Shown in pieces: positions 1 to 64,000 of a stretch of 64,000 nucleotides of DNA (its first letter is position 1; every line of letters begins with the position of its first letter). The notes below the pieces were generated by a model. That model was not told the DNA's origin. It worked only from the letters and a program-made list of their open reading frames with translations, and ran no database searches. This stretch comes from Centipeda artemidis DSM 19719. GTDB taxonomy: Bacteria > Bacillota > Negativicutes > Selenomonadales > Selenomonadaceae. Location of the stretch: positions 186,001-250,000 of the forward strand of contig NZ_AUFU01000001.1 of the NCBI RefSeq assembly GCF_000426665.1. The letters are read 5' to 3'. The translations under genes were made by a program, and so were the position numbers.

Positions 1-425
1 GCGCCCGCGCGCGCAAGGCGGAGCAGGTTCTCGAGGTGGATCTCGTGCATCGGGGTTTCCCGCGGCACGAGCAGGAGTCTGCGCCCCTCCTTAAGAGTAA
101 CGTCAGCGGCGCGCGTCAGGAGATCGTCCGTGACGCCGTGGGCGAGTGCGCCCGCCGCGCGCATGGAGCACGGCAGGATGACCATCGCGTCCATACGGAA
201 CGAGCCGCTCGCGATCGCCGCGCCCACATCGTCGTTCGCGTAGAGCTTCGTCACGCGGCGGGAAAGCTCCTCGCGCGTGATGCCGCATTCATAATCGAGC
301 ACCTTTTCCCCGCTCGTAGTGACGACGGCGTGAATCTCGATGCCGCGGCGGCACAGTACCTCCATGAGCCGCACGGCATAGATGCTGCCGCTCGCGCCCG
401 TGATGCCGACAATGATTTTTTTCAT
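1..425 (-). CDS. ubiX: UbiX-family flavin prenyltransferase (3' part cut by window edge)
   Basis: UbiX makes prenylated FMN, the cofactor of UbiD-type (de)carboxylases. The minus-strand frame starting at 425 begins [20 protein letters not shown], the typical N-terminal flavin-binding GxTGASG motif, and continues through VVTTSGEKV and a [13 protein letters not shown] segment characteristic of the family. The C-terminus lies beyond position 1. The start codon overlaps the serS stop by four bases (ATGA, 422-425), so the two genes are translationally coupled and probably cotranscribed from the serS promoter. No ubiD is visible here, so the partner decarboxylase must lie outside the window. Confidence 0.9.
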
Positions 426-1693
426 CGAATCACGGTCACGCCGCCCATGTAGGGCACGAGCGCCTGCGGCACGACGACCGAGCCGTCCTCCTGCTGATTG
501 TTCTCGAGGATTGCGGCGACCGTGCGCCCGACCGCGACGCCCGAACCGTTCAGCGTGTGGAGGAACGCGGGCTTCGCCCCGCGCGCGGGACGGTATTTGA
601 TATTCGCGCGGCGCGCCTGATAGTCCGTGCAGTTCGAGCACGACGAGATTTCACGGTATTTATTCTGCGCGGGCATCCACACCTCGAGGTCGTAGGTCTT
701 GGCGGAGGTAAAGCTCATGTCGCCCGTGCAGAGCTGTATCACGCGGTACGGCAGTTCGAGCGTCCGCAGGACGTCCTCCGCCGCCTCGACCATACTCTCA
801 AGTTCGTCCCAGCTCGTCTCGGGCGTGACGAATTTGATCAGCTCGACTTTGTTGAACTGATGCTGACGAATCAGTCCGCGCGTGTCGCGTCCCGCGCTGC
901 CCGCCTCGGCACGGAAGCACGCGGTGTAGGAGGTATAGTACTCCGGCAGCTGCGCCGCGTCTAGAATCTCGTCGCGGTGGTAGTTCGTCGTCGGCACCTC
1001 CGCTGTCGGCACGAGGTAGTAGTCCAGCCCCTCAAGCTTGAACATGTCCTCGGCGAACTTTGGGAGCTGTCCCGTGCCGACCATGCTGCTCTCGTTCACG
1101 ATGTAAGGTGCGAGCATCTCGGTGTAGCCGTGCTTTTCCGCGTGCAGATCCATCATGAAATTGATGCAGGCGCGTTCAAGTCGCGCGCCAAGTCCCTTAT
1201 AGAACGTAAAGCGCGCGCCCGTGACCTTTGCCGCGCGCTCCGCGTCGAGAATGCCGAGCCGCTCGCCGATATCCCAATGCGCCTTTGGCTCAAAATCAAA
1301 AACGCGCGGCGTCCCCGTGCGGCGCACCTCGGGATTCTCCGTCTCGTCTTTGCCGACGGGCACATCCGCCTTGGGCATGTTCGGAATTTGAAGGAGCAGG
1401 TCGCGCAGTTTCAGCTCGACATCGCGCAGATCCTCATCGAGCGCCGCGATCTCATCGCCGAGCGTCCGCATCTCCGCGACGATGTCCTCCGCCGCCTCGC
1501 CCGCTTTCTTGCGGACGCCGATCTCCTTCGACACGGCGTTGCGGCGCGCCTTCTTTTCCTCCACGTCCTGCAAAATGCGGCGGCGCTCCTCGTCAAGCGC
1601 GGTAAAAGGGCTGAGGTCGAGACCGTTGCAGCGGTTCTTCAGCATCTCGCGCACGGCGTCTAGGTTCTCTCGGACAAACTTCATATCCAGCAT
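422..1693 (-). CDS. serS: Seryl-tRNA synthetase
   Basis: This cytoplasmic class II aminoacyl-tRNA synthetase charges tRNA-Ser (and tRNA-Sec where present). The protein is 423 residues, as expected. It has an N-terminal coiled-coil arm (about residues 1-110, [18 protein letters not shown] onward, rich in charged heptads), the motif 2 region [20 protein letters not shown] and the motif 3 region [11 protein letters not shown] near the C-terminus. I place the start at 1693 because GGAG lies nine bases upstream and a sigma-A promoter sits just before it. The open frame continues to 1918 but that part covers the promoter. There is no room for a T-box leader: the predicted untranslated region is only about 32 bases. 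Confidence 0.97.
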
Positions 1694-1730
1694 CAATATC
1701 ACTCCATCGCAGTGTAGAATTTCATCTGTT

Positions 1731-1759
1731 ATCATAGTACAAAGGGCGTATTTTGTAAA
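1731..1759 (-). promoter_or_regulatory. Predicted sigma-A promoter of serS-ubiX
   Basis: On the minus strand TTTACA (1754-1759) and TATGAT (1731-1736) are separated by 17 bases. Transcription would begin near 1725, about 32 bases before the serS start codon. Spacing and boxes fit the vegetative consensus; not experimentally known. Confidence 0.65.
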
Positions 1760-1766
1760 GAAACAC

Positions 1767-2768
1767 CTAGACACGCACCTCAAAACGCGGACGCTCCGCG
1801 CCGTCCTCCTCCCGCTCTGCGGGGCGGTGTGCGGACGGTGGAGCATCCGTTTTCGGTATCTGCTCTGTCGGAGTGCGCGATACTGGCGGTACTGCCGGCG
1901 TCGGTGCAGACGGCGCATGCTCTACGGGCGGGGGGGACGTCCGTGCCCCCTCACGGCGCACACTGCGCGGCGGCATCTGCGCTCCTACATCCGACGAGGG
2001 GGCGCGCCGCTCTTCGCGGGCGAGGCGTTCGAGTGCCTCGCCCGCCGTCAGCCCCGTGTACTCCGTCAAAAGCTCTCCGCGCGTATCGCGTGCGCGGCGT
2101 GTCCGCGCCGCCGCCGAAAGCAGTGCCGCATGTTCCTCCGCTGTGCCGTCCGTATCTGCGGGGCGCAATGCATCCCTCTCGCGCTCCTGAGCCAAGATAC
2201 GCTCCGCGAGATGCGGCACCTCTTCCGCCGGCTCCGTGCTCTCTTTCCTGCGGAAGAACCTGCGAAAAAGAACGACGCCTCCAACGATGCCGACGACAAG
2301 CAGTCCTGCCCATGCAAAAGCGCTCGGCGCGGTATAGGACTGCGGCGGCTCCGGCACAGCAGTCTGCGCATTCGCGTCGGTGCCGATGCCGAGCTGCTTC
2401 TTGAGGATCGCATTCTCCTCCGCGGCGCTGAGTCCGTTTGCCACATCCGCACCCGTCTGTCCCTCGACCTGCGTTCCGCGATCGACGCGTGCACTCGCCG
2501 TGTTCACGCGGTCGCCGTTTGCAGCATCGCTGCGCGCGCCTGCATTGGATCGCTCACTCTGTCCCGTTTTCGTGCGATCCTGCGGCGCCCCCGTTGTTGT
2601 CTTGGAGAGCGCGCCGTTTCCCTGCGCGACGGAGTCCCGCGCCTGCTGCTCCGCCTGCGCGTCGCCCGTCGTATGCACGCTGTTATTCTGCGCGTCCCGC
2701 GCTGCGTCGCCGAGCGTGATCTTCGGCGGCGTGGGAGGCGTCGGCGGCGTCGGTGGGGTGATCGCCAT
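1767..2768 (-). CDS. Unknown protein with Pro-Thr N-terminus and one membrane helix
   Basis: I do not recognise this 333-residue protein. It starts with a short (T)PP repeat (residues 4-15), followed by about 130 residues of Ala, Gln, Asp, Thr and Ser-rich, probably disordered sequence. One hydrophobic helix is at about 150-168 ([18 protein letters not shown]), followed by a basic RRFFRRK stop-transfer and a charged, partly coiled C-terminal half ending in another Pro-rich stretch. There is no signal peptide, so a bitopic inner-membrane protein is the simplest reading. AAGGAGG precedes the ATG at 2768. It lies 36 bases after the methyltransferase gene and may share its transcript. The low-complexity ends make homology searches unreliable. 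Confidence 0.7.
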
Positions 2769-2804
2769 ACGCGTTCCTCCTTCCCATCGGTATTTTTACG
2801 TTAA

Positions 2805-3428
2805 TTATTTATAGGCTCTGACATTTAGTCTGTCGTCCTTCACACTGCCGTCCGTCTCCACATGCGCAAACCCCGTGCGAGTCAATAAGTCCTCGAGCTC
2901 TTCCGCCGTATAGATCGTCATGCCGTCGACGATCTTCGTCCATTTGAGACTCTTCTCAGTTTTCTTTCCCGCCTCGTTCGTAATCATGAACACACCGCCC
3001 GGCTTCAGCACGCGCAGAACCGCACGGAAACAGTCTTCTATATCCGGCCAAAAGTAGACGGTCTCGAACGCCGTCACGACGTCGAAGCGTTCGTCCCCAA
3101 ACGGCATTTCCGGAAGAGCGCATTGAACGACTTCACAGCGTCCCGCTGCAATCGCGGCAGCGTTGAGTTCTCTTGATTTTTCCACGGACACCTTGGAATA
3201 GTCGAGCCCCGTCGCATGCCCCCGCGGGAGCGCTCGGAGGAACCGCGCGATATTCGCCCCGCCCCCGCATCCGCAGTCGAGCACGTCCTCATCGCCGCGC
3301 AGGACGAGATGAGAGAATCCCCACGCCGCGATCGGCGCGTGCCCGCGGTTCATGATACCGACCACAAATTTTCCGACAAGCCCCTTCGGCTTTGCCGCGT
3401 TGCTGAAGAATTTTTTAAGCAGTCCCAT
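2805..3428 (-). CDS. Class I SAM-dependent methyltransferase
   Basis: The 207-residue protein has a Rossmann methyltransferase core: motif I VLDCGCGGGANIARFL, then VEKSRELN, an acidic VVQCALPEMPF loop and DVVTAFETVYFWPD, with a late KPGGVFMITNEAG strand. This is the Methyltransf_11/25 type; the substrate cannot be read from sequence. A perfect AAGGAGG seven bases before ATG 3428 fixes the start; a TTG 24 bases upstream is less likely. A strong hairpin terminator (3483-3517) separates it from ddh upstream, so it probably has its own promoter in 3430-3480. Confidence 0.88.
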   Translation of the reverse strand: MGLLKKFFSNAAKPKGLVGKFVVGIMNRGHAPIAAWGFSHLVLRGDEDVLDCGCGGGANIARFLRALPRGHATGLDYSKVSVEKSRELNAAAIAAGRCEVVQCALPEMPFGDERFDVVTAFETVYFWPDIEDCFRAVLRVLKPGGVFMITNEAGKKTEKSLKWTKIVDGMTIYTAEELEDLLTRTGFAHVETDGSVKDDRLNVRAYK

Positions 3429-3482
3429 ATCCGCTCCCTCCTTACCGTTCAATCATAGTCCCTATATTACCACAAAAAATAA

Positions 3483-3517
3483 AAAGTGTCTCGCAGCAGA
3501 AATCTGCGAGACACTTT
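3483..3517 (-). terminator. Rho-independent terminator after ddh
   Basis: A perfect 14-bp stem (3483-3496 with 3504-3517) with a 7-base loop is followed on the minus strand by a T-rich tract. It ends transcription of the ddh unit and insulates the methyltransferase gene. Confidence 0.85.
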
Positions 3518-3540
3518 TATGTCACTCAATGATTTTATTT

Positions 3541-4521
3541 TTAGAGAAGCGCCTTGCGCAGTTCCTCGCCGCTCTGTGCGCAGATGTAGGAGGGCGCAAT
3601 GTCCAGTACCGTCCTGCATCCCGTCGCGCCCTCTTTGGCAAGGCGATGCGCCGCGCGCGCATACGCCGCGAGCACGTTCGCCGTGAACTCGGGGTTCGAG
3701 TCGAGCTTCAGGCTGTACTCGATGACATGCTTGTGCTCGCCGCCCTTTCCGGTTGCCCCGGAACGAATGACGAAACCTCCGTGCGCAAGCCCCGCATGGT
3801 CGCGCCGGAGTTCCTCCTCGCTGATGAAATGCACCGTCGTGTCGTAGTCCGAGAAGTAGTTCGGCATCGTCACGATCGCCTTCTCAACAGCCGCGGCATC
3901 AGCGCCCGCCTCGAGAACGACATAGCACTCGCGGGTGTGCTTTTCGCGCGTCGAGAGCGTCGGATTCGAGCCGCTGCGCACAGCCTCCAGAGCCGCCGGA
4001 ACGGGCACAGTATACTGCTTTGCATCCTTCACGCCCGGAATGCGGCGGATCGCATCGGAATGCCCCTGACTGACGCCGCGCCCCCAGAACGTGTAATCTG
4101 CGCCGCCCGGCAGAATCGCGTTGCTGTAGACGCGGTTCAGCGAGAACATGCCCGGATCCCAGCCGACCGAGATGATGCCGACGCGTCCCGCCGCCTTTGC
4201 CGCCGCATCCACCGCCGCAAAATGCGCGGGGATCTTCGCGTGCGTGTCGAAACTGTCCACCACATTGAACAGCTTTGCAAAGGCCGGTGTCTGCTCCGGA
4301 AGATCGGTCGCCGAACCGCCGCAGAGAATCAGCACATCCACCTTATCCTTCCACTCTGCCGCCGCGCTTGCGGAGACGACGGGCACGCCTGAGCGCACCT
4401 TGACCGACGCGGGATCGCGCCGCGTAAAGACGACGACGAGCTCCAGATCCGCATTTGCCTCCACAGCGTACTCGACGCCGCGTCCGAGATTCCCATAGCC
4501 CAAAATTCCAATTCGTGTCAT
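3541..4521 (-). CDS. ddh: meso-Diaminopimelate D-dehydrogenase
   Basis: Ddh reductively aminates L-2-amino-6-oxopimelate to meso-diaminopimelate with NADPH and ammonia, a one-step branch of lysine and peptidoglycan precursor synthesis. The 326-residue protein matches the family length. It has an N-terminal Rossmann motif IGILGYGNLG (residues 4-13) and the conserved VGWDPGMFSLNRVYSNAILP and TFWGRGVSQGHSDAIRRIPG segments. ATG 4521 follows GGAGGAG; the frame extends to 4575 without a better site. The small gene ending at 4582 lies 60 bases upstream and probably shares the transcript. The terminator at 3483-3517 closes the unit. Confidence 0.95.
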   Translation of the reverse strand: MTRIGILGYGNLGRGVEYAVEANADLELVVVFTRRDPASVKVRSGVPVVSASAAAEWKDKVDVLILCGGSATDLPEQTPAFAKLFNVVDSFDTHAKIPAHFAAVDAAAKAAGRVGIISVGWDPGMFSLNRVYSNAILPGGADYTFWGRGVSQGHSDAIRRIPGVKDAKQYTVPVPAALEAVRSGSNPTLSTREKHTRECYVVLEAGADAAAVEKAIVTMPNYFSDYDTTVHFISEEELRRDHAGLAHGGFVIRSGATGKGGEHKHVIEYSLKLDSNPEFTANVLAAYARAAHRLAKEGATGCRTVLDIAPSYICAQSGEELRKALL

Positions 4522-4581
4522 AAATGCTCCTCCCACCGTTTCCCCTAAAACGGCGTAAAACCTTTCAGGAAACAACGCTCC

Positions 4582-4896
4582 TCAGTAATGCGGGTGTGCC
4601 TTCACATAGTCCACCGGACGCGACCAATCCACCTGAACCCCCGTCTCGTTCCAGAGACGGGTCAGGGCAAGCTCAAAGCTCTCTCGATCGGCGAGCGGCG
4701 TGACCGTCTCTTTCGTAAAGTCCATCAGCGTCTCATGGGGCATCTCGACCTCATGCGGAACGGCGAGAAAATCCTCCACCGCCGTGCGTCCTTTTTCATC
4801 CGCAAGATTTACACTTGCCGACCGTGACGCACTGTCGTAGTCAATCCAGCCGAGTACCTCGCCATAACTGATGGCGACGCTGTATGTATCACTCAC
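4582..4896 (-). CDS. Small unknown protein upstream of ddh
   Basis: This acidic protein of about 104 residues is not one I can name. It shows no signal peptide, membrane helix or recognisable motif; the sequence includes GEVLGWIDYDSAS and WSRPVDYVKAHPHY at the C-terminus. I prefer GTG 4896 because AAGAGGTG lies six bases before it; GTG 4905 would overlap that ribosome site. A promoter is predicted 50 bases upstream, and ddh follows after 60 bases, so the two are probably cotranscribed. Nothing in the sequence ties it to lysine synthesis beyond position. Confidence 0.65.
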   Translation of the reverse strand: MSDTYSVAISYGEVLGWIDYDSASRSASVNLADEKGRTAVEDFLAVPHEVEMPHETLMDFTKETVTPLADRESFELALTRLWNETGVQVDWSRPVDYVKAHPHY

Positions 4897-4945
4897 TCGT
4901 ATCACCTCTTATGAACGGATATATACCCTTTTACAGGCGTTCATT

Positions 4946-4974
4946 ATTATAGAACGATTCCGCGCCGCGCGCAA
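4946..4974 (-). promoter_or_regulatory. Predicted sigma-A promoter for the small gene and ddh
   Basis: On the minus strand TTGCGC (4969-4974) and a perfect TATAAT (4946-4951) are 17 bases apart, about 50 bases before the GTG at 4896. Confidence 0.5.
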
Positions 4975-4983
4975 CTGTCCGCA

Positions 4984-5018
4984 GCGAATTATTCTGTATA
5001 CAGAGTTCGCTTTTTCTC
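4984..5018 (+). terminator. Hairpin with T-tract, no upstream gene on this strand
   Basis: AGCGAA (4983-4988 region) pairs with TTCGCT just before a TTTTTCT run, enclosing the palindrome TCTGTATACAGA. It has terminator form for the plus strand, but the only upstream plus-strand sequence is intergenic. It could end a short transcript or act as an operator for the two divergent promoters flanking it. Confidence 0.35.
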
Positions 5019-5028
5019 CCCTCGCCCG

Positions 5029-5057
5029 TTGCATAAGAATTTGGCATGCAGTAAAAT
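5029..5057 (+). promoter_or_regulatory. Predicted promoter of the thioesterase gene
   Basis: TTGCAT (5029-5034) and TAAAAT (5052-5057) are 17 bases apart, 60 bases before ATG 5118. Confidence 0.5.
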
Positions 5058-5117
5058 ATAAAAAAAAGAAATTACCTATACCAAGTCCAAATCATGGAAA
5101 AGGAGCTGGAACTTTTT

Positions 5118-5516
5118 ATGGAATTTACAAGCACCATCGCCCCCGGCATGACACACGAGGTACAGGACAGCGTCACGGAGGAGAAGACCGCGCGCGTCGT
5201 CGGCAGCGGATCACTCAACGTCTACGCGACCCCCTGCATGGCGGCGCTCATGGAACGCGCCGCAGCCGAGCTATGCCAGCGCGAATGCCCCGTCGGATGG
5301 ACGACCGTCGGCACTGCGCTCTCTATCAGCCACCGTGCCGCAACGCCCGTCGGGCTGTCCGTCCGCGCCGTCGCCGAGGTCACGGCAGTCGACGGGCGCA
5401 AGATCAACCTCAAGGTCACGGCATACGATGCCCGCGAGGAGATCGGTTCCGGCACGCATGAGCGTTTTGCCGTCGCATCGGAAAAATTCTTCGCCAAAGC
5501 CGAGAGCAAGCGCTAA
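5118..5516 (+). CDS. FlK-like hotdog-fold acyl-CoA thioesterase
   Basis: This 132-residue protein belongs to the fluoroacetyl-CoA-thioesterase-like hotdog family. The FlK catalytic triad is Thr42, Glu50, His76; here Thr38 (ATPCM), Glu46 (MERAAAEL) and His72 (SHRAATPVG) keep exactly the same 8- and 26-residue spacing. That conserves thioesterase chemistry but does not prove fluoroacetyl-CoA as substrate; an unknown short acyl-CoA is more likely in an anaerobe. AAAAGGAG lies about 13 bases before ATG 5118; an in-frame ATG at 5094 precedes that ribosome site. It is monocistronic between its own promoter and a shared terminator facing groEL. Confidence 0.85.
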   Translation: MEFTSTIAPGMTHEVQDSVTEEKTARVVGSGSLNVYATPCMAALMERAAAELCQRECPVGWTTVGTALSISHRAATPVGLSVRAVAEVTAVDGRKINLKVTAYDAREEIGSGTHERFAVASEKFFAKAESKR

Positions 5517-5614
5517 TCCTCTCCCATATAAATAATATCCACCCGCACAACAGGTAGTTTTTCATTTTGGGGCATCTCCCTAATATCACCGGCAGCATAT
5601 AACTTGCAACATAC

Positions 5615-5655
5615 AAAAGACGCCCTCTCGACCATGCGAGAGAGCGCCTTTTTTT
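5615..5655 (-). terminator. Bidirectional terminator between thioesterase and groEL
   Basis: A stem of about 12 bp with two mismatches (5617-5630 with 5637-5650), flanked by A and T runs on opposite sides, lies between two convergent genes and can serve both. Confidence 0.75.
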
Positions 5656-5670
5656 ATGCTGTGAAAATTT

Positions 5671-5710
5671 CTTTTCACATTTTTTCACATTTTTTCACAT
5701 TTTTTCACAA
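5671..5710. repeat. Four 10-bp tandem repeats with phased T-tracts
   Basis: The unit tttttcacat occurs four times in a row; the two middle copies are perfect and the outer two each differ by one base. It lies between the terminator and the groEL stop codon. T-tracts repeating every 10 bp are expected to bend DNA. Confidence 0.85.
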
Positions 5711-5764
5711 GAAGGGTATTTTAGGTGCAAGAACCCGCGTCATTACTAGGGTTACGGGGCATTC

Positions 5765-7423
<1,659 letters not shown>

Positions 7424-7705
7424 TTACAGAATCGCCAGAATGTCGCTCTCGCGGACGATGAGATAGTCCTTGTCGTCGACCTTGATCTCAGAGCCCGAGT
7501 ATTTCGAGAATACGACACCGTCGCCCACCTTTACCTCAGGTGTGGCGCGCTGTCCGTTATCCAGCAGCTTGCCCGTGCCAACGGCAACGACTTTGCCCTT
7601 CTGCGGCTTTTCCTTTGCCGTGTCGGGGAGCACAATGCCGCTCGCCGTCGTGACATCGCTCTCCGCAACCTCAATGACAACACGTTCGCCCAATGGCTTA
7701 ATCAT
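7424..7705 (-). CDS. groES: Co-chaperonin GroES (Cpn10)
   Basis: This 93-residue heptameric lid of GroEL begins [13 protein letters not shown] and contains the mobile-loop region [22 protein letters not shown], standard for the family. ATG 7705 follows a GGAGGC ribosome site. It is first in the groES-groEL operon; the promoter and CIRCE element lie 43-110 bases upstream. Confidence 0.98.
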
Positions 7706-7747
7706 GGTATCTGCCTCCTAGTTTCATAACAATGATATTCTACGCTG

Positions 7748-7774
7748 TTAGCACTCTCATGTACTGAGTGCTAA
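7748..7774 (-). promoter_or_regulatory. CIRCE operator (HrcA site)
   Basis: TTAGCACTC, nine bases, GAGTGCTAA: a perfect CIRCE inverted repeat (7748-7756 and 7766-7774) just downstream of the -10 box. HrcA repressor binding here is established for this element family. Confidence 0.97.
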
Positions 7775-7786
7775 CTCACGATTCAT

Positions 7787-7815
7787 ATAGTAATCCATTT
7801 AAGTCAAAAAGTCAA
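7787..7815 (-). promoter_or_regulatory. Sigma-A promoter of groESL
   Basis: On the minus strand TTGACT (7810-7815) and TACTAT (7787-7792) are 17 bases apart, placing the start site next to the CIRCE operator. Confidence 0.8.
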
Positions 7816-7860
7816 TAGTCTTTTTATAAAAAAGTCAAACTGCTTTTTGAGGCGGCAAAA

Positions 7861-9588
7861 TCAGCCCTCTTTGAATGCTGCAACAAGGTTCTTGAGGCGC
7901 GCCGTACCTTCTTTGAAGGTTTGAATCTTTGCCAAAATATCCTCATACTGCTCCGCCATACCGACGACTTTTTCGGCGATCTTCGTATTTCCGACGGCTC
8001 CCTCATGGGTTGCATTGCGGATCTCATCCATCGCCTGGTTCATTTCATTGACAGAGGAGAGCAGTTGCTGCGAATTTGCTGTCGTATCCTCTGCGCTCTT
8101 GCGGAAATACGCGGTATCCTTCTCGTAGGAGAGCGTGGTTTCATCCATCCGTCCATAGTCGGCATGGACGTCCTCGTCGATGAATTGCAGCAGACTGTAT
8201 GCTCCGTCTGAGAGTGCTTGTACGGATGCCGTGACCTGCCCCGTAAGACCTCTGATTTTCTCGGTGGTCTCGCGCGACTGCTCGGCGAGTTTGCCGACCT
8301 CACCCGCAACGACGGCAAAGCCGCGCCCCTGTTCACCGGCGCGCGCCGCCTCAATGCTCGCATTGAGCGCGAGCAGGTTGGTCTGCTCCGCAATTTCAGC
8401 AATATCTCGTGTGAGCTGTCCAATCTGGTCGACAACCTTTGCGGATTCGATCGCTTCCTCGACAGAGGCCTTCGTCGCCCCGTAGATGCGATCGGCGCTT
8501 GCCCGCGATTGCTCCATCGCCGTCTTGAGCTGTGCGACGCGTCCCACAATCTCGCGCGCATAGTCCTCGCTGCGCGCGGCGGCATCCGCCGCCCCCTTAA
8601 TGCCGTCGCTGAGGTCGCTGCTGAGATGCTGAACATTGGAGGTGGACGCCGCCGTCTCCTCCATGCCCGCCGACATCTCCTGCGTTACGGCTGACATGTC
8701 CTGCGTATCGCCGCTGAGACTATTCAGCATCTGCTCAAGCTCGCCGACCATGGCGTCCGTCGTCTCAGCTTCCTCATGCACCTGCTTCATAAAGCCCTGC
8801 ATTTTGCTGAGTGCCTGCACCACGACGCCGATCTCATCGCGGCGCGCCGAGAGTTCCGCCGGGATCTCGCGGCTCAGATCGCCCGCCGCCACGGCGTTGA
8901 GGTGTCCGATCGATGCGGCAAGCGGTCCCGAGATATTATCCGCGATGAGACGCGAAACGAACAGCCCGAATCCGAGCGCGATCAGCAGGATCACCGCAAA
9001 GGTGTAGACCGTCTCGTCATAGCGGACATTGTTCGCCTCAAAGACCTGTTTTCCCTGAAACACGTTATCCGGAGTGAGCACATCCATATTGCTCGAAATC
9101 ACCGTGAGCGACGCAAGATTATTAAAGACCGCAATGCGATCTTCCGGTGCAGTCCCCATATTGTTGATGGCGCCGACCTTATTCGCGGCGACAGTGAGGT
9201 TTTTTTCCAGCTCAGCAATGGTCGCCTGCGCGCGCTCGCTCGTGTCAATCTTTTTGAGTTCCTCCATATCGTGCCGGATTCCGTCAAGATTGCCGAGCAC
9301 ATCGTCCACAAGCACCTTGCGGCTGTCCGCGGGCATATCCGTCTGCAACAGATACGGCGTGTTCACACTGATTTTGCGCAGCCGATTGTTCGCATCGTTG
9401 AGGTACTGCGTCGTCATGAGGTTGTGGTTATACATATCGTCGAGCGAATCTTTCGCACGGTAGTTCGAGTAGATTCCAACTGACGCAACAATGAGAAGAA
9501 CGACGAGCAGCGTCACGGAGAGGATAAAAATCTTCGTCCGCACGCTGTAATCTTTGAGTGCATCCGCACCAATCATTGGAATATTCAT
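7861..9588 (-). CDS. Transmembrane methyl-accepting chemotaxis protein
   Basis: This 575-residue chemoreceptor has TM1 at about 20-40, a periplasmic four-helix-type ligand domain (about 41-193), TM2 at about 194-215, a HAMP linker and a cytoplasmic signalling hairpin with the conserved tip [20 protein letters not shown]. It signals to CheA/CheW, none of which is in the window. GAGGAGG precedes ATG 9588. The gene for a periplasmic binding lipoprotein ends only 13 bases upstream, so both are on one mRNA. I infer that the receptor reads that binding protein in ligand-bound form, as Trg and Tsr-class receptors do with sugar- or autoinducer-binding proteins. Confidence 0.95.
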
Positions 9589-9601
9589 GCCGCCGCCCTC
9601 C

Positions 9602-10525
9602 TCAGTTGCCAACCTGTCCGATATTTTCCTGCGTGATGGATGTAAAAGGAATCGATGTATCGCTTGACGGCGGATTTCCCTTGATGAATCCCTCCGCGAG
9701 CGTCAGCGCGGCTTCGCCCTGTCCCTTTGCATCCTGCTTGACGGTCTGCACCATCTCCCCGGCCGTCACGGCGGCAAGCCCTGCCGGTGTCGCATCAACC
9801 CCTGAGATCAGGCAGCCCTCGAGGCGGTTTGCCCCCTTGAGTGCCTGCACTGCGCCGAGCGCCATCTCATCGTTGCCCGCAACGACACCGTTGATCTCCG
9901 GAAACATGCTCATCCAAAGAGTCATTGTCTTGAGCGCCTCTGCTTTGCTCCATCCGGCATCGACAAAAGAGAGCAGCTGTATGTCCGGGCGCTTGTCAAG
10001 GCAGGCTTCTTTGAACCCTTCCCAACGTCCCACGGCACTGCTCTGCGTACCGTCGCCCTGCAAATAGACGATCTTTGCGCCCTCCGGCAGATGCTTCGCC
10101 ATGTATTCGCCCTGCATACGACCGGCTTCCTTATCGTCGGAAAACGCGCGCAGCACCTTTCCACCCGCAACGCTGCGGTTGACGATGATCACAGGGATGC
10201 CCGCATCGTTTGCCTTTTCGATGCTTTTGACAATGCTCGTCCCATCCGCCGCGAGCAGAACGATCGCGCCTGCACCGCTGCTGATGGCATCGTTCATCTG
10301 GTCGATCTGCATATTGCCGCTGCCCTTGGCGTCCAAATACGTGACCTCGATGCCGTCCGCCTTTGCCTTTTGATCAAATGCCGCTCTGATCTGCGAACAG
10401 AACCCGTCCGCATCGTCAAAATTTGCATAGACGACGCGGTTCGAACTCGCCCCCGGCATTCCACAGCCCGCAAGTCCCAAGCAAGCGGCAGGAAGAAGAA
10501 ACATTGCCCATTTTCTCAGATTCAT
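9602..10525 (-). CDS. Periplasmic sugar-type substrate-binding lipoprotein
   Basis: This 307-residue protein has a lipoprotein signal with lipobox LAGC (Cys21), then a type I periplasmic binding fold of the LacI/RbsB (Peripla_BP_4) kind: [48 protein letters not shown] and [19 protein letters not shown]. Such proteins usually feed an ABC importer, but no permease or ATPase gene is adjacent; the next gene is a chemoreceptor. A sensing rather than transport role is therefore plausible. GGAGGG lies six bases before ATG 10525. The ligand is probably a sugar or a furanosyl autoinducer, unresolved here. Confidence 0.9.
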
Positions 10526-10559
10526 ACCGATCCCTCCATTTTTCTGCATGTGTTTCCTT

Positions 10560-11060
10560 TTACATATGTTTCACGGGTACGGGACCGCGCGAGAGTGCGA
10601 TTGCTCCCGTCCGCGCGATCTCGATGATGCCATAGTCCGAGAGAAGCTCCGAGAGCGCGTCGATTTTCTTCGTGTCGCCCGTCAGCTCCACAACGACATT
10701 CTCCACACCGACGTCCACAATGCGTGCGCGGAAGATGTTCACGACGTCAATGATCTGCGCGCGCGACTCCTTCGTCGCACGCACCTTAATGAGCACAAGT
10801 TCACGCGTGATGGAGTCAAACTGCGTAAGATTGACAATTTTCACAACATCGATGAGCTTTGAAAGCTGTGTCACTACTTGGTTCAGCTCATTCTCCGAGG
10901 CAACCGAGACAACGATGTTGATGCGCGTGACCGCCTTTTCCTCCGTGTAGCCGGCAGAGATACTCTCGATGTTGAACGCGCGGCGACTGATGAGACTGGC
11001 GATGTGTGTGAGAACACCCGGCTTGTTGTCGACCAGCACTGCGAGTAAATATTTGTCCAT
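10560..11060 (-). CDS. ilvN: Acetolactate synthase small (regulatory) subunit
   Basis: The 166-residue regulatory subunit of acetohydroxyacid synthase mediates valine feedback on IlvB in branched-chain amino acid synthesis. An N-terminal ACT domain (YLLAVLVDNKPGVLTHIASLISRRAFNIESI, written here in two parts: YLLAVLVDNKPGVL, then HIASLISRRAFNIESI) is followed by the C-terminal small-subunit domain (RELVLIKVRA to IIEIARTGAIALSRG). The start at 11060 lies one base after the ilvB stop, indicating coupled translation; the long upstream frame extension overlaps ilvB and is not used. Confidence 0.97.
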   Translation of the reverse strand: MDKYLLAVLVDNKPGVLTHIASLISRRAFNIESISAGYTEEKAVTRINIVVSVASENELNQVVTQLSKLIDVVKIVNLTQFDSITRELVLIKVRATKESRAQIIDVVNIFRARIVDVGVENVVVELTGDTKKIDALSELLSDYGIIEIARTGAIALSRGPVPVKHM

Positions 11061-11061
11061 A

Positions 11062-12747
11062 TTACCTTCCTCCCAGCACCATCTGATCCAGCCGCTTTCC
11101 GCCCGGCACCATCGGCACAACGTCCGCCTCCTCGGGGACAATGACGTCGATGAGCCGCGCCCCATCCTCCGCGAGGAGACGCGGCAGCTCCTCCGCGAGC
11201 TGCTCCTTCGTCTCGATGCGCGCCCCCGCAACGCCCATCGCTGCGGCGAGCTTTACATAATCCGTTTTTCCTTTGAGCTCCGACGCGGAATAATGACGGC
11301 TGTAAAAGAGCCGCTGCCACTGTCCTACCATGCCAAGGATGGAATTGTGCACGATGACGACCTTGATGTCGATGTCGTTGTCCGCAATCGTCGCGAACTC
11401 TTGACAATTCATCATGATGCTGCCGTCGCCCGTGATGAGCACGACCTTTTTCTCCGGGCAGGCGAGTTTCGCACCGAGTGCCGCCGGCAGACCGTACCCC
11501 ATCGTGCCGAGCCCGCCCGACGTGAGGAATGTCCGCGGCGCATGTGCATGGAAGAACTGCGCCGCCCACATCTGATGCTGTCCCACATCCGTGACGCAGA
11601 TCGTATCCTCATCCATCAGTGCGCGCACCCGGCTGACGAGTGCCTCGGGGCGAATCTCCTCCGCCTCCTTCCATGTCAAGGGATGCGCACGCTCCATCGA
11701 CAGCACTTCGCCGAGCCACGGGCGGAAGCGCGTCGTCAGATCCCCGCCGAGAGCACGCACCGCCGCAACGAACGCGGGCAGCGTTCCGCGCAGATCGCCG
11801 AGCACGGGGAGATCGACACGCACATTTTTGTTCAGCTCCGCGGGATCAATGTCAAAATGCACGACGCGCGCCTTGGGCGCAAACGCTGCAGTGTTCCCCG
11901 TTACGCGGTCGCTGAAGCGCGTGCCGACCGCGAGGAGGAGGTCGCACTCCTGTATTGCCATGTTCGACGCGTAGGAGCCGTGCATCCCCGCCATCCCGGT
12001 GAATCCCTCGGTCTCTGCGGCGATGCCGCCGATGCCCATGAGCGTCGCGACCGACGGCATCCCCGTCAGTCTGAGGAGTTCACGAATCTCCTCCGCAGTA
12101 TCCGAGAGCACAACACCGCCGCCGACGAAGAGCAACGGCTGCTCCGCCGCGGCAAGAGCCTCCGCTGCCGCCCGCACCGCTGCGGGATCAAAGGAGGCCT
12201 CGCCCGTATAGCCGTGCAGCTTTACAGCGGTCGGATAGCGATAGTCGATCTGCGCATCGAACACATCCTTTGCCACGTCGATGACAACGACGCCCGGGCG
12301 CCCCGTCCGCGCGATATAAAACGCCTCTTTGACGATGCGCGGCAGATCCGCCGCGTCCTTCACGAGATAATTATGCTTCGTAATCGGCGTCGTAATACCC
12401 ACGATGTCCGCCTCTTGGAACGAATCTTTTCCAATGTAAGGATTTGCCACCTGTCCCGTGATGCAGACCATCGGCACAGAGTCCATATGTGCCGTCGCAA
12501 TCCCCGTCACGAGATTCGTCGCGCCGGGTCCCGATGTTGCAAATACGACGCCGACCTTCCCCGACGCGCGGGCGTACCCGTCCGCCGCATGTGCCGCGCC
12601 CTGCTCATGACGCGTCAGCACATGCCGGAACCCCATTTTATAAACTTCGTCATACAGCGTAAGCACCGCGCCGCCCGGATAGCCAAAGACGACCTCGACG
12701 CCCTCCTGTTTCAAACTCTCTAAAAGCGCATGTGCGCCGTTCATCAT
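11062..12747 (-). CDS. ilvB: Acetolactate synthase large (catalytic) subunit
   Basis: This thiamine-diphosphate enzyme condenses pyruvate (or 2-oxobutyrate) in the first common step of valine, leucine and isoleucine synthesis. The 561-residue protein shows GYPGGAVLTLYDEVY, the catalytic Glu region RHEQGAAHAADGYARASG, the central domain and the ThDP/Mg motif GDGSIMMNCQEFATI. AGGAGGG lies 11 bases before ATG 12747; TTG 12750 and ATG 12744 are alternatives. A strong promoter gives a short leader of about 45 bases, so I see no T-box or leader-peptide attenuator. Confidence 0.97.
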   Translation of the reverse strand: MMNGAHALLESLKQEGVEVVFGYPGGAVLTLYDEVYKMGFRHVLTRHEQGAAHAADGYARASGKVGVVFATSGPGATNLVTGIATAHMDSVPMVCITGQVANPYIGKDSFQEADIVGITTPITKHNYLVKDAADLPRIVKEAFYIARTGRPGVVVIDVAKDVFDAQIDYRYPTAVKLHGYTGEASFDPAAVRAAAEALAAAEQPLLFVGGGVVLSDTAEEIRELLRLTGMPSVATLMGIGGIAAETEGFTGMAGMHGSYASNMAIQECDLLLAVGTRFSDRVTGNTAAFAPKARVVHFDIDPAELNKNVRVDLPVLGDLRGTLPAFVAAVRALGGDLTTRFRPWLGEVLSMERAHPLTWKEAEEIRPEALVSRVRALMDEDTICVTDVGQHQMWAAQFFHAHAPRTFLTSGGLGTMGYGLPAALGAKLACPEKKVVLITGDGSIMMNCQEFATIADNDIDIKVVIVHNSILGMVGQWQRLFYSRHYSASELKGKTDYVKLAAAMGVAGARIETKEQLAEELPRLLAEDGARLIDVIVPEEADVVPMVPGGKRLDQMVLGGR

Positions 12748-12798
12748 CAAATCGGATTCCCTCCTAAAATATAGCCATCCCCATTATAATACTCTTCT

Positions 12799-12827
12799 AT
12801 TATAGGGGTTTCTCCTTTTTTTTACAA
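12799..12827 (-). promoter_or_regulatory. Sigma-A promoter of ilvBN
   Basis: On the minus strand TTGTAA (12822-12827) and a perfect TATAAT (12799-12804) are exactly 17 bases apart; a second TATAAT occurs about 15 bases closer to the gene. Confidence 0.75.
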
Positions 12828-12906
12828 GCATCTCCGACATCTTGAATAATTTTCCGGACATCTTTAATGATATGTGTGAAAGCAGATGCATGGACTCCAT
12901 AACAAC

Positions 12907-12943
12907 AAACGGATCCGATATACAATACATATCGAATCCGTTT
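12907..12943. repeat. Inverted repeat in the 12751-13092 intergenic region
   Basis: A 15-bp stem with one mismatch (12907-12921 with 12929-12943) and a 7-base loop. It lies between the end of the unknown 520-residue gene and the ilvB promoter and may be a weak terminator, although no clean T-run follows. The rest of this 340-base gap holds the ilvBN promoter and no gene I can support. Confidence 0.6.
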
Positions 12944-13092
12944 CAATACAATTTTGTGAATACGCACGCGTAAGTTTGGAAGCATCCACACTTTTATAGC
13001 CCCGAACAAAGCAAGACTGCCGGCATGATCCACAAGGCGAATATAGCTTTGCTTTCGTTCTCTCACAGCACAATCGGTGATCACGACTCAAC

Positions 13093-14655
13093 TCATGATC
13101 TATGATCCCTTGATTTCCGATCCACTACACTGTAGAGCATCGTAACGAACCCCTCCTCACCAAGATAACGCGGATCAAACGAGACGCACCCTATCGTCTC
13201 CCGGATACGAGTGATTGCCGCATTGACGCTCTTCTTATTTGAGCCAAATACGCGGTACAGTTCTTCTATATGCGTCAGGTCGATGCTGTTGATGTCGGCA
13301 AAAAGGAAAATAACCGCCGTCAAGACTTCCGGTTTTTCCGCATGCCTCCCGACAATATGCGCATAGTCACGGAACAGATTCCCCATCAGCTCCTGTGCGT
13401 AACGACTGAACCCAAGTTTTTCCGACACGGCCCGAAGCACGGTGAGCTCCTCGCTCCAACGATCCCGTTCAGCAGCAGGACGGTCGATCTGTGGTGGCAA
13501 TGCACGCTGCGGAAGCACATCGAGCTGTGCCCTTGAAGAGAGTACGTGGATGGTATGCCGCACGAGTGCAGCCTCTCGCAGGAGAAATTCATCTATATCG
13601 GCAGACTTTTTCTGCATACAAAAGAGCTCAAATTCGCGTTGAATCGTCTCGCTGATACGCCGCTGAAGCCGCTTGCTCGCAGGAATCGACGTGATGTAGT
13701 TGAGCATCATCACCCCCTCGTCACAAATATGCCCGAACAAAATCGTTCGACTGAGCGCCCCCGGGATCCCCGGATGCGGCAGGATGATCTCCTCATTGCG
13801 AAGCATGTCACGGCAGACAATGTATTCATCGTACTCTTCCGTTACGGCAAGTACTGCAAAGCGCGCGGCAAGAAGATCCTGTATAATCTCACGCTCGTCG
13901 TAATCGAGCTTATCCCATTCCTGCTCGCTGTAATGCTCAATAGGCGTCTCATCGGTAGCGATCAAATGGTAGTCGAAGAAGAAAAAATCCCAAAACCGCA
14001 GCCAGAAAGTTTCCTTTTCCTCCTCGGAAGCGTGTTCATAAGCGCTCATATCGTAGAGATCGCCCGTATAGATCATGGCGGCGCGTCCGATATCAAGCTG
14101 ATACGGAGGGCGCCTAAAATACTCGCCGATCTTGTGCAGGAGGTCATTGAGCTGGAGATTCAGCTCGTCCATCTCCATACGCTCATCCTCTTCGATATCA
14201 TCGAGCGTCAGCCCTTCGATCTCCTCCCATTCGACACGCGGCGGCAGGCGAAATCGCCCTGTAATATAGAACTCCTCAAGATCCGCATCCGGCTCCGCCA
14301 TATCGATCTCATAGTCCCCGTTTTCCTCAAGGTAAGTGAGGAATGCACGCATACGCGCAAAATAATCCTCCACATGGCACTTTAAGGGACGCCGGTCAAT
14401 ATGTTTTTCAGCATAGCGAAAAAAAAGCGCAAGATAGTCAATGCGGATAAACAGACGCGCAAGTTCGTCGCTGCGCCGTGCAATGCATATCAGGAAATCC
14501 TCGATGCAGTACCAGTCAATGCACAGCTCTTCGCTGCTCCTCCCTTTCCACGCCGACGCACGCAAATAGCGCTCGACCAGCGGTCTCGGCACAAAGATGT
14601 TCACACGCCCATGTTCGCCGTAGAAACGCTTGACCAAAGCGTAGACATTTTCCAT
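13093..14655 (-). CDS. Large unknown cytoplasmic protein
   Basis: I do not recognise this 520-residue protein. It has no signal peptide or clear membrane helix. It is rich in Glu, Asp, Arg and Tyr and predicted largely helical, with a strongly acidic stretch (GLTLDDIEEDERMEMDEL) near residues 150-175 and aromatic-rich segments such as FWLRFWDFFFFDYH. The last 100 residues (FADINSIDLTHIEELYRVFG then SNKKSVNAAITRIRE) look like a helix-turn-helix-sized bundle, but I cannot name a family. GGGAGGG precedes ATG 14655. It has its own strong promoter carrying a palindrome and is divergent from the YgbA-like gene. Confidence 0.8.
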   Translation of the reverse strand: MENVYALVKRFYGEHGRVNIFVPRPLVERYLRASAWKGRSSEELCIDWYCIEDFLICIARRSDELARLFIRIDYLALFFRYAEKHIDRRPLKCHVEDYFARMRAFLTYLEENGDYEIDMAEPDADLEEFYITGRFRLPPRVEWEEIEGLTLDDIEEDERMEMDELNLQLNDLLHKIGEYFRRPPYQLDIGRAAMIYTGDLYDMSAYEHASEEEKETFWLRFWDFFFFDYHLIATDETPIEHYSEQEWDKLDYDEREIIQDLLAARFAVLAVTEEYDEYIVCRDMLRNEEIILPHPGIPGALSRTILFGHICDEGVMMLNYITSIPASKRLQRRISETIQREFELFCMQKKSADIDEFLLREAALVRHTIHVLSSRAQLDVLPQRALPPQIDRPAAERDRWSEELTVLRAVSEKLGFSRYAQELMGNLFRDYAHIVGRHAEKPEVLTAVIFLFADINSIDLTHIEELYRVFGSNKKSVNAAITRIRETIGCVSFDPRYLGEEGFVTMLYSVVDRKSRDHRS

Positions 14656-14713
14656 GCAGCCCTCCCGCGTCACGCGTTTCCCCAAATACACAAATCCAAA
14701 TAGAATACGGTTT

Positions 14714-14742
14714 ATCCTAACAAATGTGTGAACACTTGTCAA
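14714..14742 (-). promoter_or_regulatory. Promoter of the unknown 520-residue gene, with spacer palindrome
   Basis: On the minus strand TTGACA (14737-14742) and TAGGAT (14714-14719) are 17 bases apart. The spacer holds GTGTTCACAC, an inverted repeat well placed for a repressor. Confidence 0.7.
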
Positions 14743-14761
14743 TCATACGCACACAATAGAA

Positions 14762-14805
14762 ACAGATTCGTCACTCTTGCTTTTTTCTAAAAAAATCTGT
14801 AAAAT
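14762..14805 (+). promoter_or_regulatory. Promoter of the YgbA-like gene with flanking inverted repeat
   Basis: TTGCTT (14777-14782) and TAAAAT (14800-14805) are 17 bases apart. ACAGATT (14762-14768) and AATCTGT (14794-14800) form an inverted repeat that brackets the -35 box. The E. coli ygbA promoter is controlled by the nitric-oxide sensor NsrR; whether a similar regulator acts here is unknown. Confidence 0.5.
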
Positions 14806-14866
14806 GACAAAATGGAGAGAAAAGCGCGCATGCGCAGAAGATAAACGAAAGCATAGGTGATTCCGA

Positions 14867-15319
14867 ATGAGCATATTCTCACGCTTCCTCCCGAAGCGCA
14901 AACCGCCCGAAATTAAGAACAACATCCCGAAGGAAAAGGAAAACATCCGCAAAACCTTCGGCATTTATTGCGGCAAGCATCACGAGAAGAACGGCAGCAA
15001 GCTCTGCCCGCGCTGCACGGCGCTGCTCGCAACCGTCTTTACGAAAATCGACCGCTGCCCCTACGGCATTACAAAGCCGATCTGCGACCGCTGCGACCGC
15101 CCGTGTTTCGGCACAAAGGCGACGCAGGAGTTCCTGACCATCATGCAGGGCACGCAGCGCGGAATGCTCCTGCGCCATCCCATTATGACCATCAAGCACA
15201 AGCTCGCGGGCATGGGTGTCGACTATGCCAAGCATCAGCAGCAGAAAAAGCTTGACGACAAGGTAAAGGCACGCGAAAAGGCAGCAAAAGAACGCGTCAA
15301 AGAGCGCAAGAAAAAATAA
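14867..15319 (+). CDS. YgbA-like nitrous-oxide-stimulated promoter family protein
   Basis: The 150-residue protein matches the YgbA_NO family: [35 protein letters not shown] and [13 protein letters not shown], with the Cys residues placed as in E. coli YgbA. YgbA is linked to survival of nitrosative stress and carries a metal- or cluster-like Cys set; its biochemical role is not settled. The C-terminal 35 residues are a Lys-rich helical tail ([19 protein letters not shown]) not found in the short E. coli protein. It is monocistronic between its promoter and a shared terminator. Confidence 0.9.
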
Positions 15320-15340
15320 GACGAAAAATAATATGCGCAA

Positions 15341-15379
15341 AAAACCTCCCGTGCGGTACGTCCGCATCGGGAGGTTTTT
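15341..15379 (+). terminator. Bidirectional terminator between YgbA-like gene and soluble chemoreceptor
   Basis: AAAACCTCCCG pairs with CGGGAGGTTTT around a GC-rich inner stem, with A and T tracts on both sides, between two convergent genes. Confidence 0.85.
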
Positions 15380-15388
15380 ATATGCACT

Positions 15389-15913
15389 TTACGCCAGCGT
15401 CTTAATGTATGCCTTGAGCTCGTCCGCGGCTTTCGTCACTTGTGAGAGATTTGCCGTAATCTCCTGCGTGGATGCCGCCTGCTCTTCGCTGATGGAGCCG
15501 GTCGTCTCGATGGATTTCGAAATGTCCTCAACGGCACGGTTCATCTCGTTCAGCGTAACCTGGATACGCTCAGTCGCTTCGCGTGACTGCTCCGCGAGCT
15601 TGCGCACCTCTTCGGCGACGACGGCGAACCCGCGTCCCTGCTCGCCCGCACGCGCTGCCTCAATCGCGGCATTCAGACCGAGGAGGTTCGTCTGTCCGGC
15701 GATGTTCGTGATGAAATCAATGACCTTGATCGTATCGGCATTGCGCTCCTGCAGGAACTTTGCCTGCTTCACCGACTCCTGCCCTGCCGTCGCGAGCTCC
15801 GTCGCGCTTTTTGCAACCTGCTCGATCGCCTCATAGACGGTCTGTGTCGACGTCGCAATCTGTTCGATCGCCGTCAGCAGCCGCTCATGGTCAATCTTCG
15901 TCTCTTCTGCCAT
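15389..15913 (-). CDS. Minimal soluble chemoreceptor (signalling domain only)
   Basis: This 174-residue protein is essentially a bare MCP signalling domain: two long antiparallel helices with the conserved tip [19 protein letters not shown] (72-90) and [10 protein letters not shown]. It lacks membrane helices, HAMP and any recognisable sensor domain. The start is real: GGAGGAAG lies six bases before ATG 15913 and no coding sequence continues upstream. It could join cytoplasmic receptor arrays, or be the degenerate remainder of a larger receptor that kept an intact frame. Helices this short would form a receptor much shorter than usual classes. Confidence 0.88.
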
Positions 15914-16027
15914 ATTTTACTTCCTCCCTGATCACCCGGTATGAATGATTCCCTACGGCATTGTTTGCTATGGTTTTAATTCAACGCAAAGTGAAAAAAA
16001 CCTTCCTGCCCGCGAAATTTTCTCCGC

Positions 16028-17266
16028 CTATTTTTCCGGCATTAAGATAATGTTGACGGGCAGATTCGACGCGCCGGGCGGCGAGTATTCAAACTGCACG
16101 GGGCGGTCGCTCTCGTACGAACCGAGATCGGCAAGCTCCGTGTGCTGCGTCAGAAAGAGCAGCCCCTCCTCGCGGGCGCGCGCCACATTCTTCGGCTCGG
16201 GAACGGTTTGATCGCCGAAATATGCGCGGTGCTCGGGCGTCTCGAGCAGACGCATCCGCCCGCCGCTCCGCGCGCGCATTGCGCCCGCGTAAACGCCGCC
16301 GAGCGGGCTGAGGAAATAGCGTGTGCGCTCCCTGCCCATCGTTGGGATATTGATTTGATAGAGAATCCCATAGTTGCCGTAGTTCACGACGGGCGCGCCG
16401 TCCGTCGCGTCGACCCCCGTAAGGTACGTATCGTGCAGATTGTCCCCGATGGGGAAATACACTGCACCGTCACGTCCGGGGTGATAGATCCGCTGCGAGG
16501 TGACGATGCGGTTCATTCCTTGGAACGTTCCGCGCAGCGCCACCTCGTCGCGCGGCAGCACACGCGCCGTGCGCAGGAAGGCAAAGGGATCAATGTCCGC
16601 GCCGTACATGATCACAGAGACGCGCACGGGCGCACTCGCATCAAAATCATATACCCCGTAAACCAATTCTCCGGGGTTCAAAATCGTCTCATCCATCGCG
16701 GGTACGAGGAGACGCGGGCGTTCCTTCGTCACATGGATACGCTCGCTCATCTCGTGCGTATCAAAATAGCCGATCTGTGTCGCCTTGCCCACGCGCAGAT
16801 AGTCGATGCTCGGCGCACTCGCTGCACCGCGTGTCACCGAAACGACAGCGAGATCCGCCTCCGTCTCGAGCACAACCGCCACTTTCTTCGGCGTTGCAGT
16901 ATCGTTCAGATGATAGTAAAGAACGCGCGCCGCTCCCGTCACCGTATCACGGTAGAGAATCCCCGTCTCCTTGACATACTCGGGACTGTCCGAAAAGAGC
17001 AGCGTCCCGCCCGTATCGTGCGACTCCACTTCCCACCGGTGCATCATGCGCGACGCCTGCTGCGAAATCCGCTGCGCAGGGATCCCGTTATCGCCGAGGA
17101 TTGCGGCGACGCGGCTGCGAATGCCCCCCTCCGCCGCGCCGCGCTCCCGCACAACCGTTGTCCCTCCGGTTGGATGCGCCTGTGCGCTTCGCGCCGCCGG
17201 GAAGAGCAGCGCGGCACAAAGCGCCGAGATCCCTAAGATTCCCTTCCACACGATTCCCTTATTCAT
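16028..17266 (-). CDS. Exported protein of unknown function
   Basis: The 412-residue protein has a Sec signal peptide (MNKGIVWKGILGISALCAALLFP, in which the hydrophobic core is about residues 9-22, cleavage near AQA-HP at about 32) and no later membrane helix, so it is periplasmic or surface-released. The body is mixed beta-type sequence with repeated RxxY and Gly-Asp turns, for example YGVYDFDASAPVRVSVIMYG and YFPIGDNLHDTYLTGVD. I cannot assign a family. It lies 34 bases after the polysaccharide deacetylase gene and probably shares the long whiA transcript, which suggests but does not prove an envelope role. Confidence 0.75.
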   Translation of the reverse strand: MNKGIVWKGILGISALCAALLFPAARSAQAHPTGGTTVVRERGAAEGGIRSRVAAILGDNGIPAQRISQQASRMMHRWEVESHDTGGTLLFSDSPEYVKETGILYRDTVTGAARVLYYHLNDTATPKKVAVVLETEADLAVVSVTRGAASAPSIDYLRVGKATQIGYFDTHEMSERIHVTKERPRLLVPAMDETILNPGELVYGVYDFDASAPVRVSVIMYGADIDPFAFLRTARVLPRDEVALRGTFQGMNRIVTSQRIYHPGRDGAVYFPIGDNLHDTYLTGVDATDGAPVVNYGNYGILYQINIPTMGRERTRYFLSPLGGVYAGAMRARSGGRMRLLETPEHRAYFGDQTVPEPKNVARAREEGLLFLTQHTELADLGSYESDRPVQFEYSPPGASNLPVNIILMPEK

Positions 17267-17300
17267 ACTCTCTTGATTTCCTTCCTCCAATGATTCCGTT

Positions 17301-18149
17301 TTATGATCTCCTCAGCAAATAGATCGCGTCCTGCACATGCTGCCGAACGCCCTCCGGCAGCTCTGCCATGCGCGTCTCCAATCGTGCCGCCAGCTCCCCC
17401 TTAAAAAGCCGCAGGCGGAACTCCCACAATCCAAAGTGCGGCGGTGGAATATTGATGCGGCGCAGACGGTACGGATTCGTCTCCGTCGTATTGAGTCCCG
17501 CCTCGCCCGTCACCGCCGTCAGATAGTTTTCCTCGGCGAGCATATCGACGATCACATCGTCATACGCGCCGTTCGGATAGGAAAAGCTATAGATTGTCTT
17601 CATGCCGTTCCACTCGAGCAGGAGCTTTGAGAGGCGTATCTCATCGAGTTGCTGCTCGCGCGTCAGCGTCGTCAGCGGGATATGGTTCGCCGTGTGGCTG
17701 CCGATCTCCATGCCGTGCGACTCGAGTGCGCGCAGATTGTCCCACGTCATATAGCCGGGCTGCCCGATGTCGTTCGTCACGATGTAGAACACGCCCTTCA
17801 TACCGCGCTCGTCGAGCATCGGCAGGATCACGCGATGATTGTCCTCGTAGCCGTCATCAAAGGAGAGGATGACGGGCTTTTCAGGCAGTACCTGCTTGCC
17901 CTTGCGCGCGCGCGCATAGTCCTGCGGGGTGATTGTCGTATATCCCTCGCGGCGGAGATAGTCGAGCTGCGCCGCGAACTCCGCGGGCGGCACGACGTAC
18001 GGCTCCGCGCCGGGGCGCACCTCCTCGGTCACCATATGGTACTCGAGGATGGGAAATCCTGCGGGCGGCGGCGCTGTGATGAGCCACGCAAAGAGTCCGA
18101 GCAGCGCCCACAGAGGCAGCATCAGCAGCCGCCGAATTGTCTTTCCCAA
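17301..18149 (-). CDS. Membrane-anchored polysaccharide deacetylase (NodB domain)
   Basis: This CE4-family hydrolase removes N-acetyl groups from envelope or extracellular polysaccharide. The 282-residue protein has an N-terminal membrane anchor (about 8-25), then NodB motifs: SFDDGYEDN (catalytic/metal Asp98-Asp99), SHTANH (metal His152 and His156) and FSYPNGAYDD. Length and order fit single-domain family members. It begins three bases after the whiA stop, so it is the next gene of the rapZ-yvcK-whiA unit. Confidence 0.93.
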   Translation of the reverse strand: MGKTIRRLLMLPLWALLGLFAWLITAPPPAGFPILEYHMVTEEVRPGAEPYVVPPAEFAAQLDYLRREGYTTITPQDYARARKGKQVLPEKPVILSFDDGYEDNHRVILPMLDERGMKGVFYIVTNDIGQPGYMTWDNLRALESHGMEIGSHTANHIPLTTLTREQQLDEIRLSKLLLEWNGMKTIYSFSYPNGAYDDVIVDMLAEENYLTAVTGEAGLNTTETNPYRLRRINIPPPHFGLWEFRLRLFKGELAARLETRMAELPEGVRQHVQDAIYLLRRS

Positions 18150-18152
18150 ATT

Positions 18153-19076
18153 TTATACCTCCTCTGCCATCGCGCGCAGTTTGCGCAGGCGATGGTTCAT
18201 CCCCGGTTTACTGATGTGGCAGAGCGCCGCCAGCTCCGCCATGCTGATCTCCGGATGCGCGCGTCGCATCTCGGCGGTCTCGCGCAGCTCCTCGGGCAGT
18301 GTTTCGATGCGCCCCGCCGCCGCAAGACGCTCAATCGCCGCGCGCTGTTCGGCAGCGGCGTCCACGGCACGTCGGACATTCGCCATCTCGACGTTGACGA
18401 GGCGATTGACCTGCGCGCGCACCTCTTTCACGTTGCGCGCGACCTCGATCTCCTCCGCTGCCTCCTCCGCTCCGATGAGCGAGAGGAAGTCCATCACGGC
18501 GTCACCCTCTTTGAGATAGACGACGTAAAGTCCGCGCCGATCCGTCATTCTAACAGGAAAGCCCATGCGGCGCAGCAGCGTATGAAGCGCACGCCCCATT
18601 GTCTCGCTCCGCGCCTTGAGTTCGAGATTGCAGCTCGCCTCGGGGCGGTTCACGCTCCCGCCGCCGAGAAACGCACCGCGCAGATAGGCGGCGCGGCAAC
18701 ATTTTTTCCGCAGGAGCGCCATGTCCGTCCCCGCACGCAATTCTCCCTCCTCGAGGAAGCCGAGCTGCGTGAGCAGCGGCGTCACGGATGCACCTGCGGC
18801 GATGTTGACGATATAGGTGCGGCGGCGGAGCTGCGGCGTGCGTTCCTGTGCCACCGTGGTCTCAATTTCAGTATCTATATTGTGCAGGAGACGGATCACG
18901 CGGCGCGCCACGGCGGCACTCGCCGCTTCGAACCGCAGCCCGCGCCCCTGTCCCTCCTCCGTCCGGGCGGTCGCGCCCATGCGCAGGAGCGCGGCAAGTT
19001 CCGCCGTCCGGCAGCAGGTGCGCTCCTCATCCGTGCGCGCGAGTGCATTTTTGACATCCGATGCGAACGACGGCAT
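18153..19076 (-). CDS. whiA: WhiA DNA-binding protein
   Basis: WhiA is a conserved Gram-positive DNA-binding factor, a sporulation regulator in Streptomyces and linked to division and chromosome segregation in Bacillus. The 307-residue protein has the LAGLIDADG-like fold (RGAFLGGGSVNRPEASCNLEL and following) and a C-terminal helix-turn-helix (ISMAELAALCHISKPGMNHR) as in the family. Its start is one base after the yvcK stop. Presence in this order with yvcK and rapZ is the classic conserved trio. Confidence 0.95.
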   Translation of the reverse strand: MPSFASDVKNALARTDEERTCCRTAELAALLRMGATARTEEGQGRGLRFEAASAAVARRVIRLLHNIDTEIETTVAQERTPQLRRRTYIVNIAAGASVTPLLTQLGFLEEGELRAGTDMALLRKKCCRAAYLRGAFLGGGSVNRPEASCNLELKARSETMGRALHTLLRRMGFPVRMTDRRGLYVVYLKEGDAVMDFLSLIGAEEAAEEIEVARNVKEVRAQVNRLVNVEMANVRRAVDAAAEQRAAIERLAAAGRIETLPEELRETAEMRRAHPEISMAELAALCHISKPGMNHRLRKLRAMAEEV

Positions 19077-19077
19077 A

Positions 19078-20373
19078 TCACTGCACCCGGAAGTCGTAGA
19101 TCATGCGCATGATGTTCCGGCTGAGCTTATCCGGATCGTGCCGCACGGCATCCGACTGGTTTACAATGTCCGCCCCGACAAAACCGATGCCAAGGGCATT
19201 GATCGCATCCTCGTCCACACGGACGGGATAGATGCCCTGCGCCGCGTATTTTTCCCGGAGCGCGGGCGAGATGGGCGCATTGTTGACCAGCATAAAGTCG
19301 ATGGATCCGCGCCCCGCGTGCTTTAATATCGCCTCCGCGTGCATGGACGCGGTATATCCGTCCGTTTCGCCGGGCTGCGTCATAACGTTGCAGATGTAGA
19401 TTTTGAGCGCGCGACTTTTCCGCAGCTCCTCCGCCACGCCATGGATGAGCAAATTCGGCATGATGCTCGTGTAGAGACTGCCGGGACCAAGCACGATGGC
19501 GTCCGCCGTGCGGATCGCCTCGAGCGCGGATGCCACAGGCGCGGCATCCGCCGGAAAAAGCCGCACGCTGCGAATGCGCCCCGGTACCTCGGGGATGTGC
19601 GATTCGCCCTCGACGACCGTCCCGTCCTCGAGGATCGCGTCGAGACGCACGGACTCCTTGGATGCGGGGAGCACACGCCCCTTGACCGCGAGAACCTTCG
19701 ACGACTCCTTGAGCGCCGTCTCCATGTCGCCCGTAACCTCGGCCATCGCCGCGAGGAAGAGATTGCCGAAACTATGTCCCGCGAGGTCGCTGCGTCCCTC
19801 AAAGCGGTGCTGAAAGAGTTTTTCCATCAGCGGCTCGGTGTCCGCGAGCGCGACGAGACAGTTCCTGAGATCGCCGGGCGGGATGATGCCGAGCTCCTCG
19901 CGCAGACGCCCCGAGGAACCGCCGTCGTCGGCGACCGTGACAATGGCAGTCACATTGCTCGTCAGCTCCTTGATGCCGCGCAGGAGAACGGAGAGTCCGT
20001 GCCCGCCGCCGATAACAGCAACAGTGGGGCCGCGGCTCAGGCGCGTCTTTTCATAGACGAGATCCACGAGCCGTGCAGACGCCCCCTCGGGCATGAGCGC
20101 AGTGATGATGGCGCGGATGACGCGCCGCATCGCGACGAGCATGAGGATGCTGCCGACGACAAAAAGCCCGGCACCCGCAATCGCCGTGAACATATAGTCG
20201 TAGCTGCCCTGCCATGTGTAGACGAATCGGAAAATCGCCTCTTCAATCGCGTCGAGATACTGATAGTTAAAGACGAGGGCGACGCCGAGACTGACGCAGA
20301 TCGTGCCGAGCGCGAATGCGAACAGCCAGCGTTTGAACCCGATGCCGGGGTACAGCCATTTCATGAGATGCAT
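19078..20373 (-). CDS. yvcK: YvcK/CofD-fold protein with N-terminal membrane helices
   Basis: YvcK is needed for growth on gluconeogenic carbon and for cell shape in Bacillus and binds UDP-sugars. The CofD-like domain starts near residue 117: VAVIGGGHGLSVLLRGIKEL, VADDGGSSGRLREELGIIPP and GDLRNCLVAL are family hallmarks. Unlike the roughly 320-residue Bacillus protein, this 431-residue form has about 110 extra residues with two membrane helices (about 14-35 and 62-82). The catalytic-like domain is thus tethered to the cytoplasmic face of the inner membrane. It sits between rapZ (three bases upstream) and whiA. Confidence 0.95.
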   Translation of the reverse strand: MHLMKWLYPGIGFKRWLFAFALGTICVSLGVALVFNYQYLDAIEEAIFRFVYTWQGSYDYMFTAIAGAGLFVVGSILMLVAMRRVIRAIITALMPEGASARLVDLVYEKTRLSRGPTVAVIGGGHGLSVLLRGIKELTSNVTAIVTVADDGGSSGRLREELGIIPPGDLRNCLVALADTEPLMEKLFQHRFEGRSDLAGHSFGNLFLAAMAEVTGDMETALKESSKVLAVKGRVLPASKESVRLDAILEDGTVVEGESHIPEVPGRIRSVRLFPADAAPVASALEAIRTADAIVLGPGSLYTSIMPNLLIHGVAEELRKSRALKIYICNVMTQPGETDGYTASMHAEAILKHAGRGSIDFMLVNNAPISPALREKYAAQGIYPVRVDEDAINALGIGFVGADIVNQSDAVRHDPDKLSRNIMRMIYDFRVQ

Positions 20374-20376
20374 GAC

Positions 20377-21291
20377 TTACCCCTCGCTCACGTGTTCCTG
20401 CACCTCGTTTTTCATCAGATCGCGGTGCTCCAGGCGCACGTCGTACCGGCTCTTGATGCGGTCGTAGAGATGTTTTGCGATGAACACGCTGCGGTGCATC
20501 CCGCCCGTGCAGCCGACAGCGATAACGAGCTGACTTTTCCCCTCCTTCTCATACTGAGGAAGGAGGAAATCGATCATATCGTCGAGGTGCCGCTCGAATT
20601 TCTGCGTCACGTCCCATGACTCGATGTAGGATGCGACCTGCGGCACGGTGCCGCTCTTGCTCCGCAGATTGTCCACATAGAACGGGTTCGGCAGGAAGCG
20701 CACGTCAAAGACGAGATCCGCATCGAGCGGCACGCCGTATTTGAACCCGAACGAGAGCACCGTCACCGTCAGCTCCGTATCGCCGCCCGGCGTATCGTAA
20801 TGCTCTCTGATGATCTCGCGCAGTTCGGTCTTGCGCAGCTTCGACGTATTGACTATCTGTGTGGCACGTTCGCGCACGGGGGCGAGCTGCTGCCGCTCAC
20901 GCGTGACCCCCTCGGAGATGCGTGCCTCGGGTGCCAAGGGATGCGGGCGGCGCGTCTCCTTATAGCGGCGAATGATCACGTCGTCCGACGCCTCAATGAA
21001 GAGGAGCTCATAGGAAATATCCCCTGCGTCGAGTTCGTCGAGGATCTGCACGAACGCATCAAAAAACTCGCGGCTGCGCGTATCCACAACGATAGCGGCA
21101 CGACTGATCTGCCCGTGCGTTTCGCGGCAGAGATCGATGAATTTCGGAATAAAGACCGGCGGCAGATTATCTACGCAAAAATAGCCGAGATCCTCCATAT
21201 AGCGCGCTGCGAGCGTTTTCCCCCCGCCCGACATGCCCGTAATGATCACGGGGCGGAACTTCTCTGCGGACTTTGCCTTCTTCTCACGCAT
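20377..21291 (-). CDS. rapZ: RapZ/YvcJ nucleotide-binding protein
   Basis: RapZ proteins are P-loop NTPases; in E. coli RapZ controls the glmS-regulating RNA GlmZ, in Bacillus YvcJ affects competence. The 304-residue protein has Walker A GMSGGGKT (19-26), VVDTRSREF, FGFKYGVPLDADLVFDVRFL and the C-terminal GCTGGMHRSV motif. Start ATG 21291 follows a GAGGTG site. It is first of the rapZ-yvcK-whiA trio; the HAD phosphatase gene ends 56 bases upstream and may be cotranscribed. Confidence 0.96.
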   Translation of the reverse strand: MREKKAKSAEKFRPVIITGMSGGGKTLAARYMEDLGYFCVDNLPPVFIPKFIDLCRETHGQISRAAIVVDTRSREFFDAFVQILDELDAGDISYELLFIEASDDVIIRRYKETRRPHPLAPEARISEGVTRERQQLAPVRERATQIVNTSKLRKTELREIIREHYDTPGGDTELTVTVLSFGFKYGVPLDADLVFDVRFLPNPFYVDNLRSKSGTVPQVASYIESWDVTQKFERHLDDMIDFLLPQYEKEGKSQLVIAVGCTGGMHRSVFIAKHLYDRIKSRYDVRLEHRDLMKNEVQEHVSEG

Positions 21292-21347
21292 CTCGTATCA
21301 CCTCACATATCAAATTGAACTGCGTTCTTCAAATCGTTCGTACGCCG

Positions 21348-22190
21348 TTATATATCCCTCTTTGGCAGCGGTACGGGCGCATCCGCCCCCATACCGAGCA
21401 CATAGGCGTAGATCGCGGCGGCAAGCCCGTTCTCCGCACAGGTCAGTGTCTCGTAGTCTGTGGCTTCCTTCACCTCGGGGAACGCGTTGCCCATCGCAAT
21501 GCTCTTGCCCGCCGCCTCGAGCATCGGCAGATCGTTGTATGCGTCGCCGATCGCCATGGTCTCCTCGGCGGGGATACCGAGCTTTGCCGCGAGTGTGCGG
21601 AGCGCCGTCGCCTTGGAGATGCCCTTCGGCACGATCTCGATGAGCGTATCCGCCGAGCGCGTCACGTCGACCTGCGCGCCGAACGCCTCCGCGATCTCCT
21701 CCGCGCGTGCGATCGTAATCTCGCGCCCCTGCGTTGCAAGAAGCAGCTTGCAGTTGCCCGCCGCGTGCTCGAGCATCCCGGCGCGCCCCACGGCAATTCC
21801 CGGCACGCCCTGCGATGCCTCATAGGCACGCGACTCATCGCACGCCTTTTCATAGCGGAGCCGGCCGCCGCTGTACTCTTGGATATACCAGTCGCGCGCA
21901 TGGCAGAACGAGATGATGTCGCGCGCGAGCTGCGCGTCGAGCGTGTGCTCCTCATAGACGCGCCCGCTCGGGCTTTTAATCAGCGCGCCGTTGTAGGAGA
22001 TGATGGGCACATCGAGACCAAGCGCCTCGGCAACGGGCAGCGCCGCCTCGAACATGCGCCCCGTCGCGATCGTCACAACGACGCCCGCCTCCGCCGCGCG
22101 GCGCACCGCCGCGACATTCTCCGGCGACACCGCACTCCTGCTCGGCAGCATCGTCCCGTCGAGATCCGATACAAATAATTTGACCGCCAT
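21348..22190 (-). CDS. Cof-type HAD-superfamily phosphatase
   Basis: The 280-residue protein has HAD motif I VSDLDGTM (nucleophile Asp9, acid Asp11), motif II TIATGR, the C2-type cap and motifs III/IV around KGISKATAL and GDAYNDLPML. These enzymes dephosphorylate sugar phosphates, flavin or PLP phosphates; the substrate is not predictable. AGAGGG precedes ATG 22190. The divergent gene at 22289 starts 98 bases away, so regulatory signals for both lie in this gap. Confidence 0.93.
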   Translation of the reverse strand: MAVKLFVSDLDGTMLPSRSAVSPENVAAVRRAAEAGVVVTIATGRMFEAALPVAEALGLDVPIISYNGALIKSPSGRVYEEHTLDAQLARDIISFCHARDWYIQEYSGGRLRYEKACDESRAYEASQGVPGIAVGRAGMLEHAAGNCKLLLATQGREITIARAEEIAEAFGAQVDVTRSADTLIEIVPKGISKATALRTLAAKLGIPAEETMAIGDAYNDLPMLEAAGKSIAMGNAFPEVKEATDYETLTCAENGLAAAIYAYVLGMGADAPVPLPKRDI

Positions 22191-22222
22191 CACTGTATCC
22201 CTCTTTCTTTCTCCGCACTCTG

Positions 22223-22252
22223 CTGACAAAGCGCCGCTCCCTATGTTATAAT
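22223..22252 (+). promoter_or_regulatory. Promoter for the 22289 gene
   Basis: CTGACA (22223-22228) and a perfect TATAAT (22247-22252) are 18 bases apart, about 37 bases before the GTG start. Confidence 0.6.
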
Positions 22253-22288
22253 ACTCCGAACTCATTTTCAAAAGGAGGCTCGGAAGTC

Positions 22289-22777
22289 GTGCAGACCGTA
22301 TTCTTTCGTCTCGTGACTCTCGTCGCACTGCTCGCCATCCTCATCGGCATCTTTGGGCTTTCCTACACGTACCGCGTCGACCACCGCACGGCGCGCAGCC
22401 TCTCCGCCTATGCCCGCATTGACTTTCAAGCCTCCTACACCGGCGAGGGACGGCTTGAGGGTGCGACGCTCGCACTATGGGATTACCGTTACGACACAGC
22501 GCAGCTGCTGCCGGACGTCGTGCTCTACACCGACGGCAGCGCATGGGAGATGAAAGCCGCGACGAAATACACGCCGCGCCCCACCCCGGGCGCGGACAGC
22601 CCCTATAAAAATGAGAACAAACTCTTTGCCGAGCTGCCGCGCGCTGCGCTCCCCGCCATGCGAAAAGCAGCGGGCGTGCGGCTGCGCTTTTACTACGACA
22701 ACGGGCAGACGATTGATCTTCCGCTCAGCGAACCCGATCTCGCCTATTGGCAGCGGGAGCTGAGCAAAGGCATTTAA
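22289..22777 (+). CDS. Membrane-anchored protein of unknown function
   Basis: The 162-residue protein has one N-terminal membrane helix (about 6-28, FRLVTLVALLAILIGIFGLSY) and an extracytoplasmic domain with no family I can name. AAAGGAGG lies ten bases before GTG 22289; no ATG is near. It probably starts a short operon with the NusG-II and Gx genes, since no terminator is visible in the 62-base gap. Confidence 0.75.
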   Translation: MQTVFFRLVTLVALLAILIGIFGLSYTYRVDHRTARSLSAYARIDFQASYTGEGRLEGATLALWDYRYDTAQLLPDVVLYTDGSAWEMKAATKYTPRPTPGADSPYKNENKLFAELPRAALPAMRKAAGVRLRFYYDNGQTIDLPLSEPDLAYWQRELSKGI

Positions 22778-22839
22778 CCTGATAGAATATCACTCTATTG
22801 TACTGTGATTGAAAACATTCGTCAAGGCAAGGCAATTTT

Positions 22840-23178
22840 ATGCAGAAAAGAGACTTCATCCTCATCGCCGCACTTCTCCTCGTCTGCGCCGGCGCCGCAG
22901 CTCTGCTTACGCCGCGTGAGAGCAGTGCGCCGCTTCATGCTGTCGTCACGCAGGACGGAAAACAGCTCTACGACATCCCGCTGACAGGACACCGCGGCAC
23001 GGAGGAAATCGTCGTCGCGGACGAACACGGCACGAATACGATCCGCATTGAGGACGAAACAATCGCCGTCGTGGACGCGGACTGCCCCGACCTCGTCTGT
23101 GTCAAGACCGGCAAAGCTGAAAAAAAGGGCGACGTCATCGCCTGCCTCCCGCACAAACTCCTCATCGAAGTGAAGTGA
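22840..23178 (+). CDS. NusG domain II-containing protein
   Basis: The 112-residue protein has an N-terminal membrane helix (about 7-24) and the NusG_II domain, seen in VVTQDGKQLYDIPL, HGTNTIRIED, VDADCPDLVCVKTGKAEKKG and CLPHKLLIEV with two conserved Cys. These small exported proteins are typically encoded next to a Gx transporter, as here (the next gene starts after one base). Their role is unknown; association with flavinylated extracytoplasmic electron transfer has been proposed from gene context. Confidence 0.9.
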   Translation: MQKRDFILIAALLLVCAGAAALLTPRESSAPLHAVVTQDGKQLYDIPLTGHRGTEEIVVADEHGTNTIRIEDETIAVVDADCPDLVCVKTGKAEKKGDVIACLPHKLLIEVK

Positions 23179-23179
23179 T

Positions 23180-23674
23180 ATGACGGATCTTCGCATCGCA
23201 GTGCGCATCGCGCTCCTCACGGCGCTCTCCCTCATCCTTTTTCTCCTCGAGGGGCTGCTCCCTCTGCCTCTGCCCGTCCCGGGCGCAAAGCTCGGTCTCG
23301 CCGCCCTCGTCACGCTCGTCGCGCTCTATACCCTGCCGCACATGCGCGACGCATTCCTCGTCCTCCTCCTGCGCATCCTGCTCGCCTCCTTCTTCGGCGG
23401 CGGTATCGCACCGATGCTTTACAGTCTCGCGGGAGGAGTCCTGAGTTTTGCCGCAATGGCACTACTGAAGGCGCGCACGCAGCTCTCCATCGTCGGCATC
23501 AGCGCAGTGGGCGGCTTCCTGCACAACATGGGACAGCTCGCCGTCGCCGCCGCCGTAATGCAAACGGACGCTCTCTTGATCTACGCCCCCGTGCTCGGCA
23601 TCGCAGGCATCCTCACCGGACTCGCCGTCGGTCTCCTCACAAAACAGATCCTCCAAAAAATTTCAACAGGATAA
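23180..23674 (+). CDS. Gx transporter family integral membrane protein
   Basis: The 164-residue protein is almost entirely hydrophobic, with about five membrane helices and the family pattern LPVPGAKLGLAALVTLVALY, GGGIAPMLYSLAGGVLSF and GAxxHNxGQL (here GGFLHNMGQL). The family is sometimes annotated heptaprenyl diphosphate synthase component I, but its topology resembles ECF S-components. It is coupled to the NusG-II gene (one-base gap). Substrate unknown. Confidence 0.9.
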   Translation: MTDLRIAVRIALLTALSLILFLLEGLLPLPLPVPGAKLGLAALVTLVALYTLPHMRDAFLVLLLRILLASFFGGGIAPMLYSLAGGVLSFAAMALLKARTQLSIVGISAVGGFLHNMGQLAVAAAVMQTDALLIYAPVLGIAGILTGLAVGLLTKQILQKISTG

Positions 23675-23677
23675 ATA

Positions 23678-23706
23678 TTCTCATTTTCTGCCGATTGTGT
23701 TATAAT
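23678..23706 (+). promoter_or_regulatory. Probable promoter of fumC
   Basis: A perfect TATAAT at 23701-23706 lies 49 bases before the fumC start; the -35 (TTCTCA, 23678-23683) is poor. Confidence 0.45.
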
Positions 23707-23754
23707 TTTCACAGTACAGTTTTCTCTCACGTTCTGATAAGGAGGACAATCCAA

Positions 23755-25119
23755 ATGGAGTACCGTATCGAACACGATTCCCTCGGAGAAGTCAAGGTCC
23801 CTGCCGACAAATATTGGGCGGCGCAGACTGAGCGAAGTTTTGAAAATTTCCCCATCGGCATTGAAAAGATGCCTGCCGAAATCATCCACGCGTTCGGCAT
23901 CCTGAAAAAATCCGCCGCCATCGCGAACAACAAGCTCGGCAAACTCGACAACAAGCGTCTGGGCGCCATCAAAGCGGCGTGCGATGAAATCATCGCCGGC
24001 AAACTCGCAGAGCACTTCCCCCTCGCCGTGTGGCAGACGGGCAGCGGCACGCAGTCGAACATGAACGTCAACGAGGTCATCGCGAACCGCGGCAACGAAA
24101 TCGCGGGCGAGAAAATCCTTCACCCGAACGACCACTCCAACATGTCGCAGAGCTCGAACGACACATTCCCGACCGCCATGCACATCGCCGCGGTCATTGC
24201 CATCGAAGATCACCTCTTCCCGAGCATCGACCTCCTCGCCGAAACCTTCCGCCGCCTGATGAAGGAGAACGAAGGCATCGTCAAGACGGGACGCACCCAT
24301 TTGCAGGACGCCGTGCCCATCTCTTTCTCGCAGGAGATCAGCGGCTGGCTCGCCATGCTCGAAGAGTCGAAAAAACAGCTCAAAGCGTCGCTCCCCTTCC
24401 TCCACGAACTCGCCCTCGGCGGCACTGCCGTCGGCACGGGACTCAACGCGCCAAAGGGATTTGACACCGCCGTCGCACAGGCGGCAAGCGAGCTGACGGG
24501 CAAGAAATTCGTCACCGCACCGAACAAATACCACGCCCTCACGAGCAAGGATGCCGTCGTCTTTGCCCACGGCGCACTCAAAGGGCTTGCCGCCAACATG
24601 ATGAAGATCGCGAACGACATCCGCTGGCTCGCCGCAGGACCGCGCTGCGGACTCGGCGAGATCACGATCCCCGCAAACGAACCGGGCAGCTCCATCATGC
24701 CGGGCAAAGTCAACCCCACGCAGTGCGAATCCGTCACGATGGTCGCCGTGCAGGTCATGGGCAACGACGCCGCGATCGGCATTGCAGCATCGCAGGGCAA
24801 TTTCGAGCTCAACGTGTTCATGCCCGTCATCATCTACAACTTCCTCCAGTCGACCCGTCTCCTCACGGACTCTGTGAAGTCGTTCAACGACCGCTGCGCC
24901 GTCGGCATCAAGGCAAACCGTGAGAAGATGCACGAGAACCTCCATCGCTCGCTCATGCTCGTCACCGCCCTCAACCCGTACATCGGCTATGAGAACGCCG
25001 CCAAGACCGCGCACAAGGCATTCGACGAGAACATCAGCCTCAAAGAAGCCTGCGTCGCCCTTGGGTTCCTCACCGCCGAAAAATTCGACGAGGTATTCCA
25101 TCCCGAAGAGATGGTGTAA
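23755..25119 (+). CDS. fumC: Class II fumarate hydratase
   Basis: This iron-independent fumarase interconverts fumarate and L-malate. The 454-residue protein shows TGSGTQSNMNVNEVIANRG, DHSNMSQSSNDTFPTAMH, GRTHLQDAVPI and the superfamily signature GSSIMPGKVNP (about 311-321), all catalytic regions of tetrameric FumC. AAGGAGG precedes ATG 23755. It is monocistronic, with its own -10 box and a terminator at 25141-25175. In a fermenter of this kind it would serve the reductive branch to succinate/propionate. Confidence 0.97.
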   Translation: MEYRIEHDSLGEVKVPADKYWAAQTERSFENFPIGIEKMPAEIIHAFGILKKSAAIANNKLGKLDNKRLGAIKAACDEIIAGKLAEHFPLAVWQTGSGTQSNMNVNEVIANRGNEIAGEKILHPNDHSNMSQSSNDTFPTAMHIAAVIAIEDHLFPSIDLLAETFRRLMKENEGIVKTGRTHLQDAVPISFSQEISGWLAMLEESKKQLKASLPFLHELALGGTAVGTGLNAPKGFDTAVAQAASELTGKKFVTAPNKYHALTSKDAVVFAHGALKGLAANMMKIANDIRWLAAGPRCGLGEITIPANEPGSSIMPGKVNPTQCESVTMVAVQVMGNDAAIGIAASQGNFELNVFMPVIIYNFLQSTRLLTDSVKSFNDRCAVGIKANREKMHENLHRSLMLVTALNPYIGYENAAKTAHKAFDENISLKEACVALGFLTAEKFDEVFHPEEMV

Positions 25120-25140
25120 AATAATTTAAGAATCAGATAG

Positions 25141-25175
25141 AAAATCCCGACGGCAGAATCTCCGTCGGGATTTTT
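25141..25175 (+). terminator. Rho-independent terminator of fumC
   Basis: A 13-bp stem (25141-25153 with 25162-25174), eight-base loop and seven T residues. Confidence 0.9.
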
Positions 25176-25352
25176 TTATAGCCGAATGGTCTCAATATGC
25201 TCGAAGTCCAACGTCACTAGTGCTTCGTCAAATTTCACTTCATAGACGATAAGTGAATCTCCGGCATATTCTATCGTCGATGCATAATCAGGAATCTTTT
25301 CTATAAAACATTTGCCAACATCAAAAATACTGCGTGCACTTATCTTTGCAAT
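25176..25352 (-). pseudogene. Open remnant without a normal start codon
   Basis: The minus strand reads 58 codons with plausible protein character (IAKISARSIFDVGKCFIEKI, then DYASTIEYAGDSLIVYEVKF and a DFEHIETIRL end) before TAA at 25176-25178. An in-frame TAG lies four codons upstream and no ATG, GTG or TTG is in frame; only ATT 25352 is possible. AAGGAG lies 18 bases further up. I read it as the tail of a small gene, or a small gene with an unusual start. The base composition is lower in GC than its neighbours. No family recognised. Confidence 0.35.
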
Positions 25353-25377
25353 CCCCTTAAACTATTTTGTCTCCTTC

Positions 25378-26073
25378 TCACAACGCTAAAAAGTCTTCAT
25401 CCCGCACCCACACCGTCTTTCGATCGTAATCAATGGCTCCCTCCTCGCGCAGATGGCTCATCTCACGGCTGAGTGCGCTCCGCTCCACGCCGAGATAGCG
25501 CGCGAGCTGCGTCTGATTCATATCGCGCTGCACCGCGCCGTCCGCATCGCGCGGCGCTTCCTGCAAATAGACGCTGAGTTTTGCGCGGATGCTCTTTTGC
25601 CCCATGATTCGAATTTTATGCTGATAGAAGATCCCCTTTGCCGAGATGCGCCGCAGCATATTAAGTGTGAACCGCCAGAGATGCGGATCCTCGCAGGCAG
25701 GCTTTTCATAGAGGCGGCGGAACTGCAGGCGCAGAATGACTGCATCCCGGATCGCCTTGACGAACATGCGGCTCTCGGAGAGGTCGGCGCCCTCCATAGT
25801 CTCGCCGAAACTTTTACCCGCCTCAAATATATTCATATCGATCTGATCTGCATTTTCGTTGAGGAAGGACACCTCAATCGCCCCCGCGAGGATGATGCCC
25901 GTCACAATCGGCGCACGCCCCATCCGCATGATGTTCTGCCCCGCGGCATATCGCTTGATCTCCGCACCAAGCGCATTCAGCAAATTGGGAAGTGCCTCTG
26001 CGGGAATCCCCTCAAACAGATCGTGCTTCATCAAAATTTCCGTATACGGCTCCAATATATCACGCGTCAGCAT
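25378..26073 (-). CDS. Crp/Fnr-family transcription regulator
   Basis: The 231-residue protein has an N-terminal cyclic-nucleotide-binding-type beta roll (GIILAGAIEVSFLNENADQI, then FEAGKSFGETMEGAD) and a C-terminal winged helix-turn-helix (MNQTQLARYLGVERSALSRE). It lacks the N-terminal four-Cys cluster of true Fnr, so it is not an iron-sulfur oxygen sensor of that type; the usual Arg of the cAMP phosphate cassette is also not evident. The effector and targets are unknown. It sits between fumC and the giant adhesin gene and reads in the same direction as the adhesin. Confidence 0.92.
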   Translation of the reverse strand: MLTRDILEPYTEILMKHDLFEGIPAEALPNLLNALGAEIKRYAAGQNIMRMGRAPIVTGIILAGAIEVSFLNENADQIDMNIFEAGKSFGETMEGADLSESRMFVKAIRDAVILRLQFRRLYEKPACEDPHLWRFTLNMLRRISAKGIFYQHKIRIMGQKSIRAKLSVYLQEAPRDADGAVQRDMNQTQLARYLGVERSALSREMSHLREEGAIDYDRKTVWVRDEDFLAL

Positions 26074-26169
26074 AGACCGCTCCTTTCCAAATCTATGGGA
26101 TAAGAAAATCTATACACAAAAGAGAATAATTATCTCCATTATAGTTGGAAAATCGGTCTTTGTAAAGCA

Positions 26170-26208
26170 AAGCGGAGCTGCTGCACACATATGGGCAGAA
26201 GCTCCGCT
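26170..26208 (-). terminator. Terminator of the adhesin gene
   Basis: GCGGAGCT (26172-26179) pairs with AGCTCCGC (26200-26207) with an inner CTGC/GCAG stem; on the minus strand a T-rich TTTGCTTT run follows. Confidence 0.7.
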
Positions 26209-26227
26209 GTTCCATGTAAATTTAATT

Positions 26228-29200
26228 TTATCCAAAAACCTGATCCATCAGCGCAAACACGGCATCATCCGTTGCATAGATGTCCGGCGTACGGACATTT
26301 TTGCCGTCCTGCATTGAGTTAAGCGCAGGATCGGTATACTCCACCGCTGCCTCGGCACGCCGCCCGAAATTGCCGCGGCGGTCGAGCGAAGCGTTCTCAT
26401 ACACATACTCGTCGGGAAGCATCTTATTCTGCGTCATGATATTGTAGTAGTTTGCATCAGGGATATAGGGTCCTACATGCAGTGCCGCCGCGTTCGCGGG
26501 ATCCTGCACAAAGCGATAGTTCCGATAGACGACCTCTCCCACCGCGGGGGCATAGGAGCCGTTAACGGCATAATCTCCCATGCGCAGGCGCGCATCCGGC
26601 GCATCGTAACTGAACGTCCCCCGGAGATGTTCGCCGTTCACGCCCGTTGCGTAGCCCGGCGCAGGATATGTGCCGTCGGGCGTTCCCGTATAGCTGCCGC
26701 GCGGCAGCAGTCCCTCGTTGATCCAAACGGTCTTCGGATCGGCCTTCATCCGAATCTCTGCGGGATTGATCCTACCTGTCGCAGTCGTCACATCATAGGT
26801 CAGCGTCGTTCTCGCCGGATTCCGCGTGCCGATGCTGTTCCCATGTTCGTCAACGAGCTCGTAATTCGACAAAGGACTGCCCGAAAGACTAAATCGATAG
26901 TCTACATCCTTGTTCGCGACATCATTGCGATCCTGCCACATCGCGTTCGGATCGGCGTTCCCGTTCGGCGTCCATGCGACATCCTTGTCGGCATAGGCGG
27001 CCGCCGAACTGTGCGCGATGTGCGGCCGATCGGCTTTGACAATGCCCTCCTCATCGTCGTAACGAGTCTCTTCATTCTCGTTATAGTGTCGGAAGTGCCG
27101 GATCGCAAGGGATTCCCGGGTAATGACGTTCCCGTCCGCATCTTTCGCGATACCGACGATTTCTTTGTTCCCGTCATAAGTCTTGGTCGGATTGATCGAC
27201 TTCATGTCGGCAATCAGCTTGCGCGGCGTAATGTATCCGCGGTTCGCTGCCGTCTCCGTAAAGGTATTTCCTCCGGTAATCGCAAAATTCCCGCCCGTAT
27301 AGGTCAGCGCATAGGTAACATCGTGCGGCGCACCGCCGTTGACATTTGCATTGTCGTAGCCGGTACCTTCCGTCTTGACAGTCAGATCATTCTTCAGGTC
27401 AATCGTTTGTGTTCCGATTTGATAGGTGGCGCCGTTCAGATAGTTCTTGACCGAGTCGGCATCCGCTTTACCATTATACTTGACGGACGTATCTCCGTCA
27501 TACTCCTTCGTTGCATTCTTGAAGTCAAAGGTGATATCGCCCTTATTGATACTGCGCGGATTGATACGCCCTTTCCCCTGTGCCGCGGTATAGCTTACGC
27601 CGTCGTTTTCAAGTCGATAGTTCTTCGCATCCGACGCCGTATTGCGCGCGGCATAATTGTTCAGCGCATCGTTAAAGCCCGTGTAGGAAACCGCCTTATC
27701 GACGACATTACCGTTGGCATCACGGCTCACATTCGAATCGGCATACGCGCCTTGGATTTTATCCGTCGCCGCTTGATCAAGGCGCAACGTATCTCCGTTC
27801 ACAACGCCATGGAACGTTATATCGCCTGCCGCGAGCCCCTTGACGGCGGCTGTGCCGTCATAATCCTTGACCTTACGCTCGACATCCACCGTCAGCGTCT
27901 TTCTGTAAATATCAGCTTTCCCCGTTGCAGTTCCTGCGCCAACGGTATAATTTTGACTTGCGATTGGATCACCCGACAGTGTCAGCGTATAGTCGACATT
28001 AACCACGCCTGCGCTGTTCTCCGTTCGGGCTTCGGCTTGTTCCTTCGTGTCTACCGTCGCATCCTTGCTTGCATACCGGCCCTCCACTTTGAGATGTACC
28101 TTGCCCTTATCCTTTGAAACGATAAGATCCTCATCATCCAGTACCATCTTATCAATGAGCGCCTGATTCTCGCTGCTCAGATCCCTTGTCCCGTCATATT
28201 CCTTATAGATATGCTGCGGAACATGCGCCGTGAGATTGCGCGGCGTGATCGTCCCCTGCGTCTGCCGCTGCACGACACTGCCACCCTCGATATCGAAATT
28301 CCGCTTGCTCAGCGTGAACTCATAGTCCACATGATCTGCCTTCGCGACGTTCAGATCGTTGTATGCGGCTTTGTTCAGCGTAATATCGTCCGGATTGACA
28401 GGCGTATCCACACCGTTCAGCTTAAACGTGCTCGAGCGGAAATATTTCTCCGCACCGTATGTTTTCTTCGTGACGGGATCCGTCCAAACCACATCCTTCG
28501 TCCCGTCGTATTCCTTCGTTGCGGGATCGATGTTGAACGTGAAATCACTCTGCTTGACACGGATGCGTGTAATATCGCCCGCACCAAAGCCGGGATCGGT
28601 GAACTCATAGTTCCCCGCATCGCCCGCGAGCAGACTGTTCATCGCGGCGGCAGTTCCTTGGTATCGGACGGTCTTGCGCCCCGCGTTCGGGTCGGCGACG
28701 AATGCGTCGCCCGTCCCCATGCCGTACTCGCTCGTGATCCCCGTGAGCCCTGTGAGTTTGTTATTGCCGTCCGCAAAGCCCGGCCGGTCGTGATTTAGAA
28801 CCGCTGCATCGGCAGCGGAAACAGACGCCGTAACGTCGTTGTTCGTCGCTGTGGTATCGTAGTTTTTCCGTACATCGGCGAAGGTGAGATCGACCCTGCG
28901 CTTTGTAATCGTATTGTTGTTCGTTATCACGGTTCCGGTAATCGCATTGTTGGAGTCGTCGACAAGGCGATAGTTCCCCGCATTGTCCGCATCAATCCCG
29001 ATATTGTAGTTCACGATCTTGCTCGTGCCTGCATTCTTGTCCGCGTACTCTGCCGTCGTGATGTTGGTCGCGCCGTCGCCTGCGACAAGCCCCGTGAGCG
29101 TCACGAGATCGTTGCCGGACAGCGCGTTCCCCGCGGCGTTCTTGACTGCCGTCGTCGCGTCGTAAGTCTTCGTCAGCGGCCCTTTAATGGTCGCGACGAC

Positions 29201-32200
29201 ATCCTTCGGCGTAATGGCGCCGTCGCCTTTGAGGGAGAGCGTCTGCGCGTTCGGCGCGAGCGCAAAGTTGCCGCTCTCATTCGAGAAGGTGAAGTTATAA
29301 GTCACGCGGTTATGGGACGCGCCACTGTTGACATCCTTCGAATCGTATTCCGCAGAGGTGAGGTTGAGGTCGCCGAGTACGTTCACCGGATTACCGTTGA
29401 CCATCACGGTTGCGCTGCTGATATACCCCATGACGTCGGAAAGGTTCTTCGAAGTACCTTTCCATACGGAGGTGTTGCCGTCGTAGACCTTCGTCGCCGT
29501 CCCTGCGGTGACAGTCACGCTGCCCGGCGTAAGCCGGAACGGCGTGATCTCGCCGAGCCCCCTAGCTGTCGTGGCGAGGTTGTAGTTGCCCGCATCCGTG
29601 CCGCCAAGCGTAAGCCCCGAGTAGTTGACCCAGTTCTTCTGCTCTGTGCCGCCCGAGGGTGTCCACTTTGTGCCGTCGCCATTCACATTTTCGCTCTGGT
29701 ACTGTGCCGAGCCGACACCGAGCGCAACATTGTCTCCCGCAAGCAGTGCACCCGCCTTGAAGTGAACGTCTGCCAGGTTGACATTCTTTGTCCCGTCATA
29801 GACCTTTGTGATTTTTTCGAACGCACCCGAAAGATCCTTCGGCTCGATCTTGCCCTTCGCCGAAAGTTCAAGTCCTGTCTCTGCGTTTGTGACAGAACCT
29901 CCCTTCTTAAAGGAGTAGTTCGTCGCGTCGCCGTTGATGGAGATGTTATAGAGAATGTCCTTGTCGATGGGGTTGTTCGAGCCGTCACGGCGCACATTCT
30001 TGTCCGCCGCCGTATTCGCGTTGTTGCGGTAGTTGGAGGTGATCGCAAAACTCGTCCCGTCCGTGGTGACGAGCTTATTCTTGTCAGTCGAACCGTCCGC
30101 ATACTTCACGTTTCCCGTGCTGTTGTTGTCCCGCAGCACATTCCAATTCTTTGTCGCCGTGTTCTTAAGCGTCGTCGCGCCGTCATAGACCTTGTCAATG
30201 CCAGAGTCCCGCACAAGCCCCAGTTCGAGCACGCGACGTGTGATCGAGCCGTCGCCCGAGACCTTGCCAGCACCGCTCTCAAGATCAACGCCGTTCAGCG
30301 TATAGTTCTTGATCTTGGTGGCGTCGCCGGCCGCCTCTACATTATAGAGTACCTTTGCCGCGCTGGCGACGTTCGCCGTCGGATTGTCGGAGTTGTCCGC
30401 AAACTGCGCCCCCTGGTTGCTCAGACGGAAGAACACGTCGTTCTGATCAGCGGCAATAATTCCCGTTCCGGGTCCCGCCGGCGGTGTCAGATGCCACCCC
30501 TGCGGAACGTTGTAGTTGCTCGTGCCATCGTAGACCTTGGTCGCATTTGCCGCATGACCATTGAGATCAACCACTTGGAAATTGGTTGGAGAAATGTCGC
30601 GGCGCCTAATCGTGCCTTGGCCATACGCCGTATCATCGACCGTATAGTTGCCCGCTGTGGTCGGCCCGAACTCATTCTTAAACGCATTCCGCATATTCGT
30701 ATACTGCACATCGTGCGGCGTGCCGTTGCTCGCGTTCACGTTCTCTGCAAAGGTACCGCCCGAAAGTCGTCCGTACGTGCTTGATGCTGTGGCGGGCGAG
30801 GCGTTCAGCATCCCCTGATATCTCGTTGTGAGGCGTGCTGCAGTGACATTATCGCCCCCAAGAATGGTCGCAAGCACAGAACTCGCAGGATCGTCGGTAA
30901 AGCCCGCAATCGTGCCGCTCGTATTTCCTGCCGTACCGTCATACGTTTTGGACACATCGCCCATCTTGACCTTCAGCTTGCGTGGGGTAATCGTCCCCTT
31001 ATTGGCTTGCAAACCGAGATTCGCTGTGACGGTCTTGCTTGCGTCCATTCCGGTCGACGTACTGATAGAAGTATTGGCGTCGTTGACGATTTGATAGTCG
31101 TCGGCATACTGCCCCGTGAGCTGTGCCGTATAGGTGACGCCCTTCTTGATGATATTGCCGCTCGCATCACGCGAGACGTTCTTACCCGCATATTCTGCGG
31201 TCGAGGTGTTCTCCCTCTTGTCGCTGCTCGATACCCATCCGCTGAAGTCGACGATGGTATCGCCCTTTTTCACATTTCGGTTGCCGTCCGTATGCGCCGT
31301 AAGCCCGTCGTAGACCTTCGAGATCTCCTTTGTCACCGCCTTGAGCGCGGCAGGAGTAATAGACCCCGCCGCCGTCGCATGGGCGGGATTCGCATCATTC
31401 ACGGTCTCCAGATCGCGCGGCGTGCCTGATGGCCCAAATGTATAGTTCGTGAGAGGATTGTTCCTCGCATCCGACGTCTGCGCCACGATGCCATAGGCAA
31501 CGTAATGCGCCTCGGAGACATGGGTGGTCGGATCGTTGCCCGCCGCATTCTTGGTAAAATGTCCCGGTGCTCCGTTCTTCAGACGGAACGTAATCTTTTT
31601 ATAGTCGCGCGACACGATCCCCTCGTCGGTTGACGTAGACTGCGGCGTGACAAGTTTCGCACCGTTCGGCAGATTGTAGTCCGCCGTGCCGTCATAGACC
31701 TTCGTCGCGTCCGCAATTGTCCCATCACCCTTGAGCACCTGAAAGCCCGACGGATCGATGCGGCGACGCGTGATCGTGCCCGTCCCGTATTGCGTATTTG
31801 CGACGGAATAGTTCCCGCCAAGGGAATTGCCGACGCCCGTGTACTCCACCGAACGGCTGCCGGCATTTACATTTGCGGTAAACGACGCGCCCGTGCCATC
31901 GCCAAAGCGACTGCTCACGCCCGTGAGATTGACATTCCCCGTAGAGTAGCCGTCCGCGCCAAGCACGGCGTTGCCCGCCGTGCCGTCACTCATGGCACTC
32001 AGTGTTTTCTGCGTGTTGGTATCCGTCCCGTCGTAGATTTTCGTTGCAGGACCGAACGTGAGCGTCACGGAACGCGGCGTGATCGTGCCGAGTCCCGTCA
32101 GCGTCGTCGTCCGCGTCACGGTCTCCGTGTTGGGCGTCGCGTCAAATGTATAGTTGTCCGCTTCCTCGGCGTTCGGCGTCGTAAAGGCGACGTTGTAGGT

Positions 32201-35200
32201 CACGCTCTGCGTCGTGGGAACGGCGCCTGAATAGACGACGTCCTTTGAGGCATATGTTGCCGTCGAGGTATTCGTCACCGTATCGCCGGAGACAATGCCG
32301 CTCAGCGTGACGAGGCCATCGCCCGTGATCGGGTTCCGATTGCCGTCCGTATACTGCGCCATCGCGTCGTAGACCTTTGTGAGATTGTCCTTCTTCGTTG
32401 CCGTGATCGTCTTAGGCGTGATCTTGCCCGCGCCCGTAGCGTCAAAGGTCTCATCCAGCCCCTTATGCACGCCGCTCATATCGACATAGTAGTCGCCGAG
32501 CCGGTATTCCGTCGGATTGTCCGACACGCCCGTCACATTATAAGCAAGTTTCTTGGCCGTTTGGACGTCCTTGGAATCTGTCGTTCCGTCAGCTTTCTTA
32601 AACTTCCCCTTCCCGCCCGTAAGCGCAAAGGTGATATGTCCTTTATCGCGGTCGACGATGCCCGTTGTGTCCGTCACTGCCCCGGCATTCGCAGAGAGAT
32701 AGAGATTGGTTGTATCAAGCGTATATTCATTGTTGCCGTCGTAGACCTTTTGCGCCGATGCCTCTATATTGGTTCCCTTGTTGTAGACCTTGAAGCCGTC
32801 GGTCTTCACCTCGCGCGGAACGATTTTTCCATCGAGATAGAGGTTGCCGCCTGTGACTTTCTTCTCTGTCGACTGCGCATCCCGGTAGAAAAGTTCATAG
32901 TTTCCGGCATCATTCGCATATGCGCCGTCCGTGCGAAGTCCGACGTTCTTATAGCGGAGCTTATGCGTACCCGCATGGATTTGTTGATTGCCCGCGTCAT
33001 CCGTATAGGTCGGATCATCCGTTGCGGCAAGGTCGACGGTATCCTGCGTACCGCCGTCATCCTTCATAATCTCGCCCGTAGTTCCGGCAGCGATGGTTTT
33101 ATTCAGCTCAATATTCGGTTTGCTTTGCAGCATATCGGCATCTTTGACCTCATCAGTACCGTCATAGATTTTATCTGCTGCCGTTTTCTTGTGGATTGTA
33201 AGATAGAGCGGTGCTTTTGTAATTGTAATCTTGCCCTTGATATTGCTGATCGAACTATTGTCAAATTCATAATTCGACGAGTCCGCTTTTGTATCATCAA
33301 AGGTAATAGTCCCGCCAAAAGTCACTTCCTTAGCCGCGCCGACATGCTTGTCCGCCATCCGTGCAGTGAACCCCGTCGTATCAAGTCCAACGGAATTATC
33401 CGCGATATCGTCCGCCGTAATCCCCGACTTCGAGCCGTCCTTGAGCGCAGCCTCAAACGTAGACTTGACGTCTGTCTTGCCGTTGTAAACGCGCGTAAGA
33501 ACGCCCATATCGTTTGAATCAAGGCTGACTTTACGCTTGCCGATCGTCACATTCACGCCGCGCAGATTCGGCCCGTGCTGACCCGACCAAACGATCGCCT
33601 TCGTTCCCGCGTTGCGGATACCGTTCGCTTTATCTGCCGCAGAGTTTGTATAGGTATATTCCTCAACCTTATTCGTATCGACGGACGGCTCATATTGAAT
33701 CTTTGATTTGTCGCCCGGCGTATTGGGCGTCCCCGCATCCACGATACGCAGATATTTGCTGTTGTAGGTCAGCCCCGTAACATCCGCGCCGTTGTTGGAC
33801 TTCGGCGTATTTGCGGTATCATCGACGACGGTTCCGTCCTGATTGAAATATCTATAATTGTAGGTCGCCGTCGCGGTGCCATCCATAAACGCAGTTAAAA
33901 GCGGCGTTGTGCGTCCCTCATAAATGCGCCACGTCGCCCCCGGATCGCCGTTGTTGTTGATGTCCCAGCCGCTGTAGGTGGACGAGGACTGTGCGTCATA
34001 CTTGTCAGATGAGGGTGTTAGACCGGCGATAACAGGTTTCGCCTTTCCTGTCGATGTGTCGATAATGTAATTCCCCGATACCTTTGCTAACGTGAACGAG
34101 TGTGTCAGAGAAAATTTATTTGATGTCGTATAAGAGTTTCTGATTTGCGTCCCATCATCCGGATCAATGACGCGAACGAAATAGGAATCTCCCGCTACCG
34201 CACTTTCCGGTTTATTATATGTGTTCGTTACCTCTGTTCCGGTATCCGAAAAACCAATAATACCGCCGCCGTTTGTACCAATCGCTGAGGTATTATAGGA
34301 TCCGTCAATCTTCGTGTTTTTCGTATATCCTACAATTCCGCCAAATCGACCGCTCTCCCCCGTAATAGATCCGCTCTCCACATAGACGTTTTTCAGTACG
34401 GTATTGCCGGTTGCCTCCCCAACAATCCCGCCTGCCGTATTTACCTGTAATCCGGTATCATTTCCTGCAATCGTCGGAGCAATGACCCCGAGATTTTCAA
34501 TACGCGCGCCGCTGGTTCTGCCAAACAACGCGGCATGATCAACCCCTGTGATATTTAGATTTCGTATCTTATAGAAATTCCCGTCAAATTTTCCCGTAAA
34601 AGCCGCATAGGCATTTCCGCCGATCGGTGCCGTAATGCCCGTCATATCAATATCATCCTCGAGCATATAGTTGCCCGCCAAATTCGTCGTATTGATATTG
34701 CTCATTTCGGCTGCATTACTGACGAGCCGGTAGTAATTGTTTGCCGCGGTCGCCGCAGAGCCATTTACCGTATATCCCGACGTCGGCGTCGTCGTCTTAT
34801 AACCGATATGTGCCGTACCATCGTTTGCGGTATCCGTATACATCACAACGGAGGAACTATGCACATCTGCCGCGTTCAGGAAGCGAATGCTTTTCCCCAC
34901 AACTTCAACACTCGTCGCGTTGATTGTGCCCATATTGACAACATCGGCTTTGCCAACGGGCGATGCTCCAAGAGGGTTAGAACCGTCCCATGAAGTCATA
35001 GCGCTAAGCGCGGCGGTATCCTGCGTGGAGACATGAAGATTCCCGACGTTCACGCTCGCCGTCTTACCGAAAATGACGCCGTTCGGGTTGACGATATAGA
35101 CGTTATTTCCCCCCGTAATATTTCCATTGATTACAGAGCTGTTTCCGCCGCGTACAATATTCAAGTAGTTGTTGGTCTGCGCCCCGCCGTCATACTGGAC

Positions 35201-35431
35201 AATTTCTCCACTCCCAACGGAGTAATCCGCCCAACTGATGACATTATTTGTATCGGATGACCCGATACTGGTCGTCGCTCCTGAACGAGAAACGACGGCG
35301 TTCCCCGCAAGGTGCTGCTCCCCCGTCGGCGCGGCAAAAGAAACCTGAGGAATCAAAAATGCTCCCGTCATCCCCGCCAATACCGCATGGCGTATATTTC
35401 TCCGCAGCTTCATCATCCGATACGCGCTCAT
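26228..35431 (-). CDS. Giant haemagglutinin-like adhesin with tandem YDG repeats
   Basis: The 3067-residue protein has a signal peptide (cleavage near residue 33-34, QVSFA-A), a two-partner-secretion (FHA N-terminal) domain (about 35-200) with NNYLNIVRG (87-95) and NPNGVIFG (115-122), and a GLUG-type region (about 334-395, GGIVGEATG, GGIVGYTKN, GGGIIGFSD). From about 650 to 2760 it carries some 19 copies of a domain that starts with K-x-YDG (for example KVYDGTKNVN, KEYDGTRDL), mean period about 115 residues. The C-terminus (ending VFALMDQVFG) has no beta barrel or LPXTG. GGGGAG precedes ATG 35431. Secretion should need an outer-membrane TpsB partner, which is not in the window. It probably mediates attachment or co-aggregation. 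Confidence 0.93.
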   Translation of the reverse strand: MSAYRMMKLRRNIRHAVLAGMTGAFLIPQVSFAAPTGEQHLAGNAVVSRSGATTSIGSSDTNNVISWADYSVGSGEIVQYDGGAQTNNYLNIVRGGNSSVINGNITGGNNVYIVNPNGVIFGKTASVNVGNLHVSTQDTAALSAMTSWDGSNPLGASPVGKADVVNMGTINATSVEVVGKSIRFLNAADVHSSSVVMYTDTANDGTAHIGYKTTTPTSGYTVNGSAATAANNYYRLVSNAAEMSNINTTNLAGNYMLEDDIDMTGITAPIGGNAYAAFTGKFDGNFYKIRNLNITGVDHAALFGRTSGARIENLGVIAPTIAGNDTGLQVNTAGGIVGEATGNTVLKNVYVESGSITGESGRFGGIVGYTKNTKIDGSYNTSAIGTNGGGIIGFSDTGTEVTNTYNKPESAVAGDSYFVRVIDPDDGTQIRNSYTTSNKFSLTHSFTLAKVSGNYIIDTSTGKAKPVIAGLTPSSDKYDAQSSSTYSGWDINNNGDPGATWRIYEGRTTPLLTAFMDGTATATYNYRYFNQDGTVVDDTANTPKSNNGADVTGLTYNSKYLRIVDAGTPNTPGDKSKIQYEPSVDTNKVEEYTYTNSAADKANGIRNAGTKAIVWSGQHGPNLRGVNVTIGKRKVSLDSNDMGVLTRVYNGKTDVKSTFEAALKDGSKSGITADDIADNSVGLDTTGFTARMADKHVGAAKEVTFGGTITFDDTKADSSNYEFDNSSISNIKGKITITKAPLYLTIHKKTAADKIYDGTDEVKDADMLQSKPNIELNKTIAAGTTGEIMKDDGGTQDTVDLAATDDPTYTDDAGNQQIHAGTHKLRYKNVGLRTDGAYANDAGNYELFYRDAQSTEKKVTGGNLYLDGKIVPREVKTDGFKVYNKGTNIEASAQKVYDGNNEYTLDTTNLYLSANAGAVTDTTGIVDRDKGHITFALTGGKGKFKKADGTTDSKDVQTAKKLAYNVTGVSDNPTEYRLGDYYVDMSGVHKGLDETFDATGAGKITPKTITATKKDNLTKVYDAMAQYTDGNRNPITGDGLVTLSGIVSGDTVTNTSTATYASKDVVYSGAVPTTQSVTYNVAFTTPNAEEADNYTFDATPNTETVTRTTTLTGLGTITPRSVTLTFGPATKIYDGTDTNTQKTLSAMSDGTAGNAVLGADGYSTGNVNLTGVSSRFGDGTGASFTANVNAGSRSVEYTGVGNSLGGNYSVANTQYGTGTITRRRIDPSGFQVLKGDGTIADATKVYDGTADYNLPNGAKLVTPQSTSTDEGIVSRDYKKITFRLKNGAPGHFTKNAAGNDPTTHVSEAHYVAYGIVAQTSDARNNPLTNYTFGPSGTPRDLETVNDANPAHATAAGSITPAALKAVTKEISKVYDGLTAHTDGNRNVKKGDTIVDFSGWVSSSDKRENTSTAEYAGKNVSRDASGNIIKKGVTYTAQLTGQYADDYQIVNDANTSISTSTGMDASKTVTANLGLQANKGTITPRKLKVKMGDVSKTYDGTAGNTSGTIAGFTDDPASSVLATILGGDNVTAARLTTRYQGMLNASPATASSTYGRLSGGTFAENVNASNGTPHDVQYTNMRNAFKNEFGPTTAGNYTVDDTAYGQGTIRRRDISPTNFQVVDLNGHAANATKVYDGTSNYNVPQGWHLTPPAGPGTGIIAADQNDVFFRLSNQGAQFADNSDNPTANVASAAKVLYNVEAAGDATKIKNYTLNGVDLESGAGKVSGDGSITRRVLELGLVRDSGIDKVYDGATTLKNTATKNWNVLRDNNSTGNVKYADGSTDKNKLVTTDGTSFAITSNYRNNANTAADKNVRRDGSNNPIDKDILYNISINGDATNYSFKKGGSVTNAETGLELSAKGKIEPKDLSGAFEKITKVYDGTKNVNLADVHFKAGALLAGDNVALGVGSAQYQSENVNGDGTKWTPSGGTEQKNWVNYSGLTLGGTDAGNYNLATTARGLGEITPFRLTPGSVTVTAGTATKVYDGNTSVWKGTSKNLSDVMGYISSATVMVNGNPVNVLGDLNLTSAEYDSKDVNSGASHNRVTYNFTFSNESGNFALAPNAQTLSLKGDGAITPKDVVATIKGPLTKTYDATTAVKNAAGNALSGNDLVTLTGLVAGDGATNITTAEYADKNAGTSKIVNYNIGIDADNAGNYRLVDDSNNAITGTVITNNNTITKRRVDLTFADVRKNYDTTATNNDVTASVSAADAAVLNHDRPGFADGNNKLTGLTGITSEYGMGTGDAFVADPNAGRKTVRYQGTAAAMNSLLAGDAGNYEFTDPGFGAGDITRIRVKQSDFTFNIDPATKEYDGTKDVVWTDPVTKKTYGAEKYFRSSTFKLNGVDTPVNPDDITLNKAAYNDLNVAKADHVDYEFTLSKRNFDIEGGSVVQRQTQGTITPRNLTAHVPQHIYKEYDGTRDLSSENQALIDKMVLDDEDLIVSKDKGKVHLKVEGRYASKDATVDTKEQAEARTENSAGVVNVDYTLTLSGDPIASQNYTVGAGTATGKADIYRKTLTVDVERKVKDYDGTAAVKGLAAGDITFHGVVNGDTLRLDQAATDKIQGAYADSNVSRDANGNVVDKAVSYTGFNDALNNYAARNTASDAKNYRLENDGVSYTAAQGKGRINPRSINKGDITFDFKNATKEYDGDTSVKYNGKADADSVKNYLNGATYQIGTQTIDLKNDLTVKTEGTGYDNANVNGGAPHDVTYALTYTGGNFAITGGNTFTETAANRGYITPRKLIADMKSINPTKTYDGNKEIVGIAKDADGNVITRESLAIRHFRHYNENEETRYDDEEGIVKADRPHIAHSSAAAYADKDVAWTPNGNADPNAMWQDRNDVANKDVDYRFSLSGSPLSNYELVDEHGNSIGTRNPARTTLTYDVTTATGRINPAEIRMKADPKTVWINEGLLPRGSYTGTPDGTYPAPGYATGVNGEHLRGTFSYDAPDARLRMGDYAVNGSYAPAVGEVVYRNYRFVQDPANAAALHVGPYIPDANYYNIMTQNKMLPDEYVYENASLDRRGNFGRRAEAAVEYTDPALNSMQDGKNVRTPDIYATDDAVFALMDQVFG

Positions 35432-35488
35432 GTTCCGCTCCCCTTAACTCCCCAACTCGATCAATACTTACTTTGCTTATATATATTT

Positions 35489-35519
35489 TATCGTACGATA
35501 TAGGTGATATTATAATATC
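35489..35519 (-). promoter_or_regulatory. Two perfect palindromes at the adhesin promoter
   Basis: TATCGTACGATA (35489-35500) and GATATTATAATATC (35506-35519) lie 58-88 bases upstream of the adhesin start. The second contains the probable -10 box (TATTAT/TATAAT on the minus strand, with TTGCCT about 18 bases further up), the first would sit at the transcription start. This is a strong layout for repressor control. Confidence 0.6.
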
Positions 35520-35604
35520 ATAGGAACCTTAAAAAAGGCAAGAAAAACTAGGACAATATTCCCAAAATCATATTATTGCTATCATTAGGCGCGCATAGTG
35601 CATC

Positions 35605-35686
35605 AAGGGCACGGCAACGCCGTGCCCCTACAGGGCGCGCGTATATCGACGCTATCGGCTGCATATCGCAGGGCGTGCGTATATCG
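35605..35686. repeat. REP-like hairpin and 38-bp direct repeat in the adhesin-flagellin gap
   Basis: GGGCACGGC (35607-35615) and GCCGTGCCC (35619-35627) form a perfect 9-bp hairpin with a 3-base loop, followed by an 18-base sequence (35631-35648) repeated with one change at 35669-35686. The block resembles intergenic REP-type elements. The rest of the 337-base gap holds the adhesin promoter and the flagellin terminator and no gene. Confidence 0.7.
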
Positions 35687-35727
35687 TTACGATTTCTTAC
35701 TTAATTGTCATAGCCGATGCACATAAA

Positions 35728-35753
35728 AAGGACGTGACTCATGCCACGTCCTT
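35728..35753 (-). terminator. Terminator of the flagellin gene
   Basis: AAGGACGTG (35728-35736) pairs with CACGTCCTT (35745-35753), with an 8-base loop, 16 bases after the flagellin stop on the minus strand. Confidence 0.75.
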
Positions 35754-35768
35754 CGAGTTTCTATAATT

Positions 35769-37139
35769 TTACTTGAGAAGGCTCAACACTGAACTCGAGT
35801 TTTGATTTGCCTGTGCAAGCATCGCCTGTGATGCTTGTGTCAACACGTTATGCTTCGTATATGCCGTCATTTCTTTCGCCATATCGGAGTCGCGGATCGT
35901 GGACTCGGATGCCTGTACGTTCTCGGAGGCAACGGTCAGATTACTGCTCGTGTAACCGAGACGCGTCTGAACCGCACCGATAGCGACTGCCTGATCTGTC
36001 GCCTTAATCAAGGCATTCTCAAACACATTAATGGCAGCATTTGCGGCTTCCTTCGTTGTGACTTGGATTTTTGGTCCCCTGCCAACGACATCAACACCGG
36101 CAGGAAGTGTGCCGCCATGCCAGCCTGCACCGTTATCTGACTGAAGCCCAAGTGAGACTGAACGCATATCTGTAAAACCGACTTTCGTTGCCTGATTCGC
36201 CCGTGTTCCCGTCTGGAGCGTCAAAGCATTATCCGGTGACGGGTTTTGCGCACGTACTGTTTCTTTGAACGCATCAAGCACCGCATTAACTTCGTTGCGC
36301 ATATGCCCGTTGCGATCCTTCACGGCAAAGGTAACGCCCGAAATCTGCCCATTAACGCCCGGATTAGATGCACGAATGGTAATTGCCGGTTGATTATCCG
36401 GCGTATGAACTTCTTTGCCATACTCATCTATGCCTACTTTAGATGTTCGGCTATAGTAAGAGGCATCGGTATTTGTAATAATATTAATTGCCGCTGCAAG
36501 ATCGTTTGTTCCAACGGGGTTCAACGTGCCCGTATAGGTCACACCGTTTCGTGTCCATGAAGCTGTAAGACTGTCCGTCGGATGGATGCCGACAGGATTT
36601 CCGTCTCTCCGAACCAAATTCGTTAGACGCGTGATGCTTGTTGTATTTGTTGCCAAACTCATATTCGTAAAGCTCGAGTATGTCCCCTGACCTGCATCAC
36701 CGTTCACACTCATATTGTGTGACCCGTCGATGAGATATTTCCCGTTGTATGTCGTGAGCGCGTTATCATCGATTTGATCAATAAGTTTGTCGACTTCTTT
36801 TTGGATCAGCGCACGATCCTCGTCCGTATTCGTATCGTTCGCAGCGTTGATCGCTTTTTCCTTGAGCGTCTTTAGGATCTCGATCGTGGACTGCACCGCG
36901 CCCTGCGCCGTGCGCATCAGCGCGTTGCCGTTGTTCGTGTTGGCGTTGTCCTGATCGAGCGCACGCACCTGCACGCGCATTCGCTCAGAGATTGCCATCC
37001 CGGACGCGTCGTCACCTGCGCTGTTGATCTTCATCCCGGAGGAGACTTTTTCGAGGCTTTTGGACAGTCCGCTCTGATTCTTGTTGAGCGTGTTCAGCGT
37101 ATTCACCGCCGACATATTGTTTTTAACCACCATCGCCAT
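35769..37139 (-). CDS. fliC: Flagellin
   Basis: The 456-residue flagellar filament subunit has the conserved D0/D1 ends: N-terminal NTLNKNQSGLSKSLEKVSSG with GMKINSAGDDASGMAISERM, and C-terminal LGYTSSNLTVASENVQASES through the ANQNSSSVLSLLK end. The middle (about 140-360) is the variable surface region with no close landmarks. GGGAGGC precedes ATG 37139, which is confirmed by a sigma-28-like promoter. No other flagellar structural gene is adjacent, so flagellin is expressed as a single-gene unit here. It would be secreted by the flagellar type III system. Confidence 0.97.
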   Translation of the reverse strand: MAMVVKNNMSAVNTLNTLNKNQSGLSKSLEKVSSGMKINSAGDDASGMAISERMRVQVRALDQDNANTNNGNALMRTAQGAVQSTIEILKTLKEKAINAANDTNTDEDRALIQKEVDKLIDQIDDNALTTYNGKYLIDGSHNMSVNGDAGQGTYSSFTNMSLATNTTSITRLTNLVRRDGNPVGIHPTDSLTASWTRNGVTYTGTLNPVGTNDLAAAINIITNTDASYYSRTSKVGIDEYGKEVHTPDNQPAITIRASNPGVNGQISGVTFAVKDRNGHMRNEVNAVLDAFKETVRAQNPSPDNALTLQTGTRANQATKVGFTDMRSVSLGLQSDNGAGWHGGTLPAGVDVVGRGPKIQVTTKEAANAAINVFENALIKATDQAVAIGAVQTRLGYTSSNLTVASENVQASESTIRDSDMAKEMTAYTKHNVLTQASQAMLAQANQNSSSVLSLLK

Positions 37140-37225
37140 AAAGACTGCCTCCCTGAACGAACCTTTTCCTTTTTATCTTATCCCTCAACCAAATAGCGAG
37201 AGATATTATACGTCTTCTGTGTGTT

Positions 37226-37253
37226 ATATCGAAAAAAAAGCGCGGTGACTTAA
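37226..37253 (-). promoter_or_regulatory. Sigma-28-type flagellar promoter
   Basis: On the minus strand TTAAG (37249-37253) is followed after about 16 bases by TCGATAT (37226-37232), resembling the TAAA/GCCGATAT consensus of sigma-28/sigma-D. It lies 87 bases before the flagellin start. Confidence 0.5.
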
Positions 37254-37330
37254 CCGCACGGTATGAATTTTTTCCTGGATATATGGTATAATATGCACGT
37301 TGGAAATATGATGATAGGGGGGTATCCGTC

Positions 37331-37561
37331 ATGGAATGTGCAGCATTATTCGAAACCGGAAGAAGTCAAGCAGTCCGACTCCCGAAAAATTTTCGTTTTC
37401 ATGGGAAGGAAGTATTCATACAGAGGCTAGGAAAAGCTGTGATCCTTGTTCCAAAAGAAGATGCTTGGGAAACTTTTTTATCCGGTTTGGAAGAGTTCAC
37501 AGATGATTTTTTTGCCGACGGACGGGGGCAAGATGTTCCTTCTAAGAGAGATGCGCTATGA
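37331..37561 (+). CDS. vapB: VapB-type antitoxin (AbrB/MazE fold)
   Basis: This 76-residue antitoxin has the swapped-hairpin DNA-binding N-terminus typical of VapB (LFETGRSQAVRLPKNFRF, VFIQRLGKAVILVP) and an acidic C-terminal tail that would cap the toxin. AGGGGGG precedes ATG 37331 and a TATAAT box lies 39 bases upstream. Its stop codon overlaps the vapC start (ATGA, 37558-37561), the standard arrangement. The operon would be autorepressed by the VapBC complex. Confidence 0.92.
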   Translation: MECAALFETGRSQAVRLPKNFRFHGKEVFIQRLGKAVILVPKEDAWETFLSGLEEFTDDFFADGRGQDVPSKRDAL

Positions 37562-37971
37562 CTTATATGTTAGACACCAATATTTGCATCTACGCGATAA
37601 AAAATAAGTCCCGTCATGTGTTGGCACGACTAAAGCAAAATCTTTCAAGAGGAATCTGTATTTCATCAATTACGCTTGCTGAGCTGGAACTAGGTGTCTC
37701 AAAAAGTGCATATCCTGAAAAGAATAGAATCGCCCTCATGCATTTTCTAGCGATGCCTGATGTTTTCCCATTCGATGATACCGCCGCTGTAGAATATGGC
37801 GATATATGTGCCCGGCTTCAAAAGCGGGGAACTCCTATTGGCACAATGGATACATTAATTGCCGCTCACGCGCGTGCGGCGGGGCTCATTTTGATTACGA
37901 ATAACGTCAGAGAGTTTGAGCGTGTCCCCGGTCTCCGAATTGAGAATTGGGCGCAAGACCACGTGTCTTGA
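37558..37971 (+). CDS. vapC: VapC-type PIN-domain toxin ribonuclease
   Basis: This 137-residue endoribonuclease has the PIN acidic residues: Asp6 (MLDTNI), Glu42 (TLAELELG), Asp98 (MDTLIAAHA) and the LITNN segment (Asn115/116). Close relatives cleave initiator tRNA; the target here is not known. All key residues are present, so it is probably active. It overlaps vapB by four bases. AT-rich sequence and codon use differ from the flanking genes, consistent with horizontal arrival of the module. Confidence 0.93.
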   Translation: MTYMLDTNICIYAIKNKSRHVLARLKQNLSRGICISSITLAELELGVSKSAYPEKNRIALMHFLAMPDVFPFDDTAAVEYGDICARLQKRGTPIGTMDTLIAAHARAAGLILITNNVREFERVPGLRIENWAQDHVS

Positions 37972-37993
37972 GATAATCAGAAAAGGATCTTTA

Positions 37994-38365
37994 ATGCCTC
38001 TAAAAAAACTTTTCTTCGGTGCGCTCGGTATTCTCAGTTTCGCGCTGGGTGTCATCGGTGCATTCCTCCCGGTGCTCCCGACAGTGCCGTTCATTCTCCT
38101 CTCGGCATACTGTTTTACGCGCAGTTCACGCCGTCTCGACGCATGGCTGTGCGGAACACGTATCTACAAAGAGACGATGGCTATCGCGCGGGACAGTCGC
38201 CGCGGGATGACGGTACGGCAAAAGCTTCGTATCATGATTCCCGTGACCATCCTCATGGGGATCTCTTTTATGTTCACGGATCATCCGCATGCGCGCGCGA
38301 TAATTAGTTTGGTATGGATCGCGCACTTGATTGTGTTTGTGTTCCGAATTCCGACAAGGAGATAA
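37994..38365 (+). CDS. DUF454/YbaN-family membrane protein
   Basis: The 123-residue inner-membrane protein has the family pattern LGILSFALGVIGAFLPVLPT followed by VPFILLSAYCFTRSSRRLDAWL, then two more hydrophobic helices (about 76-93 and 100-117). Function is unknown in all species. AAAGGAT lies just before ATG 37994; the vapC stop is 22 bases upstream, so it may be read from the vapBC promoter as well. Confidence 0.88.
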   Translation: MPLKKLFFGALGILSFALGVIGAFLPVLPTVPFILLSAYCFTRSSRRLDAWLCGTRIYKETMAIARDSRRGMTVRQKLRIMIPVTILMGISFMFTDHPHARAIISLVWIAHLIVFVFRIPTRR

Positions 38366-38414
38366 CCCCGACGTCATCATTAATAAGAGAACGGCATAAT
38401 AATAACCAGCTGCA

Positions 38415-38465
38415 AAACGAGACTGCCCCGGCTGCATTTACCATGCAGCCGGGGCAGTCTCGTTT
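38415..38465 (+). terminator. Very strong bidirectional terminator
   Basis: A perfect 23-bp stem (38415-38437 with 38443-38465) with a 5-base loop between the DUF454 gene and the convergent cysK gene. Confidence 0.9.
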
Positions 38466-38486
38466 CTATACGAATCCCGTACAGAT

Positions 38487-39422
38487 TTATTTATCTTGGA
38501 AAAGATCTGTGGAGAGGTAGCGGTCACCACCGTCCGGAAGAAGAGCAACGATGGTCTTCCCCTCGAACTCGGGACGCTTTGCGAGCGCGACGGCTGCCGC
38601 GAGTGCCGCCCCTGACGAAATGCCGATGAGGACGCCCTCGCGCCGCGCGAACTCTTTGCCGTAGGCAAATGCATCGTCATTCGTTACGCGGAGGACTTCG
38701 TTATAGACGCTCGTATCCAGTGTCTTTGGGATAAAGCCCGCGCCGATGCCCTGAATCTTGTGCGGTCCCGGCTTGCCGCCCGTGAGGACGGGAGAATCGA
38801 CAGGCTCGACGGCAACGATATGGACGGAGGGCTTTTGACTTTTCAGATAGTGCCCGACCCCGGAAACCGTACCGCCCGTACCGACACCTGAGACGAACGC
38901 ATCGACAGCGCCATCGGTATCTGCCCAGATCTCAGGTCCTGTCGTCTGCTCGTGTACGGCGGGGTTCGCGCTGTTCTCAAACTGTGACGGGATAAAGGAG
39001 TTCGGGGTCGCGGCGTGTAGTTCCTCCGCCTTTGCGATCGCACCCTTCATGCCCTGCGATCCGTCCGTGAGAACGATCTCTGCGCCATATGCCTTGAGGA
39101 GGTTGCGGCGCTCAACGCTCATCGTCTCCGGCATGGTGAGGATGGCACGATAGCCGCGCGCCGCCGCAACGGAGGCGATGCCGATGCCCGTGTTGCCGCT
39201 AGTCGGCTCGATGAGGGTTGCACCCGGGGCAATCTTGCCGTCCTTCTCCGCCTGCTCGATCATGGCGATGGCGATGCGATCCTTAACGGAACCGGCAGGG
39301 TTGAAATACTCCAGTTTGACGAGGAGGTTTGCCTTCAGTCCGTGCGCCGCCGCAAACGACTTTGCTGCGAGCAGCGGTGTCCGCCCGATGAGTTCCGTAA
39401 CGCTCCCGTAGATTTTTGCCAT
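38487..39422 (-). CDS. cysK: Cysteine synthase (O-acetylserine sulfhydrylase)
   Basis: This PLP enzyme makes L-cysteine from O-acetylserine and sulfide. The 311-residue protein has the PLP lysine in NPAGSVKDR (Lys47), the substrate loop TSGNTG (74-79) and the GTGGTVSG phosphate loop. AGGAGAA precedes ATG 39422. It is monocistronic under a consensus promoter with a palindrome at the transcription start, and ended by the terminator at 38415-38465. Regulation by sulfur supply is likely from position but not shown. Confidence 0.97.
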   Translation of the reverse strand: MAKIYGSVTELIGRTPLLAAKSFAAAHGLKANLLVKLEYFNPAGSVKDRIAIAMIEQAEKDGKIAPGATLIEPTSGNTGIGIASVAAARGYRAILTMPETMSVERRNLLKAYGAEIVLTDGSQGMKGAIAKAEELHAATPNSFIPSQFENSANPAVHEQTTGPEIWADTDGAVDAFVSGVGTGGTVSGVGHYLKSQKPSVHIVAVEPVDSPVLTGGKPGPHKIQGIGAGFIPKTLDTSVYNEVLRVTNDDAFAYGKEFARREGVLIGISSGAALAAAVALAKRPEFEGKTIVALLPDGGDRYLSTDLFQDK

Positions 39423-39455
39423 GATTCATTCTCCTTTATTTTTGATTTCATAAAG

Positions 39456-39480
39456 TAAACATATCTAAAAAGTATGTTTA
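39456..39480 (-). promoter_or_regulatory. Operator-like palindrome at cysK
   Basis: TAAACATA (39456-39463) and TATGTTTA (39473-39480), perfect 8-bp arms with a 9-base spacer, centred close to the predicted start site. A repressor bound here would block transcription. Confidence 0.6.
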
Positions 39481-39481
39481 T

Positions 39482-39510
39482 AATATATACCGATTCAAGC
39501 ATGATGTCAA
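39482..39510 (-). promoter_or_regulatory. Sigma-A promoter of cysK
   Basis: Perfect TTGACA (39505-39510), 17 bases, TATATT (39482-39487) on the minus strand. Confidence 0.85.
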
Positions 39511-39534
39511 TAGAGCACGGAAATAATTTTACAG

Positions 39535-39573
39535 TACAAAAAGCCGCACATGGCATCTCATACCATGTACGGC
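39535..39573 (-). terminator. Terminator of the PBP gene
   Basis: An 11-bp stem with one mismatch (39543-39553 with 39563-39573), followed on the minus strand by TTTTTGTAC. Confidence 0.75.
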
Positions 39574-39633
39574 AATCATAATGAAGTCCTACTGCTGAAT
39601 CTCGCCATTAAACAACAGGACATCCTCTAATAT

Positions 39634-41631
39634 TTAGGTAGGTTCAAAATACACTTTGACGCGTTCCCCTTGGTCGACGATGTCGTTCACGCTGAGCGAC
39701 TGTCTGACCGCGGCGCCTGTGCCCTCGCTCTCAAAGGAGAGTCCGCGCTGCTGCGCCAGCCGTGCCGCCTCGCGGATCGAAAGCCCCGTAAAGTCGGGGA
39801 CAATCGCCTTTCCTTCGGGCGGCGCGGCGGCGGATTCGAGCCGCTGTTCCTCCGCGGCGTTGCGCGCGGTTTTTTGCTCCTGCGCAGGCTCGGTGAAGGG
39901 GTTGCTCGACGGCTCGACGTGTGCGTAGCGCAGGAGCTGTGTAAAGATGCGCGAGGCGACAGGCGCCGCGATCTGCCCGCCGTAGAAGTTGCCGCCGCGC
40001 GGGTCGTCGATCATGACGAGCACCGTAAAGATGGGATCCTCGACGGGGGCAAAGCCGCAGAAGGACGCGATGTAGCGCCCTTCCATATAACCGCCGGCGT
40101 CGAGACGGATCTTCTGCGCCGTGCCGGTCTTGCCCGCGATGCGGTAGCCCTTCACCGCCGCCTTGGCGCCGCCGCCCGTGGCGACAACCTGTTCAAGGAG
40201 ACCGATGAGAGTGCGGTCAACCGTGTGCTGGAGTGTGGTGCGAATCTCCTGCGGCTGGCGTTCTTCGTAAATAGAGCCGTCCGGGTTGCGGATCTCACGT
40301 ACGATGTACGGGCGCATGAGTGTGCCGCCGTTCGCGATGGCGGACATGGCGGTCACGAGCTGGAGCGGCGTCACGGCAATGCTCTGCCCGATGGCGGTCG
40401 TCGCGATGTCAGAGTCGAGCATCGATTCGGGCTTGAAGAGGATGCCTTCCTCCTCGCCCGGCAGGTCGATGCCCGTCGCCTCGCCAAATCCGAAGAGACG
40501 CGTGTAATGCATGAGCCGCTGCGCGCCGAGCGAGAGTCCGACCTGCGCGAATCCCGTATTGAGCGAATTCTTCACGATGTCGGTGAAGGTCACCGCGCCG
40601 TAGCTCTCGTTGTTCCAGTTCTGGATACGCTTCCCTGAAACCATGACGTAGCCGGGATCCATGAACACCTGATAGGGCGTCACGATGCCCTCTTCGAGCG
40701 CGGCGCCCGCAACGATCGCCTTAAACGTCGAGCCCGGCTCGTAGATGAAAGAAACGGCGCGGTTCTTCCAGCTCTCAGGCGGATAGTCCCAAAATTTATT
40801 GGGGTTGTACGAGGGGCGCGACGCCATCGCGAGCACCTCGCCCGTCTTTGGATTCATGACGACGGCGGTGATGGATGCGGGATTGTTCTCCGCCATGGCG
40901 CGGTCGAGTTCCTGTTCGACCATGAACTGAATCGTACTGTCGAGCGTCAATACCGCGGTTTTGCAGTAGTCGCCGCGGTAAGTGCGGCGGCTGAAAAAGA
41001 TGGAGTCAAAGATGGGACGCCGCTGTCCGTCGACGGTGAGACGTTCCTCGCGCACCTCCCCCTTGAGCAGGGGATCAAGCGCCTGCTCAACGCCGTCAAG
41101 CCCCTTGTCGTCGATGCCGACGAAGCCAAGCACGTTCGCGGCGAGTGCGTCGTTCGGATAGTATCGCTTTGCTTCATTCTGAAAGCCGAGACAGTCGCTG
41201 TATCCTTTGGCGCGGATGACGGCGCGCACCGCTTCATACTCGTCGTGTTCAAGGCGTCGCTTGACCCACACGAATCCGCCGCCGACGGCGATGTCGTCGA
41301 GGATGTTCTGCTCCGTAAGTCCGATGAGCGGCGCGATATCGGCGGCAATTTCCTCCGGTTTGTGCTCGTCGTAGACGTGGTTGGGGTCGATGAAGAGAGA
41401 CTTTGTCATGCTGCTGACGGCGAGTTCTTTTCCGTTCCGGTCGAGGATCGCGCCGCGCAGCGACTGGATACGGAACTCATAGCCGCTCTGATCGCGCATC
41501 CGCTGTGCGAGCTCATCCCCCTGCGCGATTTGCAGGTAGGCGTATCGCCCCGTCAGGACGACGAGGATCACAAACATCAATATCGCCACACATCCAATGC
41601 GGCGCTGCACAAGCCCCCGAAGATTTTTCAT
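39634..41631 (-). CDS. Class B penicillin-binding protein with PASTA domain (FtsI/SpoVD type)
   Basis: This D,D-transpeptidase cross-links septal or elongation peptidoglycan. The 665-residue protein has one N-terminal membrane helix (about 15-33), a pedestal domain (SLRGAILDRNGKELAVSS) and a transpeptidase domain with STFK (Ser301), SLN (356-358) and KTGT (501-503). A single C-terminal PASTA repeat (about 610-665, DFTGLSIREAARLAQQRGL) resembles SpoVD/PBP2x. The start at 41631 has only a weak AAAGAG site; GTG 41655 is an alternative. It stands alone, outside an mra/mur cluster, between two terminators, so it may be a second class B enzyme. Confidence 0.93.
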   Translation of the reverse strand: MKNLRGLVQRRIGCVAILMFVILVVLTGRYAYLQIAQGDELAQRMRDQSGYEFRIQSLRGAILDRNGKELAVSSMTKSLFIDPNHVYDEHKPEEIAADIAPLIGLTEQNILDDIAVGGGFVWVKRRLEHDEYEAVRAVIRAKGYSDCLGFQNEAKRYYPNDALAANVLGFVGIDDKGLDGVEQALDPLLKGEVREERLTVDGQRRPIFDSIFFSRRTYRGDYCKTAVLTLDSTIQFMVEQELDRAMAENNPASITAVVMNPKTGEVLAMASRPSYNPNKFWDYPPESWKNRAVSFIYEPGSTFKAIVAGAALEEGIVTPYQVFMDPGYVMVSGKRIQNWNNESYGAVTFTDIVKNSLNTGFAQVGLSLGAQRLMHYTRLFGFGEATGIDLPGEEEGILFKPESMLDSDIATTAIGQSIAVTPLQLVTAMSAIANGGTLMRPYIVREIRNPDGSIYEERQPQEIRTTLQHTVDRTLIGLLEQVVATGGGAKAAVKGYRIAGKTGTAQKIRLDAGGYMEGRYIASFCGFAPVEDPIFTVLVMIDDPRGGNFYGGQIAAPVASRIFTQLLRYAHVEPSSNPFTEPAQEQKTARNAAEEQRLESAAAPPEGKAIVPDFTGLSIREAARLAQQRGLSFESEGTGAAVRQSLSVNDIVDQGERVKVYFEPT

Positions 41632-41696
41632 ACGCTCTTTGCCGCCCCCATACACAGTATTCCTTCGCTATCATAGCATAAAAAGAGAGAAAAAGA

Positions 41697-41735
41697 AAAC
41701 TGCCGCAGCACACTGCGTGCACTGCGGCAGTTTTT
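41697..41735 (-). terminator. Terminator of the formate dehydrogenase operon
   Basis: AACTGCCGCAG (41698-41708) pairs with CTGCGGCAGTT (41722-41732); on the minus strand a T-rich run follows. It lies 20 bases after the last fdh gene and closes the roughly 12-kb molybdenum/formate unit. Confidence 0.85.
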
Positions 41736-41753
41736 CCTATAAAAGCACCGAAG

Positions 41754-42446
41754 TCAGTGATGTTCCTTTTCCGCCTGTGCGATCTCCTCGCGCGTGACAG
41801 CGCCCTCAGCAATGAGTTCTTCGACCCATGCGCCGTGATGATGCGCGGCGTACGACGCCTTGATGGTGCCGCTCGTCATGCCGTGCAGGGAGTCGGGGTT
41901 GACGCCTGCGGCGAGGTAGATGTGCCCGAGGGCTGCCGCAAAGCAGACAGCCGCGGCGATGCTGTGCACGGGAATCGCATACGCGGTGATCGTTGCCGGC
42001 AGGATGCTGTCGCCCATCCAAAGAATGACGCCCGTCACGGCGATGACGACGGAGAGCGCGAGCTGGAGGGCGATGTTCATCTTCTCGCCGCCGTTGTAGA
42101 AGCCCTGCGGCGGCATGTGGGGATCCTTTCCCATCAGCTCGATTGGGAACTTCTGCATGAACTCCATGTCCTTCTTGCCAAAGCGGAACACTTCTTTGAT
42201 CATGGTCATGTAGCCCTCGCGCGCCATGAAGAACCCGATGATCGGGGTCATGATGAACACGACGCCGAACACACGGTGCGCGTACATGAGTGTCTTATCG
42301 CCGAAAATGTGATACATGAAGCGGAAGCTGTCCGAGTAGAGCGGCAATGCCGTCAGGAACAGCATGAAGAATGCAAACGCGTTCATCCAGTGACAGACGG
42401 CGAATGCCATCTTATGGCGCGGCACATATTCTTTGTTGATCAACAT
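41754..42446 (-). CDS. fdhC: Formate dehydrogenase cytochrome b (gamma) subunit
   Basis: The 230-residue di-haem b-type subunit carries electrons from the beta subunit to menaquinone. It has four membrane helices with His residues in or near them (AFAVCHWMNAFAFFMLFLTA, MYAHRVFGVVFIMTPIIGF, YAIPVHSIAAAVCFAAALGH), as in FdnI. The C-terminal tail is short and Glu/His-rich. ATG 42446 lies five bases after the fdhB stop with GGGGTGAG upstream. It is the last gene of the operon. Confidence 0.93.
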   Translation of the reverse strand: MLINKEYVPRHKMAFAVCHWMNAFAFFMLFLTALPLYSDSFRFMYHIFGDKTLMYAHRVFGVVFIMTPIIGFFMAREGYMTMIKEVFRFGKKDMEFMQKFPIELMGKDPHMPPQGFYNGGEKMNIALQLALSVVIAVTGVILWMGDSILPATITAYAIPVHSIAAAVCFAAALGHIYLAAGVNPDSLHGMTSGTIKASYAAHHHGAWVEELIAEGAVTREEIAQAEKEHH

Positions 42447-42451
42447 GCTGC

Positions 42452-43276
42452 TCACCCCTTCTCCTGCTCTTTTGCCTGCGCTTTTGCACGCGACTTGACG
42501 ATCTTGCTGAGCACGATGGCGCCCGCGATGCCGGCGGCGGCGCCGCCGATGGCGAGCTTCGTGAACGCGCGTCCCGCTTTCCAAAGATCGATGGAAAGCG
42601 GCGTGACGGGGTTCTCCGGCAGGCCGAATACGGCAGGCTTCTCGGGCAGCACATAGATCATATGCGTTCCGCCGACGCCCTCGGGGCTGTAGATGTTCGC
42701 GTCGGGATGCTTCTCTTGAATCATCGCAAGGCGTTCCACCGCGAGCTGTTTCATCTCCTCGATGGTACCGAATTCGAGCGCGTGCGACGTGCAGGTCTTC
42801 GCGCACGAGGGCTTAAGAATCTCACCTGTCGTCTCATAGCCGTGCGCGATGCGGTCGTAACAAAGATCGCATTTCGTCGATTTATGCCGCACCTCGTCGA
42901 TTTTTGGAATATGCCACGGACAGTTGTGTTCGCAGTAATGGCACCCGATGCATTTGTCCTCGTTGATGACGACGGTGCCGTTCGGATTGCGGTCGATGGC
43001 GTTCGCGGGGCAGCCCGCGGCGCAGGCGGGATTGCCGCAATGGAAGCAATTTTTCTTGAAGAAATCCCAGTGGAATTTCCCCTTGTCGTCCACGCGCTCT
43101 TTCATCTGGATGAGCGTGTAGACGCGCGAGCTGAGATCTTTATGCGATTGGTACTGCCCCTCGAACGGGGTGTCCATATCCGGCGGCAGGTCGTGCCATT
43201 GTTTACACGCGACCATGCAGCCGCGACACGCGGTACAACGCGACATGTCATGCAGCATTGCGATTTCCTGTGTCAT
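42452..43276 (-). CDS. fdhB: Formate dehydrogenase iron-sulfur (beta) subunit
   Basis: The 274-residue electron-transfer subunit has 16 Cys in four ferredoxin clusters: C14/17/20/24, C77/80/85/89, C109/112/115/119 and C136/139/158/162, the FdnH arrangement. A C-terminal membrane helix (about 239-259) anchors it with its clusters on the outer face of the inner membrane, carried out with the Tat-signal-bearing alpha subunit. GGAGAGGAG precedes ATG 43276. It follows fdhE by 40 bases. Confidence 0.96.
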   Translation of the reverse strand: MTQEIAMLHDMSRCTACRGCMVACKQWHDLPPDMDTPFEGQYQSHKDLSSRVYTLIQMKERVDDKGKFHWDFFKKNCFHCGNPACAAGCPANAIDRNPNGTVVINEDKCIGCHYCEHNCPWHIPKIDEVRHKSTKCDLCYDRIAHGYETTGEILKPSCAKTCTSHALEFGTIEEMKQLAVERLAMIQEKHPDANIYSPEGVGGTHMIYVLPEKPAVFGLPENPVTPLSIDLWKAGRAFTKLAIGGAAAGIAGAIVLSKIVKSRAKAQAKEQEKG

Positions 43277-43316
43277 GATGTTCGCTCCTCTCCTTCTCTA
43301 TATGGAATCGAATCCT

Positions 43317-44189
43317 CTATTCTAATATTGGGTTCCCCTTTTTATGAAGGCCTTTTTCCTCGGCGAGGAGGTCGAGATGTACGCTCGCCCAGTCCTGCCG
43401 ATAGATATAGTCGTCGTCGCCGCCCTCGGCGGGACCGTGGTGCGTCTTGATGTAGCTGTCGCACGCGTCGCAGATGTCGAGCCGTATGCGGTCGTCGTTC
43501 TCGGGCTCAAGCGTGCGCATCTTCTCGAGATCCGCATTGCCGCAGTAAACGCAGCCGACGCGTGCGTAGAGCCATTGGGTTCCGCAGCCACCGCAAATGA
43601 GGTGGCGCGCCCTGCCGTCACGGAATTTATGCAGATCCGCGAGTACCGGCCGACGGCCGCATACGGGGCAGTAGTTCTGCCGGAACTGCGGCCTGTCCGG
43701 ATCCGCATCCCATGCCTCCGGCTCTTTGAGCGCAGGCGGTACAAGTGCGGCGATGATGCGCCACGTCGTACTGCGGACGAACCCCTCGTTGAGGTTGTGC
43801 CGTGCGCACAGTGCCGCGAATGCGGGGGCGTCCTGCAATAGAACTGCGGTGATGAATTCTTCCTTTGCCGTCTTTCGCAGCGGTTTCAGCACGGCGAGGT
43901 ATGCGCGCGCCGATTCCCGCATGAGGGGCGGCACGTCCGCCCGCGCGATGCGGTCGTATACTTCCTCCTGGATCATATAGACCGCGCGCACCATACGGCG
44001 GCGATAGGTCTCCTGCTGGAGAATCGGCAGCTTCTCCGCGAGGGTCTTAGCCACCGCGCGCGCGGGGAGCTGTATCGGCTCCGGCGCGCCGACTGCGGCA
44101 TCGACCGTGCGGTAAACACGTTCTGTTTCCTTGAGGAAGGGATATTTTTTTAGGAAACGTTTCATCGGATCTGTTTTCTTAGCTTTCAT
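43317..44189 (-). CDS. fdhE: Formate dehydrogenase accessory protein FdhE
   Basis: FdhE is a cytoplasmic rubredoxin-like chaperone needed for active membrane formate dehydrogenase. The 290-residue protein has an all-helical N-terminal half and a C-terminal set of four CxxC pairs: C174/177, C199/202, C213/216 and C240/243, exactly the family layout. AGGAG lies ten bases before ATG 44189. Unlike E. coli, where fdhE ends the fdoGHI operon, it is inserted between the alpha and beta subunit genes. Confidence 0.94.
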   Translation of the reverse strand: MKAKKTDPMKRFLKKYPFLKETERVYRTVDAAVGAPEPIQLPARAVAKTLAEKLPILQQETYRRRMVRAVYMIQEEVYDRIARADVPPLMRESARAYLAVLKPLRKTAKEEFITAVLLQDAPAFAALCARHNLNEGFVRSTTWRIIAALVPPALKEPEAWDADPDRPQFRQNYCPVCGRRPVLADLHKFRDGRARHLICGGCGTQWLYARVGCVYCGNADLEKMRTLEPENDDRIRLDICDACDSYIKTHHGPAEGGDDDYIYRQDWASVHLDLLAEEKGLHKKGNPILE

Positions 44190-44256
44190 ACAAAGGGTCT
44201 CCTCGTCCTGTCGGACGTTTGTTCTCCATCCTTTGACCGTTGCCGCGGTCGGAAAG

Positions 44257-47200
44257 CTATATCCTTTCGACGTTGGCGAGGCAGGCCTTAAACTCCTGCT
44301 CCTGCACGTTCGGATCGAGCGCGTCGATCGTCAGATAGTTGCCGGAGGGGCCTGTCGACAGTCCCTTGAACCCCCAGTTGTAGGGGAGCCAAATCATATG
44401 CGTCTCTTTGCCGTTGACCATGAGCGGTCGGGCGCGCTTGGTGACCATTGCCTTGACCTCGATGCTCGCGCGTGTCGTGCTGACGCGGACGCGGTCACCG
44501 CCGCGAACGCCGAGCTTCGCGGCGAGTTTATCTGAGATCTCGACGAACGGCTCTTTGACCAGCTCGTTGAGATAGGGGATATTGCGCGTGATCGTGCCGG
44601 AACACCAGTGCTCGGTGAGACTCGATGTGCAGAGCACGTACGGATACTCGTCGGGCGTTCCGATCTTTTGCAGTTCGGGCACGCGCGGATAGATGACGCA
44701 GGGGTTGAATTGTGTGCGCTGTCCTTCGTTCATCATGTTCTTCGTCGGGCTCTCAACCGGTTCGTAAAACTCAGGCAGAGGACCGTCAACGGGAACGTAG
44801 GAGTGATCGCGCGTCTCGCCGTTCTCAACGTCGCTGTACTCAGCGGCAAAGAGGCGGGCGATGCCCTCGCCGTTCATGCGGAACGGCTTCTGTCCGCCCG
44901 GGGTGTTCGGTCCCTGCGTGCGGTCGCCGACATCGGGGACATCGTAGCCGTCCCACATGCCCTTTTTCTCGTCCCACCAGACGAGTTTCTGCCCCGGCCG
45001 CACCGGTTTGCCGTTCTCGTCACAGGAGGCTCGGTTATACAGCATGTGAATGTTGTCCGGCCAGACCCAGGCGAAGTTCGGATAGATGCCCATGCCGCCC
45101 TCGTCCTCCTGCCCGCGGCGCCGCGCCATATGGACGCCGTCGCCGTAGACACCGGTGAAGATCCACATGCCCGCCATCGTCGTGCCGTCGTCGCGGATCT
45201 CTCGAATGCCGCGCAGGAGATGGCCGTCCTTTAGATCGTAGCCGTTGCATTCCTTCATGACGTTTTCGACGTAGGTCTGTCCGTCCTCGGGGTCGCCGTA
45301 GTTCCACGTCATCATTTTGATCACGTTGTCTTTCGGATCGGTCGAATCCTTGTAGAGTTCGACGATGCGTTTCCACAGTTTGTCGCAGATCCAGTAATCG
45401 GGACGCGAATCGTTCACGAGGTCGGGACCTTTCATGCGCCATTGGATCATGCGCATGGAGTTCGTCATCGTGCCGCAGCGCTCGAGATAGGAGCCCGCCG
45501 GCAGGAAGATGACCTCGGTGTTGATGTCCGCAGGATTATCGCCCGGACGCTCCCAGAACGCCGCCGTCTCGTTGACGAAGACGTCCTGCACGATGAGCGT
45601 GTCGATGCCCTTGAGCCCCTTGTTGACGATGGTGAGGTTCGCATTCGTCATCTGCGGGTTCTGTCCGCAGACGTAGATCGTCTTGACCTTTCCCTCCATC
45701 GCCTTCTCGAACATGACGTACATGGAATCGTTATGCGTGCCGTTGCGGATCGGGAGCGCGTTGAACATATAGTCGTTCGCCGCCGTCGCCGCGTCGCCGA
45801 ACCACGCTTTGAGGAGGTTCTTGAGAAATTTCGCGCGGAACGTGCCATTGTGGTGCGTCCACTTCGCGAGCGTATCGTCCGTGTGCGTCGGGTACGAAAG
45901 GTACGCGGGATAATACTGGAACATGATGCCGTAATCGGTCGAGGATTGTACGTTCGGCTGCCCGCGCATCGCGTCGATGCCGCCGCCCGAGACGCCGATG
46001 TTGCCCATGAGGAGCTGGATGATGGTGAAGCAGCGCAGATTCTCCACACCGACCGTGTGCTGCGTCATGCCAAGCGCATACATCATAACCGTCGGCGTAA
46101 TGGTGGAGAACAGCTCCGCGGCTTTCTTAATATCCGCCTCGGGCATCCCCGTGATCGCCGCCGCCTTTTCGAACGTATAGCGTTGGAAATGTTCTGCGAG
46201 ACGATCCATGACGGTGTTCTTTGCCGCCATGCTGCTCGCCTTCATTGGCTTGCCGTTCGCATCCAGTTGGTAGCCCCAAGTCTCTTTGTTATAAGTCCGT
46301 GTTTTTTCGTCGTAGCCGGAGAAAATACCGGCGTCAAATTCGTAATCGTCGCGCAGAAGGCAGAAGGCGTTCGTGTTCCGCCGCAGATAATCGGCATCGT
46401 ATTTTTTGTTCTGGATGATGTAGTTGATGATAGCGCCGAGGAAGACGATATCCGTCCCCGGACGGAGCTGGAAGAAGTGATCGGCAACGCGGGATGTGCG
46501 TGTATAGCGGACGTCGACATGGACGACGATGGCGCCGTTGTCGCGCGCCTCCATAACGTTCTTCATCGCCATTGGATGGCACTCCGCCATATTCGATCCT
46601 TCGATCCAAATCATCTTGGCGTGCTTTAAGTTATACCACGAGCCGGTCATCGCGCCGCGGCCAAACGCGGCGTTCAGCGCGGGCGGCGTGGTCGCGTGGC
46701 AAACGCGCGTCTGATTGTCGATATAGACGACGCCGAGTGCGCGCGCCATCTTGATGAGCTGATAGCACTCCTCGTTGTTGACCTGCGAGCCGCCGATGAA
46801 GGCGATGGCGTCCGTGCGGTTGCTCATGAACTTATAGCCGTTCGCTTCGTCTTGACCGACCCAGTGCTCGTCACGCGCCTTCTTCAGCGCGCGTGCCGCG
46901 CGGTCGATGGCCTCCTCCCAGCTAATCTCCACCCACCGGTCGCTGCCGGGCGCGCGGTACATCGGGCTCTTCGGCCGCTCCGCCGAGTTTGGGATGTGTC
47001 CGTAACCAAGCCCCTTCGGGCATAGTCCTCCGCGGTTCACCGGATGATCCGGCGCCCCCTCGAGATTGATGAGTTTCCCCTCTTTGACGTAGCCGAGCGT
47101 ACCGCAGCCGCAGCCGCAGAAGTGACAGACGGAGGTAAATTCGCGTCCCCCCGACAGCTTATACGTCTGTGCAGCCGCTTTCACAGGGGCAACGTCGAGT

Positions 47201-47274
47201 CCGAGACTCGCCAGAGCCAGCCCGACGCCGCTTAGCCCGGTGGCTTTTAAAAAGTCACGTCTGCTAAGGTTCAT
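44257..47274 (-). CDS. fdnG: Formate dehydrogenase catalytic (alpha) subunit, Tat-exported, Cys form
   Basis: This Mo-bis-MGD enzyme oxidises formate to CO2 in the periplasm. The 1005-residue protein has a Tat signal (SRRDFLK, 4-10), a [4Fe-4S] ligand set C50-x2-C53-x3-C57-x27-C85, and the active-site segment DNQTRVCHATTPP with Cys192-His193. E. coli FdnG has selenocysteine at this place; the codon here is TGC, so this is the selenium-independent form. FGRGAMTGSWYNLKHA and the C-terminal MGD domain follow as in FdnG. AAAGGAG lies seven bases before ATG 47274. fdhD precedes and fdhE, fdhB, fdhC follow. Confidence 0.97.
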   Translation of the reverse strand: MNLSRRDFLKATGLSGVGLALASLGLDVAPVKAAAQTYKLSGGREFTSVCHFCGCGCGTLGYVKEGKLINLEGAPDHPVNRGGLCPKGLGYGHIPNSAERPKSPMYRAPGSDRWVEISWEEAIDRAARALKKARDEHWVGQDEANGYKFMSNRTDAIAFIGGSQVNNEECYQLIKMARALGVVYIDNQTRVCHATTPPALNAAFGRGAMTGSWYNLKHAKMIWIEGSNMAECHPMAMKNVMEARDNGAIVVHVDVRYTRTSRVADHFFQLRPGTDIVFLGAIINYIIQNKKYDADYLRRNTNAFCLLRDDYEFDAGIFSGYDEKTRTYNKETWGYQLDANGKPMKASSMAAKNTVMDRLAEHFQRYTFEKAAAITGMPEADIKKAAELFSTITPTVMMYALGMTQHTVGVENLRCFTIIQLLMGNIGVSGGGIDAMRGQPNVQSSTDYGIMFQYYPAYLSYPTHTDDTLAKWTHHNGTFRAKFLKNLLKAWFGDAATAANDYMFNALPIRNGTHNDSMYVMFEKAMEGKVKTIYVCGQNPQMTNANLTIVNKGLKGIDTLIVQDVFVNETAAFWERPGDNPADINTEVIFLPAGSYLERCGTMTNSMRMIQWRMKGPDLVNDSRPDYWICDKLWKRIVELYKDSTDPKDNVIKMMTWNYGDPEDGQTYVENVMKECNGYDLKDGHLLRGIREIRDDGTTMAGMWIFTGVYGDGVHMARRRGQEDEGGMGIYPNFAWVWPDNIHMLYNRASCDENGKPVRPGQKLVWWDEKKGMWDGYDVPDVGDRTQGPNTPGGQKPFRMNGEGIARLFAAEYSDVENGETRDHSYVPVDGPLPEFYEPVESPTKNMMNEGQRTQFNPCVIYPRVPELQKIGTPDEYPYVLCTSSLTEHWCSGTITRNIPYLNELVKEPFVEISDKLAAKLGVRGGDRVRVSTTRASIEVKAMVTKRARPLMVNGKETHMIWLPYNWGFKGLSTGPSGNYLTIDALDPNVQEQEFKACLANVERI

Positions 47275-47374
47275 CGTGATTCTCCTTTCTCATCGGCGGA
47301 TGTGCCGCCGATAGGCTCCCCTAAACCTGAATGAATCTATCTATGAAATCGGGGCTTGCCCGTTTCCATCAAAG

Positions 47375-48175
47375 TCAGTCGAGCACGATGCGCTCCGGGT
47401 TCGCATATACACAGAACGAACCGGGCGCCATGCGCGCTGCAAGTGTGATGCCGAGTTTTTTCGCAATCGAGAGCGAGAGCGTCGTCGGGACGGATTTTGC
47501 CGCGACCGTCGAGATGCCCATGCGCCCGAGCTTCAACATCATCTCGGACGAGCACCGCCCGCTGAAGATGATGATTTTATCCGAAATCTCCACATGATGA
47601 CGCAGCGACCAGCCGTAGAGTTTGTCAAAGACATTGTGCCTGCCGATGTCCTCACGGAAGACAAGTATTTTCTCGTTCTTTTGATCATAGATGACGCCGC
47701 TGTGGACGCCGTTCGTTGTGTCGTGGGTTTTGGACAGCTCCGAGAGGAGCGTGTCCGCCGTCTTTAGGATGTCGCGCGCGCGAAAATGCACATCACGCGG
47801 ACGCTCGAAGATTTCCTCCGGGCGCAGTTTTAATATCTTTCGCGCGGAGAAGTAGCGCGGATTCTTGATTGCCTCCGCCGCCCATGCCTGCGCGTCCGGC
47901 GTCGTCTCGACCGCGGCGTGCAGCCCCTCTGCGTCGACGGTGAGCGCGGTCACGTCGTCCGCCGTACGGATGCGCCCCACCTGTGCGAGCATCCCGATCA
48001 CGAGATCCTCATAGGCGACGGGCGAGCAGAACGCCGTCGTAAAGGGTGCGCCGTTGAGTTCAATATCGAAGAATACTTCTTCCGAGGTGTATTTATGATC
48101 GGGGACAAAGGCATTGTCCTCCGATACATAGCGAACGACCGGTACGTCGATAAATTCACTGCGCTGCAGCTCCAT
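47375..48175 (-). CDS. fdhD: Formate dehydrogenase accessory sulfurtransferase FdhD
   Basis: FdhD passes sulfur from a cysteine desulfurase to the Mo cofactor before insertion into formate dehydrogenase. The 266-residue protein shows the family core: CSPVAYEDLVIGMLAQ, HDTTNGVHSGVIYD, REDIGRHNVFDKLYGW and SGRCSSEMMLK. The CxxC loop that is essential in E. coli FdhD (Cys121/124) is absent from the segment between the N-terminal and core domains; a Cys occurs instead in SGRCSSEM. AAGGGG precedes ATG 48175; ATG 48193 has no ribosome site. It is encoded directly before its client enzyme. Confidence 0.93.
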   Translation of the reverse strand: MELQRSEFIDVPVVRYVSEDNAFVPDHKYTSEEVFFDIELNGAPFTTAFCSPVAYEDLVIGMLAQVGRIRTADDVTALTVDAEGLHAAVETTPDAQAWAAEAIKNPRYFSARKILKLRPEEIFERPRDVHFRARDILKTADTLLSELSKTHDTTNGVHSGVIYDQKNEKILVFREDIGRHNVFDKLYGWSLRHHVEISDKIIIFSGRCSSEMMLKLGRMGISTVAAKSVPTTLSLSIAKKLGITLAARMAPGSFCVYANPERIVLD

Positions 48176-48194
48176 TGTGTCCCCTTCCCCCATA

Positions 48195-49340
48195 TTACAT
48201 CGTCAAAAACATCGCGCCGTCCGCACCGTAGAGCGCGCGTCCCACGAGGAACAGCGCAAGCCGCTCCGCCGTCTCTAGGTCGTCGAGATCCACGCGCAGA
48301 AGCGCATCCTCCGTCAGGGGCGCGGCCTCCGGCGCCTTTGAAAAAAACGCGATTGTACGCTCGTCCGTCTCCGGTGTCCCTCGCCCGCGGTAGAGTAAAA
48401 ACAGCGGGGCAACGCCGCGCGTTCTGCCCTCCGTGATGCATACGTCCACGGACGCTCGATCGAGCTTCTCGGCGATGTCCGTCAAGCTGCGGCGTTCCGC
48501 CGTCTCCTGCTCAATAAAGTAGCCATTCGGCGCGCTGACAGCAACCGCCGCAGCCCCCGCCGCCGTGAATCGGTCGGTGTCCTTTCCCTTCGTATCGAGC
48601 CGGAAGCCGTGCGCGTCGCTCTTGATCACGGCGATGCGGATGCCGTGCGCGGCGAGACGCGGGATGAGCCGCTCGATAAAGGTCGTCTTGCCCGTCCCCG
48701 AGGCGGGCGCGGCGACCGAGAGCATCGGCACGGCGCGCCGCTCGTTCGCGATCCGCCCGAGTGCGAGCCGATAGGCGGCGGGCGTGTTCACGTTGAAGAA
48801 CAGCCCCGCGTCGACCGTAAGCGGCACTTCCTTGACCGCGAGCTCTCTCAGAATGATGCCGAGTTTGCGGTCGCCGCGCGCGATTCCTGCGGCGAATGCC
48901 GCGCCCGCTTCCTTTCGGTAGAGCGCGGCGAGCGGCTGCCAGTATCCGAGCAGCGTGGGGAGCACGACCTGCCGCTCCCCGCGCACCTCCGGGAGGAGTG
49001 CGCGCACGAGATCAAAATCGTAAAAAGGCATATCGCCCGAGAGGACGAGCGCCCATGCTGACGAGGACGCCGCAAGCCCCGCCGCAATCGCTGCGGCAGG
49101 TCCCTGCGCGGGGCGTTCGTCAACCGCGAGCCGCGCGCCGAACCGTGCCGCAGCGGCGCGCAGCTCCTCCGTCTCCCCCTCCGCCGCGAGGATGATCTCA
49201 CGGAACCCCGTCGCACGCCCCTTTCGGAGCGTCCGTGCGAGCAGGGACTCGCCCGCGAGATCGAGGAATCGCTTGTCGCGTCCCATGCGCGTGCTCCTGC
49301 CGCCTGCGGCGACAACGAGCGTGATCTCGGAGAGATTCAT
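48195..49340 (-). CDS. mobAB: MobA-MobB fusion: molybdenum cofactor guanylyltransferase plus GTPase
   Basis: The N-terminal half (about 1-190) is MobA, which couples GMP to molybdopterin to give MGD: AGGRSTRMGRDK, GPAAAIAAGLA and LSGDMPFYDFDLV are the nucleotidyltransferase motifs. The C-terminal half (about 200-381) is MobB with P-loop SGTGKTTFIERLI and KSDAHGFRLDTKGKDTDRF. In E. coli these are separate genes. The start overlaps the upstream stop as ATGA (49337-49340). The product MGD is needed by the FdnG-type subunit encoded downstream. Confidence 0.93.
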   Translation of the reverse strand: MNLSEITLVVAAGGRSTRMGRDKRFLDLAGESLLARTLRKGRATGFREIILAAEGETEELRAAAARFGARLAVDERPAQGPAAAIAAGLAASSSAWALVLSGDMPFYDFDLVRALLPEVRGERQVVLPTLLGYWQPLAALYRKEAGAAFAAGIARGDRKLGIILRELAVKEVPLTVDAGLFFNVNTPAAYRLALGRIANERRAVPMLSVAAPASGTGKTTFIERLIPRLAAHGIRIAVIKSDAHGFRLDTKGKDTDRFTAAGAAAVAVSAPNGYFIEQETAERRSLTDIAEKLDRASVDVCITEGRTRGVAPLFLLYRGRGTPETDERTIAFFSKAPEAAPLTEDALLRVDLDDLETAERLALFLVGRALYGADGAMFLTM

Positions 49341-50260
49341 CGCGCACACTCGCCCGTATCGCCGCGCAGGATCTCAATGCCGTGCCGCAGCTCCGGCAAG
49401 ATGAATCCAAGGCATTCGCGCACCGCCTTCTCACTGCCGGGCAGGTTGACGATGAGCGTGCGTTTGCGGATGCCCGCCGCCGCACGCGTGAGCATCGCGC
49501 GGTGCGTGATCTGCATGGAGAGCGCACGCATCGCCTCGGGGATGCCGGGCGTCTCGCGCTCGATCACGGAGCGCGTCGCCTCGGGCGTCACGTCACGCAC
49601 GGAGAATCCCGTCCCGCCCGTCGTGAGGACGAGCGCGACGCCGCGATCCGACCACAGCGTGAGTTCGCGCGCGATCTCTTCCTTTTCATCCGGCACGACG
49701 CCGTGTCCCGCAACCGCGTAGCCCGCCTCTGTCAGCATCTCGCGGATGGCGGCGCCGCTCTTATCCTCGCGTTCGCCGCGCGATCCCTTGTCGCTCGCCG
49801 TGAGCACCGCCGCATCGAGCGGAATCTTCTCCGTCGTAAGCTCCAGCTCGTCGCCGACCGTCACCCAGCCGCCGTGCAGGACGCGTGCAAAGACGCCCTC
49901 GCGCGGCATGATGCAGTCGCCGACCTGATGATAGATCTGGCAGTGGCTATGGCACTCCTTGCCGATCTGCGTGATCTCAAGGAATACGTCGCCCACGCGC
50001 AGGCGCGTCCCGATCGGCAATTCCTTGAACCGGAATCCCTCGGCGACGAGGTTTTCCCCGAATGCGCCGAAGTCCACATCCGCCCCGCGCGCACGGAAAT
50101 CGTCGATCTCGCCAAGTCCGAGGAGGCTCACCTGACGGTGCCAGTCCCCCGCGTGCGCGTCGCCGTCCATGCCGTGTTCCGTGACGAAGAACACGCGGTC
50201 GAGCGCGTGTTTCTGCGTGCCGCGCTTCTCACTGATGCACAGCGCTCGGATTTTGCCCAT
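49337..50260 (-). CDS. MOSC domain - MogA fusion protein
   Basis: The first about 145 residues are a MOSC domain (sulfur-carrier fold of Mo-cofactor sulfurases): DGDAHAGDWHRQVSLLG, FGAFGENLV and IGKECHSHCQIYHQVGDCIM with several Cys. From about 145 on it is MogA/MoaB, the molybdopterin adenylyltransferase: VLTASDKGSRGEREDKSG, VLTTGGTGFSVRDVTPEAT and LIVNLPGSEKAVRE. The fusion thus joins adenylylation of molybdopterin to a putative metal-sulfur handling domain. GGGAGG precedes ATG 50260; the moaA stop is one base upstream and mobAB overlaps by four bases. Confidence 0.92.
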   Translation of the reverse strand: MGKIRALCISEKRGTQKHALDRVFFVTEHGMDGDAHAGDWHRQVSLLGLGEIDDFRARGADVDFGAFGENLVAEGFRFKELPIGTRLRVGDVFLEITQIGKECHSHCQIYHQVGDCIMPREGVFARVLHGGWVTVGDELELTTEKIPLDAAVLTASDKGSRGEREDKSGAAIREMLTEAGYAVAGHGVVPDEKEEIARELTLWSDRGVALVLTTGGTGFSVRDVTPEATRSVIERETPGIPEAMRALSMQITHRAMLTRAAAGIRKRTLIVNLPGSEKAVRECLGFILPELRHGIEILRGDTGECAR

Positions 50261-50261
50261 A

Positions 50262-51260
50262 TTAACCTCCCACCTGATACATGGCGCGCCGATCGCGCGA
50301 CGCCGTGTCGTTTTCAAAATAATGTTCTTCCGGTTTTTGCCAAACGGCGTTTCGAACCGCCGCCGCAAGCTCCGTATCCGTCGCTCCGCCGCGCAGGAGC
50401 GCGCGTGTGTCGAGCCCCGCATTGCTGTAGAGGCAGAGTTTTAGGAATCCCTCCGCCGTCAGGCGCACACGATTGCAGGTACTGCAAAATTTATGCTCCA
50501 TCGCGTCGATGAAGCCGATGCTCCCCGCAAATCCCGCGGGACGCACATAGGCGGCGGGTCCCGTCGGCACGGCGTACGCGCCGTGTGCGCCGTCTCCCAC
50601 GGGGAGGAGCGCGCCGAATGCGGATCTCAACCGCGCCCGCACCTCGTCCATCGGCACGCCGCGGTAGCCCGCCGTACGCGCACAGCCGATCGGCATCAGC
50701 TCGATGAAGCGGACGCTCACCGCGTGGTCGCGCGCAATCGCCGCGAGCGCGGGGATCTCGTCGTCGTTGACGCCCGCGATCGGCACGCAGTTGAGTTTCA
50801 CCGTAATGCGCCGCTCCGCCGCGAGCCGTTCGAGCGATTCCATCACACTGCCGAACAGCGGACGCCGCGTAATGGAGAAGAACTTCCCCCCGTCGAGTGT
50901 GTCGAGACTGAGGTTCACCGCGTCGAGACCCGCCGCGACGAGGTCGTCCAGCATCGTGCCGAGGAGCACGCCGTTCGTCGTCACCGCGACCGTCTCGATG
51001 CCGGGAATTTCCTTTAAGCCCCGCACGAGCGTCACAATGTCGCGCCGCACAAGCGGTTCACCGCCCGTCAGGCGCACCTTGCGGATGCCGAGCGCCGCGA
51101 GCGCGCGCACGTCGCGCAGAATCTCCTCGTAGGAGAGGATGTCCTCATGCGCGAGTTTTTTCACCCCGTGCGCGGGCATACAGTAGCGGCAGCGCAGATT
51201 GCAGCAGTCCGTCACGGAGATGCGCAGATATTCAATTTTGCGTTCAAATTGATCCCGCAT
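50262..51260 (-). CDS. moaA: GTP 3',8-cyclase MoaA
   Basis: This radical-SAM enzyme starts molybdopterin synthesis, converting GTP to 3',8-cH2GTP for MoaC. The 332-residue protein has the N-terminal cluster motif C20-x3-C24-x2-C27 (CNLRCRYC), the C-terminal cluster C259-x2-C262-x13-C276 and the conserved terminal Gly-Gly. It lies 21 bases after moeA on the same strand. Its partner moaC is encoded divergently on the plus strand. Confidence 0.97.
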   Translation of the reverse strand: MRDQFERKIEYLRISVTDCCNLRCRYCMPAHGVKKLAHEDILSYEEILRDVRALAALGIRKVRLTGGEPLVRRDIVTLVRGLKEIPGIETVAVTTNGVLLGTMLDDLVAAGLDAVNLSLDTLDGGKFFSITRRPLFGSVMESLERLAAERRITVKLNCVPIAGVNDDEIPALAAIARDHAVSVRFIELMPIGCARTAGYRGVPMDEVRARLRSAFGALLPVGDGAHGAYAVPTGPAAYVRPAGFAGSIGFIDAMEHKFCSTCNRVRLTAEGFLKLCLYSNAGLDTRALLRGGATDTELAAAVRNAVWQKPEEHYFENDTASRDRRAMYQVGG

Positions 51261-51281
51261 AATAATCCCCTGTATCTAAGC

Positions 51282-52484
51282 TCAAAGGAGCACGACGTCC
51301 ACCGTCGTCCCGACGGCGAGCGGCGGTGTTCCCTCCGGCACGTCGACGAACGCGTCGCAGCCCGCCGCAGAGTAGAGTGTGCCCGACTCATGCTGGTCGG
51401 GCAAATAGACAAGTCCGTCGTCTCCCATGCGCGCGCGCAGAAATCTGCGCCCGAGGCATTCCTTCGGGAACGCGTCGGCGAGTTTTGCCCGCGTGCGGCG
51501 CAGCTGCACCTCGTCGCACCCCCGCATCCGCGCGAGTACGGGACGCGCGAGCAGCTCGAACGTCGCGTATGCCGCGAACGGGTTGCCCGAGAGCGCGATG
51601 CCGAGCATATCCCCGCGCGTGTAGGCGATCGCGGGCGCGCCCGGTTTCATATTGACCCGCCAAAAGATGCGCTCCGCCCCCATCGCCGGCACGACACCGT
51701 GCATGATGTCCTTCTTGCCGACGGAGACGCCCCCCGTCGTGAGGAACAGATCGATCCCCTCCGCGTGCGCCGCGATTTCGCGGGCCGCCTCCTCCACGTC
51801 GTCTGGCAGGATGCCGAGCACGACCGGATCGAGCCCGAGTTCCTTCAGCCGCGCCGCGATGAGGAAGAGATTGCTGTTGTAAATTTTCCCGGGGCGCAGT
51901 GCTTCTCCCGGCGGCAGGAGCTCGTCGCCCGTGCTCGCCACCGCCACACGCGGACGGCGATAGACCGCCGCCTCCGTATGCCCTTGGCTCGCGAGCACCG
52001 CGAGATCCGCCGCGCGGAGCGTCTGTCCCTTCCGAATAATATGCGTGCCTGCGCGCACATCCTCGCCCGCGTCGCAGTAATTCTCATGCGCGCGCAGGGG
52101 GAACGGCACGAGAATCGCGTCCCCGTCCTCCCTTACATCCTCCTGTCGGATCACGCAGTCACAGCCCGCAGGAATCGCGCCGCCCGTCATGATGCGGACA
52201 GTCTCGCCCGCACCGACCGTGCCCGCGTAGAACTCGCCCGCACACTCCTCGCCCACGACGCGCAGACGCACAGGGCGCTCCGCCGTCGCCCCCGCGACGC
52301 ACGCCGCGGCAAAGGTATAGCCGTCGAGCGGCGAGCGGTCGAACGGCGGATTGGAGATCGCCGCATAGACGTCCTCCGCCGCCGTGCGTCCCGCCGCCTC
52401 CATGAGCGGCACACGCTCGGTCTGCGGTGTCTTTACATACGAGAGCAGCACCTCAACGGCGTGCTCGAGTTCCAAAAGTTCCAT
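51282..52484 (-). CDS. moeA: Molybdopterin molybdenumtransferase MoeA
   Basis: MoeA inserts molybdate into adenylylated molybdopterin. The 400-residue protein has the N-terminal NPPFDRSPLDGYTF motif, the MTGGAIPAGCDCVIRQED segment, the MogA-like domain with STGDELLPPGEALRPGKIYN and LTTGGVSVGKKD, and the small C-terminal domain. ATG 52484 has AAGTAGG upstream and lies eight bases after the preceding gene. All MoeA catalytic landmarks are intact. Confidence 0.95.
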   Translation of the reverse strand: MELLELEHAVEVLLSYVKTPQTERVPLMEAAGRTAAEDVYAAISNPPFDRSPLDGYTFAAACVAGATAERPVRLRVVGEECAGEFYAGTVGAGETVRIMTGGAIPAGCDCVIRQEDVREDGDAILVPFPLRAHENYCDAGEDVRAGTHIIRKGQTLRAADLAVLASQGHTEAAVYRRPRVAVASTGDELLPPGEALRPGKIYNSNLFLIAARLKELGLDPVVLGILPDDVEEAAREIAAHAEGIDLFLTTGGVSVGKKDIMHGVVPAMGAERIFWRVNMKPGAPAIAYTRGDMLGIALSGNPFAAYATFELLARPVLARMRGCDEVQLRRTRAKLADAFPKECLGRRFLRARMGDDGLVYLPDQHESGTLYSAAGCDAFVDVPEGTPPLAVGTTVDVVLL

Positions 52485-52492
52485 TGCAGCGC

Positions 52493-53521
52493 CTACTTTC
52501 CAAACGGACAGACGGGATAGTGACAGACCTTGCACTCCATGCACAGCCCGCCGATGCCGAGCCGGCGAATCTGACGCCGCGTCCACTCGCTCCCTGCCAC
52601 AACGCGCGGCAATACGATGTCAAAGATGGTCGCGGGCGAGTACATCACGCAGCCCGGCAGTCCCATGATGGGCACCTGCCGCCCCTCTTTTTCATAATAC
52701 GAGAGCATGAACATCGCGCCCGGGAGTACGGGTGCGCCGTAGGTCACGACGCGCGCCCCCGTCGCCTTGATCGCGGCGGGCGTGCGGTCGTCGGGATCGA
52801 CGCTCATGCCGCCCGTGCAGAGCACCATGTCCATGCCCATGTCGAGCAGCTCCGCGATCGCCGCGCGCGTGTGCTCCGTTCCGTCGTCCGAGAGACGGTG
52901 CTCGTCCACACGCAGCCCGAACGAGCGCAGCTTACTGTCAAGCACGGGCGTAAACGTATCCTTGATGCGCCCATGGAACACCTCGGAGCCTGTCGTCACG
53001 ACGCCGACTTTCATTTTTCTGTATGGCAAAAGGCGCAGCAGCGGCTCATTGCCCGCCGCAACGCGTACCTGTTCCATAATTCCTTTTTCAATCACAAGAG
53101 GGATGACGCGCATCCCTGCGAGCTTTGCCCCCGCCTTCACCGGGTAATGCTGCGCGATCGTCGCGATCATCACGTCGTCGATGTCGTTCACCGCGTCAAG
53201 ACGCTCCTCGTCGAGCTCAAAAACGCCGTCGACCGTCGCCTTCAGCTCGATCTTGCCCTCTTTCGGCTCGCTCGCCGTCATGTGCTCGTTTTGACAAAGA
53301 TCGCGCAGGATCGCCGCCGCATCGTTCTCGTGCAGCATCCGCTCGTTCTCTTCCCACACATAGAGATGCTCCTTGCCCAGCCGCAGGAGCACGGGAATGT
53401 CGTCCAGCCGGATCACATCTCCCTTGCGGAACCGCGCGCCCTTCGTCCTGCCGCGCACAATCTCGGTAATGTCATGGCAAAGCGTCATACCGACCGCATC
53501 CTGCACACGCACCTCACGCAT
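52493..53521 (-). CDS. MoeA-like molybdopterin-binding protein with Cys-rich tail
   Basis: The 342-residue protein starts MREVRVQDAVGMTLCHDITE, then has the MoCF_biosynth domain (KVGVVTTGSEVFHGRIKDTF, VLCTGGMSVDPDDRTPAAIK, PIMGLPGCVMYSPATIFDI) but lacks the full MoeA domain set. It ends in LCMECKVCHYPVCPFGK, four Cys in 12 residues that could bind a metal or cluster. Such proteins accompany molybdoenzyme operons in anaerobic Firmicutes; the exact reaction is unknown. GGGGAG precedes ATG 53521. It is the first gene of the minus-strand molybdenum/formate operon. Confidence 0.9.
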   Translation of the reverse strand: MREVRVQDAVGMTLCHDITEIVRGRTKGARFRKGDVIRLDDIPVLLRLGKEHLYVWEENERMLHENDAAAILRDLCQNEHMTASEPKEGKIELKATVDGVFELDEERLDAVNDIDDVMIATIAQHYPVKAGAKLAGMRVIPLVIEKGIMEQVRVAAGNEPLLRLLPYRKMKVGVVTTGSEVFHGRIKDTFTPVLDSKLRSFGLRVDEHRLSDDGTEHTRAAIAELLDMGMDMVLCTGGMSVDPDDRTPAAIKATGARVVTYGAPVLPGAMFMLSYYEKEGRQVPIMGLPGCVMYSPATIFDIVLPRVVAGSEWTRRQIRRLGIGGLCMECKVCHYPVCPFGK

Positions 53522-53857
53522 AGTCTCCCCCCGTTCCGTCGGTGCCGACATCCGCGCGCCCATATTCGCACAAATGCCGCAATATAATACACAGTTCGAA
53601 CGAATCTAGAGCGACTCGTTTCAAATTAACATCTAGTTAAAACTCATTCTCACTTATACATTCTTTTTATTGATTATAGCACATCAAATAAATTTTCTCT
53701 ATGACTTTTTTCACAGCAACCGTGCAAAATAACTAGAATAGTTTTGCCTCTGAGCCGGCTCTCACAGTGTTTCTTTTCCATGAAAGTGACAAAAGGCATT
53801 GATTTTCTCCCACCACTAGGATATGATGAACACATTAGAACGGAAAGGAGGAGCATC
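53522..53857. promoter_or_regulatory. Divergent control region of the molybdenum island
   Basis: These 336 bases hold no gene. On the minus strand a perfect TATAAT (complement of 53673-53678) would give a leader of about 145 bases before the MoeA-like gene. The stretch contains several TCTAG/CTAGTTA-type repeats and a palindrome GAGCCGGCTC near 53751-53760 followed by TTTC/GAAA arms, all upstream of the moaC promoter. I could not match a known Mo-cofactor riboswitch or ModE site. Confidence 0.5.
53799..53827 (+). promoter_or_regulatory. Sigma-A promoter of moaC-modABC
   Basis: TTGATT (53799-53804) and TATGAT (53822-53827) are 17 bases apart, about 30 bases before the moaC start. Confidence 0.65.
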
Positions 53858-54334
53858 ATGCCGAATCTAACGCATTTCGACGAGCACGGCGCCGCCGTCA
53901 TGGTCGACGTGAGCGGCAAGGAAACGACGCACCGCGAAGCCCTCGCGACGGGCATCATCCGCGTGAGCGAGGCGGTCTATGCCGCCATCGAGGGCGGCAC
54001 GGCGGCAAAGGGCGACGTCCTCGGCGTCGCGCGCATCGCGGGCATCATGGCGGCAAAGCGCACGTCGGACACGATCCCGCTCTGCCACCCGCTGCCGATC
54101 TCGAAATGCACCGTCGACTTCACGCTCACGCGCGATCCGCAGCCGATCGTCCGCGCCGCCGCGACCGTCAAGGTCACGGGCGAGACGGGCGTCGAGATGG
54201 AAGCCCTGCACGCCGTCAGCGTCGCGCTGCTGACCGTCTACGACATGTGCAAGGCGATCGACAAGCGCATGGAGATCACGGACATCCGCCTCGAACGCAA
54301 GTCCGGCGGCAAAAGCGGCACATTCATCCGCTGA
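53858..54334 (+). CDS. moaC: Cyclic pyranopterin monophosphate synthase MoaC
   Basis: MoaC converts 3',8-cH2GTP from MoaA to cPMP. The 158-residue protein has the signature [40 protein letters not shown] and the C-terminal KSGGKSG. AAAGGAGG precedes ATG 53858. It heads the plus-strand unit moaC-modABC. Start positions further upstream in the frame lie before the promoter and are excluded. Confidence 0.96.
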
Positions 54335-54338
54335 CCAC

Positions 54339-54459
54339 AGTCCCCACGGGGAACTCCGAGCAGGACGGCTCTACGGCACGGCTACGAGCTCCTGCCTGAC
54401 GCACGCGCGTCACGGGGTATGGGAGGAAACCCTCATGCCTACCTATTTTTGTAAAGGAG
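54339..54459 (+). promoter_or_regulatory. Candidate structured RNA leader before modA
   Basis: The 133-base gap between moaC and modA folds locally into successive hairpins: 54339-54355; 54360-54395 (GCAGGA with TCCTGC, plus GCTC with GAGC, 2-base bulge); 54397-54412 (TGACGC with GCGTCA, tetraloop); and 54416-54439, a 10-bp stem with one A-C mismatch and two G-U pairs capped by a GAAA tetraloop. The modA ribosome site AAAGGAG (54453-54459) follows directly. The form suggests a cis-acting regulator of molybdate uptake; no family match is claimed. Confidence 0.45.
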
Positions 54460-54467
54460 TATACCAA

Positions 54468-55277
54468 ATGAACCTGAACATCAAGAAAATGCTGACCGTC
54501 GCCGTCGCTTCGACGGCACTGCTCGCCGCAGGCTGCGGCGGCGGAGACAACAAAGCCGCCGACGCGCCGAAGAAAGCCGCCGAGAACGTCGAGCTGCAGG
54601 TCTCCGCGGCGGCGAGCCTCACGGACGCCATGAAGGACCTCACCACGATGTACGAGAAGGATCACTCGAACGTGAAGCTCGTCTATAACTTCGGCAGCAG
54701 CGGCGCGCTCCAGCAGGCGATCGAAAACGGCGGCGCCGCCGACGTATTCGTCTCCGCCGCACAAAAGCAGATGAACGCGCTCGATGAGAAGAAGCTCCTC
54801 GAGGGCGGCACGCGCGTCGACCTCCTCATCAACGACGTCGTCCTCATCACGGCGAAGGACAGCAAGCTGAACCTGCCCGACTTTAAGGCAGTGCTCGATC
54901 CCGCGGTCAAGCACATCGCGCTCGGCGAGCCGAAGGGCGTCCCCGTCGGACAGTACAGCGAAGAGGTCTTTACGAAGCTCGGCATCCTCGATCAGGTCAA
55001 AGAGCGTGCCGTCTACGGCTCCGACGTCCGTCAGGTGCTCGCATGGGTCGAGACGGGCGACGCGGACTGCGGCGTCGTCTACGCAACGGATGCAGCCGTC
55101 TCCGATAAGGTAAAGGTCGCCGCCGTCGCCCCCGCCGACACGCACAAGCCCATCGTCTACCCCGCAGCCGTCCTCAAGGATGCGCCGCATATGGAAGCCG
55201 CGAAAGAATTCCTCACATTCATTCAATCGGATGCAGCGAAGGAAGTCTTTAAGAAATACGGCTTCACCGTGAAATAA
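54468..55277 (+). CDS. modA: Molybdate ABC transporter substrate-binding lipoprotein
   Basis: ModA captures molybdate or tungstate in the periplasm. The 269-residue protein has a lipobox LAAGC (Cys23) and the ModA fold with oxyanion-binding segments SAAASLTDAMKDL, YNFGSSGALQQAIENGGAAD, GEPKGVPVGQYSEEV and VYATDAAVSDKV. AAAGGAG lies eight bases before ATG 54468; an ATG at 54435 falls inside the hairpin leader. Its stop overlaps the modB start by one base. Confidence 0.96.
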   Translation: MNLNIKKMLTVAVASTALLAAGCGGGDNKAADAPKKAAENVELQVSAAASLTDAMKDLTTMYEKDHSNVKLVYNFGSSGALQQAIENGGAADVFVSAAQKQMNALDEKKLLEGGTRVDLLINDVVLITAKDSKLNLPDFKAVLDPAVKHIALGEPKGVPVGQYSEEVFTKLGILDQVKERAVYGSDVRQVLAWVETGDADCGVVYATDAAVSDKVKVAAVAPADTHKPIVYPAAVLKDAPHMEAAKEFLTFIQSDAAKEVFKKYGFTVK

Positions 55278-55945
55278 TGACGGACGAAACACTCTCACCG
55301 CTCATCATATCGCTCCAGGTCTCGGGGCTGGCGACCGTGATCACATTCTTCGTCGGCATCGCGCTCGCATGGGGCGTCCTGCAGATTCGCAGCCGCTTTG
55401 CGAGCACCGCCGCCGACGCGATCATCACGCTCCCGCTCGTCCTGCCGCCGACCGTCGTCGGATTCTTCCTCCTGCTCTTTCTTGGAAAGCGCAGCGCCAT
55501 CGGGAGTTTCCTCCTCTCGCTTGACCTGCCGCTCGTCTTTACATGGCGCGCGGCGGTCATCGCGGCGGTCATCGTGAGCCTGCCGCTCATGTACCGCACG
55601 GCGCGCGGCGCCTTCGAGGCGATCGACCGGAACATGATCCACGCGGCACAGACGCTCAGCGTCAGCAATTGGCGCATCTTTTGGCGCATCGTCCTGCCGA
55701 ACGCGCGCCACGGCATCCTCGCGGGGCTCGTCCTCTCGTTTGCCCGTGCGCTCGGCGAGTTCGGCGCGACCATCATGTTCGCCGGCAACATTCCGCGGCA
55801 CACGCAGACGATGTCGACCGCGATCTACGCGGCGGTGCAGGCAAACGACTACGACCTCGCATTTCGCTGGGCAATCGTCATCTCGCTCTTTTCACTCGTC
55901 TTTATCGGCGCCATGAACCTCTATCTCAAGAGCGAGGTGCGCTGA
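55277..55945 (+). CDS. modB: Molybdate ABC transporter permease
   Basis: The 222-residue inner-membrane permease has five to six helices and the EAA-type coupling loop ARALGEFGATIMFAGNIPRH that docks on ModC. LPLVLPPTVVGFFLLLFLG is the typical second segment. It starts within the modA stop (TAATG) and its own TGA overlaps the modC ATG by one base, so the three genes are translationally coupled. Confidence 0.97.
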   Translation: MTDETLSPLIISLQVSGLATVITFFVGIALAWGVLQIRSRFASTAADAIITLPLVLPPTVVGFFLLLFLGKRSAIGSFLLSLDLPLVFTWRAAVIAAVIVSLPLMYRTARGAFEAIDRNMIHAAQTLSVSNWRIFWRIVLPNARHGILAGLVLSFARALGEFGATIMFAGNIPRHTQTMSTAIYAAVQANDYDLAFRWAIVISLFSLVFIGAMNLYLKSEVR

Positions 55946-57003
55946 TGGAGCTGATTGTAAACATCGAGAAAAAGCTGCGCGATTTCACGCTGCGAACGGA
56001 TTTCACACTCGGGGACACGACCCTCGCCCTCCTCGGCGCATCGGGCAGCGGCAAGAGCATGACGCTCAAATGCATCGCGGGACTTGAACACCCGGACAGC
56101 GGACGCATCGTCCTCAACGGGCGCACGCTCTTCGACAGTACGAAGGGCATCGACCTCCCGCCGCAGCAGCGGAACGTCGGCTACCTCTTTCAGAACTACG
56201 CCCTCTTTCCGAACATGACCGTGCGCGAGAACATCGTCTTCGCGCTCACGGGCACGGACGCGGAAAAGGAGCGCATCTTCACCGAAAACGTCGCACGGTT
56301 CTCCCTGCAAGGCCTTGAAAACGCCTATCCCACAGGGCTGTCCGGCGGACAGCAGCAGCGTGTCGCATTCGCGCGCATCCTCGCGCGCGGCGCGGAGATC
56401 CTGCTCCTCGACGAGCCGCTCTCCGCGCTCGACACGCATCTCAAATGGCAGATCGAGACCGTCCTGCGCGAGATACTCACCGCGCAGGACATCTCCGCCA
56501 TCCTCGTCACGCACGACCGCGACGAAGCGTTCCGCATCGCGCAGGAGATCGCAACCGTCGACCGCGGGACACTCACCCCGCCGATGGATAAGCACGCCCT
56601 CTTCAAAAATCCTGGCACGCGTGCCGCGACCATCCTCACGGGATGCAAGAATATCTCCGCCGCACGCCGCATCGACGACACGCACATCGGTGCGATCGAC
56701 TGGGGCGTCACGCTCGCCGTGCCGCAGGAGGCCGGGGATTGCCTTGAGAACGTCCGATCCGTTGCCATCCGCGCGCACCATATGAGCATCGCCGAAACGG
56801 GTGCGGAGAACACATTCCCCGCCGCCGTCACCGAGATCATCGAGAGCACATTCTCCTACATCGTCATGCTCCGATTCGCCTCGGACATGAAGAGCATCCG
56901 CTGGGAAGTAGACAAACCCATTTGGGCGGAGCACCCGCTGAGCCTCGGCGACATCGTCCCGTTCCGCCTCCCCACCGAACATCTCATGCTGCTGCGGGAT
57001 TAG
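55945..57003 (+). CDS. modC: Molybdate ABC transporter ATPase
   Basis: The 352-residue ATPase drives molybdate import. It has Walker A GASGSGKS (31-38), Q-loop FQNYALFPNM, signature LSGGQQQRVAFARIL, Walker B ILLLDEPLSALD and the switch His in LVTHDRDEAF. A C-terminal region of about 120 residues is the molybdate-binding TOBE (Mop) domain, which in homologues allows trans-inhibition by cytoplasmic molybdate. The unit ends at a perfect terminator. Confidence 0.97.
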   Translation: MELIVNIEKKLRDFTLRTDFTLGDTTLALLGASGSGKSMTLKCIAGLEHPDSGRIVLNGRTLFDSTKGIDLPPQQRNVGYLFQNYALFPNMTVRENIVFALTGTDAEKERIFTENVARFSLQGLENAYPTGLSGGQQQRVAFARILARGAEILLLDEPLSALDTHLKWQIETVLREILTAQDISAILVTHDRDEAFRIAQEIATVDRGTLTPPMDKHALFKNPGTRAATILTGCKNISAARRIDDTHIGAIDWGVTLAVPQEAGDCLENVRSVAIRAHHMSIAETGAENTFPAAVTEIIESTFSYIVMLRFASDMKSIRWEVDKPIWAEHPLSLGDIVPFRLPTEHLMLLRD

Positions 57004-57013
57004 CGGGATCGCA

Positions 57014-57060
57014 AAAAACGGCCGTACGAAAGCACAAAATGCATTCGTACGGCCGTTTTT
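57014..57060 (+). terminator. Bidirectional terminator after modC
   Basis: A perfect 17-bp stem (57014-57030 with 57044-57060) ends in five T residues, between modC and the convergent phosphatase gene. Confidence 0.92.
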
Positions 57061-57069
57061 CCTGTGTTT

Positions 57070-57816
57070 TTATCTTACAACTCTGAGCATACTGCTCTGC
57101 ACATAACAAGAAGCAAGTTCCTCGGCGGACGGTGCTTCCCCGCGTGCGCAGAGATTGAGATACCGCTGGACATCGACACAGCTGATGCGTCCGCCGGGGA
57201 GAAAGCTCCCCGTGTCGCAGGCAATGATGTTGTTGGGGAGAAAAAGTGGGGTATTACCGCCGCGCGGCATGGACTGTGTGGGAGTATGTCCGACGACGAC
57301 AAGCTCTTTGCCGCGGTAGTTTTCATAAAACGAATCGCGTATCCAGAGGAGATCGCGTGCCGTCTGCTTTTTCTGCGCAGGATTAATGCCCGCATGGACA
57401 AAGAGGATGCGCTGTTCTTCATAGAAGGTACGAAAATAGAGAGGAAGTGATTTCACAAATTGGATGAGTTGTTCTGCAGGCTCTTCCCGCATCGTACGGA
57501 GTTGGTGATAGGTCGTTCCCCCACCATTTGAAAGCCATATATCTGTCGGATCAAATCCATCTCGCCCATTCTGAGTCAAATAGTGCAGCATCATCGCTTC
57601 GTGATTACCAAGCAATGCATAGACATTCTCATAACGTTCGGTAACCCTTTGCACGAAGGTCAGTACATCAAGGGGTTTTGGACCGCGGTCAATATAGTCT
57701 CCTAGAAAAACAAGCAAATCCCGCGTATCATCAAAATCTACTTTCTTCCACAGCTCACGCAGCCGCTGTATATCGCCATGAATATCACCAACAGCTAAAA
57801 TCCGCTGAAAATCCAT
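57070..57816 (-). CDS. PPP-family metallophosphoesterase
   Basis: The 248-residue protein has the dinuclear-metal motifs GDIHG (10-14), GDYIDRG (39-45) and GNHE (70-73), and later VHAG and VVGHTPT His motifs, typical of PPP-type serine/threonine or symmetrical dinucleotide phosphatases (PrpE/ApaH-like). The substrate is uncertain. AAAGGGGG precedes the ATG at 57816. It is monocistronic and shares a terminator with modC. Confidence 0.93.
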   Translation of the reverse strand: MDFQRILAVGDIHGDIQRLRELWKKVDFDDTRDLLVFLGDYIDRGPKPLDVLTFVQRVTERYENVYALLGNHEAMMLHYLTQNGRDGFDPTDIWLSNGGGTTYHQLRTMREEPAEQLIQFVKSLPLYFRTFYEEQRILFVHAGINPAQKKQTARDLLWIRDSFYENYRGKELVVVGHTPTQSMPRGGNTPLFLPNNIIACDTGSFLPGGRISCVDVQRYLNLCARGEAPSAEELASCYVQSSMLRVVR

Positions 57817-57915
57817 AAGATCCCCCTTTATATAGAGTCACTTCCTCTAGGAACCCCTTGATCGAAGTGAGCGGAATTATCTCTCTTGTGTGTATAGATG
57901 CATAGCTAGAAGCTG

Positions 57916-58713
57916 TCACTTCATTACGCCGTAGGAAACTCGGCTATACTTCCCTCCCACAACTTCAAAAAAGCCCAGCCGCTCAAACTCTTCGCTCTCC
58001 CTTCGCTCCTTCATAACGACGCGGCGGCGGGCGACACGGCGCGCTTCGGCGACGGTCTCGGGTGTGAGGGCGCGCATGTCGGCGCGCGCGCGCAGGGCGT
58101 TCATGCCCGCGCTCTCATGCAGGGGGCGGCGGAACATGGGGTCGAAGTAAACGACGTCATAACTATCGTCCTGCTGTTCCCGCAGATAGGTCAAGGCGTC
58201 CGCGGCGTGGACGATGATGCGGCGCATGGCGGCGTGCATGTCATAGTTGTCCCCGGTGGCATGGGCAAGCCCGTCGCCGATGACCGCGGCGATGAGGGGG
58301 CTCGATTCGAGTGCGGTGACGCGCCCCGTCTCGCCGACGGCATAGCTCTCGACAATGGCATCCGCGCCCGTGCCGAGCGTGCAGTCGAGCACATGCATTC
58401 CAGCGCGGAGATCGAGCGCGGCAACGAGGTGATCCCCCTGCCCGCGCATGAGGTTCTTGATGCGCAGATGCGACATTCCGGGGTGAAAAAATAATTCCCC
58501 CGACGCGGTGTCGAGGGTAAGGCGTCCGCTCCGCGCGACAAGGACGTTTCCGACGCCGTAGCGGGCGCGCAGATCGTCAAGCGAATCGCTCCCGCGCGGC
58601 ACGTTCGGGATGCCGAGCCGTTCTGCCGTCTCCGCCGCGAGCCGCCGGTTCGCCGCGGTATATTTATGTCCCCGCCGCACGGTCGTCACAACGGCGTCGA
58701 CGCGCGCCGTCAT
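57916..58713 (-). CDS. RsmJ-like class I methyltransferase
   Basis: The 265-residue protein has a methyltransferase core with motif I VLDCTLGTGADAIVESYAVG, ALESSPLIAAVIGDGLAH and the motif IV YFDPMFRRPLHESAGM, which resembles the DPM(Y/F) motif of the 16S rRNA m2G1516 enzyme RsmJ. An rRNA target is likely but the match is partial. The ATG overlaps the mutL stop (58710-58713), so it is translationally coupled to the repair genes. Confidence 0.8.
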   Translation of the reverse strand: MTARVDAVVTTVRRGHKYTAANRRLAAETAERLGIPNVPRGSDSLDDLRARYGVGNVLVARSGRLTLDTASGELFFHPGMSHLRIKNLMRGQGDHLVAALDLRAGMHVLDCTLGTGADAIVESYAVGETGRVTALESSPLIAAVIGDGLAHATGDNYDMHAAMRRIIVHAADALTYLREQQDDSYDVVYFDPMFRRPLHESAGMNALRARADMRALTPETVAEARRVARRRVVMKERRESEEFERLGFFEVVGGKYSRVSYGVMK

Positions 58714-60571
58714 AGGTTGAACCCCGTGCGCTTGAACATCTTCGCGAGGTCGGTCGTATCGAATGTGAGGATCGTCGGGCGTCCGTGCGGGCAGGTGAAG
58801 GGGAACGGCGTCGTGCGGAGTTCTTCGAGCAAAATCTCCATTTGGCGAAAACTCAGCTCCTCGCCCGCCTTGATCGCGGCACGGCATGCCATGGTCGCAA
58901 GTCCCGCCTGCCTGAGCTGAGCGGGTGTCGCGGCGTGCAGCTCGCCGAGGGAGATAAGGATCTCTCGAATGACGTCCTCCGCCTCGTCCATCGGCACGTC
59001 GGCGGGCAACTCGGTCAGGCGGTACTCGCGATCGCCCGCAGGTTCCATCCGAAAGCCGAGCCGGGAAAAGAGCTCCGCGTTCTCTTCAATATATTGTGCC
59101 TCGCGTGCATCAAAGGAGAGAATCGCGTGCACAAGCATCTGCTGCGAGGGAATCCCCTCCGCAAGCGCACAAAATCTGTCAAAGAGGATGCGCTCGTGCG
59201 CGGCGTGCTGGTCGATGATGTAGAGTGCGCGTGTGCTCTGCGCAACGATGTAGGTGAGATCGACCTGTCCGATGGGGATGAGCCCGCTCTCGATCGTCCC
59301 CGCGGGCGCAGGTTCCGCGCGGTACGCGCCCGGGGATTCCTCCGCCATCAGCGCGGCACGTTCCTCACTGCGCGCTCTGCCGACAATATCCTGCACACTG
59401 CGCAGGTCAGCGCTCGCCGCGCGCTGTGCCGCCTCGTGAACGGTCTGCGCGGGCATCGCGGTCGGTGCGTAAGTGTGCGGTACGGACGCAGGGGGCGGTG
59501 TGGCGGGCATCCGTAGCGGCATGGATTCATAGTGAAATTTCGGCTTTTCGACGGCGGCGGCAATCGATGCCGTTTCGCCCGCCGCACCGCGCACGGCGTC
59601 TAGGACGGTCTTGTAGACCGCCTTAAAGATGCGCCCCTCGTCCTCGAATTTCATCTCCGTTTTCTGCGGGTGCACGTTCACGTCAATCGTGCGCTGCGGC
59701 ACCTCGATGCGCAGCACGGCAAGCGGGAAGCCCATCTTCGGCACGAGGGCACGGTATACGTTGTCGATTGCCTTGGCGATCGCGCGGTTTTGGATCGTGC
59801 GCCCATTGACGATGTAGGTCTGCCACGCGCGGCTGCTGCGGATCATGGAGGGTTTCGAGATATAGCCCGTGATGCGGATGTCCCCCGTCTCGTCCGTAAA
59901 ATCGAGCGGGATGAGTGCCCCCGCGGCGTCACCGCCGTAGATGCTCTCGATCGCGCGGCGCAGGCTGTCGTCGCCCGCCGTCATGAGTGTGAGGCGGTTG
60001 TTGTTGACGAACCGGAACGCGATGTCGGGACGCGAGAGTGCGAGCATGATCACATAGTCGCTGATTTTGCCCGCTTCCGTGCGATCCATCTTGAGAAATT
60101 TTTTTCGCGCGGGCGTGTTAAAGAACAGATCCTCCACGCGCACGGTCGTCCCGACGTCGCAGCCCGCATCCTCGATCTCGGTCGTCTTGCCGCCAAGGAT
60201 CTCGACGCGCGTCCCGAGGTCGGCATCCGCCGTGCGTGTGATGAGGGAAAACCGCGACACGGACGCGATCGTCGGAAGCGCTTCGCCGCGAAATCCGAGC
60301 GTGCCGACGGTCTGCAAATCCGCGACGGTCGAAATCTTGCTCGTCGCATGGCGCAGGATCGCGGTCTCGGCATCGGGGCGTTCCATGCCGCGCCCGTTGT
60401 CCGTGACGCGGATAAAGCTCGTGCCGCCGCCCATGATCTCTATCTCTATGGCGGTCGCACCCGCGTCGATGGCGTTCTCCACGAGTTCTTTCACCACGGA
60501 GGCGGGACGCTCGACGACCTCGCCCGCCGCGATCTTATTGATGGTTGTATCGTCGAGGACATGAATCCGTG

Positions 60572-60575
<4 letters not shown>
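58710..60575 (-). CDS. mutL: DNA mismatch repair protein MutL
   Basis: MutL links mismatch recognition by MutS to strand incision. The 621-residue protein has the GHKL ATPase motifs (ENAIDAGATAIEIEIMGGGT, DNGRGM, TLGFRGEALPTIASV). The C-terminal endonuclease motif is DQHAAHERILFD (455-466) and CPHGRP (from Cys595), so it is a nicking MutL as in mutH-less bacteria. The last acidic residue of the DQHA(x)2E(x)4E motif is Asp instead of Glu. Its ATG overlaps the mutS stop by four bases. Confidence 0.97.
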
Positions 60576-63181
<2,606 letters not shown>

Positions 63182-63347
63182 GGCGATCCTCCTTATATGT
63201 TAATAATAGTTTTCAATGTAACACGCGCATCGTTTGTTGCGACTGACCGCGAGGTTCGGCACGCATGATTTGTGCATTCCACACAGAGACGGTACGACAC
63301 CGCACATCGAACCGTACTATATATTCTATGTGCATATTACGGCGAGG

Positions 63348-64000
63348 TCAACAGATTTCGCCCTTCAACACCCACGTTTGAGCGCGGTCAATACGGACAT
63401 GGACGAAGTCGCCCGCCTGCTCCGTCCCATGCGGAAAGAGCACGATCTTGTTCGTGCGCGTGCGCCCGCTCCACACGGCGGGATCGTTCTTGCTCTCGCC
63501 CTCCACCATGACCTCCAGCTTCGTGCCCGCGAGTTTTTCGTTGATGTCGCGGCTGATCTTATTTTGCTCCTCCATGAGGAGATTCAGGCGCGCGTGCTTC
63601 ACATCGTCCGGCACCTGATCCTCCATGCGCGCGGCGGGCGTACCGGAGCGCTTCGAGTAGAGGAACGTATATGCCGAATCGTAGCGGATCTCGCGGAGGA
63701 AATCGAGCGTCGCGGCGAAGTCCTCCTCCGTCTCCCCCGGGAACCCCACGATGAGATCGGTCGTCAGGCTCGCGTCCGGCAGCGCCTCGCGCACGCGGCG
63801 TACGCGCTCGCGGTAGGACTCCACTGTGTAGACGCGGTTCATCGCCTTCAGAATCCGGTTGCTGCCGTACTGCACGGGGAGGTGGATGTGCTCGCAGAGA
63901 TGCCGCCCGTTTTTGATGGTATCGATGAGCTTATCGCTGATGTCCTTCGGATGCGAGGTCATAAACCGCACGCGGCGGATGCCCTCCACTTCGTCAACCA
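63348..64000 (-). CDS. miaB: tRNA-2-methylthio-N6-isopentenyladenosine synthase MiaB (C-terminal part)
   Basis: MiaB is a radical-SAM methylthiotransferase acting on A37 of tRNAs. Only the last about 216 residues are in the window; the radical-SAM Cys motif lies beyond position 64000. Visible are FMTSHPKDISDKLIDTI, HIHLPVQYGSNRIL, LTTDLIVGFPGETEEDF, the SKRSGTPAA segment and a C-terminal TRAM domain (SGRTRTNKIVLFP to VRIDRAQTWVLKGE). The order miaB-mutS-mutL is widespread in Firmicutes. The gap to mutS (63182-63347) holds no gene. Confidence 0.95.
   Translation of the reverse strand, partial: VDEVEGIRRVRFMTSHPKDISDKLIDTIKNGRHLCEHIHLPVQYGSNRILKAMNRVYTVESYRERVRRVREALPDASLTTDLIVGFPGETEEDFAATLDFLREIRYDSAYTFLYSKRSGTPAARMEDQVPDDVKHARLNLLMEEQNKISRDINEKLAGTKLEVMVEGESKNDPAVWSGRTRTNKIVLFPHGTEQAGDFVHVRIDRAQTWVLKGEIC

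Follow-up and report, generated by a model that had tools for sequence, protein, structure and literature searches.

Gene content of the moaC-modA locus

Within the window (the whole stretch of 64,000 nucleotides analyzed here), moaC ends with its stop codon at 54332-54334 and modA starts with its ATG at 54468, followed by modB and a modC-like gene (Table 1). The names moaC and modA, already used in a preliminary description of this DNA, were borne out by TIGR00581 and TIGR01256 scores above the respective cut-offs. For the modC-like ATPase, 25 families were found among the matches listed, every one under its own cut-off. The opposite strand of the window carries moeA-like, moeA, moaA, MOSC-mogA, mobAB and fdhD-like genes, with FdhD and several others scoring under the curated cut-offs. 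Also on the minus strand, a molybdopterin oxidoreductase (44257-47274; PF00384, PF01568, PF04879) adjoins the fdhD-like gene and a frame that resembles fdhE by eye; it is most likely a formate dehydrogenase.

Table 1. Genes and RNA elements at the moaC-modA locus (window coordinates)
Feature	Position	Strand	Evidence
moaC, cyclic pyranopterin monophosphate synthase	53858..54334	+	TIGR00581 199.6 bits (cut-off 141.5), PF01967
Moco riboswitch RF01055	54342..54475	+	Covariance-model match, 61.4 bits
P1, 5' strand ACUCC	54353..54357	+	Rfam alignment, free-energy fold, pair counts
P2 with internal loop at the tetraloop-receptor place (UCUACG / CUACGA)	54360..54395	+	Rfam alignment, pair counts
P3 hairpin UGACG/CGUCA	54397..54412	+	Rfam alignment; 5/5 pairs changed on both sides
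P4 hairpin, GAAA tetraloop	54415..54440	+	Rfam alignment; 8/11 pairs changed on both sides
P5, two pairs AC / GU (UC / GA in many relatives)	54441..54452	+	Rfam alignment, pair counts; absent from free-energy fold
modA Shine-Dalgarno AAAGGAG, 8 bases 5' of ATG, GGAG paired in P1	54453..54459	+	Sequence, spacing
P1, 3' strand GGAGU	54456..54460	+	Rfam alignment, pair counts
modA, molybdate ABC transporter substrate-binding protein, predicted controlled gene	54468..55277	+	TIGR01256 213.8 bits (cut-off 62.5)
modB, molybdate ABC transporter permease	55277..55945	+	TIGR02141 above cut-off
modC-like ABC transporter ATPase	55945..57003	+	Named by position; TIGR02142 193.1 bits, under cut-off 285.05

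A Moco riboswitch in the modA leader

In order to place the hairpins between moaC and modA, the window was searched against 4227 Rfam families. A covariance search with the Moco model had been proposed in the preliminary description, and it returned a match to the full length of RF01055, the Moco (molybdenum/tungsten cofactor) riboswitch (model positions 1-135; cut-off 36 bits), with E = 2.6e-12 for the whole 64 kb window and 4.2e-14 for the short stretch. This was the sole Rfam match above cut-off within the window, and modA, a molybdate gene, lies directly 3' of it. The hairpins are thus an ordinary member of a known riboswitch family. The preliminary description had left open a molybdate or a Mo-cofactor RNA. 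The cofactor part stands with the full-length match; nothing was found in favor of direct molybdate sensing, and the ligand proposed for the family in the available part of Regulski et al. 2008 (PMC2408646) is Moco.

All five helices, P1 to P5, can form in this RNA, P5 with two pairs alone; in the family, P3 is optional. Four consecutive hairpins had been described before, and three of them correspond to P2, P3 and P4; the small first one (54342-54351) is not part of the conserved structure and has a sequence that the relatives do not share. The last, described as a 10-bp stem with a GAAA loop at 54416-54439, agrees with P4, which by reading has 10 standard pairs, an A.C mismatch at the second pair from the loop and the tip GGAAAC. 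What had been overlooked is the closing helix P1, which is the helix that matters for control. The 3' end of P4 is separated by 12 bases from the Shine-Dalgarno sequence. A free-energy fold gave P1 to P4 unaided, with the tip of P4 drawn differently and P5 missing, and forcing the 3' strand of P1 open cost about 6 kcal/mol (from -48.2 to -42.0). The fold energy itself is unremarkable (z = -1.73; 12/200 shuffles at least as good) and provides weak evidence for an RNA; it is the covariance-model E-value and the covariation described below, not the fold energy, that place the match beyond chance.

Conservation among related genomes

We compared 25 leaders (the window and 24 relatives) in an alignment built from sequence only. 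Here, 87.8% of the cells at paired positions were paired, compared with 38-44% when the partners were slid, and 25 of the 36 pairs showed changes on both sides somewhere with pairing kept. The covariation score was 0.472 against a shuffled mean of 0.173, and none of 500 shuffles reached any of the five measures used. The GAAA tetraloop is invariant throughout the alignment, from which RNAalifold recovered, unaided, P1 and parts of P2, P3 and P4. An absence of conserved stems from relatives, or an unrelated gap of variable length between the two genes, had been set beforehand as counter-evidence; the stems are kept with compensatory changes.

The preliminary description had also raised the possibility of a distinct Mo-sensing RNA with no relation to the Moco family. 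Such a class would account for a consensus that could not be matched by eye and for a tetraloop receptor slightly off the common letters. It is ruled out by the covariation of the stems together with the RF01055 match, which aligns every helix, and relatives with the same neighboring genes reach 76 bits in this very model; we consider the chance of a new class practically nil.

A ModA search of genome contigs yielded 66 named loci, all of which were scanned with Rfam. RF01055 was found 5' of modA in 32 of the 34 Selenomonadaceae-type loci (L060 and L063 are without it) and in 4/32 of the other modA loci (L080, L081, L084, L094); L069 has a copy elsewhere. The order of a divergent moeA-like gene, moaC, the RNA and modABC is shared by 8/8 of the closest named genomes, which belong to Selenomonas and Centipeda (L032-L039). 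In all likelihood, these eight assemblies are also present among the same-genus genomes discussed below, so that the two sets of counts are not independent. Among the 100 genomes nearest to that of the window, its own included, 41 carry a match to RF01055, 40 of them above cut-off. Two loci showed a peculiar arrangement. The modA leader of L060 retains a terminator-like hairpin (3937-3966) but gave no RF01055 match, which would fit a loss of the aptamer. A contig of another genome (G078:C21:14946-16024) carries three clustered matches on one strand, two of them slightly overlapping, out of 11 in that genome.

The copy in the window deviates from its relatives in several respects, which we counted against a working riboswitch. 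Its 61.4 bits are the lowest score in the nearest group (modA leaders of L032-L039: 63.8 to 76 bits), the P2 receptor reads CTACGG/CTACGA in place of the common CTAAGG/CTATGA (two substitutions, in the correct place), and there is the mismatch beside the P4 loop. A decayed copy that has lost its responsiveness would show a low score, an altered receptor and a damaged P4 tip of this kind. All of P1 to P5 remain formable, however, and the first receptor change (CTACGG) is also carried by L039 and L040, which score 76 and 68 bits; the second occurs in L034 and L035. We hold decay to be highly improbable and read the deviations, from the sequences at hand, as drift within a presumably working member.

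Predicted control of modABC translation

The Shine-Dalgarno sequence of modA lies within P1, as does the ribosome site of the E. coli moaA Moco RNA, which represses when Moco is made (PMC2408646, available part); therefore, a translational OFF switch is predicted here too. We regard it as very likely that this P3-bearing RF01055 member controls modABC translation and is OFF when Moco is abundant. Abundant Moco, or a close Moco metabolite, would bind at the P2/P3/P4 junction and stabilize P1, which would sequester the GGAG of the Shine-Dalgarno sequence, so that ribosomes could not start and molybdate uptake would drop. With scarce Moco, P1 would be open and modABC would be translated. The available part of PMC10845959 states that the exact metabolite recognized by the Moco riboswitch is still to be identified, E. 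coli included.

In a promoter scan, the stretch from 53828 to the RNA was free of promoter-like sites, and two were found on the plus strand upstream of moaC; the RNA is therefore probably internal to a single moaC-modABC transcript. Since the stop codon of moaC lies 7 bases ahead of the match, this gene would escape the translational OFF control exerted on modABC from within this transcript, and molybdate uptake would be uncoupled from MoaC synthesis.

P1 contains the modA ribosome site in the window and also in 18/32 named loci with an RNA before modA (16 detected by script, plus L043 and L051 by eye; L062 was flagged by script and dropped). The other 14 loci have a longer gap, and in 12 of them a hairpin of -12.9 kcal/mol or better precedes a T-rich run. 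The hairpin of L058 is weak, and none before a T-rich run was found in the modA leader gap of L049. A terminator can also be sought in the window itself, where the scan flagged 54415-54440 followed by ACCTATTTTT as terminator-like, which would turn P4 and the U run after it into a transcription attenuator. We rejected P4 as a terminator and consider attenuation here extremely improbable. The one such site stays below the shuffle mean of 1.2, the U run is not kept in the relatives, P4 belongs to the aptamer, and the Shine-Dalgarno sequence is itself a P1 strand.

Molybdenum, tungsten and the P3 helix

The RNA could, in principle, sense the tungsten cofactor (Tuco/Wco) instead of Moco. The two cofactors are near-identical, the transporter could also carry tungstate, and tungsten is usable by formate dehydrogenases. 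No enzyme of the AOR family (PF01314) was found in the genome of the window, however, and the two PF00384 enzymes found there resemble formate dehydrogenase and respiratory nitrate reductase. Moreover, the copy in the window possesses P3, which places it on the Moco side of a marker that is a correlation only: in the available part of Regulski et al. 2008 (PMC2408646), the presence of P3 is associated with Moco and not with the tungsten cofactor. Taken together, we judge a Tuco-sensing RNA very unlikely and retain Moco as the probable ligand.

By reading, copies without P3 precede modA in 9 of the 32 named Selenomonadaceae-type loci (L047, L049, L050, L053, L055, L058, L059, L061, L066). All nine fall among the 14 loci with the longer gap, and 7/9 have a clear terminator-like hairpin downstream. 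PF01314 was found in one of the 34 genomes reached via the named loci, that of L063, whose modA locus is without Moco RNA, and in 0/9 of the genomes with P3-less modA leaders. On this PF01314 result, we rejected P3-less copies as a sign of tungsten enzymes, and the rule that separates Moco from Tuco by P3 is unsupported by AOR in this group.

The missing molybdopterin synthase

Among 60 genomes searched, 57 gave no match to MoaE (PF02391, the large subunit of molybdopterin synthase); the genome of the window is one of these, and it gave no match to MoaD/ThiS (PF02597) either. Each search was positive in 11/14 control genomes. These missing proteins were counted against the Moco riboswitch reading. 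Despite them, the genome has a likely formate dehydrogenase, a nitrate reductase, MoaA, MoaC, MoeA, a MogA-like protein and MobAB. The available part of PMC6147048 makes no mention of such a loss of MoaE.

Divergent from moaC, on the minus strand (52493-53533), the window encodes a 346-aa protein with a MoCF_biosynth domain (residues 177-310) and a Cys-rich C-terminus, whose N-terminal half is without Pfam match. It was detected in 13 of the 14 genus genomes and, at E <= 1e-3, in 43 of the 60 genomes, some of these with weak domain matches only. For the missing dithiolene-sulphur step, this protein is a lead, nothing more.

Moco RNAs across the genus

The 14 genomes of the genus contain 41 copies of the Moco RNA, counted in part with stricter filters that drop weak matches: 13 before modA, 13 before a hydrogenase and 15 elsewhere. 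The modA copy is present in every genome except G013 and the hydrogenase copy in every one except G007, and all 14 genomes have the hydrogenase; a search of the stretch upstream of it in G007 for a missed copy gave no Rfam match. In the genome of the window, the second copy (G000:C4:67296-67438, minus strand, 66 bits) is separated by about 260-275 bases from a downstream [NiFe] hydrogenase operon, which comprises a small subunit (PF14720, PF01058), a large subunit (PF00374) and cytochrome b (PF01292), followed by frames that resemble hypF and hypD by eye.

A terminator-like hairpin was found in 13/13 hydrogenase leaders (-22.4 to -33.4 kcal/mol), although the T run after it is poor in G009, G010 and G013. 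The 3' strand of P1 and the bases that follow it can pair with the 5' arm of this hairpin, and this was the best linker window in 13/13 (0 of 34-46 windows as good; for G002, the last terminator match was taken and its end adjusted). Against shuffles of the partner, the pairing is moderate, with 1 to 66 of 300 as good; it includes only the outer part of P1 and, by reading, contains a mismatch in G012. This layout is suggestive of a transcriptional OFF switch with a possible antiterminator.

The regulon of the genus may extend beyond molybdenum metabolism. Plentiful Moco would terminate transcription of the membrane [NiFe] hydrogenase operon, so that this Mo-free enzyme would pass electrons to quinones only as long as the cell is unable to make formate dehydrogenase and nitrate reductase, and the modA copy would set the molybdenum supply of the same decision. 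We give this tentative reading a chance somewhat short of even. Cobalamin riboswitches control B12-independent isoenzymes, and, if the reading is true, the hydrogenase copy would be their Moco counterpart. The words "hydrogenase", "Selenomonas" and "TonB" are absent, by word search, from the available main text of Regulski et al. 2008 (PMC2408646). A literature search, with most subscription journals outside its reach, found no work joining Moco, riboswitch and NiFe hydrogenase.

Five of the 15 other copies precede a TonB-dependent receptor, identified by Pfam in L111 and by tblastn in L113, L118, L126 and L130, where the match of L113 is short and the frames of L118 and L126 look broken. This suggests Moco control of outer-membrane uptake. 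Furthermore, 8 of the 41 copies (L100, L105, L114, L121, L124, L128, L132, L135) represent a divergent aptamer sub-type, in which CTGTGG replaces CTAAGG in P2. Six of these eight are followed by a FecCD permease gene, namely L132 (by Pfam), L100, L105 and L135 and, as partial matches, L114 and L121 (by tblastn); none was found after L124 and L128. Two copies lie before an SBP_bac_11-type transporter, L112 by Pfam and L102 by the likeness of the frames that follow. Overall, most targets of the 15 other copies look like uptake of metal oxyanions or chelates. When the genes downstream were clustered automatically, unrelated ABC and receptor genes fell together, and only the hydrogenase groups were used from this clustering; modA, the receptor and the FecCD gene were settled by tblastn.

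A special case is G013, a genome of the same genus (one contig, 99% complete), in which searches for MoaC and the moeA-like protein gave no match and RF01055 was not found before modA; Moco synthesis seems to have been lost. The single Moco RNA of this genome precedes the hydrogenase and reaches 38.1 bits, just over the cut-off, compared with 42.4-66 bits in the other 12 hydrogenase copies, of which the 42.4-bit copy (G010) is a partial match, so that the low score is not far out. In this one genome, and with a small gap to the next score, the result fits an RNA that serves Moco and has lost its ligand.

Significance and comparison with known systems

The modA-leader RNA is a new member of a known riboswitch family, and gene contexts of this kind have been published before; modABC is named among the operons controlled in some bacteria in the available part of PMC2408646. 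Taken alone, it adds a clean family member, corrects a false lead and matters little. More interesting is the surrounding regulon, which merits a separate look. With modA preceded by a P3-bearing copy in some related bacteria and by a P3-less copy in others, and with a last copy near the cut-off in G013, this group could serve as a compact test bed for which metabolite the Moco family binds and for whether P3 decides between molybdenum and tungsten.

Compared with the Tuco/Wco variant, the RNA in the window shares the common core and differs by having P3. It resembles the E. coli moaA leader (Regulski et al. 2008, PMC2408646, available part) in its helices P1-P5, the GAAA loop of P4, the presence of P3, the ribosome site in P1 and a Mo-related target. 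In contrast to that leader, which stands before moaABCDE, it lies between moaC and modA, and its receptor reads CUACG/CUACG where CUAAG/CUAUG is common among its relatives.
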